From Candidatus Aminicenantota bacterium (GTDB lineage: Bacteria; Acidobacteriota; Aminicenantia; Aminicenantales; Saccharicenantaceae), in assembly GCA_016867635.1 (NCBI GenBank), contig VGJC01000006.1:1-41164 (forward strand): a stretch of DNA of 41,164 bases, in the 5' to 3' direction. Within the stretch, counting starts at the first letter, position 1. Every line of letters begins with the position of its first letter. Shown piece after piece: positions 1-41,164 of the stretch. The position numbers and the translations under genes are program-made. Below the pieces are notes generated by a model. That model searched no databases and was not told where the DNA came from. It was given only the letters and a program-made list of their open reading frames with translations.

Positions 1-144
1 TCTCAGCTTCACCTCGGCCCGCCGGGCCCCTTCGAGGGCTACCGTCGTCGTCTCCGTGCTGTCTCGCCGAGGCTCGTCACAGGCCGCGGTGACGGCGAGG
101 ACGGCAAGGACCAGCGCCGCTGTCTTCCATCGGGGATGCTTCAT
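1..144 (-). CDS. Putative lipoprotein, N-terminal part only (runs off the window edge)
   Basis: The first 48 codons of a minus-strand gene are visible, starting at the ATG complementary to 142-144. A strong GGAGGT Shine-Dalgarno (complement of 151-156) lies seven bases upstream. The peptide begins MKHPRWKTAALVLAVLAV and continues TAACDEP: a short basic n-region, a hydrophobic core and a lipobox-like T-A-A-C, followed by an acidic, Ser/Thr-rich linker. This is the classic layout of a bacterial lipoprotein signal with the lipidated cysteine near residue 22. The mature domain lies outside the window, so no function can be given. It could be a periplasmic adaptor or efflux subunit (ending here ...EVKLR), but that is a guess. 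The gene diverges from the M28 peptidase gene. Confidence 0.7.
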   Translation of the reverse strand, partial: MKHPRWKTAALVLAVLAVTAACDEPRRDSTETTTVALEGARRAEVKLR

Positions 145-155
145 GGTTCGACCTC

Positions 156-173
156 CGTATATCGCTATATACG
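156..173. promoter_or_regulatory. AT-rich palindrome, candidate operator
   Basis: CGTATAT-CGCT-ATATACG is a perfect 7-bp inverted repeat with a 4-base centre. It sits directly upstream of the lipoprotein ribosome binding site and stands out as an AT-rich island in very GC-rich surroundings. Short AT-rich dyads of this kind are typical of dimeric winged-helix repressors such as PadR or MarR types; which family binds here is unknown. A TATATA string on the minus strand inside it could serve as a -10 box, but no good -35 is visible. The rest of the 145-312 gap contains only GC-rich sequence and the promoter of the peptidase gene. Confidence 0.45.
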
Positions 174-275
174 AAAAAAGGCGTTGCCGGGTTCCCGGGC
201 TGGCCGAAACATGCCCGCCCTTGACGGCCACGGCCCCGGCGCCGAACGGGCCTCCGTCCGGCCGGATCCGGCAGG

Positions 276-305
276 TTGACCGACCCGCCCATGTTCTGAT
301 AAATA
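276..305 (+). promoter_or_regulatory. Probable sigma70 promoter of the M28 peptidase gene
   Basis: TTGACC at 276-281 and TAAATA at 300-305 are separated by 18 bases, with TGA just before the -10 (extended -10). Transcription would start near 311-313, at the ATG itself, so the mRNA would be leaderless or nearly so. The AGGGGATC stretch before the ATG would then lie mostly upstream of the transcript start. Confidence 0.5.
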
Positions 306-312
306 GGGGATC

Positions 313-2016
313 ATGAAGCGCGCGAGGTTGTTCCTGCCGGTCTTCATGGCGTGCGGTCTTCTTTTCGCCCTGTCCCTTCCCCGGTCCAAGCCGGTCAGCC
401 TGGTCAAGGTCCTCAAGGATCGCGGCCCGGTCTGGGCGGTCCTCGAGCGTCTCCAGATCGACGTCCGCCAGGAGCTCGAAACGTGCTTCCTGGCCTTGGC
501 GGACCGGGAGGACCTGAGGGCGCTCAGAAAGAACCGCGTCGCCTTTTCCATCATCGACAGGGAGGCGGGGGGCATAGAGGACTATTTCATCGTCCCTCTG
601 CGCGCTCCGGGAACTCTCGACGAGCTTCAAGCCAGAGGGCGGGCCGCGGCCGTCGAGCCCCGGACGGCGGTTTTTTGGACGACGGCCGGCCTCCCGATGG
701 AGGTCCTCCCGTCCGAACTCCCGCGCAAGCCTCTCTCTTCCTCTTCCGTGCTCCCGTTCCTCAGGGCCCCGGTGGACATCAAGCGGGCCGCCCCCGTCTC
801 GGCGGCCTTCCAGGACCCCGTCGTGGAAGTCCTCGCGGCCCAGGTCTCGGAAGCCGGTTTGAGGTCGCTCGTCCAGTCGCTCCAGGACTTCCAGACCCGG
901 TACGCTTCGACGACCCAATGTGAGGCGGCCGGCGAGTTCATCTACAACACGTTCTCGTCCCTGGGGCTCGACGATGTCTGGTTCGAACCGTTCGTATTCT
1001 CCAGCGGGTATCAATCCCGCAATGTCATCGCCGAGAAGACCGGGGAGACCTACGCCGACGACGTTCTCATCATCTGCGGTCATTACGACTCGATCTCCCC
1101 GTCGGCGACCCGTCAGACCCTGGCCCCGGGCGCCGACGACAACGCCAGCGGGACGGCCGCGGTCATCGAAGCCGCCCGGGTCCTGGCCGCATACCCGCTG
1201 GACTTCACCGTCCGGTTCATCGCTTTTTCGGCCGAGGAATGGGGTCTTTGGGGGAGCCGCGACTACGCGGGGAAAGCCCGGACCGCCGGAGAGAGCATCA
1301 TCGGCGTCATCAACCTGGACATGATCGCCTACGCCGACGCCATGCCCGAGGACCTCGAGGTCATCGTCAACGGCCGCTCGGAGTGGCTGGCCGAACGGCT
1401 CATCGCCGCCGCGGACCTCTATGCGGACCTGACGGCCCGGAAAACGGTCGATCCGTCCTTCGTCTATTCCGACCACTCGCCGTTCTGGGACCAGGGCTAC
1501 CGGGCCCTGCTGGCCATCGAGGACAACCCCCTCAGAAATCCCACCTATCACCAGACGACGGACACCATCGACAAGCTCAACTTCGAGTTCTTCACCGCCT
1601 CGGCCCGGGCCTCCCTGGCCCTTCTCGCCGAGCTGGCCCAGCCGGTCAGGGAAGGCTATCCCCGGACGCCCATCGGGCTGACGGCCGAGCCCGTCGTGTA
1701 CCGGTCGCTCTTCAACGCCGTGAAAAGCGCACGGCTGTCCTGGGCCGCTCAGGCCGGGACATCCGGCTACAACGTCTACCGGACCAACATGTCCCATCTC
1801 GACTACGTCAAGCTCAACGACGCGCCGGTCACGTCAACGACCTTCACGGACGATCATCTGCGGATCGACCTGCCGTACTACTACGTGGTCACGGGCGTCG
1901 GGACGACGGGGCTCGAAAGCAATTTCTCCCGGGAAGCCGAGATCTCGCCGGACAACCTGATGATGACCACCCAAACCCAGGTCTTGAATTTCCTCCAGAT
2001 GCTGAGGGCCCGGTGA
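313..2016 (+). CDS. Secreted M28-family zinc aminopeptidase with C-terminal Fn3-like domain
   Basis: The 567-residue product would hydrolyse peptides outside the cytoplasm. It opens with a signal peptide (MKRARLFLPVFMACGLLFAL). A variable N-terminal region of about 170 residues, possibly a propeptide, precedes the M28 peptidase domain at roughly 180-445. The di-zinc site is readable: GHYDS (His257), GADDNASG (bridging Asp275/276), AEEWG (general base and ligand, Glu308/309), LDM (Asp336) and TYHQTTDT (His413). Residues of about 450-545 have the short beta-strand pattern of a fibronectin type III module (SGYNVYRT, YYYVVTGV), often used for surface or substrate binding. The family covers aminopeptidases and glutamate carboxypeptidases, so exact specificity is open. 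The next gene overlaps its stop codon, implying co-expression. Confidence 0.9.
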   Translation: MKRARLFLPVFMACGLLFALSLPRSKPVSLVKVLKDRGPVWAVLERLQIDVRQELETCFLALADREDLRALRKNRVAFSIIDREAGGIEDYFIVPLRAPGTLDELQARGRAAAVEPRTAVFWTTAGLPMEVLPSELPRKPLSSSSVLPFLRAPVDIKRAAPVSAAFQDPVVEVLAAQVSEAGLRSLVQSLQDFQTRYASTTQCEAAGEFIYNTFSSLGLDDVWFEPFVFSSGYQSRNVIAEKTGETYADDVLIICGHYDSISPSATRQTLAPGADDNASGTAAVIEAARVLAAYPLDFTVRFIAFSAEEWGLWGSRDYAGKARTAGESIIGVINLDMIAYADAMPEDLEVIVNGRSEWLAERLIAAADLYADLTARKTVDPSFVYSDHSPFWDQGYRALLAIEDNPLRNPTYHQTTDTIDKLNFEFFTASARASLALLAELAQPVREGYPRTPIGLTAEPVVYRSLFNAVKSARLSWAAQAGTSGYNVYRTNMSHLDYVKLNDAPVTSTTFTDDHLRIDLPYYYVVTGVGTTGLESNFSREAEISPDNLMMTTQTQVLNFLQMLRAR

Positions 2017-2594
2017 AGGCCCGCGGCCTCCTCGGGCTGGTCTTGGTCCTGGGCCTGGCCGCTTCGGCCCGGGCCCAGGGGCTGTCCTTGTCCCTCTCGG
2101 CGGGCGTCTTCGCCGCCGGACAAGAGACCTACCGTGAGATCTACGGCCCCGGCCTCCCGGTCGCGTTAGAGGGCTGGTTGAACTTCAGGGGAGCGTTCGG
2201 TCTGTCCGCGGGAGTGACGTGGCTTCGCGACGACGGCTCGGCCGTCGCCGTGAGCGGGGGAGGCGAGCAGTATCCCCTGAGATTCGAGCGCCTCACGTTC
2301 CCCTTGACCATTTTCTTCGCCCCCCGGCTCAAAGGGCTCGTCCTCCGCCTGGGGGCGGGCCTGGCCTTCCACTCCTACCGGGAGAAATGGCAGACGGTGG
2401 ACCTCGGTTTCGAGGGCACGTGCCTCGGGCCCCGGGTCTGCGCCGCCGTCGAGGTGCCCATCGCCGGGCGGCTGTCCCTGTTCGGTTCCCTTGTCTACGA
2501 ATCGATACCCACGGGTGTTGAATACACCCGGGGCGAGAGGATCAACCTAGGGGGGCTTCAAGCCCTCGGAGGCGTCGCTTTCCGGGTCCGTTGA
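2013..2594 (+). CDS. Small outer-membrane beta-barrel-like protein
   Basis: This 193-residue protein is not assigned to a named family. The chosen GTG start at 2013 overlaps the peptidase stop (GTGA) and follows a GAGGG motif. It yields a clean signal peptide, VKARGLLGLVLVLGLAASA, cut after ARA. The mature part alternates hydrophobic and polar residues with aromatic belts, for example GLRLGAG and SLFGSLVYES, and ends in a barrel-like strand with a terminal aromatic (ALGGVAFRVR). This resembles OmpW/OmpA-type 8-stranded porin-like domains. Translational coupling to the M28 peptidase suggests both act at the cell envelope. Confidence 0.7.
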   Translation: MKARGLLGLVLVLGLAASARAQGLSLSLSAGVFAAGQETYREIYGPGLPVALEGWLNFRGAFGLSAGVTWLRDDGSAVAVSGGGEQYPLRFERLTFPLTIFFAPRLKGLVLRLGAGLAFHSYREKWQTVDLGFEGTCLGPRVCAAVEVPIAGRLSLFGSLVYESIPTGVEYTRGERINLGGLQALGGVAFRVR

Positions 2595-2602
2595 ACGCTA
2601 AG

Positions 2603-2611
2603 TGATATGAT
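2603..2611 (+). promoter_or_regulatory. Extended -10 promoter upstream of the GH109-type gene
   Basis: TGATATGAT at 2603-2611 reads as TGn followed by the -10 box TATGAT. No convincing -35 lies at the right distance, as is usual for extended -10 promoters. The strong ribosome binding site AGGAGGT follows before the ATG at 2636. Confidence 0.45.
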
Positions 2612-2635
2612 GCTATCCGAACAACAGGAGGTCCC

Positions 2636-4000
2636 ATGAACGACGACGACAGAAGCCAGAGCCGCCGCGACTTTCTCAAGCTCGGCGCCGCCGCCGGGCT
2701 GGGCGCCGCCGTGGCCGGCCTCGGGATCGAATGCCAGGCCCCGGCCGGATTGTCCGGCGAGGCCGTCTCCCAGTTCACGGCGCCGCCCATCCCGACGGTC
2801 CGCATGGGGTTCGTCGGCGTAGGGGGCATGGGCTCGGCCCACGTGCGCAATTTCCTGAACATCGAGGGCGTCGAGATCAAGGCCATCTGCGACGTCGTCC
2901 CGGCCAAGGTCGAACGGGCCCGGAAATGGGTCGAGGAGGCCGGGCAGCCAACGCCGGCCGGCTACTCCAAGGGCCCGCGGGATTTCGAGAGGATGTGCGA
3001 GACCGAGGACCTCGACCTGGTCCTGACGGCGACCCCCTGGGAGTGGCACGTCCCGGTCTGCTTGGCGGCCATGAAGAACGGCAAGCACGCGGCCACAGAA
3101 GTGCCTGCGGCGATGTCCGTCGACGACTGCTGGGCCCTGGTGGAAGCCGCCGAAAAGCACAAGAAGCACTGCCAGATGATGGAGAACTGCTGTTACGACC
3201 GGATCGAGCTGATGACCCTGAACCTCGTCCGCAAGGGGCTTTTAGGCGAGGTCCTCCACGCCGAGGCCGGCTATCTCCACGACCTGCGCGGGGTCAAGTT
3301 CTCGAGCGAAGGGGAAGGCCTGTGGCGGAGGGCCTGGTCCCAGAAGCTCAACGGCAACCTCTACCCGACCCACGGGCTGGGGCCGGTGGCCGAGTGCATG
3401 AACATCAACCGGGGCGACGCCTTCGACTTTCTCGTCTCCCTGAGCAGCCCGTCGCGCGGCCTCCAGGAATACGCCGCGGCCACCTTCGGCCCCGACTCCC
3501 CTCAGGCCAAGGAGAAATTCGCCCTGGGCGACGTCAACACCAGCCTCATCAGGACCAAGCTCGGCAAGACCATCATCCTCATCCACGACACGAACCTGCC
3601 CCGGCCCTACACCCGGATCAACATGGTCCAGGGGACCAAGGGGGTCGCCCAGAAGTGGCCCGACCGCGTCTACATCGAAGGGCTTGCCGAAAGGCCCCAC
3701 CGCTGGGACGATTTCGAGAAGTTCGCGGCCGAATACGAGCACCCGCTCTGGAAGGCGATCGCCGCGAGAGGCGAGGGGAGGGGCCACGGCGGCATGGACT
3801 ACATCGAGGATTACCGGCTCATCCAGTCGCTGCGAAAGGGGGAGCCGCTCGACCAGAACGTCTATGACGCGGCCGCCTGGAGCGTCATCGTCGAGACGAG
3901 CTGCCGGAGCGTGGCCGCCAAGGGCAAGCCCGTGGCCATCCCGGACTTCACCCGGGGCAAGTGGAAAACGACCCCTCCGCTGGGCATCGTCGAGCCCTGA
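2636..4000 (+). CDS. Tat-exported Gfo/Idh/MocA-family protein, GH109-type glycosidase
   Basis: The 454-residue product begins with a twin-arginine signal (SRRDFLKLGAAAG) and is exported folded, probably with its cofactor bound. A Rossmann domain with GFVGVGGMGSAHV (dinucleotide binding) starts near residue 58 and is followed by the Gfo/Idh/MocA C-terminal domain. Signatures of glycoside hydrolase family 109 are present: ENCCYDR and, notably, NLYPTHGLGPVAECMNINRGD. From memory, the Tyr-x-x-His of this segment (YPTH) matches active-site residues of the characterised alpha-N-acetylgalactosaminidase. GH109 enzymes cleave by a redox-assisted mechanism with bound NAD. Removal of terminal alpha-GalNAc is therefore the best guess, but an exported oxidoreductase of the same fold cannot be excluded. 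A strong AGGAGGT site supports the start. Confidence 0.85.
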   Translation: MNDDDRSQSRRDFLKLGAAAGLGAAVAGLGIECQAPAGLSGEAVSQFTAPPIPTVRMGFVGVGGMGSAHVRNFLNIEGVEIKAICDVVPAKVERARKWVEEAGQPTPAGYSKGPRDFERMCETEDLDLVLTATPWEWHVPVCLAAMKNGKHAATEVPAAMSVDDCWALVEAAEKHKKHCQMMENCCYDRIELMTLNLVRKGLLGEVLHAEAGYLHDLRGVKFSSEGEGLWRRAWSQKLNGNLYPTHGLGPVAECMNINRGDAFDFLVSLSSPSRGLQEYAAATFGPDSPQAKEKFALGDVNTSLIRTKLGKTIILIHDTNLPRPYTRINMVQGTKGVAQKWPDRVYIEGLAERPHRWDDFEKFAAEYEHPLWKAIAARGEGRGHGGMDYIEDYRLIQSLRKGEPLDQNVYDAAAWSVIVETSCRSVAAKGKPVAIPDFTRGKWKTTPPLGIVEP

Positions 4001-4029
4001 GGGGGCGGAGAGTTCGGAGCGCTGACCGG

Positions 4030-4605
4030 GTGAGGGAACAAGCGCTGAGGTTCCGGGCCGTCGAGCGCACGCCGTTCGGAGCGGTGGGCATCGTTTGGTC
4101 GGGATCCTCCGATCCACCCCTGGTCGTCAGGGTGTTGATCCCCAAGCCTGGTTTGCCGGTGGCCGCCCAGGTCCGCACGCTGTACCCGCGGGCCGAGGCC
4201 GGCTCCAACGCCGGGATAGATGATCTCGCTCGCCGGATAAAGGCCTTTCTCGAGGGGGAGGACATCCGGTTTTCCCTCGACTCGGCCGGCCTGAGCTCCT
4301 GCCCTCCGTTCCAACGGGCCGTCCTGCGGGCCGAGCACGGAGTGCCGCGAGGCCGGGTCACCACATACGGAGCGCTGGCCGCTCATCTGGGGCGTCCGGG
4401 CGCGTCGCGGGCCGTCGGCAACGCCCTGGCCAGCAACCCGTTCCCGATCATCGTGCCCTGCCACCGCGCCGTGCGCTCGGACGGCAGTCTCGGCGGATAC
4501 CAGGGCGGGTTGGCCATGAAACGGGCCCTCCTGCGGAACGAAGGCGTCGAGGTCGACGCCGCGAACCGGGTCGTCCGCCCGCGCTTCCATTATCGGAAGT
4601 CATAA
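4030..4605 (+). CDS. ogt: Methylated-DNA--[protein]-cysteine S-methyltransferase
   Basis: This repairs O6-alkylguanine by transferring the alkyl group irreversibly to its own cysteine. The C-terminal domain is classic: FQRAVLRAEHGVPRGRVTTYG (helix-turn-helix), SRAVGNALASNP (with the Asn hinge) and the active-site IVPCHRAV (Cys144 counting from the chosen start). The chosen start is GTG at 4030, giving 191 residues and the usual N-terminal domain. An in-frame ATG at 3961 would overlap the previous gene by 40 bases and adds an Arg-rich, non-family-like peptide. The gene lies 29 bases after the GH109-type gene and converges on queA. Confidence 0.9.
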   Translation: MREQALRFRAVERTPFGAVGIVWSGSSDPPLVVRVLIPKPGLPVAAQVRTLYPRAEAGSNAGIDDLARRIKAFLEGEDIRFSLDSAGLSSCPPFQRAVLRAEHGVPRGRVTTYGALAAHLGRPGASRAVGNALASNPFPIIVPCHRAVRSDGSLGGYQGGLAMKRALLRNEGVEVDAANRVVRPRFHYRKS

Positions 4606-4630
4606 AGCGGCCGCTCCGGCTTTGGCCGCT
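4606..4630. terminator. GC-rich hairpin between convergent ogt and queA
   Basis: AGCGGCC (4606-4612) and GGCCGCT (4624-4630) form a 7-bp stem with an 11-base loop, placed exactly between the two facing stop codons. There is no U-tract on either strand, so any role as a bidirectional terminator is tentative. Confidence 0.4.
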
Positions 4631-4635
4631 CCAGA

Positions 4636-5709
4636 TCAGATGATCAGCATGCAGTCGCCGTAGGAGAAGAAGCGGTAGCGCTCGCGGACGGCTTCCCGGT
4701 AGGCCCTGAGGATGAGGTCCCGGCCGGCAAAGGCCGCGACGAGCATCAGGAGCGTCGACTTCGGCAGGTGGAAGTTGGTCAGCAGCCGGTCGACGGCGTG
4801 GAACTCGAACCCGGGATGGATGAAAAGGTCCGTCGCTCTCCGTCCTCCGCGGACCCGGCCGTCCTTCCAGGCGCTCTCCAGGGTCCGGACGACGGTCGTC
4901 CCGACGGCCGTCACCGGCCGGCCTTCGGCTCTCGCCGTATTGACGGCCCGCGCCGTGCCGGGGGGGACGGAGTATCTTTCCTCGAGCATCCTATGGTCCT
5001 CGACGGACTCCGCGCGGACCGGCTGAAAGGTCGCCAGCCCGACCTCGAGGGTCACCCGCCTGACCTCGACGCCTCGGTCTTCGATCTCCGCCAGCGCGTT
5101 TTTTGTGAAGTGCAGCCCGGCCGTCGGCGCGGCGATGGCCCCCTCCTTCCCCGCGAAGACCGTCTGGTACCTCTCGAGGTCGTTGGGACGGAGCGACTCG
5201 TCCTCTCTCGAGCGCTTGATGTAGGGCGGGAGGGGGGCATAGCCGATCTTCCTGAGCGCGCCCCGGACGTCGGCAGGCCCGAAGCCGAGGACGCGCCGGC
5301 CTTCCTCCCCGACCTCCTCGACGCGGGCCTCGAGCCCCGGAGCGAAGGCGACGATGTCGCCCGCGCGAAGCCGGCGCGCCGGCCGGCACAGGACTTCCCA
5401 GGAGCCCGGCCGGACCTCCCGAAGGAACAGGAACTCGATCTTCGCCTCGCCGCCGCGGCCCCAGGCCCGGGCGGGGATGACCTTGACGTCGTTGAGGACC
5501 AAAAGGCCGCTCGGGTCCAGGCGACCTGGAAAGTCCCTGAATCGGCTGTGGCCGACCCTGCCCGTCGTCCGGTCGACGACCATCATCCGCGAGTCTTCGC
5601 GGCGGGGGAGGGGGTGCTGGGCGATGAGCCCCGGCGGAAGGTCGTAGTCGAAATCGGCCACGCGGAGCGGCCCGCCCGGGATCGCGGGGGACGGCCGGGG
5701 AAAGGGCAT
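4636..5709 (-). CDS. queA: S-adenosylmethionine:tRNA ribosyltransferase-isomerase
   Basis: QueA adds the ribosyl moiety of S-adenosylmethionine to 7-aminomethyl-7-deazaguanine in tRNA, making epoxyqueuosine at the wobble base of GUN anticodons. The 357-residue product shows the family pattern: FDYDLPPGLIAQHPLPRRED near the N-terminus, LLVLNDVKVIPARAWG, GAIAAPTAGLHFT, TNFHLPKSTLLMLVAAF and the closing FFSYGDCMLI. It is the last gene of the yebC-ruvCAB-queA operon, two bases after ruvB, an arrangement seen in many bacteria. The N-terminal extension before LRVADFDYDL is slightly long, so translation might begin a few codons later. Confidence 0.96.
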   Translation of the reverse strand: MPFPRPSPAIPGGPLRVADFDYDLPPGLIAQHPLPRREDSRMMVVDRTTGRVGHSRFRDFPGRLDPSGLLVLNDVKVIPARAWGRGGEAKIEFLFLREVRPGSWEVLCRPARRLRAGDIVAFAPGLEARVEEVGEEGRRVLGFGPADVRGALRKIGYAPLPPYIKRSREDESLRPNDLERYQTVFAGKEGAIAAPTAGLHFTKNALAEIEDRGVEVRRVTLEVGLATFQPVRAESVEDHRMLEERYSVPPGTARAVNTARAEGRPVTAVGTTVVRTLESAWKDGRVRGGRRATDLFIHPGFEFHAVDRLLTNFHLPKSTLLMLVAAFAGRDLILRAYREAVRERYRFFSYGDCMLII

Positions 5710-5711
5710 TC

Positions 5712-6761
5712 CTAGTCGCCGAACAGCTTCTTCTGGCCCGCCGGCTTGCCCTTGCCGCGGCTCCGGGGCTCGGAAAGATCGTAACCCAGGTGGGCGTAGG
5801 CCCTCGGCGTGATGACCCGCCCGCGGGTGGTCCGGTCCAGGAACCCGATGCGCATGAGGAACGGCTCGTAGATGCTCTCGATGGTGTCTTTTTCCTCGTC
5901 GATGGCCGCGGCGATGGTCCCGATGCCGACCGGCCCGCCGCCGAAGTTCTCGATGATGGTCTGCAGGATCTTGCGGTCCACGTCGTCCAGGCCCAGGGAG
6001 TCGACCTCCATCATGTCCAGGGCCCGCTGGGCTTCCCGGGCCGTGATGACTCCGTCTCCCTTGACGTCGACGTAGTCCCGGACCCGCCGCAGGAGGCGGT
6101 TGGCGACCCGCGGCGTGCCCCTCGAACGGAGGGCGATCTCGGCGGCGCCGGCGTCGTCGATCTTGACCTTGAGGATCTTGGCCGACCGCCGGATGACCTT
6201 CTGCAGGTCCTCGTCCTTGTAGTAATCGAGGCGATGGATGATGCCGAAGCGGCCGCGCAGGGGAGCCGTGATCCGCCCGGCCCGGGTCGTGGCCCCAATG
6301 AGCGTGAACTTCTTGATCTTGAGCTTGTGGCTCCGGGCCCCCGGGCCCTGCCCGATGACGATGTCCAGGCTGAAATCCTCCATGGCCGAGTAGAGGATCT
6401 CCTCGACCGAGGGCTGGAGCCGGTGGATCTCGTCGATGAACAGGACCTCCTTGGTCTGCATGTTGGTCAGGATGGCCGACAAGTCGCCGGTCCGCTCGAT
6501 GACCGGGCCGGCCGTCGGCTTGATGGCCACCGCCATCTCCTTGGCGATGAGGTAGGCCAGGCTGGTCTTTCCCAGCCCCGGCGGCCCGTAGAGGAGGACG
6601 TGGTCGAGGTGCTCGCCGCGCTTGCGGGCGGCCTCGATGAACACTTTCAGGTTGGACTTGACGGTCTCCTGCCCGACGAACTCGTCGAAGGTCCGGGGCC
6701 GGAGGCTGTCCTCGAAGAGGACGTCCTCCTTGGTCCGGACGGGGCTGAGGATGGCGGGCAT
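5712..6761 (-). CDS. ruvB: Holliday junction branch migration ATPase RuvB
   Basis: RuvB is the hexameric AAA+ motor that drives branch migration with RuvA and hands the junction to RuvC. The 349-residue length is normal. Visible motifs are the family N-terminus ([13 protein letters not shown]), Walker [10 protein letters not shown] (about 59-67), Walker B FIDEIHRL, sensor-1 LIGATTRAG and the arginine-rich C-terminal winged helix, [19 protein letters not shown]. The last residues are a basic [13 protein letters not shown] tail. It lies 26 bases downstream of ruvA and 2 bases upstream of queA. Confidence 0.98.
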
Positions 6762-6787
6762 CGGGGACCTTTCTCTCCCGGGTTATA

Positions 6788-7375
6788 CTAGATTTTGGCC
6801 AGGCGTTTCAAGCAGTCCCTGAGAAGCTTCTCGAAACCGGCCCCGGCCTTGTGGGCGGCGATAGTCTGGTCGACGGCCCGCTCGACCTCCTTGCGCCGGA
6901 AGCCCATGTTCTGGAGGGCCGAGACGAGGTCCTCCTTCTCGGGCGAGCCTTTGGCCGCGAGGAGCTTCTCTTTCTTGTCGATCTTGTCCTGGAGCTCGAG
7001 CGTGATCCGCAGGGCGGTCTTGCGGCCGATGCCGGGGACGAGGGAGATGCGGGCCACGTCGCTCGCGCGCACGGCGTCCTCGAGGTCGGCCGGGTCGATC
7101 CCGGACAGGACGTTCATGGCCAGCTTGGGGCCGATCCCCGAAATGCCGATGAGCTTGAGGAACATGTCCTTTTCCTCAGGGCAGGCGAAACCGAAAAGAG
7201 ACAGCGAGCCCTCCGTCAGGTGGGTGTAGACGAAAAGCTCGGCCGGACCCTGGACTTCCCCGAGCTTGACATACGTGGATACGGAAATGTGGGCGCAATA
7301 TCCGACGCCGCCCGTTTCGATGACGACCTGGCCGGGGGTTTTCCTGATGAGCGTACCCTTGAGGTAGGCGATCAT
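6788..7375 (-). CDS. ruvA: Holliday junction branch migration protein RuvA
   Basis: RuvA binds four-way DNA junctions and recruits RuvB. The 195-residue protein has domain I (MIAYLKGTLIRKTPGQVVIE, an OB fold), domain II with two helix-hairpin-helix motifs (LIGISGIGPKLAMNVLSGI and SLVPGIGRKTALRITLEL) and the C-terminal RuvB-binding helix bundle (VSALQNMGFRRKEVERAVD). The ATG overlaps the ruvC stop as ATGA, so translation is coupled and the stoichiometry is linked. Confidence 0.97.
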   Translation of the reverse strand: MIAYLKGTLIRKTPGQVVIETGGVGYCAHISVSTYVKLGEVQGPAELFVYTHLTEGSLSLFGFACPEEKDMFLKLIGISGIGPKLAMNVLSGIDPADLEDAVRASDVARISLVPGIGRKTALRITLELQDKIDKKEKLLAAKGSPEKEDLVSALQNMGFRRKEVERAVDQTIAAHKAGAGFEKLLRDCLKRLAKI

Positions 7376-7875
7376 GACGGCTCCGATCCCTCCACCTTGA
7401 CCTGGTAGAGGCGGTTATTGAGATGGCAGATGGCGGCGGCCAGGGCATCGGAGGCGTCCAGAGGGATGCGGTCGTCCTCGAGGTCGAGGAGGGAACGGAC
7501 CATGGTCATGACCTGTTCCTTGTCCGCCTGGCCGTAGCCCGTGACGGCCTTCTTGATCTCCAGGGCCGAATATTCGAAAAATCCGCATCCGGACGCGGCT
7601 ATGGCAACCAGGACGGCCCCGCGGACCTGGCCGAGCAGGAGGGCGGTTTTGATGTTCCGGGCGTAAAACGGGTTCTCGATGGCCGCTTCGTCGGGGGCGT
7701 AGGCGACGATGAGCTTTTCGATCTCGGCCCGGATCTCGTTGAGCTTGAGGTGAAGAGGGGGCTTGGCGTCCGGCTTGATGACCCCGAAGGCCACGGGCGT
7801 GATCCGCGAGCCGTCGCTTTCGACGATACCGAATCCCGTGGACTGGAGGCTCGGATCGATCCCAAGGACCCGCAT
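7372..7875 (-). CDS. ruvC: Crossover junction endodeoxyribonuclease RuvC
   Basis: RuvC resolves Holliday junctions by symmetrical nicking. The 167-residue protein shows the RNase H-like fold and its acidic residues: MRVLGIDPS (first Asp, residue 7), AAIENPFYARN (Glu) and the C-terminal DASDALAAAICH (two Asp). GYGQADKEQVMTMV is also a family hallmark. It follows yebC by 16 bases and overlaps ruvA by 4. Confidence 0.97.
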   Translation of the reverse strand: MRVLGIDPSLQSTGFGIVESDGSRITPVAFGVIKPDAKPPLHLKLNEIRAEIEKLIVAYAPDEAAIENPFYARNIKTALLLGQVRGAVLVAIAASGCGFFEYSALEIKKAVTGYGQADKEQVMTMVRSLLDLEDDRIPLDASDALAAAICHLNNRLYQVKVEGSEPS

Positions 7876-7891
7876 GGGTTCCGCCGGGCCG

Positions 7892-8647
7892 TCAACCGCC
7901 CTGGGAGAAGCTGGCGATCTCCTCCTCGGAGATGTCGAAATTGGAGGAGACGTTCTGGACGTCGTCGTGGTCCTCGAGCTCCTCCATCAAGCGCAGGACC
8001 TGCTGGGCCTCCTTGCCCTCGACCTTGACGTAGTTCTGGGGAAGGTAACCGACGTTGGAGGCGGCGACTTCGATGCCCTTGCCCTTGATGGCCTCGAGGA
8101 CGGGTTCGTAGCTTTCGGGGGAGGTGACGACCTCGAAATTGGAGCCGTCGTCCCGGAGGTCGTCGGCGCCGTTGGACAGGGCGATGTCCATGAGCTGCTC
8201 TTCGGATGCCTTGTCCTTCTCGACGTCGATGTAGCCCATGCGCTTGAACATCCAGCCGACACAGCCGGTCTCGCCGATCCGTCCGCCGCTCTTGGCGAAG
8301 ATGTGGCGGATCTCGGAAACGGTCCGGTTCTTGTTGTCGGTGACGGCCTGGATGAAGATGGCCACGCCGGCCGGCCCGTAGCCCTCGTAAGTGATCTCTT
8401 CGTACTGGGCGCCCTCGAGCTGGCCCGTGCCCTTCTGGATGGCCCGCTTGATGTTGTCGGCCGGCATGTTCTCGGCCCGGGCGTCGTTGATGGCCTTGCG
8501 CAGGCGGGGGTTCTTGTCGGGGTCGCCGCCGGCCGACCGGGCGGCCAAGCTGATCTCGCGGATGAGCTTGGTGAAGACCTTGCCGCGTTTGGAGTCGGCC
8601 GCCGCCTTCTTATGCTTGATGGAAGCCCACTTCGAATGTCCGGACAT
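7892..8647 (-). CDS. YebC/PmpR family protein (TACO1-like)
   Basis: The 251-residue protein has the canonical N-terminus MSGHSKWASIKHKKAAADSK and family segments such as NMPADNIKRAIQKGTG, YEGYGPAGVAIFIQ, VTDNKNRTVSEIRHIF and GRIGETGCVGWMF. Members are described as DNA-binding regulators (PmpR) and, more recently, as ribosome-associated factors that relieve stalling, like mitochondrial TACO1. Linkage to ruvCAB is widespread. As the first gene of the minus-strand operon, it has a good promoter immediately upstream. Confidence 0.95.
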   Translation of the reverse strand: MSGHSKWASIKHKKAAADSKRGKVFTKLIREISLAARSAGGDPDKNPRLRKAINDARAENMPADNIKRAIQKGTGQLEGAQYEEITYEGYGPAGVAIFIQAVTDNKNRTVSEIRHIFAKSGGRIGETGCVGWMFKRMGYIDVEKDKASEEQLMDIALSNGADDLRDDGSNFEVVTSPESYEPVLEAIKGKGIEVAASNVGYLPQNYVKVEGKEAQQVLRLMEELEDHDDVQNVSSNFDISEEEIASFSQGG

Positions 8648-8677
8648 CGGGATCTCCTTGATTTCTTGAACTCCAGG

Positions 8678-8706
8678 ATTTTAGCACAAAAACGCGGCCG
8701 GCGCAA
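8678..8706 (-). promoter_or_regulatory. Sigma70-like promoter of the yebC-ruvCAB-queA operon
   Basis: On the minus strand, TTGCGC (complement of 8701-8706) and TAAAAT (complement of 8678-8683) are 17 bases apart, and TGC directly precedes the -10. Transcription would begin near 8671, leaving a short leader that contains the AAGGAGAT ribosome binding site of yebC. Confidence 0.65.
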
Positions 8707-8717
8707 CGCTCCTATTC

Positions 8718-8734
8718 CCTATCTTAATGATAGG
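8718..8734. promoter_or_regulatory. Inverted repeat between two divergent promoters
   Basis: CCTATC-TTAAT-GATAGG is a 6-bp dyad (an imperfect longer match TTCC..GGAA flanks it). It lies upstream of the yebC -35 box and two bases from the -35 box of the DUF2892 gene, a natural place for a regulator acting on both promoters. No cognate regulator is identifiable in the window. Confidence 0.4.
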
Positions 8735-8736
8735 AA

Positions 8737-8765
8737 TTGTGGATGCTCAGGTCCTGTGTTATCAT
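8737..8765 (+). promoter_or_regulatory. Promoter of the DUF2892-copA transcription unit
   Basis: TTGTGG (8737-8742) and TATCAT (8760-8765) are separated by 17 bases, with TGT directly before the -10 box. The predicted start near 8772 leaves a short leader carrying AAGGAGG at 8778-8784 ahead of the ATG at 8790. Confidence 0.6.
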
Positions 8766-8789
8766 GATGTTGTCCTCAAGGAGGTCCTC

Positions 8790-8999
8790 ATGAAAACCAA
8801 CATGGGCGGCATCGACCGCGCACTGCGTCTTGTCCTGGCGGCCGTCGTGGCCGTGCTCTACTTCACCGGGCAGCTCACGGGGACGGCCGCCGTGGTCCTC
8901 GGCATCCTGGCCGTCGTTTTCGTCCTGACCAGTCTCGTCGGCTTCTGCCCCCTCTACGTTCCGCTGGGCCTCTCGACGAAAAAAAAGCCCCGGCCTTAG
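8790..8999 (+). CDS. DUF2892 (YgaP-like transmembrane) small inner-membrane protein
   Basis: This 69-residue protein begins [18 protein letters not shown], has two hydrophobic helices (about 11-29 and 33-52) and ends [19 protein letters not shown], all characteristic of the DUF2892 family. The conserved GFCPLY motif brings one cysteine to the membrane edge. Standalone members often sit beside rhodanese, thioredoxin or metal-handling genes; the biochemical role is not established. The start at 8790 is fixed by the AAGGAGG motif. It lies 40 bases before the copper ATPase and is probably co-transcribed with it. Confidence 0.85.
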
Positions 9000-9039
9000 G
9001 GATCGGACACCGTCCGCTCAGGAACGGGGCAGGGCGCCG

Positions 9040-11292
9040 ATGGGCTCGATATCCGCCGAGGAAAAATCTGGGCGAGAACGGGACGGCCGGGCCGACCTTC
9101 CCGTTCTCGGGATGAGCTGCGCGAGCTGCGCCGCCAACATCGAGCGCGCCCTCAGGGACCTGCCGGGGGTCAAGGAAGCCAACGTCAACCTGGCCACGGC
9201 CAGGGCGACCGTCCTGTTCGAGCCCAAGCTCGTCGGTCCCGGCGACCTCATCGACGCGGTCCGCAAAGCCGGGTATGATGTCGCCGCCTCATCGGACACG
9301 GACGGCGAGTCTCGAGACCGGGAATACGGATCGCTCAAGCTCAAGGTCCTCTGGGGAGGCTTTCTGGCCGCGCTGATCTTCGTCGGCAGCATGCGTCATT
9401 GGTTCCCCTGGGCGCCCGGCTTCCTGCAGAGCTTCTTCGTGCTCTGGGCCCTGGCGACGCCCGTCCAGTTGGTCCTCGGCCGGCCGTTCTACCGGGGGGC
9501 CTGGAGCGCGTTCCGGCACCGGACCGCGGACATGAACACCCTGGTCGCGGTGGGCACCTCGGCCGCCTATCTCTTCAGCGTCGCGGCCACGGTCCTCCCC
9601 GGGTTCATGCGCGCGGCCGGGGTCGAGCCGGACGTCTACTTCGACACCTCGGCCGTCATCATCGTCCTCGTTCTCTTCGGGCGCATGCTCGAGGCCCGGG
9701 CCAAGGGCCGGACCTCGGAGGCCATTCGCAAGCTCATGGGCCTGCAGCCCCGGACGGCCCGCCTCATCGGAGAGGGCGGGGAGCGCGAGGTGCCGATCGA
9801 CGAGGTCCGCGTCGGGGACCTCCTCGTCGTCCGGCCGGGCGAGAAGATCCCCGTCGACGGAGCGGTCGTCGAGGGCCTGTCGGCCATCGACGAGTCCATG
9901 ATCAGCGGCGAGAGCCTGCCCGTCGACAAGGGCCCTGGCGACACGGTCATCGGCGCCACCTTGAACAAGTGGGGGAGCTTCCGTTTCCGGGCTTCGAAGG
10001 TCGGTCAAGATACGACCCTGGCCCAGATCGTCCGGCTCGTCGAGCAGGCCCAGGGGGCCAAGGCGCCCATCCAGCGGCTGGCCGACGCCATCGCCGGCTA
10101 TTTCGTGCCGGCCGTCATCGCCATCGCCGTACTGACGTTCGGCGTGTGGGTCCTTTTCGGGCCCGCGCCCCGGCTCGTCTTCGCCCTCATGAATTTCGTC
10201 GCCGTCCTGATCATCGCCTGCCCCTGCGCCCTGGGACTGGCGACGCCGACGGCGATCATGGTCGGGACGGGCCTGGGTGCCGAGCGGGGCATCCTCATCA
10301 AGAGCGGAGAGAGCCTGGAAGCCGCCCACCGGGTCGATACCGTTGTTTTCGACAAGACCGGGACCCTGACCCGGGGCGAACCGGAGGTCACCGACGTCCT
10401 TCCTGTTCGCGGCCTGTCCGAAGCGGAGCTGCTATCCCTGGCTGCCGCGGCGGAGAGCGGCTCCGAGCATCCCCTCGGCAAGGCCATCGTCGGCCGGGCC
10501 CGAAGGTCCGGCGCCGATATCCCGGCGGCCGAGCGATTCCGGGCCCTCGAAGGCCTGGGCGTCGAGGCCAGAGTCGAGGGGGAAAGGATCGTCGTCGGGA
10601 GCCGTAAGCTCCTCGAAGAGGCCGGGGTCGATACGGGCGATCTGGGCGGCCTGGAGAAGAGCCTGGCCGAGGAGGGCAAGACGACGGCGTTCGTGGCCCG
10701 GGAGGGCCAAGCCGTCGGGCTGCTGGCCCTGGCCGACACTCTCAAGCCGAGCGCCCGCCCGGCTATCGTGAAGCTCAGGAGAAGGGGCCTGGAGGTGGTC
10801 ATGCTGACCGGGGACAATCCGCGCACGGCCCGGTCGATCGCGGCGGCCGCGGGCATCGATCAGGTCATTCCCGAGGTCATGCCGGGAGAGAAAGCCGAGG
10901 TCATCCGGCGGCTTCAGGCCGAGGGCAAACACGTGGCCATGGTCGGCGACGGCATCAACGACGCCCCGGCCCTGGTCCAGGCCGATATCGGCATCGCGGT
11001 CGGGACCGGCACGGACGTGGCCATCGAATCCTCGGACATCACCCTGATCTCCGGCGACCTGGAGACCGTGGCCTCGGCCATCGAGCTCAGCCGGCGGACC
11101 ATCCGGACCGTCCGCCAGAACCTGTTCTGGGCCTTCATTTACAACGTCGTCGGGATCCCCGTGGCCGCCGGCGTCCTGTTCCCCTTTTTCGGACTGCTCC
11201 TCAACCCCATGATCGCCTCGGCGGCCATGGCCTTCAGCTCGGTCTCGGTGGTCTCGAACTCGCTGCGGCTCCGGCGGGCGAATATCTTTTAA
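9040..11292 (+). CDS. copA: Copper-translocating P1B-type ATPase
   Basis: The 750-residue pump would export Cu(+) from the cytoplasm using ATP. It carries one N-terminal heavy-metal-associated domain (GMSCASC, Cys27/Cys30), then the eight-helix P1B core. Diagnostic sites are [11 protein letters not shown] (actuator), CPC in helix 6 (Cys394-Pro-Cys396, a CopA-type metal site), DKTGTLT (phosphorylated Asp438), SEHPLG (nucleotide-binding His-Pro) and [18 protein letters not shown]-type signatures in the last helices ([25 protein letters not shown]) also support Cu(I). The start is modestly supported because the ribosome binding site (GGGCAGGG) is weak. Its stop codon abuts that of the facing gene. 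Confidence 0.94.
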
Positions 11293-11301
11293 TTAAAAGA
11301 T
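11284..11301. repeat. Perfect 18-bp AT-rich palindrome holding both stop codons
   Basis: ATCTTTTAATTAAAAGAT is a perfect dyad centred between the copper ATPase stop (TAA, 11290-11292) and the stop of the convergent beta-barrel gene (complement of 11293-11295). Both genes therefore end with the same three codons, ATC TTT TAA, with no base between them. It may act as a weak bidirectional end signal; it lacks a GC stem. Confidence 0.6.
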
Positions 11302-12147
11302 GAAGCGGATAGCCAGCCCGGCCCGGAAATAGGAGGGGTTGACCTCCAGCGATCCCAGGCCGATAGCCTGTTCGATCTCCGGGAGGGGGTGGGTGATGAT
11401 GTCGTCCTCGACGAGGTGAAGGGGGAGATCGGACTTGGCGCAGCCGAACCAGCGTATGTCGAAAGCCAAAATGACGCTCCGGAAGGCCTCGTAGGAGGCC
11501 TCGATCCCGAGGTTCATCCCGTACTTCGTCTGAGGGCCGAACCTGTAGACCATCTGGTAGGTCCCCCCGGTCAGCTGATACTCATCGGCAACCTGCTCGA
11601 GGTTGAAGAACGTGTAGCCGATGAATCCGCCTTTGCCCTCCAGGTGGAAGACGCTCGGCCCGCCGGACAGACTGAAGTAGAGGTCCGTGGCGACCCGGAA
11701 CCGGAGCAGCCCGTTAAGGCTGAAAGTCGTTTCCGTGATACTTCCGTCCGTCTCCGGCCAATCGATCGAATTCTGATAGGTCTCGGGCTCGAACGCCAGA
11801 AAACTCATGGAGACGTCGTAAGCGGTATTGGCGCCCCCGAGACCGGGCCGATGATAGTCGGCCAGGACCTGGAGGCCGACGTTCTCGTTGAAGAACAGGT
11901 TGAAAAAGCCGTTCAGGCCGTACATCGTCTTGCCCTTGACCCGGAGCGTCTGGGACGCGGAGCTCGAGATGTAGCGGTCGGGCGGGGTCAATGTGGGGGT
12001 GTACTGGTTGACGTAAGTGGCGTTGAGGGCCGGACCGACCATCGTAAATCCGAAGCCGAGCTCGAAGCGCACCTGCCCGGCGAGAGGGACGGCCCCTGCG
12101 AGAAGGGCGCAGACCAACAATGCCGCGAGATTCCTATGGATCTTCAT
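11293..12147 (-). CDS. Outer-membrane beta-barrel-like protein
   Basis: The 284-residue product is an unnamed barrel-type protein. The start at 12147 is set by AAGGAGG seven bases upstream and gives a clean signal peptide: MKIHRNLAALLVCALLAGAV, cleaved after PLAGQ or nearby. A longer frame to 12183 would add a non-signal extension. The mature chain has alternating hydrophobic strands with many aromatics (FELGFGFTMVG, GLNGFFNLFFNENVGLQVLADY, LYFSLSGGPSVFHLEG, YGMNLGIEASYEAF) and ends in FRAGLAIRFIF, a terminal-Phe beta-signal recognised by the BAM machinery. A role in copper handling is only suggested by its facing the copper ATPase gene. Confidence 0.75.
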   Translation of the reverse strand: MKIHRNLAALLVCALLAGAVPLAGQVRFELGFGFTMVGPALNATYVNQYTPTLTPPDRYISSSASQTLRVKGKTMYGLNGFFNLFFNENVGLQVLADYHRPGLGGANTAYDVSMSFLAFEPETYQNSIDWPETDGSITETTFSLNGLLRFRVATDLYFSLSGGPSVFHLEGKGGFIGYTFFNLEQVADEYQLTGGTYQMVYRFGPQTKYGMNLGIEASYEAFRSVILAFDIRWFGCAKSDLPLHLVEDDIITHPLPEIEQAIGLGSLEVNPSYFRAGLAIRFIF

Positions 12148-12173
12148 GACGCCTCCTTGCCTTGGTATAGCGA

Positions 12174-12202
12174 AGGCTAACACGGAGTGCCGGGCATGTC
12201 AA
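12174..12202 (-). promoter_or_regulatory. Possible promoter of the beta-barrel gene
   Basis: On the minus strand TTGACA (complement of 12197-12202) is followed after 17 bases by TAGCCT (complement of 12174-12179) with TGT before it. The -35 is perfect but the -10 is weak. The leader would include the AAGGAGG of the gene starting at 12147. Confidence 0.4.
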
Positions 12203-12220
12203 TCCTCGGGTTCTTCTCCC

Positions 12221-12249
12221 TTGACCGGGGGCGCCGATTTGATTATGGT
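12221..12249 (+). promoter_or_regulatory. Promoter of folD
   Basis: TTGACC (12221-12226) and TATGGT (12244-12249) have a 17-base spacer. Transcription would start near 12256, giving a leader of about 65 bases ahead of folD. Confidence 0.55.
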
Positions 12250-12321
12250 AAGGGCGCCGGTCCGGCCGGATGCTCAGGACGCCGGGCCGAGCTTCGACCC
12301 GCGGCGCATAAGGAGAACAGG

Positions 12322-13212
12322 ATGGCAGCAAAGATCATCAGCGGCAAGGAGGTTTCCTGCCTGATCCGGGACGAGCTCAAGGCCCGGGCGGCCGCTCTCA
12401 AACAGAATGGCGTCGTCCCCGGACTGGGCGTCGTCCTGGTGGGGGAGGACCCGGCCTCGATCTCCTACGTGACGGCCAAGGCCAAGGCGGCCGAGGAGAT
12501 CGGCATTTTCGAGACGACCATCAACATGCCCGCCGACTCCACCGAGGACGATATCCTCCGGACCGTGGACGGCCTCAACCGCGACGCCCGGTACAACGGT
12601 GTCCTCGTCCAGCTCCCCCTGCCCAAGTACGTCAGCGCCGACAAGGTCATCAATTTCATCTCCCCCGAAAAGGACGTGGACGGCTTTCACCCGGTCAACG
12701 TGGGCCGGCTCCTGAGAGGAGAGCCCTGCCCGCTGCCCTGCACGCCCTACGGGGTCGTCCAGCTGCTCACGCGCGGCGGCTACAGCCCCGACGGCAGGCA
12801 CGTCGTGGTCTGCGGGCGGAGCAACATCGTCGGCAAGCCCCTGGCCGCCCTCCTCATCCAGAAAAAGAAGGGGGCCAACGCCACGGTCACGGTCTGCCAC
12901 ACCGGGACCCCGGACCTCGCCCGGTTCACCCTCCAGGCCGACATCCTGGTGGCGGCCATGGGTGTCCCGCGGGCCATCAAGGCCGACATGGTCCGCGAAG
13001 GGTGCGTGGTCATCGACGTCGGCGTCAACCGGGTCGCAGACGCGACGTCGCCCAAAGGGTTCCGTCTGGTCGGGGACTGCGATTTCGAGGCCATCAAGGA
13101 GAAAGCCGAGGCCATCACCCCCGTGCCCGGAGGCGTCGGCCCGATGACCGTGACCATGCTGATGATGAACACCATCGAGGCCGCCGAGCGGAAAGCCGGA
13201 CTGATCCCCTAG
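12322..13212 (+). CDS. folD: Bifunctional methylenetetrahydrofolate dehydrogenase/cyclohydrolase
   Basis: FolD interconverts 5,10-methylene-THF, methenyl-THF and 10-formyl-THF, supplying one-carbon units for purines and formyl-Met-tRNA. The 296-residue protein shows SYVTAKAKAAEEIGI (the catalytic YxxxK region), VLVQLPLP, EKDVDGFHPVNVG (active-site Asp), the NADP-binding VVVCGRSNIVGKPLA and the C-terminal TPVPGGVGPMTVTMLM signature. The start at 12322 is supported by AAGGAG and by the family N-terminus MAAKIISGKEV; the longer upstream frame has no family match. It is 19 bases ahead of the next gene. Confidence 0.96.
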   Translation: MAAKIISGKEVSCLIRDELKARAAALKQNGVVPGLGVVLVGEDPASISYVTAKAKAAEEIGIFETTINMPADSTEDDILRTVDGLNRDARYNGVLVQLPLPKYVSADKVINFISPEKDVDGFHPVNVGRLLRGEPCPLPCTPYGVVQLLTRGGYSPDGRHVVVCGRSNIVGKPLAALLIQKKKGANATVTVCHTGTPDLARFTLQADILVAAMGVPRAIKADMVREGCVVIDVGVNRVADATSPKGFRLVGDCDFEAIKEKAEAITPVPGGVGPMTVTMLMMNTIEAAERKAGLIP

Positions 13213-13231
13213 CCGCGGAGGAAGGCACCCC

Positions 13232-14266
13232 ATGAAGATCGGCAAGATAGACGAGGCGGCCTTCCGGGCCCTCATCCTCCGGAAGCTGGGCCGCAAGGAC
13301 CCCACCGTGCTCGTGCCGCCGCGGACGGGGGTCGACGCCGGCGTCGTGGATCTCGGCGGCGGGCGGGTCCTCGTCGTCGCCGAGGACCCCGTCTTCACCA
13401 TGCCTCGCCTGCCGCTCGAGATGTTCGGCTGGTTCACCGTTCACATCGGCGCGAGCGACGTCGCCGTCATGGGCGTCAAGCCCCGCTACATGACCTATAC
13501 GCTCCTCCTGCCGCCGGAGACGGGGAGGAAGGACATCAAGACCCTCGTCGATTCCATCCACCGGGCGGCCCGCGGCCTGGGGATCGCCATCGTGGGCGGC
13601 CACACGGGCTTCTACCCGGGCTTTCAGGCCCCGACCATCGGCGGCATCACGGTCTTCGCCGTGGCCCGCAAGGGGGAGTACGTGACTCCGGCCGGGGCCA
13701 GGCCGGGAGACGACATCCTGCTGACCAAGGGCCCGGCCATCGAAACGGCCGGATTGCTGGCCGTTCTCAGAGAAGAGGAGCTCCTGGAGAGGCACCCGGC
13801 GGCCCTGGTCGGGAAGGCCAAGGCCCTGACCTATCAGGTCAGCGTCGTCAAGGACGCCCTGACGGCCATGGCCGCCGGCGGGGTCACGGCCATGCACGAC
13901 GCCACCGAGGGCGGGGTCATGGGCGGGCTTTTCGAGATCGCTTCGGCCAGCGGGGTCGGGATGGAGGTGGACGAAAGCCTGTTCGTCTATCCCGAGGAGG
14001 TCCGGATGGTCTGCGAGACCTTCGCCATCGATCCGGTCCGGGCCATCGCCGAGGGGAGTCTGCTGATCACGGCCCGGCCGTCGTCGAGCGCCCGCATCAT
14101 CGCCCGGCTGCGGACAAAGAAGATCGAGGGGTCGGTCATCGGCAAGGTGACGGCGAACAGGCGGCGCCGGATCCTGCGCCGGCTCGACGGGAAGATCGAG
14201 CGCCTGGCCGTCCCCGAGCAGGACCCCTTCTGGCCGGCCTTTTTCGAAGGCTTGGAAAGGGTCTGA
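13232..14266 (+). CDS. AIR synthase-related (HypE/ThiL/PurM-like) ATP-binding protein
   Basis: The 344-residue protein has the two-domain PurM fold: an N-terminal half with DAGVVDLGGGRVLVVAEDPVF and HIGASDVAVMGVKPRYM (metal/ATP site) and a C-terminal half with MHDATEGGVMGGLFEIA. These motifs are closest to HypE-type hydrogenase maturation proteins, which dehydrate a thiocarbamate on a C-terminal cysteine. Here the C-terminus is ...FFEGLERV with no PRIC-like cysteine tail, so it is not a standard HypE. No other hyp genes are nearby. The substrate is unknown; pairing with folD is positional only. The start follows GGAGGAAGG. Confidence 0.8.
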   Translation: MKIGKIDEAAFRALILRKLGRKDPTVLVPPRTGVDAGVVDLGGGRVLVVAEDPVFTMPRLPLEMFGWFTVHIGASDVAVMGVKPRYMTYTLLLPPETGRKDIKTLVDSIHRAARGLGIAIVGGHTGFYPGFQAPTIGGITVFAVARKGEYVTPAGARPGDDILLTKGPAIETAGLLAVLREEELLERHPAALVGKAKALTYQVSVVKDALTAMAAGGVTAMHDATEGGVMGGLFEIASASGVGMEVDESLFVYPEEVRMVCETFAIDPVRAIAEGSLLITARPSSSARIIARLRTKKIEGSVIGKVTANRRRRILRRLDGKIERLAVPEQDPFWPAFFEGLERV

Positions 14267-14271
14267 AACCC

Positions 14272-14721
14272 TCAGCGGACCTTGGCCCGGGCCTTTTTCT
14301 TGATCTTCTCGGCCTGGGCGACGATGTCCTTCAGGGTGATCCGGTCAAAATAGGCTTTCAGCATCTCGGTCGCGCCCTTCCAGATCTCGAACGTCGGGCA
14401 GGTGTCGATCTTCTCGCAGTAGTTAGGGTCATCGGCGCATTCGACCAGGAACAAGTTGCCTTCCAGGGCATGGAGGATCTCGCTGAGCTTGATGTCGGAC
14501 GGGTCCCTCCCGAGGATGTAGCCTCCGCCGGCGCCCCGGATGCTCTTGACCAGCCGGTTGATCTTGAGGGGGATGATGATCTGTTCAAGGTAGCGGATCG
14601 AGATCCCTTCCTCATCCGAGATATCCCTGAGGATGATCGCCCGGGCCCCGTTCCCGTGGTGCTGGGCCAAGTTGAGCATGAGGCGCGTCCCGTAGCGCCC
14701 TTTGGTCGAAAGCCTGATCAT
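14272..14721 (-). CDS. Rrf2-family transcriptional regulator with three cysteines
   Basis: The 149-residue protein has the Rrf2 winged helix (MIRLSTKGRYGTRLMLNLA, SIRYLEQIIIPLKINRLVKS, IRGAGGGYILGR). A loop carries three cysteines, ECADDPNYCEKIDTC (Cys95, Cys102, Cys108). IscR-type members bind a [2Fe-2S] cluster with C-x5-C-x5-C; the spacing here is C-x6-C-x5-C, so a cluster sensing iron-sulfur status, redox or NO is plausible but unproven. It could regulate the divergent ior operon, whose enzymes depend on iron-sulfur electron transfer. A GGAGAAGG site precedes the ATG. Its stop is five bases from that of the AIR synthase-like gene. Confidence 0.9.
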   Translation of the reverse strand: MIRLSTKGRYGTRLMLNLAQHHGNGARAIILRDISDEEGISIRYLEQIIIPLKINRLVKSIRGAGGGYILGRDPSDIKLSEILHALEGNLFLVECADDPNYCEKIDTCPTFEIWKGATEMLKAYFDRITLKDIVAQAEKIKKKARAKVR

Positions 14722-14765
14722 TGTCCTTCTCCTCGATGAACGGCCCGCCCGGGCCGCACAGGGCT

Positions 14766-14794
14766 ATCTTAGCCGGATTCGCCCGATATTTCAA
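14766..14794 (-). promoter_or_regulatory. Promoter of the Rrf2 regulator gene
   Basis: On the minus strand TTGAAA (complement of 14789-14794) and TAAGAT (complement of 14766-14771) are 17 bases apart. Transcription would start near 14759, about 40 bases ahead of the ATG at 14721. Confidence 0.65.
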
Positions 14795-14802
14795 CATGAT
14801 CT

Positions 14803-14826
14803 TATAGGATTTATCAGTTTACTATA
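14803..14826. promoter_or_regulatory. TATAG-N14-CTATA dyad, candidate Rrf2 operator
   Basis: TATAG (14803-14807) and CTATA (14822-14826) form an inverted repeat in an AT-rich block between the two divergent promoters. It lies 8 bases behind the -35 of the rrf2 promoter and 11 bases ahead of the -35 of the ior promoter. This is the expected place for an autoregulating and divergently acting Rrf2 dimer, whose sites are usually AT-rich dyads of about 25 bp. Binding is inferred, not shown. Confidence 0.5.
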
Positions 14827-14837
14827 GAGAGGCGGTC

Positions 14838-14867
14838 TTGACACCTTCCGTCGCGTGTGGGTATGCT
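14838..14867 (+). promoter_or_regulatory. Sigma70 promoter of the iorA-iorB-acyl-CoA synthetase operon
   Basis: A perfect TTGACA (14838-14843) is followed after 18 bases by TATGCT (14862-14867). Transcription would start near 14874, giving a leader of about 77 bases that contains the hairpin at 14886-14918. Confidence 0.7.
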
Positions 14868-14885
14868 AGCCCCTCGACCGTGCCT

Positions 14886-14918
14886 CGCACGCCCCCCACC
14901 CGCCGTTCCCGGCGTGCG
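14886..14918 (+). promoter_or_regulatory. Hairpin in the iorA mRNA leader
   Basis: CGCACGCC (14886-14893) and GGCGTGCG (14911-14918) give a perfect 8-bp stem with a 17-base loop, ending 15 bases before the GGAGG ribosome binding site. There is no U-run, so it is not a terminator. It could stabilise the mRNA or affect initiation. Confidence 0.4.
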
Positions 14919-14950
14919 TCCGTCGAAGACGTTGGAGGAAAGGGGATGCT

Positions 14951-16543
14951 ATGGGACGTCAGATCCTGCTCGGTGACGAAGCGGTGGCCCTGGGGGCCGT
15001 CCACGCGGGGCTGTCCGCCGGTTATTCCTATCCCGGCACACCGGCCTCCGAGATCATGGAGTTCTTGGTCCGCCTGGCTGCGGAGAGAAAGGACTTCACC
15101 GCGGCCTGGTCGGTCAACGAGAAGGTCGCCTACGAGGAAGCCCTGGGGGCCTCCTTCGCCGGAAAGCGCGCGCTCGTCTCCTTCAAGCATGTCGGGCTCA
15201 ACGTGGCCGCCGACCCGTTCATGAACTCCGCCCTGACCGGGGCCAACGGCGGCCTGGTCGTCGTGAGCGCCGACGACCCGGGCATGCACAGCTCGCAGAA
15301 CGAGCAGGACAGCCGCTACTTCGCCCAGTTCGCCCAGGTCTTCTGCTACGAGCCCGCGGACCACCAGGAGGCCTATGACATGACCCGGGAGGCCTACGAC
15401 GTCTCCGAGCGTTTCGGCCTGCCCGTCCTCATGCGCCTGGTGACGCGGCTGTCCCACAGCCGGTCCTCGGTCGAGACCAAGGAGCCGAGGGGCCAGAACG
15501 AGCTCCACCCGGGGGCCCCCCGGGACTGGACCCTTCTTCCGGTCAACGCCCGGCGGCGTTTCGGGCTGCTCCTCGACCGGCAGGCGGAGATGGCCCGTTT
15601 CTCGGACGGGTCCGCCTTCAACGTCCTCCGCCTCAACGACAAGGACCGGTCCCTCGGGGTCATCGCCGCGGGCGTCGGCTACAACTATTTCCGCGAGGCC
15701 TGCGGCCCGGACGGGGACCTGCCGTCATTCCTCAAGGTCTCGACCTATCCGCTGCCCGAGGGCCTCGTCCGCAAGCTCGTCGAGCACGTCGGGTCCGTAC
15801 TGGTCGTCGAGGACGGATATCCCTTCATCGAAAAGCAGCTGAAAGGCCTGTTCGGGATCGCCGGCAAGACCGTCCTCGGCCGTCTCAGCGGCGCGCTGCC
15901 CCGCTCCGGCGAGCTGTCGCCCGACAGTGTCCGCGCGGCCCTCGGCCTCGAGCCGCTGCCGGCCCTCGCCAAGAGCGGCCTGCCGCTCGCCGGGCGCCCG
16001 CCCCAGCTCTGCCTCGGGTGCCCGCACGCCGACACCTTCAAGGCCCTCAACAAGGCCCTCGAGTCCTACCCCGGCTCCGGCGTCTTCAGCGACATCGGGT
16101 GCTACACGCTGGGCGCGCTGCCTCCCTACAACGCCATCGAGACGTGCGTCTGCATGGGGGCCAGCATCAGCATGGCCCGCGGGGCCTCGGATGCCGGGCT
16201 CCGTCCGGCCGTATCCGTCATCGGCGATTCGACCTTCGCCCATTCCGGGATCACCCCGCTCCTCGGCGCGGCCGCGTCCGACGTCGATATGACCGTCTTC
16301 ATCCTCGACAACTCGACGACGGCCATGACCGGCGGCCAGCCGAGCTTCGGGACCGGCGAGCGCCTGCTGCGCATCATCGAGGGCCTCGGCGTCCCCCGGG
16401 AGCGCGTCCGGACGATCGACCCCCTGCCGAAGAACCACGAGAAGAACGTCGGCATCATCCGCGAGGAGCTGGACCATCGCGGGCTGTCCGTCGTCGTCGC
16501 CGTCCGGGAGTGCGTCCAGGAGACTAGGAAGAAAAGGAGCTAG
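14951..16543 (+). CDS. iorA: Indolepyruvate:ferredoxin oxidoreductase alpha subunit, lacking the ferredoxin domain
   Basis: IorA carries the thiamine diphosphate site that decarboxylates arylpyruvates (indolepyruvate, phenylpyruvate) to aryl-acetyl-CoA. The N-terminal half binds the 2-oxoacid (MGRQILLGDEAVALGAVHAG, GYSYPGTPASEIMEF). The core has QLCLGCPHADTFKAL, the first thiamine segment IGDSTFAHSGITPLLGAA and the Asn-containing FILDNSTTAMTGGQ. The protein stops at 530 residues, with VVVAVRECVQETRKKRS. Typical IorA proteins run to about 600-650 residues with two CxxCxxCxxxCP clusters after this point, and these are absent. The start follows GGAGGAAAGG. iorB follows after three bases. Confidence 0.9.
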   Translation: MGRQILLGDEAVALGAVHAGLSAGYSYPGTPASEIMEFLVRLAAERKDFTAAWSVNEKVAYEEALGASFAGKRALVSFKHVGLNVAADPFMNSALTGANGGLVVVSADDPGMHSSQNEQDSRYFAQFAQVFCYEPADHQEAYDMTREAYDVSERFGLPVLMRLVTRLSHSRSSVETKEPRGQNELHPGAPRDWTLLPVNARRRFGLLLDRQAEMARFSDGSAFNVLRLNDKDRSLGVIAAGVGYNYFREACGPDGDLPSFLKVSTYPLPEGLVRKLVEHVGSVLVVEDGYPFIEKQLKGLFGIAGKTVLGRLSGALPRSGELSPDSVRAALGLEPLPALAKSGLPLAGRPPQLCLGCPHADTFKALNKALESYPGSGVFSDIGCYTLGALPPYNAIETCVCMGASISMARGASDAGLRPAVSVIGDSTFAHSGITPLLGAAASDVDMTVFILDNSTTAMTGGQPSFGTGERLLRIIEGLGVPRERVRTIDPLPKNHEKNVGIIREELDHRGLSVVVAVRECVQETRKKRS

Positions 16544-16546
16544 GCC

Positions 16547-17125
16547 ATGAAGCAGGACATCATTCTGGCGGGCGTCGGCGGTCAGGGCATCCTGTCCATC
16601 GCCTACGTCATCGACAACGCCGCCCTGGCCGAAGGGCTCTTCTTCAAGCAGGCCGAGGTCCACGGCATGGCCCAGCGGGGCGGGGCCGTCCAGTCCCACA
16701 TGAGGCTTTCGAGCCGGCCCGTCTGGAGCGACCTCATCCCCAGGGGAGAGGCCGACATGATCCTCAGCGTCGAACCTCTGGAGGCCCTCCGCTACCTGGA
16801 CTACCTGCGTCCCGACGGGATCGTCGTGACCAGTTCGACCCCGTACAAGAACATCCCCGACTACCCCGACCTCGACAACATCCTCGACGCCGTCCGGAAG
16901 GCCCCGAAGGCGGTCATCGTCGACTCGGAAAAGCTGGCCAAGGAAGCCGGCACGGTCAAGGCCCAGAACATCGTCCTCCTGGGGGCGGCCTCGGGTTTTC
17001 TGATGCTCAAGGAGGCCGGGCTGAAGACCGTGATCGAAGCCCTGTTCAAAGGGCGCGGGGGGCCGGTCCTCGAGGCCAACCTGAAAGCCTTCGACCTCGG
17101 CCGGAAGGCGGCCTCAGGGTCATGA
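16547..17125 (+). CDS. iorB: Indolepyruvate oxidoreductase beta subunit
   Basis: This 192-residue protein is the gamma-type (POR_G) subunit that pairs with IorA and helps bind CoA. The N-terminus MKQDIILAGVGGQGILSIAY has the family GxGGQG loop; AEVHGMAQRGGAVQSHMRL is the second hallmark. It starts three bases after iorA and its stop overlaps the start of the acyl-CoA synthetase (ATGA), so all three are translationally coupled. It has no cysteine cluster, so the complex as encoded has no visible iron-sulfur site. Confidence 0.94.
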   Translation: MKQDIILAGVGGQGILSIAYVIDNAALAEGLFFKQAEVHGMAQRGGAVQSHMRLSSRPVWSDLIPRGEADMILSVEPLEALRYLDYLRPDGIVVTSSTPYKNIPDYPDLDNILDAVRKAPKAVIVDSEKLAKEAGTVKAQNIVLLGAASGFLMLKEAGLKTVIEALFKGRGGPVLEANLKAFDLGRKAASGS

Positions 17126-19461
17126 AGAAGACCGGCCTCGGCAAGATCGACCGGATCTTCGCCTTGGCGGAGAAGGACGGGCGCGATTCCCTGCTCGAGC
17201 CGGAGGTCTACCGGGTCCTGGCGGCGGCCGGGATCCGGACGCCGCGCCACGTCTTCCTTCCGACCGGGAAGCGGGCGACGCGCAAGGACCTGCCTTCCCA
17301 AGGCGCCGGCAAGGTCGTCATCAAGGTCGTCTCGCCGCTCATCGTCCACAAGTCCGACGCCGGAGGCGTGGAGTTCGTCGCGGCCGACGCCGCGTCCGTG
17401 AACAAAGCCTGCGGCCGCATGCTCCGGACCGTTCCCCTCCGCTATATCGAATGGCTGAAAAGGTCCTCCGGGGCGACGGCCGGGAAGGCGGTCACGCCGG
17501 GCGCCGTCCGGGAGTCCATCCGCGGCTTCCTGATCGCGGAGAAGGTCGATTTCGAGAACGTCGGCTTCGGCTCCGAGATCCTGATCGGGACCCGCAACAC
17601 CCGCGAGTTCGGCCCCGTCCTGACGGTCGGCAGCGGAGGCCTCGAGGTCGAATACATGAACGAGCGGCTCCGGGAAGGCCGGGCGGCGGCCATCGCCTCG
17701 GCCCACCTGCTCGATGACGGGCAGGTCGAGGGCCTCATCGGGCCGCTGTCGTTCTTCGGCAAAGTGGCGGCCGAGTTCCGGGGCCGGAAACCTCTGGTCA
17801 CGCCGAAAGCCCTGGCCGGGACCGTCCTGCTGTTCCGCGACCTGGCGGCCGCCTTTTCCCCGTTCTCCGAGCGCTCGCCGTTCGTCATCGAAGAGGCCGA
17901 GGTCAACCCGTTCGTCATCCGCGGCGGCCGGCTGCTGGCCCTGGACGGCGTCTGCCGGTTCTCCCGGGCCAAGGCCCCGGAAGGCGCCCGCCCCGTGGAA
18001 GCCATCCGGCACCTGCTCCGGCCCGGCTCCATCGGCATCGTCGGCGTTTCGGAGAAAATGAACATCGGCCGCATCATCCTGCGGAACATCCTCAAGAGCG
18101 GGTTCCCGTCCGCGGACGTGTTCGTCGTCAAGCCGGGGGTCGACCGCATCGACGACTGCCTGTGCGTCCCGTCCATCAAGGACCTGCCCCGGCCCGTTGA
18201 CCTGTTCGTTCTGACCCTTGGCGCCGAGCTGTGCGCTCCGGCCATGGAAGAGCTCGTCGAACACGGCAAGGCCCGGTCGGTCATCGTTATCGCCGGCGGC
18301 ATGGGGGAGAAGGAGGGCGGCGCCTCTATCGAGGACCGCATCCGTGAAGTCCTGGCCGGAGGACGGCGGGAAGGGAAGCTGACCCCGGTCGTCAACGGAG
18401 GCAACTGTCTGGGCATCGCCTCGAAGCCCGGCCGCTACGACACGACGTTCATCCCCGCGAGCAAGCTGCCCCGGCCGAAGAGCCCGCGCTCGGGCCTGGC
18501 CCTCATCAGCCAGAGCGGGGCCTTCATGATCTGCCGGATGAGCAAGCTGCCGATGATCGAGCCCCTCTACGCGGTCTCGCTGGGTAACCAGATCGACCTC
18601 ACGGCGTCGGACTACATGAAGTATCTCGCCGAAGACGGGGAGGCCCGGCTCTTCGCCGTCTACATGGAGGGATTCCGGCCCGGCGACGGGCTGGCCTTCG
18701 CCCGGGCCGTCAAGGACATCACGGCCGGGGAGGGACGGGGCGTCGTCGTCTATAAAGCGGGCCGGAGCCCCGAAGGCCGGGCGGCGACCTCGAGCCACAC
18801 GGCTTCGGTGGCCGGCGAATACGCCGTATTCCGCTCCGTCCTCGAGCAAGCCGGGGCGGTCGTCGCCGGGGACCTCTTCGAGTTCGAGAGCTTCATGAAA
18901 GGGATGGTCTTCCTCGAGGAGAAAAAGGTCCACGGCCGGCGCGTGGGGCTCATCAGCAACGCCGGCTTCGAATGCGTGGTGCTGGCCGACAATCTGAAGA
19001 ACGGCGGCGGGCTGGAGCTGGCCGCGTTCGCGCCGGGGACCCGGGCCCGGATCCTCGACGCCCTTCGGCCGCTCGGGATCGACCGCCTCCAGGACGTCCG
19101 CAACCCTCTCGACGTGACGCCGGTCGCCGACGACGCGGCCTTCTGCGAGTGCGCCCGGGCCATCCTCGAAGACCCGGGAGTCGACTGCGCGGTCGTCTCC
19201 AACGTCCCCATGACCCCGGCCCAGCAGACGTTGAAGGCGGGAGAGGCCCACGGCGAGGACCTCACGCGGCCGGGCGCTTTCGCCTCACGGATGATCGAGA
19301 TCTTCCGGGCCGTGGACAAGCCGGTGGTCGTCAACCTCGACGCGGGGGAGCTTTACGCGCCGCTGGCCGAGTTCCTGGAGCGGGCGGGATTGCCCGTCTT
19401 CCGCCGGGCCGACGAAGCGGTCCGCTTTCTCCGGGCTTACGTGGAACACGCGCTGCGATAA
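17122..19461 (+). CDS. ADP-forming acyl-CoA synthetase, ATP-grasp domain first
   Basis: This enzyme would convert acyl- or aryl-acetyl-CoA plus ADP and phosphate to free acid, CoA and ATP, the energy-yielding last step after IorAB. The 779-residue chain begins with an ATP-grasp domain (about 1-290: GKVVIKVVSPLIVHKSDAGGV, EEAEVNPFVIRGG). The CoA-binding Rossmann domain follows (about 295-430, SIGIVGVSEKMNIGR), then two succinyl-CoA-ligase-like domains (LALISQSGAFM; SSHTASVAGEYAVF with the phosphorylated His at residue 559). Most fused family members have the CoA-binding half first, so the order is reversed here. Substrate choice is inferred from linkage to iorAB. Confidence 0.88.
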   Translation: MKKTGLGKIDRIFALAEKDGRDSLLEPEVYRVLAAAGIRTPRHVFLPTGKRATRKDLPSQGAGKVVIKVVSPLIVHKSDAGGVEFVAADAASVNKACGRMLRTVPLRYIEWLKRSSGATAGKAVTPGAVRESIRGFLIAEKVDFENVGFGSEILIGTRNTREFGPVLTVGSGGLEVEYMNERLREGRAAAIASAHLLDDGQVEGLIGPLSFFGKVAAEFRGRKPLVTPKALAGTVLLFRDLAAAFSPFSERSPFVIEEAEVNPFVIRGGRLLALDGVCRFSRAKAPEGARPVEAIRHLLRPGSIGIVGVSEKMNIGRIILRNILKSGFPSADVFVVKPGVDRIDDCLCVPSIKDLPRPVDLFVLTLGAELCAPAMEELVEHGKARSVIVIAGGMGEKEGGASIEDRIREVLAGGRREGKLTPVVNGGNCLGIASKPGRYDTTFIPASKLPRPKSPRSGLALISQSGAFMICRMSKLPMIEPLYAVSLGNQIDLTASDYMKYLAEDGEARLFAVYMEGFRPGDGLAFARAVKDITAGEGRGVVVYKAGRSPEGRAATSSHTASVAGEYAVFRSVLEQAGAVVAGDLFEFESFMKGMVFLEEKKVHGRRVGLISNAGFECVVLADNLKNGGGLELAAFAPGTRARILDALRPLGIDRLQDVRNPLDVTPVADDAAFCECARAILEDPGVDCAVVSNVPMTPAQQTLKAGEAHGEDLTRPGAFASRMIEIFRAVDKPVVVNLDAGELYAPLAEFLERAGLPVFRRADEAVRFLRAYVEHALR

Positions 19462-19462
19462 A

Positions 19463-19484
19463 GCGGGCTGTCCGTCGTCGTCGC
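19463..19484 (+). repeat. 22-bp exact copy of the 3' end region of iorA
   Basis: The 22 bases starting two bases after the acyl-CoA synthetase stop are identical to 16479-16500 inside iorA (the codons for GLSVVVA and flanks). The match ends abruptly on the right. It contains a GTC-GTC repeat, which eases chance matches in this GC-rich genome, but the length is notable. It may be the trace of a local duplication or recombination. Confidence 0.5.
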
Positions 19485-19505
19485 GTGAATAGCGCCGGGG
19501 GCTCG

Positions 19506-20825
19506 TCAGCGCCTGCGCCACTGGAACCGGTGGGGGAAAGACTCGGGGTTGTTCGTCGCGATGGGCGCCGTGTGACAGACGGCGCAGGAGGTCGGCCGGT
19601 CGCCGCCATGGGCGGTCACGATGTTCACCAACCCGCCGCCCTTCGAGCTCGAGTGGCAGACCCGGCAGCTGCCGATCGTCAAGGCCTTGTTCTGGTATTG
19701 GAGCGCTTGGTAGTGGTCCGAATCCTCGTTCGAAGGGACCGTGGCGTGGGCCGGGCCGTGGCAGGCGGAACAGGAGAGCTCTCCGTGGCCGGCGGAGTCC
19801 TTGTACAGGGCCGCTCCCGTCTCGACTTCATGGACGAACGTGTGGCAGCTCGCGCATTTCGGCTGTCCTGACCACGGGACGCGGCCGGAGGTGATCGTGT
19901 TGGCCAGGTTGGCCATGGTGCCGTGGCAGGTCGCGCAGTTCCCGCTCGCGTTCGTATGGTCCGTGCTCCGGTTGCCTTTGGTCTCTTGACCGGGGTGGCA
20001 ATCATAGCAGTTGACGGTTTTCAGGCTGTGGGTCAAGTGGACGGCTTGGGAGAGGTACTTGCCCGACGATCCCGGCCCGGTCTGGCCCAGGAAGGGGCTT
20101 CCGTGACAGGCGGCGCAAAGAACAGGCTTGCTGTCGACGAGCGTCGTTTCCTCCGATTCGTCGTGGGCTTCCAGGATGGACTTGACATCCCCCACGCCGT
20201 GGCACTTGGCGCAGCTGATCTCGTCGGAGGTCGGGACGGTCGTCCGGGTCACGGCCAGCTCGAGGCCGGTCGCGGCGTCGAGGACCTTGATCTCGGCGAC
20301 CTGGTAGGGGTCCCAGACGTCGGCGTCGTTGACCGGGACGACGGGGATGCCGTCGGCCTGGAAGTGGTTGCCCTTGAGGACCATCTCGCCGGTGAGGCCG
20401 TTGTGGACGCCGGGATCGACGAAGTTCAGGCCGGTGTCCGGAGCCAGGGCGGTCCCGAAGAGAAGGAGGGAGTTGTCCCAGAATTGGGCGTAGCTCCGCT
20501 TGCCGTAGGAAAAGGTGTTGTCGACGATCCGGTACTCGAGCCGGACGCCGGCGGTGACGATCTCGGGGGGGGCGCCGCGCCTGACGACCTGGGCCCAGAG
20601 CGTGTTGTACGGCGGCAGGAGGACCTCGCTGTCGTAGGTCGCGCTGAAGCCGTGCATGCCGATGTCGTTCCAGGCCAGAACGACGTATTCGAGGGATTCG
20701 GCGGGGATGTCGACGGGAACAACGGTCTCGGCGGGCGTCACCGAGCACGTGCCGACGAGGCCGGCCAAGCCGACAAGGAGGAGAACGAGGACAGGCGCGG
20801 GAACTCTCGGGCGACGCTCGGTCAT
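19506..20825 (-). CDS. Octaheme c-type cytochrome with N-terminal signal
   Basis: The 439-residue exported protein carries eight CxxCH heme-attachment motifs, all in the C-terminal half: CAKCH, CAACH, CYDCH, CATCH, CASCH, CSACH, CRVCH and CAVCH. The first 30 residues (VLVLLLVGLAGLVGTCS) form a signal sequence; the Cys could be lipidated, though the VGTC context is not a standard lipobox. The region of about 40-200 (VVLAWNDIGMHGFSATYDSEV, FSYGKRSYAQFWDN) is heme-free and beta-rich, without an assigned function. Such proteins carry electrons in the periplasm or at the outer membrane. An AAGGAG site precedes the ATG. It converges on the ior operon and diverges from the DUF6599 gene. Confidence 0.9.
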   Translation of the reverse strand: MTERRPRVPAPVLVLLLVGLAGLVGTCSVTPAETVVPVDIPAESLEYVVLAWNDIGMHGFSATYDSEVLLPPYNTLWAQVVRRGAPPEIVTAGVRLEYRIVDNTFSYGKRSYAQFWDNSLLLFGTALAPDTGLNFVDPGVHNGLTGEMVLKGNHFQADGIPVVPVNDADVWDPYQVAEIKVLDAATGLELAVTRTTVPTSDEISCAKCHGVGDVKSILEAHDESEETTLVDSKPVLCAACHGSPFLGQTGPGSSGKYLSQAVHLTHSLKTVNCYDCHPGQETKGNRSTDHTNASGNCATCHGTMANLANTITSGRVPWSGQPKCASCHTFVHEVETGAALYKDSAGHGELSCSACHGPAHATVPSNEDSDHYQALQYQNKALTIGSCRVCHSSSKGGGLVNIVTAHGGDRPTSCAVCHTAPIATNNPESFPHRFQWRRR

Positions 20826-20874
20826 GAAGGCTCTCCTTGTCCGTCGGATTCAAGGCCCGGCTGAACGGCCTCGT

Positions 20875-20904
20875 CTATTATTCCACGAATCCGGAAAAAT
20901 TCAA
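20875..20904 (-). promoter_or_regulatory. Possible promoter of the cytochrome gene
   Basis: On the minus strand TTGAAT (complement of 20899-20904) and TAATAG (complement of 20875-20880) are 18 bases apart. The leader would be about 45 bases and contains the AAGGAG site. The -10 box is imperfect. Confidence 0.4.
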
Positions 20905-20939
20905 GCCTGGGCGGTCCCCCTTGCCGCGGGCCGGCCGGC

Positions 20940-20968
20940 TTGCCCGGTCCGGGGCGACGTGGTAAAAT
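20940..20968 (+). promoter_or_regulatory. Promoter of the DUF6599 gene, implying a leaderless mRNA
   Basis: TTGCCC (20940-20945) and TAAAAT (20963-20968) have a 17-base spacer. The -10 box ends only eight bases before the ATG at 20977, and no Shine-Dalgarno lies between them. Confidence 0.55.
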
Positions 20969-20976
20969 CAATCGAC

Positions 20977-21900
20977 ATGAAAAGGGTGCTGTCGGCGGCC
21001 GTTTGCCTGGCCCTTTTGGGAGGAGGTCCCGTTGCGATGACCGCCCCGGAAGACAAGGACGCAAAAGCCCTGTCCTCGCTCATCCCCCGGACGATCGGGC
21101 CCTGGCTTTCGGAGGCCGACGAGGTCTTCGACGCGGAGACGATCTTCGACTACATCAACGGCTCGGGCGAGGTCTACCGGTCCTACAACATGAGGCTCGT
21201 CCTGGCCCGGCGCTTCCACAAGGACGGCAAGCCCGACATCGTCGTCGACCTCTTCGACATGGGGTCGTCCGAGGACGCTTTCGGCGTCTTCACCCACGAC
21301 CTGGACGGGGAGGACGCGAAGATCGGCCAAGGCTCGACCTACAAGGGGGGGCTTCTGTCCTTCTGGAAGGACCGCTATTTCGGTTCGGTCTATGCCGAGG
21401 AAGAGACCCCGGAAACAAAGGGCCTGGTCCTCGAGCTGGGCCGTCAGATCGCCGCGGCCATCCCGCGGGAAGGGAGCAAGCCCTCGCTCCTGTCGGCTCT
21501 ACCGCCCGAAGGACTGGACGCCAAGCTCGTCCGCTTTTTTCACAACCACCTGGTCCTGAATTACCACTTCTTCGTGGCCGACACGAACATTCTGCTCCTC
21601 GACCAGACGACGGATGCCGTTCTGGCGCTTTACGGCGGCCCGAAGGACGGGGCCCGCCTGCTCCTTGTCGACTATGGCGACACCGCCAAGGCCGGCGCCG
21701 CCCGCGATTCATTCTCCGGAGCCTATATGCCCGAATCGCCGGAAAAGGGCATCGTCCGGACGGAGGACGGGAAGTGGGCGGCGGTGCGGACCGCCGGGAG
21801 CGTCGTGGCCGTGGTCTTCGACGCCGGATCAGAGACACAGGCCGCCGCCGTGCTCGATGAAGCGGCGGCGGCATGGATGAAGGGGCGTTCCCCAAAATGA
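20977..21900 (+). CDS. DUF6599-type secreted protein
   Basis: The 307-residue protein resembles the uncharacterised DUF6599 family: an exported domain with PRTIGPWLSEADEVFDAETIFDYINGSGEVYRSY and DLFDMGSSEDAFGVF. The start at 20977 gives a signal peptide (MKRVLSAAVCLALLGGGPVA). An in-frame ATG at 21037 preceded by GGAGGAGG would give a protein without a signal, so translation from there is possible but less likely. The biochemical role is unknown. It is 16 bases before the DUF362 gene, and both products are exported, suggesting a shared envelope function. Confidence 0.75.
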   Translation: MKRVLSAAVCLALLGGGPVAMTAPEDKDAKALSSLIPRTIGPWLSEADEVFDAETIFDYINGSGEVYRSYNMRLVLARRFHKDGKPDIVVDLFDMGSSEDAFGVFTHDLDGEDAKIGQGSTYKGGLLSFWKDRYFGSVYAEEETPETKGLVLELGRQIAAAIPREGSKPSLLSALPPEGLDAKLVRFFHNHLVLNYHFFVADTNILLLDQTTDAVLALYGGPKDGARLLLVDYGDTAKAGAARDSFSGAYMPESPEKGIVRTEDGKWAAVRTAGSVVAVVFDAGSETQAAAVLDEAAAAWMKGRSPK

Positions 21901-21916
21901 AAGGAGATTCGTTGAT

Positions 21917-22810
21917 ATGAGAAGAAGTTCCATCACCCGCAGGGATTTCCTGAAGGTCGCCTCCGCGGCCCCCCTGGCCGGGGCTTTCATCCCGGCCCTC
22001 AAGGCCGGGACCCCGGCCGCCCCGGATGAAAAGGTCCGGGTCGTCCTGGTCCGCGACCCCAGCCCGCTCGGGCCCGGCGGGGCCCCGCCGGCCGAGGTCG
22101 TCCAGAAGATGCTCGACGACGCCGTCTGCGCCTTGCTCGGGGAAAAGGACGCGGTCCGGGCCTGGAAGTCGATCATCCGGCCCGAGGACGTCGTCGGCAT
22201 CAAGACCAACGCCTGGCGCTACATCCCGACGACCGTCGAGGTCGAGCAGGCCATCAAGCGCCGGGTGATGGACGCGGGGGTGGCCGAGGACAATATCGCC
22301 ATCGACGACCGGGGGGTTCTCCGCAACCCCGTTTTCCAGAGAGCCACGGCCCTGGTCAACGCCCGCCCGTTCCGCACTCATCACTGGTCGGGGGTCGGCA
22401 GCCTGATCAAGAACTACATCATGTTCGTCCCCTCGCCTCCGGCCTACCACGGCGACACGTGCGCCGACCTGGCCACGCTCTGGAACCTGCCCATGGTCAA
22501 AGGCAAGACCCGGCTCAACGTCCTGGTCATGTTCACGCCGCTCTTCCATGGCGTCGGGCCCCATCATTACTCGAAAGAGTACACTTGGGAATACAAGGGG
22601 CTCATCGTCAGCCGGGACCCCGTCGCGGCCGACGTCACGGGCCTGCGCGTCCTGCAGGCCAAGCGGCGCGAGCATTTCGGCGACGACCGGCCCTTCCAGA
22701 TGACCCCCCACCACGTCTTCCTGGCCGATACCCGCCACCATCTCGGGGTGAGCGACATCAACAAGATCGAGCTGGTCAAGCTGGGCTGGCCGGACGGGGC
22801 CCTCATCTAG
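21917..22810 (+). CDS. Tat-exported DUF362-domain protein
   Basis: The 297-residue protein begins with a twin-arginine signal (SITRRDFLKVASAAPLAGAF) and has DUF362 features: VVGIKTNAWRY near residue 95, AIDDRGVLRNPVF, SLIKNYIMFVPSPPAYHGD and the C-terminal GLIVSRDPVAADVTGLRVL. Some DUF362 proteins carry ferredoxin-like clusters; this one has only two cysteines and no cluster motif. Tat export suggests a folded or cofactor-containing protein. An AAAGGAG site lies upstream. It is co-directional with the DUF6599 gene. Confidence 0.85.
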   Translation: MRRSSITRRDFLKVASAAPLAGAFIPALKAGTPAAPDEKVRVVLVRDPSPLGPGGAPPAEVVQKMLDDAVCALLGEKDAVRAWKSIIRPEDVVGIKTNAWRYIPTTVEVEQAIKRRVMDAGVAEDNIAIDDRGVLRNPVFQRATALVNARPFRTHHWSGVGSLIKNYIMFVPSPPAYHGDTCADLATLWNLPMVKGKTRLNVLVMFTPLFHGVGPHHYSKEYTWEYKGLIVSRDPVAADVTGLRVLQAKRREHFGDDRPFQMTPHHVFLADTRHHLGVSDINKIELVKLGWPDGALI

Positions 22811-22815
22811 CCGTC

Positions 22816-23193
22816 ATGCCGATCTACGAATACCGCTGCGCCGCCTGCGGAAAGAAGACCACGGTCCTGACCCTTTCGGTCAAGGCCGCGGTCGAGCCGA
22901 CGTGCCGTCATTGCGGGGGCGCCGATCTGCGCAAGCTCGTTTCGCGGGTCGCCGTGCGGCGTTCGGAGGAAAGCCGCCTCGAGAGCCTGGCCGACCCGTC
23001 CTCACTGACCGGCCTCGACGAGAGCGACCCCAAGAGCGTCGCCCGGTGGATGAAGAAGATGGGCCGGGAAATGGGCGACGAGGCGGGCGAGGACTTCGAC
23101 GAGGAGGTCGACCGGGCCATGGAGGAAGCCGGCCGGGAAGGTGAGGGGGCCGGCCCCGGCCTTGACGGAGACGCGGGCGGAGAGGATTTCTGA
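22816..23193 (+). CDS. FmdB-family zinc ribbon protein
   Basis: This 125-residue protein begins MPIYEYRCAACGKKTTVL and has a second pair, PTCRHCGG, forming the four-cysteine zinc ribbon typical of the FmdB family (putative regulatory or maturation proteins). After about residue 45 it becomes highly charged: DEAGEDFDEEVDRAMEEAG, ending in a Gly/Asp/Glu-rich tail that is probably disordered. The start lies five bases after the DUF362 stop. The function of the family is not settled. Confidence 0.88.
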   Translation: MPIYEYRCAACGKKTTVLTLSVKAAVEPTCRHCGGADLRKLVSRVAVRRSEESRLESLADPSSLTGLDESDPKSVARWMKKMGREMGDEAGEDFDEEVDRAMEEAGREGEGAGPGLDGDAGGEDF

Positions 23194-23233
23194 CAGACGG
23201 GCCGTCGGACCTTCGGCCTGAGGGGAGCGGACT

Positions 23234-24469
23234 ATGAACCAAGTCCTGTATTTCATCGCCGGGGCCGTTTTCGGGGCCGGGGCCCTGTTCATCGTGCTGC
23301 TGCTGAGGAAAAAGGAGACGCGCGAGATCGCCAGGGCCCTGGTCGACGAGACCGAAAAAGAGAAGGTCCAGGACCTCGAGACCCTGATCGGCCGGGTCAA
23401 GGACGCGTTCGGATCGCTGTCCCAGGAAGCCCTCAAGACGAGCTCCGAGGAGCTCATCAAGCTGGCCCGGGAACAGCTGACGAGCCAGGTCCAGCTCGGA
23501 GGCAGGGACCTCGACGGCAAAAAGCAGCTCATCGACCAGTCGCTGGAGTCCATGCGGACCGACCTGCGGAAAATGGAGGAGCTCGTGTCCGGCTTCGAAC
23601 GGGATAGGGCCCTGAAGTACGGCGAGCTCTCGTCCCAGCTCCGGACGGCCGCTCAACAGACCTCGCGGCTCCAGGAGACGGCCGACCACCTTCGGCAGGC
23701 CCTGGTCAGCACCAAGGCCCGCGGCCAGTGGGGGGAGAGGATGGCCGAGGACGTGCTGCGGCTGGCCGGCTTCGTCGAGGGGGTCAATTACCTCCGGCAG
23801 AAGGTCCTCGACGGGGCCGCTTCTCGTCCCGACTACACCTTTCAGCTCCCCCAGGGCCGCAAGGTCAACATGGACGTCAAGTTCCCGCTCAACAGCTACC
23901 TGCGCTACCTCGAGACCGAAAGCGAGATGGAGCGGGAAGCCCACAAGACCCAGTTCCTCCGGGACGTCCGGGCCAGGATCAAGGAGGTCACCGGCCGCGA
24001 CTACATCAACCCCGAGGACGAGACCCTGGACTATGTCCTGGTGTTCATCCCCAACGAGCAGGTCTACGCCTTCATCAACCAGAACGACCCGGCCCTGCTC
24101 GACGAGGCCCTCAAGAGCAAGGTCATCCTCTGTTCGCCCTTCACGCTGTTCGCCATCCTGGCCATCATCCGCCAGGCCATGGACAACTTCCACACCGAGC
24201 AGACCAAGGGCGAGATGCTGCGGCACCTGGGGCGCTTCTACAAGGAATGGGAGAAGTTCCGCGACAGCATGGACAAGGCCGGCAAGAAGCTCGACGAGGC
24301 CCGCGACGAATTCCAGAGGATGATCACGACCCGCCGCAACAAGCTCGAGAAGCCCCTCTACGAGATCGAGGACCTCAGGCGGCAAAAGGGCATCGAGGAA
24401 GAGATCGCCCTGGGCGAGGCCGATATCCTGGCCATCGAGCAGGGCAACGACAAGGGCCAGCCGGACTAG
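23234..24469 (+). CDS. rmuC: DNA recombination protein RmuC
   Basis: The 411-residue protein has one N-terminal membrane anchor (LYFIAGAVFGAGALFIVLLL), a coiled-coil region (about 25-160) and the RmuC domain with KARGQWGERMAEDVLRLAG, RPDYTFQLPQGRKVNMDVKFP and LVFIPNEQVYAFI. RmuC is thought to limit inversions between short inverted repeats and has a PD-(D/E)XK-like core; its direct biochemical role remains uncertain. The start follows GAGGGGAG. It sits 40 bases after fmdB. Confidence 0.94.
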   Translation: MNQVLYFIAGAVFGAGALFIVLLLRKKETREIARALVDETEKEKVQDLETLIGRVKDAFGSLSQEALKTSSEELIKLAREQLTSQVQLGGRDLDGKKQLIDQSLESMRTDLRKMEELVSGFERDRALKYGELSSQLRTAAQQTSRLQETADHLRQALVSTKARGQWGERMAEDVLRLAGFVEGVNYLRQKVLDGAASRPDYTFQLPQGRKVNMDVKFPLNSYLRYLETESEMEREAHKTQFLRDVRARIKEVTGRDYINPEDETLDYVLVFIPNEQVYAFINQNDPALLDEALKSKVILCSPFTLFAILAIIRQAMDNFHTEQTKGEMLRHLGRFYKEWEKFRDSMDKAGKKLDEARDEFQRMITTRRNKLEKPLYEIEDLRRQKGIEEEIALGEADILAIEQGNDKGQPD

Positions 24470-24495
24470 CCGGCGGCCGGGAAAAAGGAGGGACG

Positions 24496-24756
24496 ATGGA
24501 AGAAGAGGTCGGGCGGGTCACTCACTATTTCGGCAAGATCGGCGTCGCGGTGATCGAGGTCGGCGCGGGAAGCTTGAAGGTCGGGGAGGCCATCCGGATC
24601 AAGGGGCACTCCACGGACTTCACCCAGAAAGTGGGATCGTTGCAGCAGGAGCACCAGCAGATCACGGAATTGAAGAAAGGGGCCTCGGGCGGGATGAGGG
24701 TCGATCAGCCCGTTCACGAAGGGGACAAGGTCTACAAGGTCAAGGAAGGCGCCTGA
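24496..24756 (+). CDS. Small protein resembling EF-Tu domain 2
   Basis: The 86-residue protein (MEEEVGRVTHYFGKIGVAVI ... GEAIRIKGHSTDFTQKVGSL) resembles the beta-barrel domain 2 of translational GTPases without any G domain. The Gly spacing (GKIGVAV, GSLKVGEAIRIKG) and VHEGDKVYKVKEG fit this fold. Such single-domain proteins are annotated as translation elongation factor-like; a related module caps some U32 peptidases. The function is not known. AAAGGAGGG sits five bases before the ATG. It follows rmuC by 26 bases. Confidence 0.8.
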   Translation: MEEEVGRVTHYFGKIGVAVIEVGAGSLKVGEAIRIKGHSTDFTQKVGSLQQEHQQITELKKGASGGMRVDQPVHEGDKVYKVKEGA

Positions 24757-24764
24757 GGCCGCCC

Positions 24765-24782
24765 GGGATCGACAATGATCCC
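24765..24782 (+). terminator. Short hairpin after the EF-Tu domain-2-like gene
   Basis: GGGATC-GACAAT-GATCCC is a perfect 6-bp stem followed by only TT. It may slow RNA polymerase or be chance. The gap to the AbgT gene is otherwise unremarkable. Confidence 0.3.
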
Positions 24783-24836
24783 TTATCGACCTCACCGGCG
24801 GGTTCGGGGTCGAGTGCCAAGAGAGGACTGTCGCCG

Positions 24837-26378
24837 ATGAGAAAGATCGCCGTCTCCATGAAGGCCGGGGCGTCCCGGGCCTTCGCCAAGTCGCTCGACG
24901 CCGTCGAGGCGGTCGGCAACAGGCTGCCTCACCCGGCGACGCTCTTCGCCCTGCTCGCGGTCGCGGTCATGATCGTCTCCTGGGCGGCCGCCCAGGTCTC
25001 CACCCAGGCCGTCCACCCCGTCAGCGGGGCCGCGGTCACGGTCAAGAGCCTGATCAGCGCCGACGGCGTGCGCTGGATCTACACCAACGTCGTCCGCAAC
25101 TTCGTCGGCTTCCCGCCCTTGGGATTGGTCCTCGCGGTCATGGTCGGCCTCGGGGTCGCCGAAGGGTCGGGGCTGTTCACGGTCATGATCCGGGCCCTGG
25201 TCCTGAACGCCCCCCGCCGGATCATCACGGCGTCCCTTGTCACGGCGGGCATCCTGTCCCACCTGGCTTCCGAAGCCGGCTACGTGATCCTCATCCCGCT
25301 CGGGGCCATGATCTTCCACGCATTGGGGCGGCATCCCATGGCCGGGCTGGCTGCGGCGTTCTGCGGCGTGAGCGGCGGGTTCGGGGCCAATTTCCTGATC
25401 GGTTCCGTCGACCCCATTTTGGCCGGCCTGTCGACCTCGGCGGCCCAGATCCTCGATCCCGGTTTGGTCATCAACCCCGTCGTCAACTACTATTTCATGT
25501 TCGTATCGGCCTGTCTGATCGTCGCGCTGGGGACCTGGGTCACGGAGAAGATCGTCGAGCCCCGGCTGGGCGCCTACGACGGCCCGGCCGAGAAAGCCCC
25601 CGTCGCCCAACTGACGCCGTTGGAGAAGAAAGGGCTGAGGGGGGCCGGATGGGGTCTGCTGGCGACGGTCGCACTCCTGGCCCTGACCGTCGTCCCCGGT
25701 GGGGGTATTTTCCGGAACCCCGCGGACGGCACCGTCCTCCACTCGCCGTTCTTCGACGGGATCATCGTCGGCATCCTGGTCTTCTTCTTCGTCCCCGGCC
25801 TGATCTATGGCCTCATCGTCAGGACCATCCGGAACGACAAGGACGTCGTCAAGCACGTCACGAAGTCGATGAGCGGGCTGGCCGGCTACATCGTCCTCGT
25901 CTTCTTCGCCGCCCAGTTCGTGTATTTTTTCAGCTACAGCAACGTGGGGCTGGTCGTGGCCATCCAAGGGGCGGAGGTCCTGCGGAACATCGGCCTGACG
26001 GGCGTGTGGCTTATCGTCGCCTTCGTCCTGTTGTCCGCGTTCACCAACATGTTCATGGGCAGCGCCTCGGCCAAGTGGGCCATCCTGGCCCCGGTCTTCA
26101 TCCCCATGTTCATGCTCCTCGGCTACCACCCGGCGCTGACCCAGGCGGCGTTCCGCATCGGCGACTCGGTGACCAACATCATCACCCCCATGATGAGCTA
26201 CTTCGCCCTCATCGTCACCTTCGCCCAGAAGTACAGCGAGCGCTACGGCATCGGGACGATCATCTCGACCATGCTGCCGTACAGCCTGGTCTTCACCGTC
26301 GCCTGGACGCTGCTGCTCGTCCTGTGGTTCATCGTCGGACTGCCCCTCGGGCCCGACGGGCCGCTCCACCTGCAGTGA
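24837..26378 (+). CDS. AbgT-family transporter
   Basis: The 513-residue membrane protein belongs to the AbgT (p-aminobenzoyl-glutamate) family, members of which import p-aminobenzoyl-glutamate or export sulfonamides. Family segments include ALDAVEAVGNRLPHPATLFAL, GVAEGSGLF, the re-entrant hairpin motif GFGANFLIGSVDPILAGLST and FTNMFMGSASAKWAILAPVF, and GDSVTNIITPMMSYFALIV. About a dozen hydrophobic helices can be counted. GAGAGGA precedes the ATG. In an organism with peptidases and dipeptide metabolism, the substrate may be a dipeptide-like compound; this is not shown. Confidence 0.92.
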   Translation: MRKIAVSMKAGASRAFAKSLDAVEAVGNRLPHPATLFALLAVAVMIVSWAAAQVSTQAVHPVSGAAVTVKSLISADGVRWIYTNVVRNFVGFPPLGLVLAVMVGLGVAEGSGLFTVMIRALVLNAPRRIITASLVTAGILSHLASEAGYVILIPLGAMIFHALGRHPMAGLAAAFCGVSGGFGANFLIGSVDPILAGLSTSAAQILDPGLVINPVVNYYFMFVSACLIVALGTWVTEKIVEPRLGAYDGPAEKAPVAQLTPLEKKGLRGAGWGLLATVALLALTVVPGGGIFRNPADGTVLHSPFFDGIIVGILVFFFVPGLIYGLIVRTIRNDKDVVKHVTKSMSGLAGYIVLVFFAAQFVYFFSYSNVGLVVAIQGAEVLRNIGLTGVWLIVAFVLLSAFTNMFMGSASAKWAILAPVFIPMFMLLGYHPALTQAAFRIGDSVTNIITPMMSYFALIVTFAQKYSERYGIGTIISTMLPYSLVFTVAWTLLLVLWFIVGLPLGPDGPLHLQ

Positions 26379-26453
26379 TGCCGTCCTCCTGGCCCAAGCG
26401 TCTCATCGACCTGGCGAGGGACCAGGGATTTCCGGATCGAGGCCCGAGGGGGC

Positions 26454-27116
26454 TCAGGGGCGGGGGCCGAAGAGGGCCGTGCCGATGCGGACCATCGTGG
26501 CCCCTTCCTCGACGGCCACCCGCCAGGAATTGGTCATGCCCATCGACAGGCGCCGTATCTCGGCGCCGGGGACGGCCGCGGCCTTGAGGGCCTCGAAGGC
26601 CTTGCGCGTCTCCTGGAAATAAGGCCGGGAGTCCTCGGGATCGCCCTCGAACGGACCCATGGTCATCAGGCCCAGGACCCGCAAGCGGGGGAGCGAGGCG
26701 AGGGCCCGGACGAGCGGCTCGACATCCTCGGGCATGACTCCCGCTTTCTGGGGCTCGCGGCCGCTGTTGACCTCGACGAGGACGTCCATCGTCCTTCCGG
26801 CGGCGGCGGCGCGCTTGTCGATCTCCCGGCCGAGATCGAGCGAATCAACGGTCTCGATCAGGTCGAAGATCTCGACGGCTTTCTTGGCCTTGTTCTTCTG
26901 GAGGTGCCCGATGAAGTGCCAGCGGGCCTGGCGGCCGACCGAAGCGAAGGCCTCGGCCGCCTCCTGGACGTAGTTCTCGCCGATGATCTTGATCCCCGCT
27001 TCGACGGCTTCGAGGATCTCGGCGGCGGTCCGGGTCTTGGCGGCGGCGACGAGCTCGACGCCCGGCGGCAGCTCCGCCAGGATGGCCTTGACGTTGTCGG
27101 CGATGGACATGCTCAT
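26454..27116 (-). CDS. YggS/PLPBP family PLP homeostasis protein
   Basis: The protein binds pyridoxal phosphate and balances B6 vitamers without known catalysis. It has the family residues: ELVAAAKTRTAAEILEAVEAG (PLP-binding Lys), IIGENYVQEA, WHFIGHLQKNKAKKAV, VLVEVNSGREPQKAGV, VLGLMTMGP and LSMGMTNSWRVAVEEGATMVRIGTALFG. Starts at 27125, 27116 and 27110 are all in frame. I chose 27116 because a TACAAT box (complement of 27124-27129) lies seven bases upstream, matching leaderless-like genes in this window; 27125 would overlap that box. The evidence for the exact start is weak. Confidence 0.92.
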   Translation of the reverse strand: MSMSIADNVKAILAELPPGVELVAAAKTRTAAEILEAVEAGIKIIGENYVQEAAEAFASVGRQARWHFIGHLQKNKAKKAVEIFDLIETVDSLDLGREIDKRAAAAGRTMDVLVEVNSGREPQKAGVMPEDVEPLVRALASLPRLRVLGLMTMGPFEGDPEDSRPYFQETRKAFEALKAAAVPGAEIRRLSMGMTNSWRVAVEEGATMVRIGTALFGPRP

Positions 27117-27133
27117 CATCCCCATTGTAAGTC

Positions 27134-27229
27134 AAGAAGGGGTCAAATCTCCACTCATTAAGTTCTCCCGGGCACAGAAAGATAGGCCGGCGGAAAAAAA
27201 TTTAATGAGTGGAGATTTGACCCCCTCTT
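27134..27229. repeat. MITE/REP-like inverted-repeat element
   Basis: Two perfect 23-bp arms (27139-27161 and 27202-27229's first 23 bases, 27202-27224) are exact reverse complements, beginning GGGGTCAAATCTCC and ending GGAGATTTGACCCC. Counting one mismatch, the arms extend to 27134 and 27229. The 40-base middle is GC-rich then poly-A. Terminal GGGGTCA...TGACCCC hairpins of this size are typical of REP/RAYT-type or MITE elements in many bacteria. The element is moderately AT-rich against its surroundings and sits between two divergent genes. Confidence 0.7.
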
Positions 27230-27232
27230 CTT

Positions 27233-27241
27233 TGCTATAAT
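27233..27241 (+). promoter_or_regulatory. Extended -10 promoter of dgt at the element border
   Basis: TGCTATAAT combines TGn with a perfect TATAAT (27236-27241). It begins four bases past the inverted repeat and ends nine bases before the ATG, so the transcript would start near 27248. TTGACC inside the repeat arm is only 13 bases upstream, too close for a normal -35. Confidence 0.6.
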
Positions 27242-27250
27242 CGCGGGGAG

Positions 27251-28282
27251 ATGACCATCCGCGAAGAGCTGGAAAAGGCCGAGCAGAAGACGCTGTCGCC
27301 CAAGGCCTGCCTCAGCTCCCGGTCCAAGGGCCGCGTCCGGCCCGAGGCCCAGCACTCCATCCGCACGGACTTCCAGCGGGACCGCGACCGCATCATCCAC
27401 TGCAAGTCCTTCCGCCGGCTCAAGCACAAGACCCAGGTCTTCCTCTCGCCCTTCGGCGACCACTACCGGACCCGCCTGACCCACTGCCTCGAGGTCTCCC
27501 AGATCGCCCGGACGATCGCCAGGGCCCTCCGCCTCAACGAGGACCTGACCGAGGCCATCGCCCTTGGCCACGACCTCGGGCACACGCCCTTCGGCCACTC
27601 CGGCGAGGAGACCCTCCGCAAGCTCCTGCCCGGCGGCTTCCACCACTCCGACCAGAGCCTGCGGGTCGTCGAGAAGCTCGAGTACGAGGGCAAGGGGCTG
27701 AATCTGACCGTCGAGGTCCGGGACGGCATCCAGAAGCACTCCAAAGGCCGGGGAGAGATCTTCGACAGCGACCTCGGGGACATGCCGTCGACACTCGAAG
27801 GCCAGATCGTCCGGGTCTCGGACGTCATCGCCTACGTCAACCACGACATCGACGACGCCCTGCGGGCCGGGATCATCAAAGAAGAGGACATCCCCCCGGC
27901 CCTCATCCGGACGCTCGGCAAGTGGCACGCGACGCGCATCGACCGCATGGTCCTCGACGTCGTCGAGGCCAGCTTGGCCACCGGGCTCGAGCGCATCGCC
28001 ATGAGCGAGCGGATCATGAGGCCCGTCCTCGAGCTCCGCGAGTTCCTCTATAAGAACGTCTACTTCAACTCCGCGGCCCGCGAGGAGCTGCGCAAGACCG
28101 AGAAGATCATCAACGACCTCTTCGCCTACGTCATGAAGAGCCCCGGGGACTACGTCAAGAGCTACCCGGCGGGAGACCCGGTCGTCGTCCGGGCCGGCGA
28201 CTTCATCGCCGGCATGACCGACCGCTTCGCCATGGCCCTCTATGAGCAGGTCTTCCTGCCCAAGTCCTGGCCGATCCTGTAG
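27251..28282 (+). CDS. dgt: Deoxyguanosinetriphosphate triphosphohydrolase-like protein
   Basis: This HD-domain enzyme hydrolyses dNTPs (classically dGTP) to nucleoside and tripolyphosphate, helping control nucleotide pools. The 343-residue protein has the family N-terminus ([35 protein letters not shown]), [13 protein letters not shown], and the metal-binding HD residues in [21 protein letters not shown] and [18 protein letters not shown]; the fourth ligand is probably the Asp in [15 protein letters not shown]. The start is fixed by family alignment. The leader between the -10 box and ATG is about nine bases, so the mRNA is probably leaderless. Confidence 0.93.
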
Positions 28283-28330
28283 CGGCCGTGCGGATCGCCG
28301 GGCCGGCCCGACACGCGGACGGAGGAAGGA

Positions 28331-29821
28331 ATGAGCCCGAACGCCACAGCCGGAGAGATCGACCGGGCCGCGCGGGGGGCCCGCGAGGCCTACGACAGCG
28401 CCCGGCAATTCCCGGCCTCCCGGCTGGCCGCGTTCCTCGAAGCCGTGGCCCTGGAGATCGAGTCCTTGGGAGAGGAGCTCCTCGAGACGGGCGACAGGGA
28501 AACGGCCCTCGGCCCCGCCCGCCTCGCCGGCGAGCGTGACCGGACCATCGGGCAGCTCCTCATGTTCGCGGCCCTTCTCCGCGAGGGCTCCTACGTCGAG
28601 GCCGTCATCGACACGGCCCGGCCGGACAGAAAGCCCGCCTCCCGGCCCGATATCCGCAAGATGCTCTTCCCTATCGGCCCCGCGGCCGTGTTCCCGGCCG
28701 GCAACTTCCCGTTCGCCTTCGGCCCGGCCGGCGGCGACACCGCCTCGGCGTTCGCCGCCGGCTGTCCGGTCGTCGTCAAGGCCCACCCCGGATATCCGTC
28801 CACCTCGGAGCTTTTCGCCCGGGCCGTCGACGGCGCGGTCCGCGCCCAGGGCTTCCCGCCCGGATTTTTCTCCCTCCTCCATGGCGACCGGGCCGAAGTC
28901 GGCCGGGCGCTCGTCAAGCACCCGGGCATCGCCGCGGTCGGATTCACCGGCTCGCTTGTGGCCGGCCGGGCGATATTCGACGCCGCGGCCGCCCGTCCGC
29001 ACCCCATCCCCGTCTACGCCGAGATGGGCAGCGTCAATCCGGTCGTCCTCCTGCCCGGGGCCCTGGCCGAACGGGGCCAGGCCATCGCCGGGGAGCTGGC
29101 GGCCTCGGTGACCTTGGGCGGGGGCCAATTCTGCACCAATCCGGGCTTGGTTTTCGTCATCGAGGGCCCCGAAACGGCGCGTTTTCTGCCTGAGCTCGCC
29201 GCCCGCGTCAACGACCGCCCGCCGTGCGTCCTGCTGAGCGCCCGGATAGGGGAGGGCCTGGCCCGGGCGGTCTCGGCCACGCTGTCGAAACCGGCGGTCG
29301 CGCTCATGGCCGGCACCGGCCGGCCGGCCGGACCGGGCGGCCCCTTCCCGCCGACCGTGATGCGGACGACATCGGCCTCCTTCCGCGACGATCCCGGCCT
29401 CCAGGACGAGCATTTTGGACCCGTGACGCTGGTCGTCGTCTGCGAATCCTTGGACGACTTGTTCCGCACCCTGCCTTCGCTCCATGGGACCTTGACGGCG
29501 ACCGTCCATGCCTCGGATCTGGAAAAGGACACGGCCCGCGCCCTCCTCTCGCTGCTCCGGGAAAAAGCGGGGCGCCTGATCTGGAACGGCTATCCGACGG
29601 GCGTCGAGGTCGTGCCCGCCATGCACCACGGCGGCCCTTACCCGGCGACGACCGCCCCCTGGTCGACTTCGGTCGGCGCGGCGGCCATCAAACGCTTCCT
29701 GCGTCCCGTCGCCTTCCAGAACGTCCCCCAGGCGCTTCTGCCCGAAGCCCTCCAGGACGCCAATCCGCTGGGCATCCTGCGCCTGGTCGACGGCGATTGG
29801 ACCAGAAGGCCCATCTCCTGA
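28331..29821 (+). CDS. Aldehyde dehydrogenase, alpha-ketoglutarate-semialdehyde type
   Basis: The 496-residue NAD(P)-dependent enzyme belongs to the aldehyde dehydrogenase superfamily, closest in pattern to 2,5-dioxovalerate (alpha-ketoglutarate semialdehyde) dehydrogenases, with PIGPAAVFPAGNFPFAFGPAGGDTASA. Catalytic residues are visible: GQFCTNPG (nucleophile Cys268) and VYAEMGSVNPV (general base Glu231). GFTGSLVAGRAIF is the cofactor-binding GxTGS segment. That subtype closes non-phosphorylative sugar-acid (arabinose, glucarate) routes, but no such genes are nearby. GGAGGAAGG precedes the ATG. It ends with ...LVDGDWTRRPIS. Confidence 0.9.
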   Translation: MSPNATAGEIDRAARGAREAYDSARQFPASRLAAFLEAVALEIESLGEELLETGDRETALGPARLAGERDRTIGQLLMFAALLREGSYVEAVIDTARPDRKPASRPDIRKMLFPIGPAAVFPAGNFPFAFGPAGGDTASAFAAGCPVVVKAHPGYPSTSELFARAVDGAVRAQGFPPGFFSLLHGDRAEVGRALVKHPGIAAVGFTGSLVAGRAIFDAAAARPHPIPVYAEMGSVNPVVLLPGALAERGQAIAGELAASVTLGGGQFCTNPGLVFVIEGPETARFLPELAARVNDRPPCVLLSARIGEGLARAVSATLSKPAVALMAGTGRPAGPGGPFPPTVMRTTSASFRDDPGLQDEHFGPVTLVVVCESLDDLFRTLPSLHGTLTATVHASDLEKDTARALLSLLREKAGRLIWNGYPTGVEVVPAMHHGGPYPATTAPWSTSVGAAAIKRFLRPVAFQNVPQALLPEALQDANPLGILRLVDGDWTRRPIS

Positions 29822-29838
29822 CGGCGGTCCCTATGAAC

Positions 29839-29867
29839 GGGGACACGTACCCAGGGTACATGTCCCC
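29839..29867. repeat. Near-perfect 14-bp inverted repeat
   Basis: GGGGACACGTACCC and GGGTACATGTCCCC flank a single A; the arms pair except for one C-A mismatch. It lies after the aldehyde dehydrogenase stop. The GGGGACA...TGTCCCC form resembles REP-type hairpins often found in bacterial gaps, and there is no T-tract for a terminator. Confidence 0.5.
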
Positions 29868-29889
29868 AATGCCCGCCCCGTGAGTCATT

Positions 29890-29918
29890 TTGCTCCCGGA
29901 GGGTTTCCATGGTATCTT
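29890..29918 (+). promoter_or_regulatory. Promoter of the ABC transporter pair
   Basis: TTGCTC (29890-29895) and TATCTT (29913-29918) have a 17-base spacer, with TGG before the -10. The start near 29925 leaves a 16-base leader with GGAG ahead of the ATG at 29941. Confidence 0.5.
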
Positions 29919-29940
29919 ATGGGACTTATTCGGAGACCCG

Positions 29941-30732
29941 ATGACCGCCGAGAAGCCCCCGCCCTTCGACCCGCTCCACGAGCGGGACCTCGGCGCTTTC
30001 ACCGGCCCGGCCATCGAGCTGCGGAACATCACCAAATCCTTCAACGGCTTCAAGGCCGTCGACGACGCGAGCTTCGAGGTCATGCCCGGCGAGATCCTCG
30101 GTCTGCTCGGCCCCAACGGGGCCGGCAAGACGACCATCATCCACATGCTCGTCGGCCTGACGACGCCGACCTCGGGCTCGATCCGCATGTTCGGGCTCGA
30201 CCTCGCGGCCCACCGCGAAACGATCCTCGGCCGCGTCAACTTCTCCTCGAGCTACGTCTCCATGCCCTACTCCTTGACCGTGGCCGAGTGCCTCAAAGTG
30301 TTCGCCCGGCTCTACAACGTCCGCCGCCCGGGCCCGCGGATCGACGAGCTGCTGGCCACCTTCGGGATGTCCGAGGTCAAGAACAAGCCCGTCCGCCACC
30401 TGTCGACGGGGCAGCAGACCCGGCTCAACCTGGCCAAGGCCTTCATCAACGAACCCAAGATCCTGCTGCTCGACGAACCGACGGCCAGCCTCGATCCTGA
30501 CATCGCCGACAAGACGCGGACGCTGCTCGTCCAAGTCGCGGAAAAGAAGAGGACCTCCATCCTCTACACCTCTCACAACATGCAGGAGATGGAGAAGATC
30601 TCGGCCCGGGTCGTTTTCATGCACAAAGGGAAGGTCATCGCCACGGGCCGGCCGGCCGATGTCGTCCGGAAGTTCGAAGGCCACGATCTCGAGGACGCCT
30701 TTCTCAAAGTCATCCGGGGAGGCCGGGCGTGA
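29941..30732 (+). CDS. ABC-2 transporter ATP-binding protein
   Basis: The 263-residue ATPase powers the adjacent permease. It has Walker A GPNGAGKTT, the Q-loop region (SSSYVSMPYSLTVAE, unusual in lacking the common PQ), the signature LSTGQQTRL, Walker B ILLLDEPTASLDP and the H-loop TSHNMQEME. The start at 29941 follows GGAG and gives a protein without the extra in-frame upstream codons (29890). About 18 residues precede the core and are acidic/proline-rich. Related systems export drugs, polysaccharides or lipids. It overlaps the permease start. Confidence 0.92.
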   Translation: MTAEKPPPFDPLHERDLGAFTGPAIELRNITKSFNGFKAVDDASFEVMPGEILGLLGPNGAGKTTIIHMLVGLTTPTSGSIRMFGLDLAAHRETILGRVNFSSSYVSMPYSLTVAECLKVFARLYNVRRPGPRIDELLATFGMSEVKNKPVRHLSTGQQTRLNLAKAFINEPKILLLDEPTASLDPDIADKTRTLLVQVAEKKRTSILYTSHNMQEMEKISARVVFMHKGKVIATGRPADVVRKFEGHDLEDAFLKVIRGGRA

Positions 30733-31520
30733 AGCTCCACCGGGTGGCGGCCGTTTTCCTGAGGCAGATTTACCTCTACAAGAGGAGCCTGCCGCGCATC
30801 ATGGAGATCCTTTACTGGCCCCTGCTCGACCTCATGCTGTGGGGCTTCATCAGCGTCTATCTCGCCCGCTACCAGGCCGGTCTGCCGAACTTCGTGGCCT
30901 TCTTCCTCGGGGCCCTCATCCTTTGGGACATCCTGTTCCGGTCCCAGCTCGGCATCTCGGTCTCGTTCCTCGAGGACGTCTGGGCCCGGAACTTCCTGAA
31001 CCTGTTCGTCAGCCCGCTCAAGCCCAGCGAGTACCTCCTGGCCCTGATGCTCGTCAGCTCCTTCAAGATCGTCCTGGCCGGGGCGGTCATGTCGCTGCTG
31101 GCCTGGGCCTTCTATTCCTTCAACATCTTCCTGATCGGCATCTCTCTCATCCCGTTCATCATCAACCTCGTCGCCCTGGGCTGGTCGATCGGCATCTTCA
31201 CGACCTCGCTGATCCTCAGATTCGGCCAGCAGGCCGAGATCCTGGCCTGGGGCATCGCCATCCTCTTCCAGCCGGTGTCGGCCGTTTTCTACCCGGTCTC
31301 CGTCCTGCCGCCCTTCCTCCGGGTCCTGGCCCGCGGCGTGCCGTCTTCCTACGTTTTTGAAGGCATGCGGGAGGTCATCACCAGCGGCGGCTTCCCGTTA
31401 CAAAAGCTCCTCTGGGCGACGGGGCTCAACATCCTCTATCTGGCCGCCGTCTTCGCCATCTTTTACCGCATTTTCAGGACGGTCAAGAAGAAAGGCCTGC
31501 TGGCCCGGATCGGCGAATAG
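30729..31520 (+). CDS. ABC-2 type permease
   Basis: The 263-residue membrane protein starts with GTG overlapping the ATPase stop (GTGA), so the two form a translationally coupled exporter. It has about six hydrophobic helices: ILYWPLLDLMLWGFISVYL, FVAFFLGALILWDILF, ILAWGIAILFQPVSAVFYPV (with the ABC-2 family Pro/Tyr motif) and a C-terminal LAAVFAIFYRIF. Substrate is unknown. The protein ends in a basic KKKGLLARIGE tail. Confidence 0.9.
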   Translation: MKLHRVAAVFLRQIYLYKRSLPRIMEILYWPLLDLMLWGFISVYLARYQAGLPNFVAFFLGALILWDILFRSQLGISVSFLEDVWARNFLNLFVSPLKPSEYLLALMLVSSFKIVLAGAVMSLLAWAFYSFNIFLIGISLIPFIINLVALGWSIGIFTTSLILRFGQQAEILAWGIAILFQPVSAVFYPVSVLPPFLRVLARGVPSSYVFEGMREVITSGGFPLQKLLWATGLNILYLAAVFAIFYRIFRTVKKKGLLARIGE

Positions 31521-31557
31521 GCGGCGCACCGGCCCCCTTTCGCGCGCCCGTCGTTCG

Positions 31558-31566
31558 TGCTATCAT
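31558..31566 (+). promoter_or_regulatory. Extended -10 promoter of the transketolase gene
   Basis: TGCTATCAT at 31558-31566 reads TGn plus TATCAT; TTTCGC at 31538-31543 is a weak -35 at a 17-base spacing. Leader of about 45 bases with AAGGAG before the ATG. Confidence 0.5.
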
Positions 31567-31617
31567 GCCCCCTCTTGGAACCTGATCCCACCCATCCCAA
31601 CGAAGGAGCGATAGCTG

Positions 31618-33447
31618 ATGGCCAAGACCGATGACCTTCGCAAGATCGCGAGCCGGCTTCGCGTCCATTCCCTGCGAATGACCACGACCGCCGGCTCCGG
31701 ACATCCCACCACCTGCCTTTCGGCGGCCGACCTGACCGCCTGCCTGTTCTTCGGCGAGATGCGCTGGAACACCCGGAACCCCGGCGACCCGGCCAACGAC
31801 GAGTTCGTCCTGTCCAAAGGGCACGCCGCCCCGCTCCTCTGGGCGGTCTACGCCGAGGCGGGCGTCATCCCGATGAAGGACCTGATGGACCTGAGGAAGA
31901 TCTCGAGCGACCTCGAAGGCCACCCGACACCCCGCATGAAATGGGTCAAGGCGGCCACCGGGTCGCTCGGCCAGGGGCTTTCGGTCGGGGTCGGCATGGC
32001 CCTGGCCCAGCGGCTCGACAAGTCCCCGGCCCGGACCTTCGTCCTGTTGGGCGACGGGGAGTGCGCGGAAGGCGCGGTCTGGGAAGCGGCCGCCTCCGCC
32101 GCGAATTGGCGCCTGCGGAACCTTTGCGCCGTCGTCGACGTCAACCGGCTCGGGCAGTCCGATCCCACCATGCACCAGCACGACCTCGGGGCCCTGGCCC
32201 GCAAGTTCAGGGCTTTCGGCTGGGAGGCGGCGGTCGTCGACGGACACAAGGTCGACAAGATCCTCGAAGCCCTGGGGAAAGCCGGGAAGAAGGGCAGGCC
32301 GACCGCGATCCTGGCCAAGACGTTCAAGGGCAAGGGCGTCTCCTTTATCGAGAACCGCGACGGCTGGCACGGCAAACCCCTCAAAGCCGACGAGCTGGCC
32401 AAGGCCATCGAGGAGATCGGCTGCCTTCCCGACGTCGACGCCCGCAAGCTCATCCGCAAGCCGAGGCCCTTCAAGGCCCGCCGCAGGCCCGCCGCTCTCG
32501 ACTTCCCGAGGACGGTCTACAAGGAGAAGACGGCCACCCGCCTGGCCTACGGCAACGCCCTGCTCAGCCTGGGCAAAGTTAATCCCTCGGTCGTCGTCCT
32601 CGACGGCGACGTCAAGAACTCGACCTACGCCGACAAGTTCTTCGAGGCCTTTCCCGAACGCTCCCTGCAGTCCTACATCGCCGAGCAGAACATGGTCGGC
32701 GTGGGCATGGGCCTGGCGGCCAAGGGCTACCTGCCGTTCATGGCCAGCTTCGCCGCCTTCCTGACCCGGGCTCACGACCAAATCCGGATGGCCGCCTACT
32801 CCTTCTCCAACATCAAGCTCTGCGGCTCCCACGTCGGGGTCAGCATCGGCGAGGACGGCCCGTCCCAGATGGGCCTGGAGGACCTGGCCATGTTCCGGCC
32901 CATCCCCGGGTGTCTCGTCCTCTACCCGAGCGACGCGGTCTCGGCCGAGGCCTGTGTGGCGACCATGGCCGCCCACGCGGGGATGGCCTACATCCGGACG
33001 ACGAGACCGGCGACGCCCATCCTCTACGGCCCGGGCGAGCCCTTCCCGGCCGGCGGGTCCAAGGTCCTCCGCAAAAACGAAAGCGACGCGGTCACCGTCA
33101 TCGCCGCGGGGATCACCGTCCACGAGGCCCTCAAAGCCTGGGACGCGCTGGCCAAAGAGGGCCTCGGCTTCCGGCTCATCGACGCCTACTCGGTCGAGCC
33201 GCTGGACGGGGAGGCCATCCGGCGCGAGGTCGCCGAAACCGGCGGCAAGGCGATCGTCGTCGAAGACCACTTCCCGGGCGGCGGCCTCGGCGATGCCGTG
33301 GCCCAGGCCCTGGCCGGGCGAGCCGTGTTGAGGCACCTCTGCGTCCGCGAGCTGCCGCGCTCGGGGAAACCCGACGAGCTGCTGGAGAGGTACGGGATAA
33401 GCGCCGGGCACATCGCCCGGGCCGTCAAGGAGCTGCTCGCGAGGTGA
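31618..33447 (+). CDS. tkt: Transketolase, animal-type single chain
   Basis: Transketolase moves two-carbon ketol units between sugar phosphates in the pentose phosphate pathway. The 609-residue chain has ATTAGSGHPT-like motif TTTAGSGHPTTCLSAADL at the start, GDGECAEGAVWEAA...NRLGQSD (thiamine diphosphate segment), KGKGVSFIENRDGWHGKP, and the pyrimidine half with AEQNMVGVGMGLAAKGYLPFMASFAAFL. The GSGHPT-x-C-x-S-A-A pattern and overall length resemble the mammalian-type family rather than the longer E. coli TktA. The C-terminal domain has VEPLDGEAIRREVAETGGKAI. Start supported by GAAGGAG. It is preceded by its own promoter. Confidence 0.93.
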   Translation: MAKTDDLRKIASRLRVHSLRMTTTAGSGHPTTCLSAADLTACLFFGEMRWNTRNPGDPANDEFVLSKGHAAPLLWAVYAEAGVIPMKDLMDLRKISSDLEGHPTPRMKWVKAATGSLGQGLSVGVGMALAQRLDKSPARTFVLLGDGECAEGAVWEAAASAANWRLRNLCAVVDVNRLGQSDPTMHQHDLGALARKFRAFGWEAAVVDGHKVDKILEALGKAGKKGRPTAILAKTFKGKGVSFIENRDGWHGKPLKADELAKAIEEIGCLPDVDARKLIRKPRPFKARRRPAALDFPRTVYKEKTATRLAYGNALLSLGKVNPSVVVLDGDVKNSTYADKFFEAFPERSLQSYIAEQNMVGVGMGLAAKGYLPFMASFAAFLTRAHDQIRMAAYSFSNIKLCGSHVGVSIGEDGPSQMGLEDLAMFRPIPGCLVLYPSDAVSAEACVATMAAHAGMAYIRTTRPATPILYGPGEPFPAGGSKVLRKNESDAVTVIAAGITVHEALKAWDALAKEGLGFRLIDAYSVEPLDGEAIRREVAETGGKAIVVEDHFPGGGLGDAVAQALAGRAVLRHLCVRELPRSGKPDELLERYGISAGHIARAVKELLAR

Positions 33448-33499
33448 GCGAGGACGGGCGAAGCCCTCTCCAGGCCAGGCCGGGACGCGGCGGTCTGTC

Positions 33500-34351
33500 A
33501 TGGTGAAAAAGCCAAAGCTCGTTCCGATCGTCCTGGCGGCTCTTCTGATCCCGGCCGCCGTCCGGACCCTTGCTTTCCAGTCCGGGCCGGGACCGGCCGC
33601 GGAGACGCTCAGGGGCACCGTCGTTTACGTCTACGACGGGGATACGATCAGGGTCCGGCTAAACGACGGGGGAGGGGACAGAAAGGTCCGGCTCATCGGC
33701 GTGGATTGCCCGGAGCTCGACGACGACCGCGAGGCGGTCCGCTTCCTGGCCTTCGCCGCCAGAAGGTTCACCCATACCCGGCTGATCCAGCAACGGGTCG
33801 GCCTGATCCCCGGTCCGGAAAACGAGGACGCCTACGGCCGCCTGCTGGCGTTCGTCGAGATGGAGGACGGGACGATCTTCAACGAGACCCTCGTCCGGGA
33901 GGGCTTCGCTTGGGCGTACCTCAAATTCCCATTCGACGAGAGCCTGAGGAAGAGACTCAAGGCCGCGGAGTCCGAAGCCCGGCGGGCCGGCCGCGGATTG
34001 TGGCGAAAAGAGCCCTACCCTGTCATCGAACCCGGCGAAGCCGGTTCCCGGATGGGCGAGATCGTCACCGTGCGCTTCCGGTGCGCCCGCTCTTCCGACC
34101 GCAGCCGCCTGCGCATCCTGGCGGCCGAAGGGGGCGGGTTCGAGGCGGTCATCCCGGCCGCGGTCCTCAAGGGCCTGCCGGGCTCCCTCGAGTTCAAGGG
34201 CCGGACCCTCGAGGCGACCGGCTTGGTCGAGGAGTTCCGGGGCCGCCCCCAGATCATGATCGGCGTCCCGAGCCAGCTCCGTGACGCCTCGATCGAAAAT
34301 CGCGGGCTTGACAGCGCCCCCGCTATTGTTTACAATGTAATACATAAATAG
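33500..34351 (+). CDS. Secreted thermonuclease (SNase-like) family protein
   Basis: The 283-residue protein has a signal peptide (KLVPIVLAALLIPAAVRTLA) and a staphylococcal-nuclease OB-fold domain: GTVVYVYDGDTIRVRL, VRLIGVDCPELDDDREA (catalytic Arg and Glu region), EDAYGRLLAFVEMEDG (second Arg), FNETLVREGFAWAYLKF. It likely digests DNA or RNA outside the cell using Ca2+. After about 175 a second beta-rich region of unknown role follows. The last 15 codons (NRGLDSAPAIVYNVIHK) are also the promoter/operator of the following antitoxin gene. No clear Shine-Dalgarno precedes the ATG. Confidence 0.88.
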   Translation: MVKKPKLVPIVLAALLIPAAVRTLAFQSGPGPAAETLRGTVVYVYDGDTIRVRLNDGGGDRKVRLIGVDCPELDDDREAVRFLAFAARRFTHTRLIQQRVGLIPGPENEDAYGRLLAFVEMEDGTIFNETLVREGFAWAYLKFPFDESLRKRLKAAESEARRAGRGLWRKEPYPVIEPGEAGSRMGEIVTVRFRCARSSDRSRLRILAAEGGGFEAVIPAAVLKGLPGSLEFKGRTLEATGLVEEFRGRPQIMIGVPSQLRDASIENRGLDSAPAIVYNVIHK

Positions 34352-34355
34352 CGGG
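34308..34355 (+). promoter_or_regulatory. Promoter and nested operator of the toxin-antitoxin operon
   Basis: TTGACA (34308-34313) and TACAAT (34331-34336) are 17 bases apart, a near-consensus promoter. Overlapping dyads cover the -10: TTACA-A-TGTAA (34330-34340) and ATGTA-A-TACAT (34335-34345). Outer arms CCCGCTATT (34319-34327) and AATAGCGGG (34347-34355) bracket them. A ribbon-helix-helix antitoxin binding these repeats would block its own promoter. The right outer arm merges into GGGAGG, the antitoxin ribosome binding site. Confidence 0.7.
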
Positions 34356-34364
34356 AGGTGTCAA

Positions 34365-34583
34365 ATGAGCACAGCGATGTCCGTGAGGCTGCCCAAGGAC
34401 CTTGCCGAAAAGCTCGACAGCATCGCCAGGGAGACGGAGAGGCCGCGTTCGTTCATCATCCAAAAGGCCCTGGAGTCCTACATCGAAGATTATGCGGACC
34501 TGCAGGTGGCTCTCGATCGTCTCCATGACAAGACCGATCCTGTCGTTTCCGGCAAGGAATTGAGGAAGTCTCTTGGACTATAG
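34365..34583 (+). CDS. Ribbon-helix-helix antitoxin (CopG/RelB-like)
   Basis: The 72-residue protein begins MSTAMSVRLPKDLAEKLDSI, a ribbon strand followed by two helices (RETERPRSFIIQKALESYIE), the typical RHH DNA-binding fold that represses its own operon. The C-terminal half (ADLQVALDRLHDKTDPVVSG) would wrap and neutralise the toxin. Its stop overlaps the toxin start by 11 bases, so translation is coupled and the antitoxin is made first. Base composition is visibly lower in GC than neighbouring genes, consistent with horizontal gain. Confidence 0.9.
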   Translation: MSTAMSVRLPKDLAEKLDSIARETERPRSFIIQKALESYIEDYADLQVALDRLHDKTDPVVSGKELRKSLGL

Positions 34584-34833
34584 TGTCGTCTATAAAAAAT
34601 CGGTCCATCGGGATCTCCGCAAGCTGTCAAAGCCGGAAGCCCGGCGCGTTCTCGACCGGATCGAAAATAAGCTGTCGAGTAACCCCGAATCCAACCCGGT
34701 CCTCAAAGGGCCATTCGCCGGGCTTCGCAAGTTCCGGGTCGGGGAATACCGGGTCATCTACGCGATATTGGGCGCGGATGTTCTCATCTTGAGGATCGGA
34801 CACAGGAAGGACGTCTATGAAAGCGAGATCTGA
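34573..34833 (+). CDS. RelE/ParE-family toxin
   Basis: The 86-residue protein starts with TTG at 34573 after GAGGAAG and has the RelE/ParE pattern: DYSVVYKKSVHRDLRKLSKP, DRIENKLSSNPES, PVLKGPFAGLRKFRVGEYRVIYAI and a final RIGHRKDVYE. The GLRKFRVGEYRVIY core with basic residues and the terminal HRKDVYE are RelE/YoeB-like, so ribosome-dependent mRNA cleavage is the likely activity; a ParE-type gyrase action is possible. AT-rich codon choice (TATAAAAAA) differs from neighbours. Its last 17 bases overlap the start of the FAD oxidase gene. Confidence 0.9.
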   Translation: MDYSVVYKKSVHRDLRKLSKPEARRVLDRIENKLSSNPESNPVLKGPFAGLRKFRVGEYRVIYAILGADVLILRIGHRKDVYESEI

Positions 34834-36250
34834 CAAGGGCTCCGGCGTCAACGCGATACGCGGCGCGATCGAGGCCGTCGTCGGGCGGGAGAACGCCTTC
34901 TCCGACCCGGAAAAGTCCTGCGATTACGGCCACGACGAATTCTCCCTGCGCGAGATCGCCTGCGAGCCCGAGCTCGTCGTCAAGCCGGGGAGCGCCGCGG
35001 AGGTCGCCGAGGTCATCAAGATCGCCGGCGCTCATGGCGTGCCCGTAACCCCCCGAGGAGGCGCGACCGGCCTCTGCGGCGGCTGCGTGCCCGTCTGCGG
35101 GGGGCTCGTGCTGTCCCTCGAGCGCCTGGACCGGGTCCTGGAGATCGACGCCGACAACCAGATGGCGGTCACGGAAGCGGGCGTTCGTCTGTCAGCGTTT
35201 TCCAAAGCGGTCGAGGAGGGGGGCCTCTACTTCCCGCCCCACCCCGGCGACGAGAGCGCCATGATGGGCGGCCTGGTGGCCACCAACGCCGGCGGCAGCC
35301 GGGCCGTCAAGTACGGCACGATCCGCAACTATGTCCGGGGCCTCGAGGTCGTCACCCCGACGGGCGACATCCTCCGGCTCGGCGGCAAGCTCGAGAAGAG
35401 CAGCACGGGCTATAACCTCATGCATCTGTTCATCGGCTCCGAGGGCACGCTCGGCGTCGTCACCAAGGCCACGATCCACCTCATCACCCGGCCCTCGGCC
35501 ATGCGCTCGATCGTCGTCCCCTTCGAAACCCTCGAGCCGGCCCTCGAGACCGTTCCCCTGATCATGAAGAGGGGCGTCGTCCCGCTGGCCGTCGAGTTCC
35601 TCGAGATCGAGCCCATCACCCTGACCGAGGCCCATATCCGGAAGAAATGGCCGACCAAGCTGGGCACGACCCATCTCCTGGTCATCCTCGACGCCGCGAC
35701 CGAGGAGGAAATGGACCGTCTGTCGGAGGCCGTGGCCGAGGTCTGCGTCGGGAAAGGGGCCCTCGACATCTTCATCGCCGACACGCCGAGCAAGCAGGAG
35801 GAGGTCCTGGCCATCCGCTCCAAGATCTACGACGCCATCAAGGCCGGGACGGTCGAGATCCTGGATATCGCCGTGCCCCGGGCCGAGGTCGCCGGACATG
35901 TCCGCAAGGTCCGGGAAGTTGCCGCCCGGTACGGGATGTGGCTGCCGACCTTCGGCCACGCCGCCGACGGCAATGTCCACACGCACATCATGAAGGCCCG
36001 CTACGAGGGCGGACAAATGGTGCCCGTCCCCGAGAGCGAATGGCGGGACAAGGCCGACCAGGTCCGCGAGGAGCTCTTTCGCGATTGCCGGGAGCGCGGC
36101 GGGGTCATCTCGGGCGAGCACGGCATCGGCCTGGTCAAGAAGCCGTATCTGTCGCTGGTCCTCGACGAGCGGCAGATCGAGCTCATGCGGGGGATCAAGA
36201 AGGTCTTCGATCCCCGCGGCATCATGAACCCCGGAAAGATCTTCGACTGA
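34817..36250 (+). CDS. FAD-linked oxidase, glycolate oxidase GlcD-like
   Basis: The 477-residue flavoprotein would oxidise a 2-hydroxy acid (glycolate or D-lactate). It has the PCMH FAD-binding domain (VTPRGGATGLCGGCVPVCGG, PPHPGDESAMMGGLVATNAGGSRAVKYG, STGYNLMHLFIGSEGTLGVV) and the FAD-oxidase C-terminal domain with FGHAADGNVHTHIM and GVISGEHGIGLVKKPYL. No GlcE, GlcF or iron-sulfur partner lies beside it. The only plausible start, 34817, lies inside the toxin gene after AGGAAGG, so expression may be tied to the toxin-antitoxin operon. Confidence 0.92.
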   Translation: MKARSDKGSGVNAIRGAIEAVVGRENAFSDPEKSCDYGHDEFSLREIACEPELVVKPGSAAEVAEVIKIAGAHGVPVTPRGGATGLCGGCVPVCGGLVLSLERLDRVLEIDADNQMAVTEAGVRLSAFSKAVEEGGLYFPPHPGDESAMMGGLVATNAGGSRAVKYGTIRNYVRGLEVVTPTGDILRLGGKLEKSSTGYNLMHLFIGSEGTLGVVTKATIHLITRPSAMRSIVVPFETLEPALETVPLIMKRGVVPLAVEFLEIEPITLTEAHIRKKWPTKLGTTHLLVILDAATEEEMDRLSEAVAEVCVGKGALDIFIADTPSKQEEVLAIRSKIYDAIKAGTVEILDIAVPRAEVAGHVRKVREVAARYGMWLPTFGHAADGNVHTHIMKARYEGGQMVPVPESEWRDKADQVREELFRDCRERGGVISGEHGIGLVKKPYLSLVLDERQIELMRGIKKVFDPRGIMNPGKIFD

Positions 36251-36289
36251 CGCCGCTGCGTCATCTCCTCGCGGCCTCCCAACGGGGCC

Positions 36290-36318
36290 TTGCAACGGCG
36301 GGGCGTTAGTGCTATAGA
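36290..36318 (+). promoter_or_regulatory. Promoter of the tandem-ACT gene
   Basis: TTGCAA (36290-36295) and TATAGA (36313-36318) are 17 bases apart and TGC precedes the -10. The start near 36325 gives a 39-base leader with AGGGGG before the ATG. Confidence 0.6.
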
Positions 36319-36363
36319 TAAGGCGTCGGGGCATGAAAAATCCAATCGTCTAGGGGGTCAAGC

Positions 36364-36747
36364 ATGGCTGAGCGCGTCACGGAGATCTACGTCATCCTGG
36401 AGAACAAACCGTCCCAGCTGGGGGACCTTTGCAGCTTCCTGGCCGAGAACGACATCAACATCGAGGCCATCGGCGTCTTCCACGACACCGCCAAGTTCTG
36501 CGTCCAGAACCTCAACAAGGCCGTCAAGCTCCTGGGCAAGCTCAACTACACGACGGAGCTTCGCGACGTCCTCAAGGTCGACATCGAGAACCGGCCCGGC
36601 GCCCTGGCCGAGCTGACGACCAAGCTCGGCGACGAGGGCATCAACATCGAGTACTGCTACGGGACGCTGGCCCGCAAGGGGAGCGCCGTTTCGGTCATCA
36701 TGGACGTTTCGAACATCGAACGGGCCCTCCAGGTCCTCGGGGAATGA
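36364..36747 (+). CDS. Tandem ACT-domain protein
   Basis: The 127-residue protein consists of two ACT-like repeats: YVILENKPSQLGDLCSFLAENDINIEAIGVF (about 8-38) and VDIENRPGALAELTTKLGDEGINIEYCYGT (about 70-99). ACT modules bind amino acids and act as sensors or allosteric domains, here without an attached enzyme. Related standalone proteins occur next to acetolactate or phenylacetate-CoA ligase genes; none is next door. A regulatory role in amino-acid metabolism is inferred from the fold. Confidence 0.88.
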   Translation: MAERVTEIYVILENKPSQLGDLCSFLAENDINIEAIGVFHDTAKFCVQNLNKAVKLLGKLNYTTELRDVLKVDIENRPGALAELTTKLGDEGINIEYCYGTLARKGSAVSVIMDVSNIERALQVLGE

Positions 36748-36774
36748 CGCCCGGCGAGCGTCGGCGAGCGGCCC

Positions 36775-38001
36775 ATGCTTGACCGCTATGACCTCGCCGT
36801 CGTCGGCGGCGGGGCCGCGGGCCTCGTGGCTGCCGTGAGCGCCGCCCGGCGCGGGGCTTCGGTCGCCGTCCTCGAGAGGATGCCGCGCCCCGGGAAAAAG
36901 ATCCTGGCGACCGGGGGCGGCCGCTGTAACCTTCTCAACGAGCGGCTGTCGCCCGAGGATTTCACCTCGACCATGCCGGCCCTCGTGGCTTCCGTGCTGG
37001 AGCGGTTCGGCCTCGAGGACATCCGGGCCTTCTTCCAGGGCCTCGGTCTGGAGATGACCAGCGACGAGTCCGGGCGCGTCTTTCCGGCCACCAATCAGGC
37101 CTCATCGGTCCTCAGGGTCCTGGAGATCGAGATCGGCCGGCTTGGCGTGGCCGTCCTGACGGGTTTCGACGCCGACGCACTGGCGTCGGGCGCCAAGGGT
37201 TTCTCCGTCGTTTCCGAGAGCGGGCGCAAGATCGAGGCTCGGGCCGTCATCCTGGCCGGCGGAGGAAGGGCCTACCCCGCCCTGGGCTCGAACGGCGGTT
37301 GCTACGGTCTCGCCGAGCGAATGGGGCACAAGATCGTCCTCCCCGTCCCGAGCGCGGTGCCTCTTGTCGTCAGGGACCCCATGTGCCATCTCCTCCAGGG
37401 ACAGAAGGTCCGGGTCCTGGCGACCGGGCTGGTCGGCGGCCGGGTCACCCGGTCGGCCGAGGGAGAACTCCTGTTCACGCAGTACGGGTTGTCGGGAACG
37501 GCCGTGATCGACATCAGCGAGGGCCTGTCGGTGGCCGTCAACCGGGAGGGAAGGAGGGACGCGGCCGTCCTGGTCGACCTCGTTCCCTTCATGCCGGAAG
37601 AACGGTTGTCCGCGGAGTGCCTCAGAAGATTGAACGCGGGATGGGCGGCCAAGGACCTCACGGCCGGGCTCCTGCCCGATAAATTCTCGCTGGTCGCCCC
37701 GCAGGTCCTCAAGGAAGCCGGCCTTCGCGGCGAAACAGCGGACCCGGCGAAAGCGTGCCGGGCCCTGGCTTCGGCGCTCAAAGCGAAAAGGTTCGCCGTC
37801 TCCGGGACGCGAGGATGGAACGAGGCCGAGTTCACTTCGGGCGGCGTGGACGCCCGGGAAGTCAAGCCGCGGACTCTCGGCTCGCAGCTCCGCAAGGGGC
37901 TATATTTCGCGGGGGAGATCCTGGACGTTCAGGGCGGCCGCGGCGGGTACAACCTCGCTTGGGCCTGGGCCTCGGGCTTCGTGGCCGGCTTAGGCGAGTG
38001 A
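36775..38001 (+). CDS. BaiN/HI0933-family flavoprotein
   Basis: The 408-residue protein is an FAD/NAD(P)-type oxidoreductase: DLAVVGGGAAGLVAAVSAARRGASVAVLER at the start, the MPRPGKKILATGGGRCNLLN motif distinctive of the HI0933/BaiN family, ILAGGGRAYPALGSNGGCYG, and WNEAEFTSGGVDAREV followed by LYFAGEILDVQGGRGGYNLAWAWASG at the C-terminus. Some relatives reduce flavin-dependent steroids; for most members the substrate is unknown. It lies 27 bases after the ACT gene. The ribosome binding site is weak. Confidence 0.92.
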   Translation: MLDRYDLAVVGGGAAGLVAAVSAARRGASVAVLERMPRPGKKILATGGGRCNLLNERLSPEDFTSTMPALVASVLERFGLEDIRAFFQGLGLEMTSDESGRVFPATNQASSVLRVLEIEIGRLGVAVLTGFDADALASGAKGFSVVSESGRKIEARAVILAGGGRAYPALGSNGGCYGLAERMGHKIVLPVPSAVPLVVRDPMCHLLQGQKVRVLATGLVGGRVTRSAEGELLFTQYGLSGTAVIDISEGLSVAVNREGRRDAAVLVDLVPFMPEERLSAECLRRLNAGWAAKDLTAGLLPDKFSLVAPQVLKEAGLRGETADPAKACRALASALKAKRFAVSGTRGWNEAEFTSGGVDAREVKPRTLGSQLRKGLYFAGEILDVQGGRGGYNLAWAWASGFVAGLGE

Positions 38002-38051
38002 GCCCGGGCCGGGGCCGGTCCGCGGACAGGACATCGATCAAGGCGTTGTGC

Positions 38052-40403
38052 ATGGACGAGAGAACCAAAGCGATCCCGGCCCTCTTGACGGCGATCTTCC
38101 TGGCGGCTTCGTGCGCCCCCCCCGCCGATAAAGCCACGCTGCCGAACGCCCGGCACGATCTTGTCTTCGACTCGTTGGCCGGGACCTGGGACGAAGGCGT
38201 CCCTCTGGGGAACGGCATCGTCGGGGCCCTGATCTGGAAAAAGGGCGACGCCCTGCGCCTGTCCCTCGACCGGGCCGACCTCTGGGACCTGCGGCCCGTT
38301 CCCGAGTTCTCGCGCCCCGAGTTCCGGTTCGACTGGGTCCGGGGCCAGGTCCTGAAGAAGGACTACGGGCCGGTCCATGAGATGGGAGACGTTCCCTACG
38401 ATCGCGATCCGGCCCCGACCAAGATCCCGGCCGCGGCCTTGGAGTTCGATATCGGAGCTTTCGGGCCGGTCGAGTCCGTTCGCCTCTCGGTCCGGGACGC
38501 CCTCTGTGAGGTGATCTGGGAGAGCGGCCCGCGGCTTCTGGCCTTCGTCCACGCCACCGAGCCGGTTGGCTGGTTCAGGTTCGAAGGGCTGCCGGGGCCC
38601 CTGGCGCCCCGGGTCGTGCCGCCGGCCTACGCCGCGGAGGTCCCGCCCGGCGATGCGGACCGTAACGCCCTGACCGGAAAGACCCTGGCCGCCCTCGGCT
38701 ATCCGGCCCCGGAGATCGCGGGCGGGGACGCGTCGATCCGTTACCACCAGGAAGGGTGGGGCGGGATGAGCTACGACGTCGCCGTCGAGTGGACGAGCCC
38801 GGCGGCCGGGACCCTGGTCGGAGCCTGGAGCGCGAGCTCCGCCTATCCCGACTGGGACGGGCAAGGGCCGGGGTTCGTCAGCCCGTCCTCTTACGCCCCC
38901 CACTCTGTGGCCGAAGCGCTCGGCCGCTCGCTGGCCGCCGATATTTCCTCGCACAAGACCTGGTGGAAGGAGTACTGGTCCAGGTCGACCCTCCGCCTTC
39001 CCGACCCCGTCCTCGAGAAACAGTGGTATCTCGAAACCTACAAGTTCGGCGCGGCCTCCCGCCGCGGGGCCCCGCCCATCACCCTCCAGGCGGTCTGGAC
39101 GGCCGACGACGGGAACCTGCCGCCTTGGAAAGGGGATTTTCACAACGACCTAAACACCCAGCTCAGCTACTGGCCCTGCTACAGCGGCAACCGCCTCGAG
39201 GACGGGCTGGCGTTCCTCGACTGGCTGTGGGCCATCAAACCCCGCAATGAGGATTATACGAGGCGCTACTTCGGGATCGAAGGCCTGAACGTCCCCGGCG
39301 TCGCGACGCTCGACGGCTCGCCCATGGGAGGCTGGATCCAGTATTCGCTCGGGCCGACGGTCTCGGCCTGGCTGGCCCACCATTTCGACCTCCATTGGAA
39401 GTTCAGCCGGGACAGGGACTTTCTCGAGCGACGGGCCTATCCCTACCTCAAAGGCGTGGCCGGGTTCCTCGACGGCCTGGCCGAGCGCCGGCCGGACGGG
39501 AAGAGGAAGCTCCCGTTGAGCTCGAGCCCGGAGATCCACGACAACCGGCTCGAGGCCTGGTTCACGGAGACGACCAACTTCGACCTGGCCCTCATCCGCT
39601 GGCTGTACGGGGCGGCTTCCGAGATGGCCGCCGAGCTCGGGCTGGAGGAGGAGGCCGGGCGTTGGAGGCGCATCCTCGACGAATGGCCGGACCTGGCCCT
39701 CGACCCCGACGACGGACGGCTTCTGGTCGCGCCCGGCCATCCGCTCGAGGCCTCCCACCGGCACTTCTCCCACCTCATGGCCATCCATCCTCTGGGCCTC
39801 GTGGACCCGAGCGGGGGAGAGGCCGACCGCCGGACGATCCGGGCGGCCCTCCACGAGCTCGACCGGCTGCACCCCGACTGGTGGTGCGGGTACTCCTACA
39901 GCTGGCTCGGGAATCTCGCGGCCAGGGCCATGGACGGCGCCAAGGCGGCCTGGGCGTTGAGGGTCTTCGCCGAATGCTTCTGCCTGCCCAACAGCTTCCA
40001 TGTGAACGGTGACCAGTGCCGGAAGGGCCATTCCCAGTTCACTTACAGGCCGTTCACCCTGGAAGGCAACTTCGCCTTCGCGGCGGCCGTCCAGGAGATG
40101 CTTCTCCAGAGCCATGCCGACGTCGTCCGGGTGTTCCCGGCCGTTCCCGCGTACTGGGACGATATCGCCTTCGACTCCCTCCGGGCCCGGGGCGCGTTCC
40201 TCGTCTCGGCCGAAAAGAGGGGAGGTTCCGTCCGGAAGGTCGAAGTGACGGCCGAAAAGGGCGGGCTGCTGCGGTTGGAAGCTCCGTTCCGCGAGGCCTC
40301 CTACGCGATCTCAGGGGTGGGGAAGGACCGGGTCCGTGTCGAGGGGCGGCGGCTCGAGGCCGAGATGCGCCCGGGAGAGACCCTCGTCCTGAAGGCGCGC
40401 TGA
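38052..40403 (+). CDS. Lipoprotein related to GH95 alpha-L-fucosidases
   Basis: The 783-residue protein begins with a lipoprotein-like signal (IPALLTAIFLAASCAPP; Cys near residue 20). Family GH95 features are visible: EGVPLGNGIVGALIW, GDFHNDLNTQLSYWPCYSGN (the Asn-rich active-site motif), SSSPEIHDNRLEAW with the candidate acid Glu494, HRHFSHLMAIHPL and the closing region LEGNFAFAAAVQEMLLQSH. In known members the last motif is usually DGNFG; here Asp is replaced by Glu671. It is therefore likely a fucosidase-like (alpha-L-galactosidase or other) glycosidase. The start at 38052 rests on the signal peptide. Confidence 0.85.
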   Translation: MDERTKAIPALLTAIFLAASCAPPADKATLPNARHDLVFDSLAGTWDEGVPLGNGIVGALIWKKGDALRLSLDRADLWDLRPVPEFSRPEFRFDWVRGQVLKKDYGPVHEMGDVPYDRDPAPTKIPAAALEFDIGAFGPVESVRLSVRDALCEVIWESGPRLLAFVHATEPVGWFRFEGLPGPLAPRVVPPAYAAEVPPGDADRNALTGKTLAALGYPAPEIAGGDASIRYHQEGWGGMSYDVAVEWTSPAAGTLVGAWSASSAYPDWDGQGPGFVSPSSYAPHSVAEALGRSLAADISSHKTWWKEYWSRSTLRLPDPVLEKQWYLETYKFGAASRRGAPPITLQAVWTADDGNLPPWKGDFHNDLNTQLSYWPCYSGNRLEDGLAFLDWLWAIKPRNEDYTRRYFGIEGLNVPGVATLDGSPMGGWIQYSLGPTVSAWLAHHFDLHWKFSRDRDFLERRAYPYLKGVAGFLDGLAERRPDGKRKLPLSSSPEIHDNRLEAWFTETTNFDLALIRWLYGAASEMAAELGLEEEAGRWRRILDEWPDLALDPDDGRLLVAPGHPLEASHRHFSHLMAIHPLGLVDPSGGEADRRTIRAALHELDRLHPDWWCGYSYSWLGNLAARAMDGAKAAWALRVFAECFCLPNSFHVNGDQCRKGHSQFTYRPFTLEGNFAFAAAVQEMLLQSHADVVRVFPAVPAYWDDIAFDSLRARGAFLVSAEKRGGSVRKVEVTAEKGGLLRLEAPFREASYAISGVGKDRVRVEGRRLEAEMRPGETLVLKAR

Positions 40404-40483
40404 CCGTCTCGGAGCGGCCGTCGCCGGTTCAAGCCGGCCCCGGGCGACCCGAGCCCATGACGGGGCACAGCCGGTCGAAGGAC

Positions 40484-41164
40484 CTATAAAAACTCTTCGG
40501 CCTTGGCCTTGCCCGTCTTGCCGCGGATGGCGATGATCTCCGTGGCCAGCTCCTCGATGGGCTTGTTGGTCACGTTGATGACCGCCCACCCGGGGTGCTG
40601 GCAATAAAAACGGCGGGCGTTCATCAGCTCCAGCCGGACCTGTTCCGGGTCGGCGTATTCCCCGGCCGCGCCATGGAGGTATTCGGACCGCGCCCGGCGC
40701 AGCTCGGCCAGCTGCCGGGCGTTCGTGTCCAGGCAGAAGACCTTCCCGGGGGGGAGCTTCGACAGGCTGGCCGGCGGCTCCTGGTGGAGTGTGACGGGGA
40801 CGTTGGACACGAACCAGCCTTTGAAAGCCAGATAGATGCTGAGCGGGGTCTTGAAGGTCCGGGAAACGCCCAGCAGGACGATCTCCGCCTTGCGGATGTC
40901 CTCGAGGCGCTGCCCGTCGTCGTGCTTGATGGCGAATTCCATGGTCTCGATGCGGCGGAAATAGGACTTGTTGAGCTTGGTGAACAAGCCGGGCTTCTCG
41001 GAAGGGGAGGCGGCCAGGGTTTCCGTGAGTCGCGCCAGAAGAGGTCCCATCAGGTCGATCGTCTCGACGTTGTGATCGCGGCCGAGGTTGACCATCGCTT
41101 CCCGGACGGCGTCCGTGACGATGGTGTGGACGATGAACCCCCCGGCCTGGGCCGCTTCCCGGAC
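40484..41164 (-). CDS. ppsR: PEP synthase/PPDK regulatory protein (DUF299), N-terminus missing
   Basis: This is the C-terminal 226 residues of a protein that runs off the window; a Met at 41095 is internal, since the frame stays open to the edge (VREAAQAGGFIVHTIVTDAV). The family is bifunctional: an ADP-dependent kinase and a Pi-dependent phosphorylase that switch pyruvate phosphate dikinase or PEP synthase. Signatures are DHNVETIDLMGPLL, KHDDGQRLEDIRKAEIVLLG, GVSRTFKTPLSIYLAFKGW (P-loop-like), KVFCLDTNARQLAELR and the C-terminal WAVINVTNKPIEELATEI. About 50 residues are lost. It converges on the GH95-like gene. Confidence 0.92.
   Translation of the reverse strand, partial: VREAAQAGGFIVHTIVTDAVREAMVNLGRDHNVETIDLMGPLLARLTETLAASPSEKPGLFTKLNKSYFRRIETMEFAIKHDDGQRLEDIRKAEIVLLGVSRTFKTPLSIYLAFKGWFVSNVPVTLHQEPPASLSKLPPGKVFCLDTNARQLAELRRARSEYLHGAAGEYADPEQVRLELMNARRFYCQHPGWAVINVTNKPIEELATEIIAIRGKTGKAKAEEFL

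Follow-up and report, generated by a model that had tools for sequence, protein, structure and literature searches.

A ferredoxin-domain-less IorA with retained proximal cluster cysteines, encoded with IorB and an ADP-forming acyl-CoA synthetase in a Candidatus Aminicenantota genome

The iorA and iorB genes of a Candidatus Aminicenantota bacterium, together with the synthetase gene (acd) that follows them, probably encode a minimal, single-cluster, two-subunit arylpyruvate:ferredoxin oxidoreductase coupled to ATP formation, a reading to which we assign a probability of about 0.8. The genes lie in a stretch of 41,164 nucleotides (contig VGJC01000006.1), called the window here. Its IorA lacks the C-terminal 2x[4Fe-4S] ferredoxin (Fd) domain and represents a separate, old branch of IorA proteins, not a broken or isolated case. 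The features concerned are:

14951 to 16543, plus strand: iorA-like alpha subunit, 530 aa, with OFOR domains I/II (POR_N) and TPP domain VI, lacking the C-terminal Fd domain V
16010 to 16021 (codons), plus strand: CLGC, C354-x-G-C357, predicted first two ligands of the proximal [4Fe-4S] cluster, aligned with StOFOR C12/C15
16100 to 16102 (codon), plus strand: C384 (DIGC), predicted third proximal-cluster ligand, invariant, aligned with StOFOR C46
16511 to 16540 (codons), plus strand: C521, predicted to be ligand four of the proximal cluster, followed by VQETRKKRS, a basic C-terminal helix at the place where an Fd domain would be expected to start
16547 to 17125, plus strand: iorB, 192 aa, gamma-type subunit with POR domain III and without cysteine, NF005324 at 268.9 bits against a cut-off of 222
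17122 to 19461, plus strand: ADP(NDP)-forming acyl-CoA synthetase, ATP-grasp first, with an ATGA overlap with the iorB stop
14272 to 14721, minus strand: Rrf2/IscR-like regulator with three cysteines (95, 102, 108), divergent from iorA
G000:C11:26936-27172, elsewhere in the genome: free YfhL-type 2[4Fe-4S] ferredoxin, over its cut-off

A first-pass annotation had described an IorA that keeps its thiamine and oxoacid domains and ends at residue 530, and the ORF, Pfam and TIGR03336 all agreed with this description. The ORF translation terminates in VRECVQETRKKRS, and a Pfam scan of IorA identified POR_N and TPP_enzyme_C and no other domain. With the POR domain of IorB, the OFOR superfamily domains I/II, III and VI were thus all present over the Pfam cut-offs, and the residues of the thiamine-diphosphate site (G425-D426 and N454) were invariant or nearly so. 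The TIGR03336 match spanned model positions 2-538 of 595, leaving the final 57 (539-595) unmatched, and scored 502.2 bits, below the curated cut-off of 650.9. The protein is therefore an OFOR but not an IorA in the sense of TIGR03336, as it falls short of that cut-off and lacks the C-terminal 2x[4Fe-4S] domain. An AlphaFold2 model, in which C521 immediately precedes the final helix, was confident up to the C-terminus (mean pLDDT 89.9, pTM 0.88), suggesting that the 530 residues form a complete fold; its first PDB match was OorA, the OFOR alpha subunit of H. pylori OorDABC. We consider it very probable that the Fd-less IorA works like an IOR.

The claim that this IorA is missing its cluster motifs was correct for the C-terminal 2x[4Fe-4S] pair, but overlooked the proximal ligands C354, C357, C384 and C521, which were invariant in an alignment of 118 Fd-less and 6 Fd-bearing IorA proteins. 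When a profile of this cysteine region was compared with PDB chains, the beta subunits of StOFOR2 and StOFOR1 ranked first (5b48_B) and fourth (5b46_B), and the printed PDB-chain alignments paired the four cysteines with StOFOR C12, C15, C46 and C197. The StOFORs have no domain V, and their sole [4Fe-4S] cluster, bound through the CxGC motif, is needed for the oxidative reaction and dispensable for the non-oxidative one (PMC5020499). They have a large pocket into which a free dicluster ferredoxin was modelled, and such a ferredoxin is their acceptor, with a Km of 2-3 uM (PMC5020499). Because the proximal-cluster cysteines of the window IorA are retained and match the StOFOR ligands, its electron path appears to be two clusters shorter, and not severed.

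Where no contig end cuts the copy, Fd-less IorA proteins stop around residue 530 in a short, mostly basic tail: 92% of these tails carried a charge of +2 or more, versus 14% of other 12-residue stretches. Basic tails are common, and this one may perhaps serve as a docking site. Among the Fd-less IorA of Phycisphaerae, four (L092, L094, L102 and L111) have longer, low-complexity tails with scattered CxxC-like cysteines, which may be either a remnant or a new metal site. The members from one Acidobacteriota genus (L175-L183, g46) form a very long branch and have short tails with two or three cysteines, such as CTTEACS.

The short form proved to be clade-wide, as the first-pass annotation had proposed to check: a full-length Fd-less orthologue with the same end point was present in 35 of 39 relatives, and one further copy was truncated by a contig edge. 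A scan of GTDB contigs returned 230 encoding loci, the best 80 of which came from Aminicenantes, other Acidobacteriota, Planctomycetota (chiefly Phycisphaerae), Myxococcota/Deltaproteobacteria, Pseudomonadota and one Woesearchaeote. The same short IorA also appeared in three Bacteroidales records (filed as plasmids), two of which annotate it as a 'thiamine pyrophosphate-dependent enzyme'. In a maximum-likelihood tree of the shared IorA core, from which Fd parts had been trimmed, one branch (SH-aLRT 100) split 87 Fd-less sequences from seven phyla from 24 Fd-bearing ones, an order that no label shuffle out of 500 equalled. Homologs with a complete C-terminal 2x[4Fe-4S] domain do occur elsewhere in the phylum, including other families of the window organism's own class, and such families are among the 24; none, however, fell within the subfamily, and all stood on the opposite side of the tree. 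With an unrooted tree and few Fd-bearing sequences in the sample, we describe the branch as lacking the domain, and not as having lost it (as opposed to a gain elsewhere). Both IorA types appear to coexist in some genomes. A different form was seen in the same phylum (L201:1064-4444, genome G080), where an ORF of 1127 codons joins IorA, Fer4_20, Pyr_redox_2 (GltD-like) and a C-terminal Fer4; this IorA is apparently wired to NAD(P)H.

The synthetase gene was found to be a regular companion of the Fd-less pair. An ADP-forming synthetase lay within 1.3 kb after iorB at 59 of 69 Fd-less loci, but at none of the 19 Fd-bearing ones (Fisher p 2e-12, indicative only, as the rows are related and not independent). 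The window synthetase keeps both VHKSDAGG (H76) and SHTAS (H559), which we take to be the catalytic histidine motifs of ADP-forming acetyl-CoA synthetases. The two genes formed a single ORF in 17 cases, all from the Planctomycetota part of the sample and mostly from Phycisphaerae, where the synthetase was fused to iorB in most members sampled:

L102:6636-9779: fused iorB-synthetase ORF
L083:6877-9981: fused iorB-synthetase ORF
15 further ORFs of the same kind

Where complete, the fused ORFs comprise about 1000-1200 codons with POR, ATP-grasp, CoA-binding and ligase domains, and largely retain the presumed catalytic histidine motifs. Directly downstream of iorAB, the Bacteroidales members had a phenylacetate-CoA ligase or neither ligase, not an ADP-forming synthetase. 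As the partner linked or fused to iorB uses acyl-CoA, the product of IorAB is implied to be an acyl-CoA; the fusion indicates the fate of that product, which would yield ATP by substrate-level phosphorylation. A route from IorAB through aryl-CoA to an ADP-forming synthetase has been proposed as the way in which archaea and Nitrosocaldus ferment aromatic amino acids (PMC5817080). With the family name as the sole basis, the substrate would be an arylpyruvate; no sequence motif predicting indolepyruvate oxidation was found in another study (PMC13290082).

As the first-pass annotation had stated, iorB carries no cluster motif (it has zero cysteines) and the window holds no ferredoxin gene: a search for CxxCxxCx3-6C gave zero matches in all six frames of the whole window. 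The genome search that it had suggested for a detached 2x[4Fe-4S] ferredoxin was successful, yielding the YfhL-type protein listed above, whose gene is unlinked to iorAB. Of the 40 genomes in the set, 38 had a ferredoxin of this type, versus 1 of 14 control genomes. YfhL-type ferredoxins have other roles too. We infer that the electrons of IorAB go to this ferredoxin, or to any ferredoxin, as acceptor; the literature that we found names no acceptor for the Fd-less clade from biochemical data.

In the mechanism that we propose, thiamine diphosphate would support decarboxylation of the 2-oxoacid (phenylpyruvate, hydroxyphenylpyruvate or indolepyruvate), and a single proximal [4Fe-4S] cluster, presumably held by the four cysteines, would receive the electrons one at a time. 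The cluster would pass them directly to a free ferredoxin, docked at the site of the missing Fd domain, perhaps with the aid of the basic C-terminal helix. The acyl group would be transferred to CoA, and the ADP-forming synthetase would then convert the aryl-acyl-CoA to the free acid and ATP.

Two possibilities had been raised at the outset, namely transfer of electrons to a separate carrier and an altered reaction such as non-oxidative decarboxylation. The former is now the best-supported reading, given the retained proximal ligands, the solved OFORs that lack domain V and the detached ferredoxin in the genome. The latter, in which the electron exit has been lost and an arylacetaldehyde is made, is very improbable. 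Non-oxidative decarboxylation is a known side reaction of OFORs, for which StOFOR1 needs neither cluster nor CoA (PMC5020499), but all four proximal-cluster cysteines are invariant although the cluster is dispensable there, the tightly linked or fused synthetase needs acyl-CoA, and the Pfam scan of IorA found neither TPP_enzyme_N nor TPP_enzyme_M, the domains of dedicated thiamine-dependent arylpyruvate decarboxylases (IPDC/PPDC). Even more remote is an artefact, in which a frameshift, an assembly break or a mis-called stop conceals an Fd domain. Although the genome is a draft of 298 contigs, the identical end point recurs in about 118 distinct sequences, no Fd-like sequence was found downstream or at the iorA/iorB junction in any reading frame, and iorB starts just four bases past the iorA stop codon; we accordingly rejected it.

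The carrier itself could be of another kind. A flavodoxin, an NAD(P)H-linked flavoprotein or an electron-transfer flavoprotein encoded elsewhere would agree with the IorA of L201, whose fusion to Fer4_20/Pyr_redox_2 indicates that IorA can couple to pyridine nucleotides, and with the inclusion of NADH-dependent OFORs in NCBIfam (the phenylglyoxylate dehydrogenase models). The operon in the window, however, has no Fer4_20/Pyr_redox_2-like or other such module, and the genome encodes many ferredoxin-type proteins and enzymes that depend on ferredoxin, including OFORs with delta subunits and a homodimeric PFOR that scored over its cut-off; we therefore regard a non-ferredoxin carrier as unlikely, while giving it some weight. 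Nor do we favor a dedicated, delta-like ferredoxin subunit stably bound to IorAB, which seems decidedly unlikely. Other OFORs of this genome (on C1 and C16) are adjoined by their own separate delta-type ferredoxins, but among the loci scanned a two-motif ferredoxin ORF in the vicinity of the Fd-less operon occurred just once, in L087, 6 kb off on the other strand; a dedicated partner encoded away from the operon is conceivable. We also entertain, as a tentative idea that we doubt more than we believe, that the Fd-less branch is a distinct enzyme class, without a name so far, whose IorAB and ADP-forming synthetase act as one machine, with the aryl-acyl-CoA handed on inside the complex (or, in Phycisphaerae, inside the single IorB-synthetase polypeptide) and a specific YfhL-type ferredoxin receiving the electrons that leave by the one cluster.

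Several neighboring genes were considered alongside the operon. The Rrf2/IscR-like regulator gene is conserved beside it in many Aminicenantes, and may couple the operon to the Fe-S or redox state. The window also encodes an AIR-synthase-like protein (13232-14266, plus strand; a relative of ThiL/HypE/SelD) that scored under every curated cut-off, and an eight-heme c-type cytochrome (19506-20825, minus strand), convergent with the synthetase gene and in the same place in the closest relatives. We rejected a link between this cytochrome and the operon, since it is encoded on the other strand, has an N-terminal export-like segment and was found next to the operon in none but the closest relatives.

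The curated IorA model excludes the window IorA, and RefSeq names the Bacteroides relatives merely 'thiamine pyrophosphate-dependent enzyme'; current annotation therefore probably understates the oxidation of aromatic amino acids in Aminicenantes, Acidobacteriota, Planctomycetota and Myxococcota, and in gut Bacteroidales. The Fd-less branch also offers a natural experiment on whether OFORs require a built-in ferredoxin domain. Our literature search returned no prior account of an Fd-less IorA or of a fusion between IorB and an acyl-CoA synthetase (PMC9007349 holds nothing on iorA), which is weak evidence of absence, as most subscription journals lay beyond its reach.

Compared with known systems, the window pair resembles canonical IorAB (TIGR03336/TIGR03334) in the POR_N-then-TPP order, the IorB partner and the gene order, and shares with it the proximal-cluster cysteines and about 40-50% identity across the common core. 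Canonical IorAB differ in having the C-terminal 2x[4Fe-4S] domain, whereas the window IorA has none, scores below the TIGR03336 cut-off and sits on a separate branch; the window-type operon differs further in its linkage to an ADP-forming acyl-CoA synthetase. StOFOR1 and StOFOR2 (PDB 5b46-5b48) are alike in the absence of domain V, the single proximal [4Fe-4S] site and the same four-cysteine pattern, and also, if the proposed acceptor is correct, in their use of a free ferredoxin. Their layout is nevertheless different (alpha III-I-II and beta VI, versus alpha I-II-VI and beta III in the window enzyme), as is their substrate family.

The Bacteroides pair annotated as a 'thiamine pyrophosphate-dependent enzyme' and an indolepyruvate oxidoreductase beta subunit (for example WP_022276040.1) is also Fd-less, at 530 aa, and falls on the same side of the tree; in B. 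finegoldii, the Fd-less iorA-iorB pair has a phenylacetate-CoA ligase in place of the ADP-forming synthetase. In B. thetaiotaomicron, the formation of 4-hydroxyphenylacetate from tyrosine dropped when BT0430, which opens the two-gene OFOR cluster BT0430-0429, was deleted, and it recovered on complementation (PMC10746243). The Bacteroides pair is probably orthologous to BT0430-BT0429, and the presence of an Fd-less iorA-iorB pair in B. finegoldii suggests that BT0430 probably belongs to the Fd-less branch as well.
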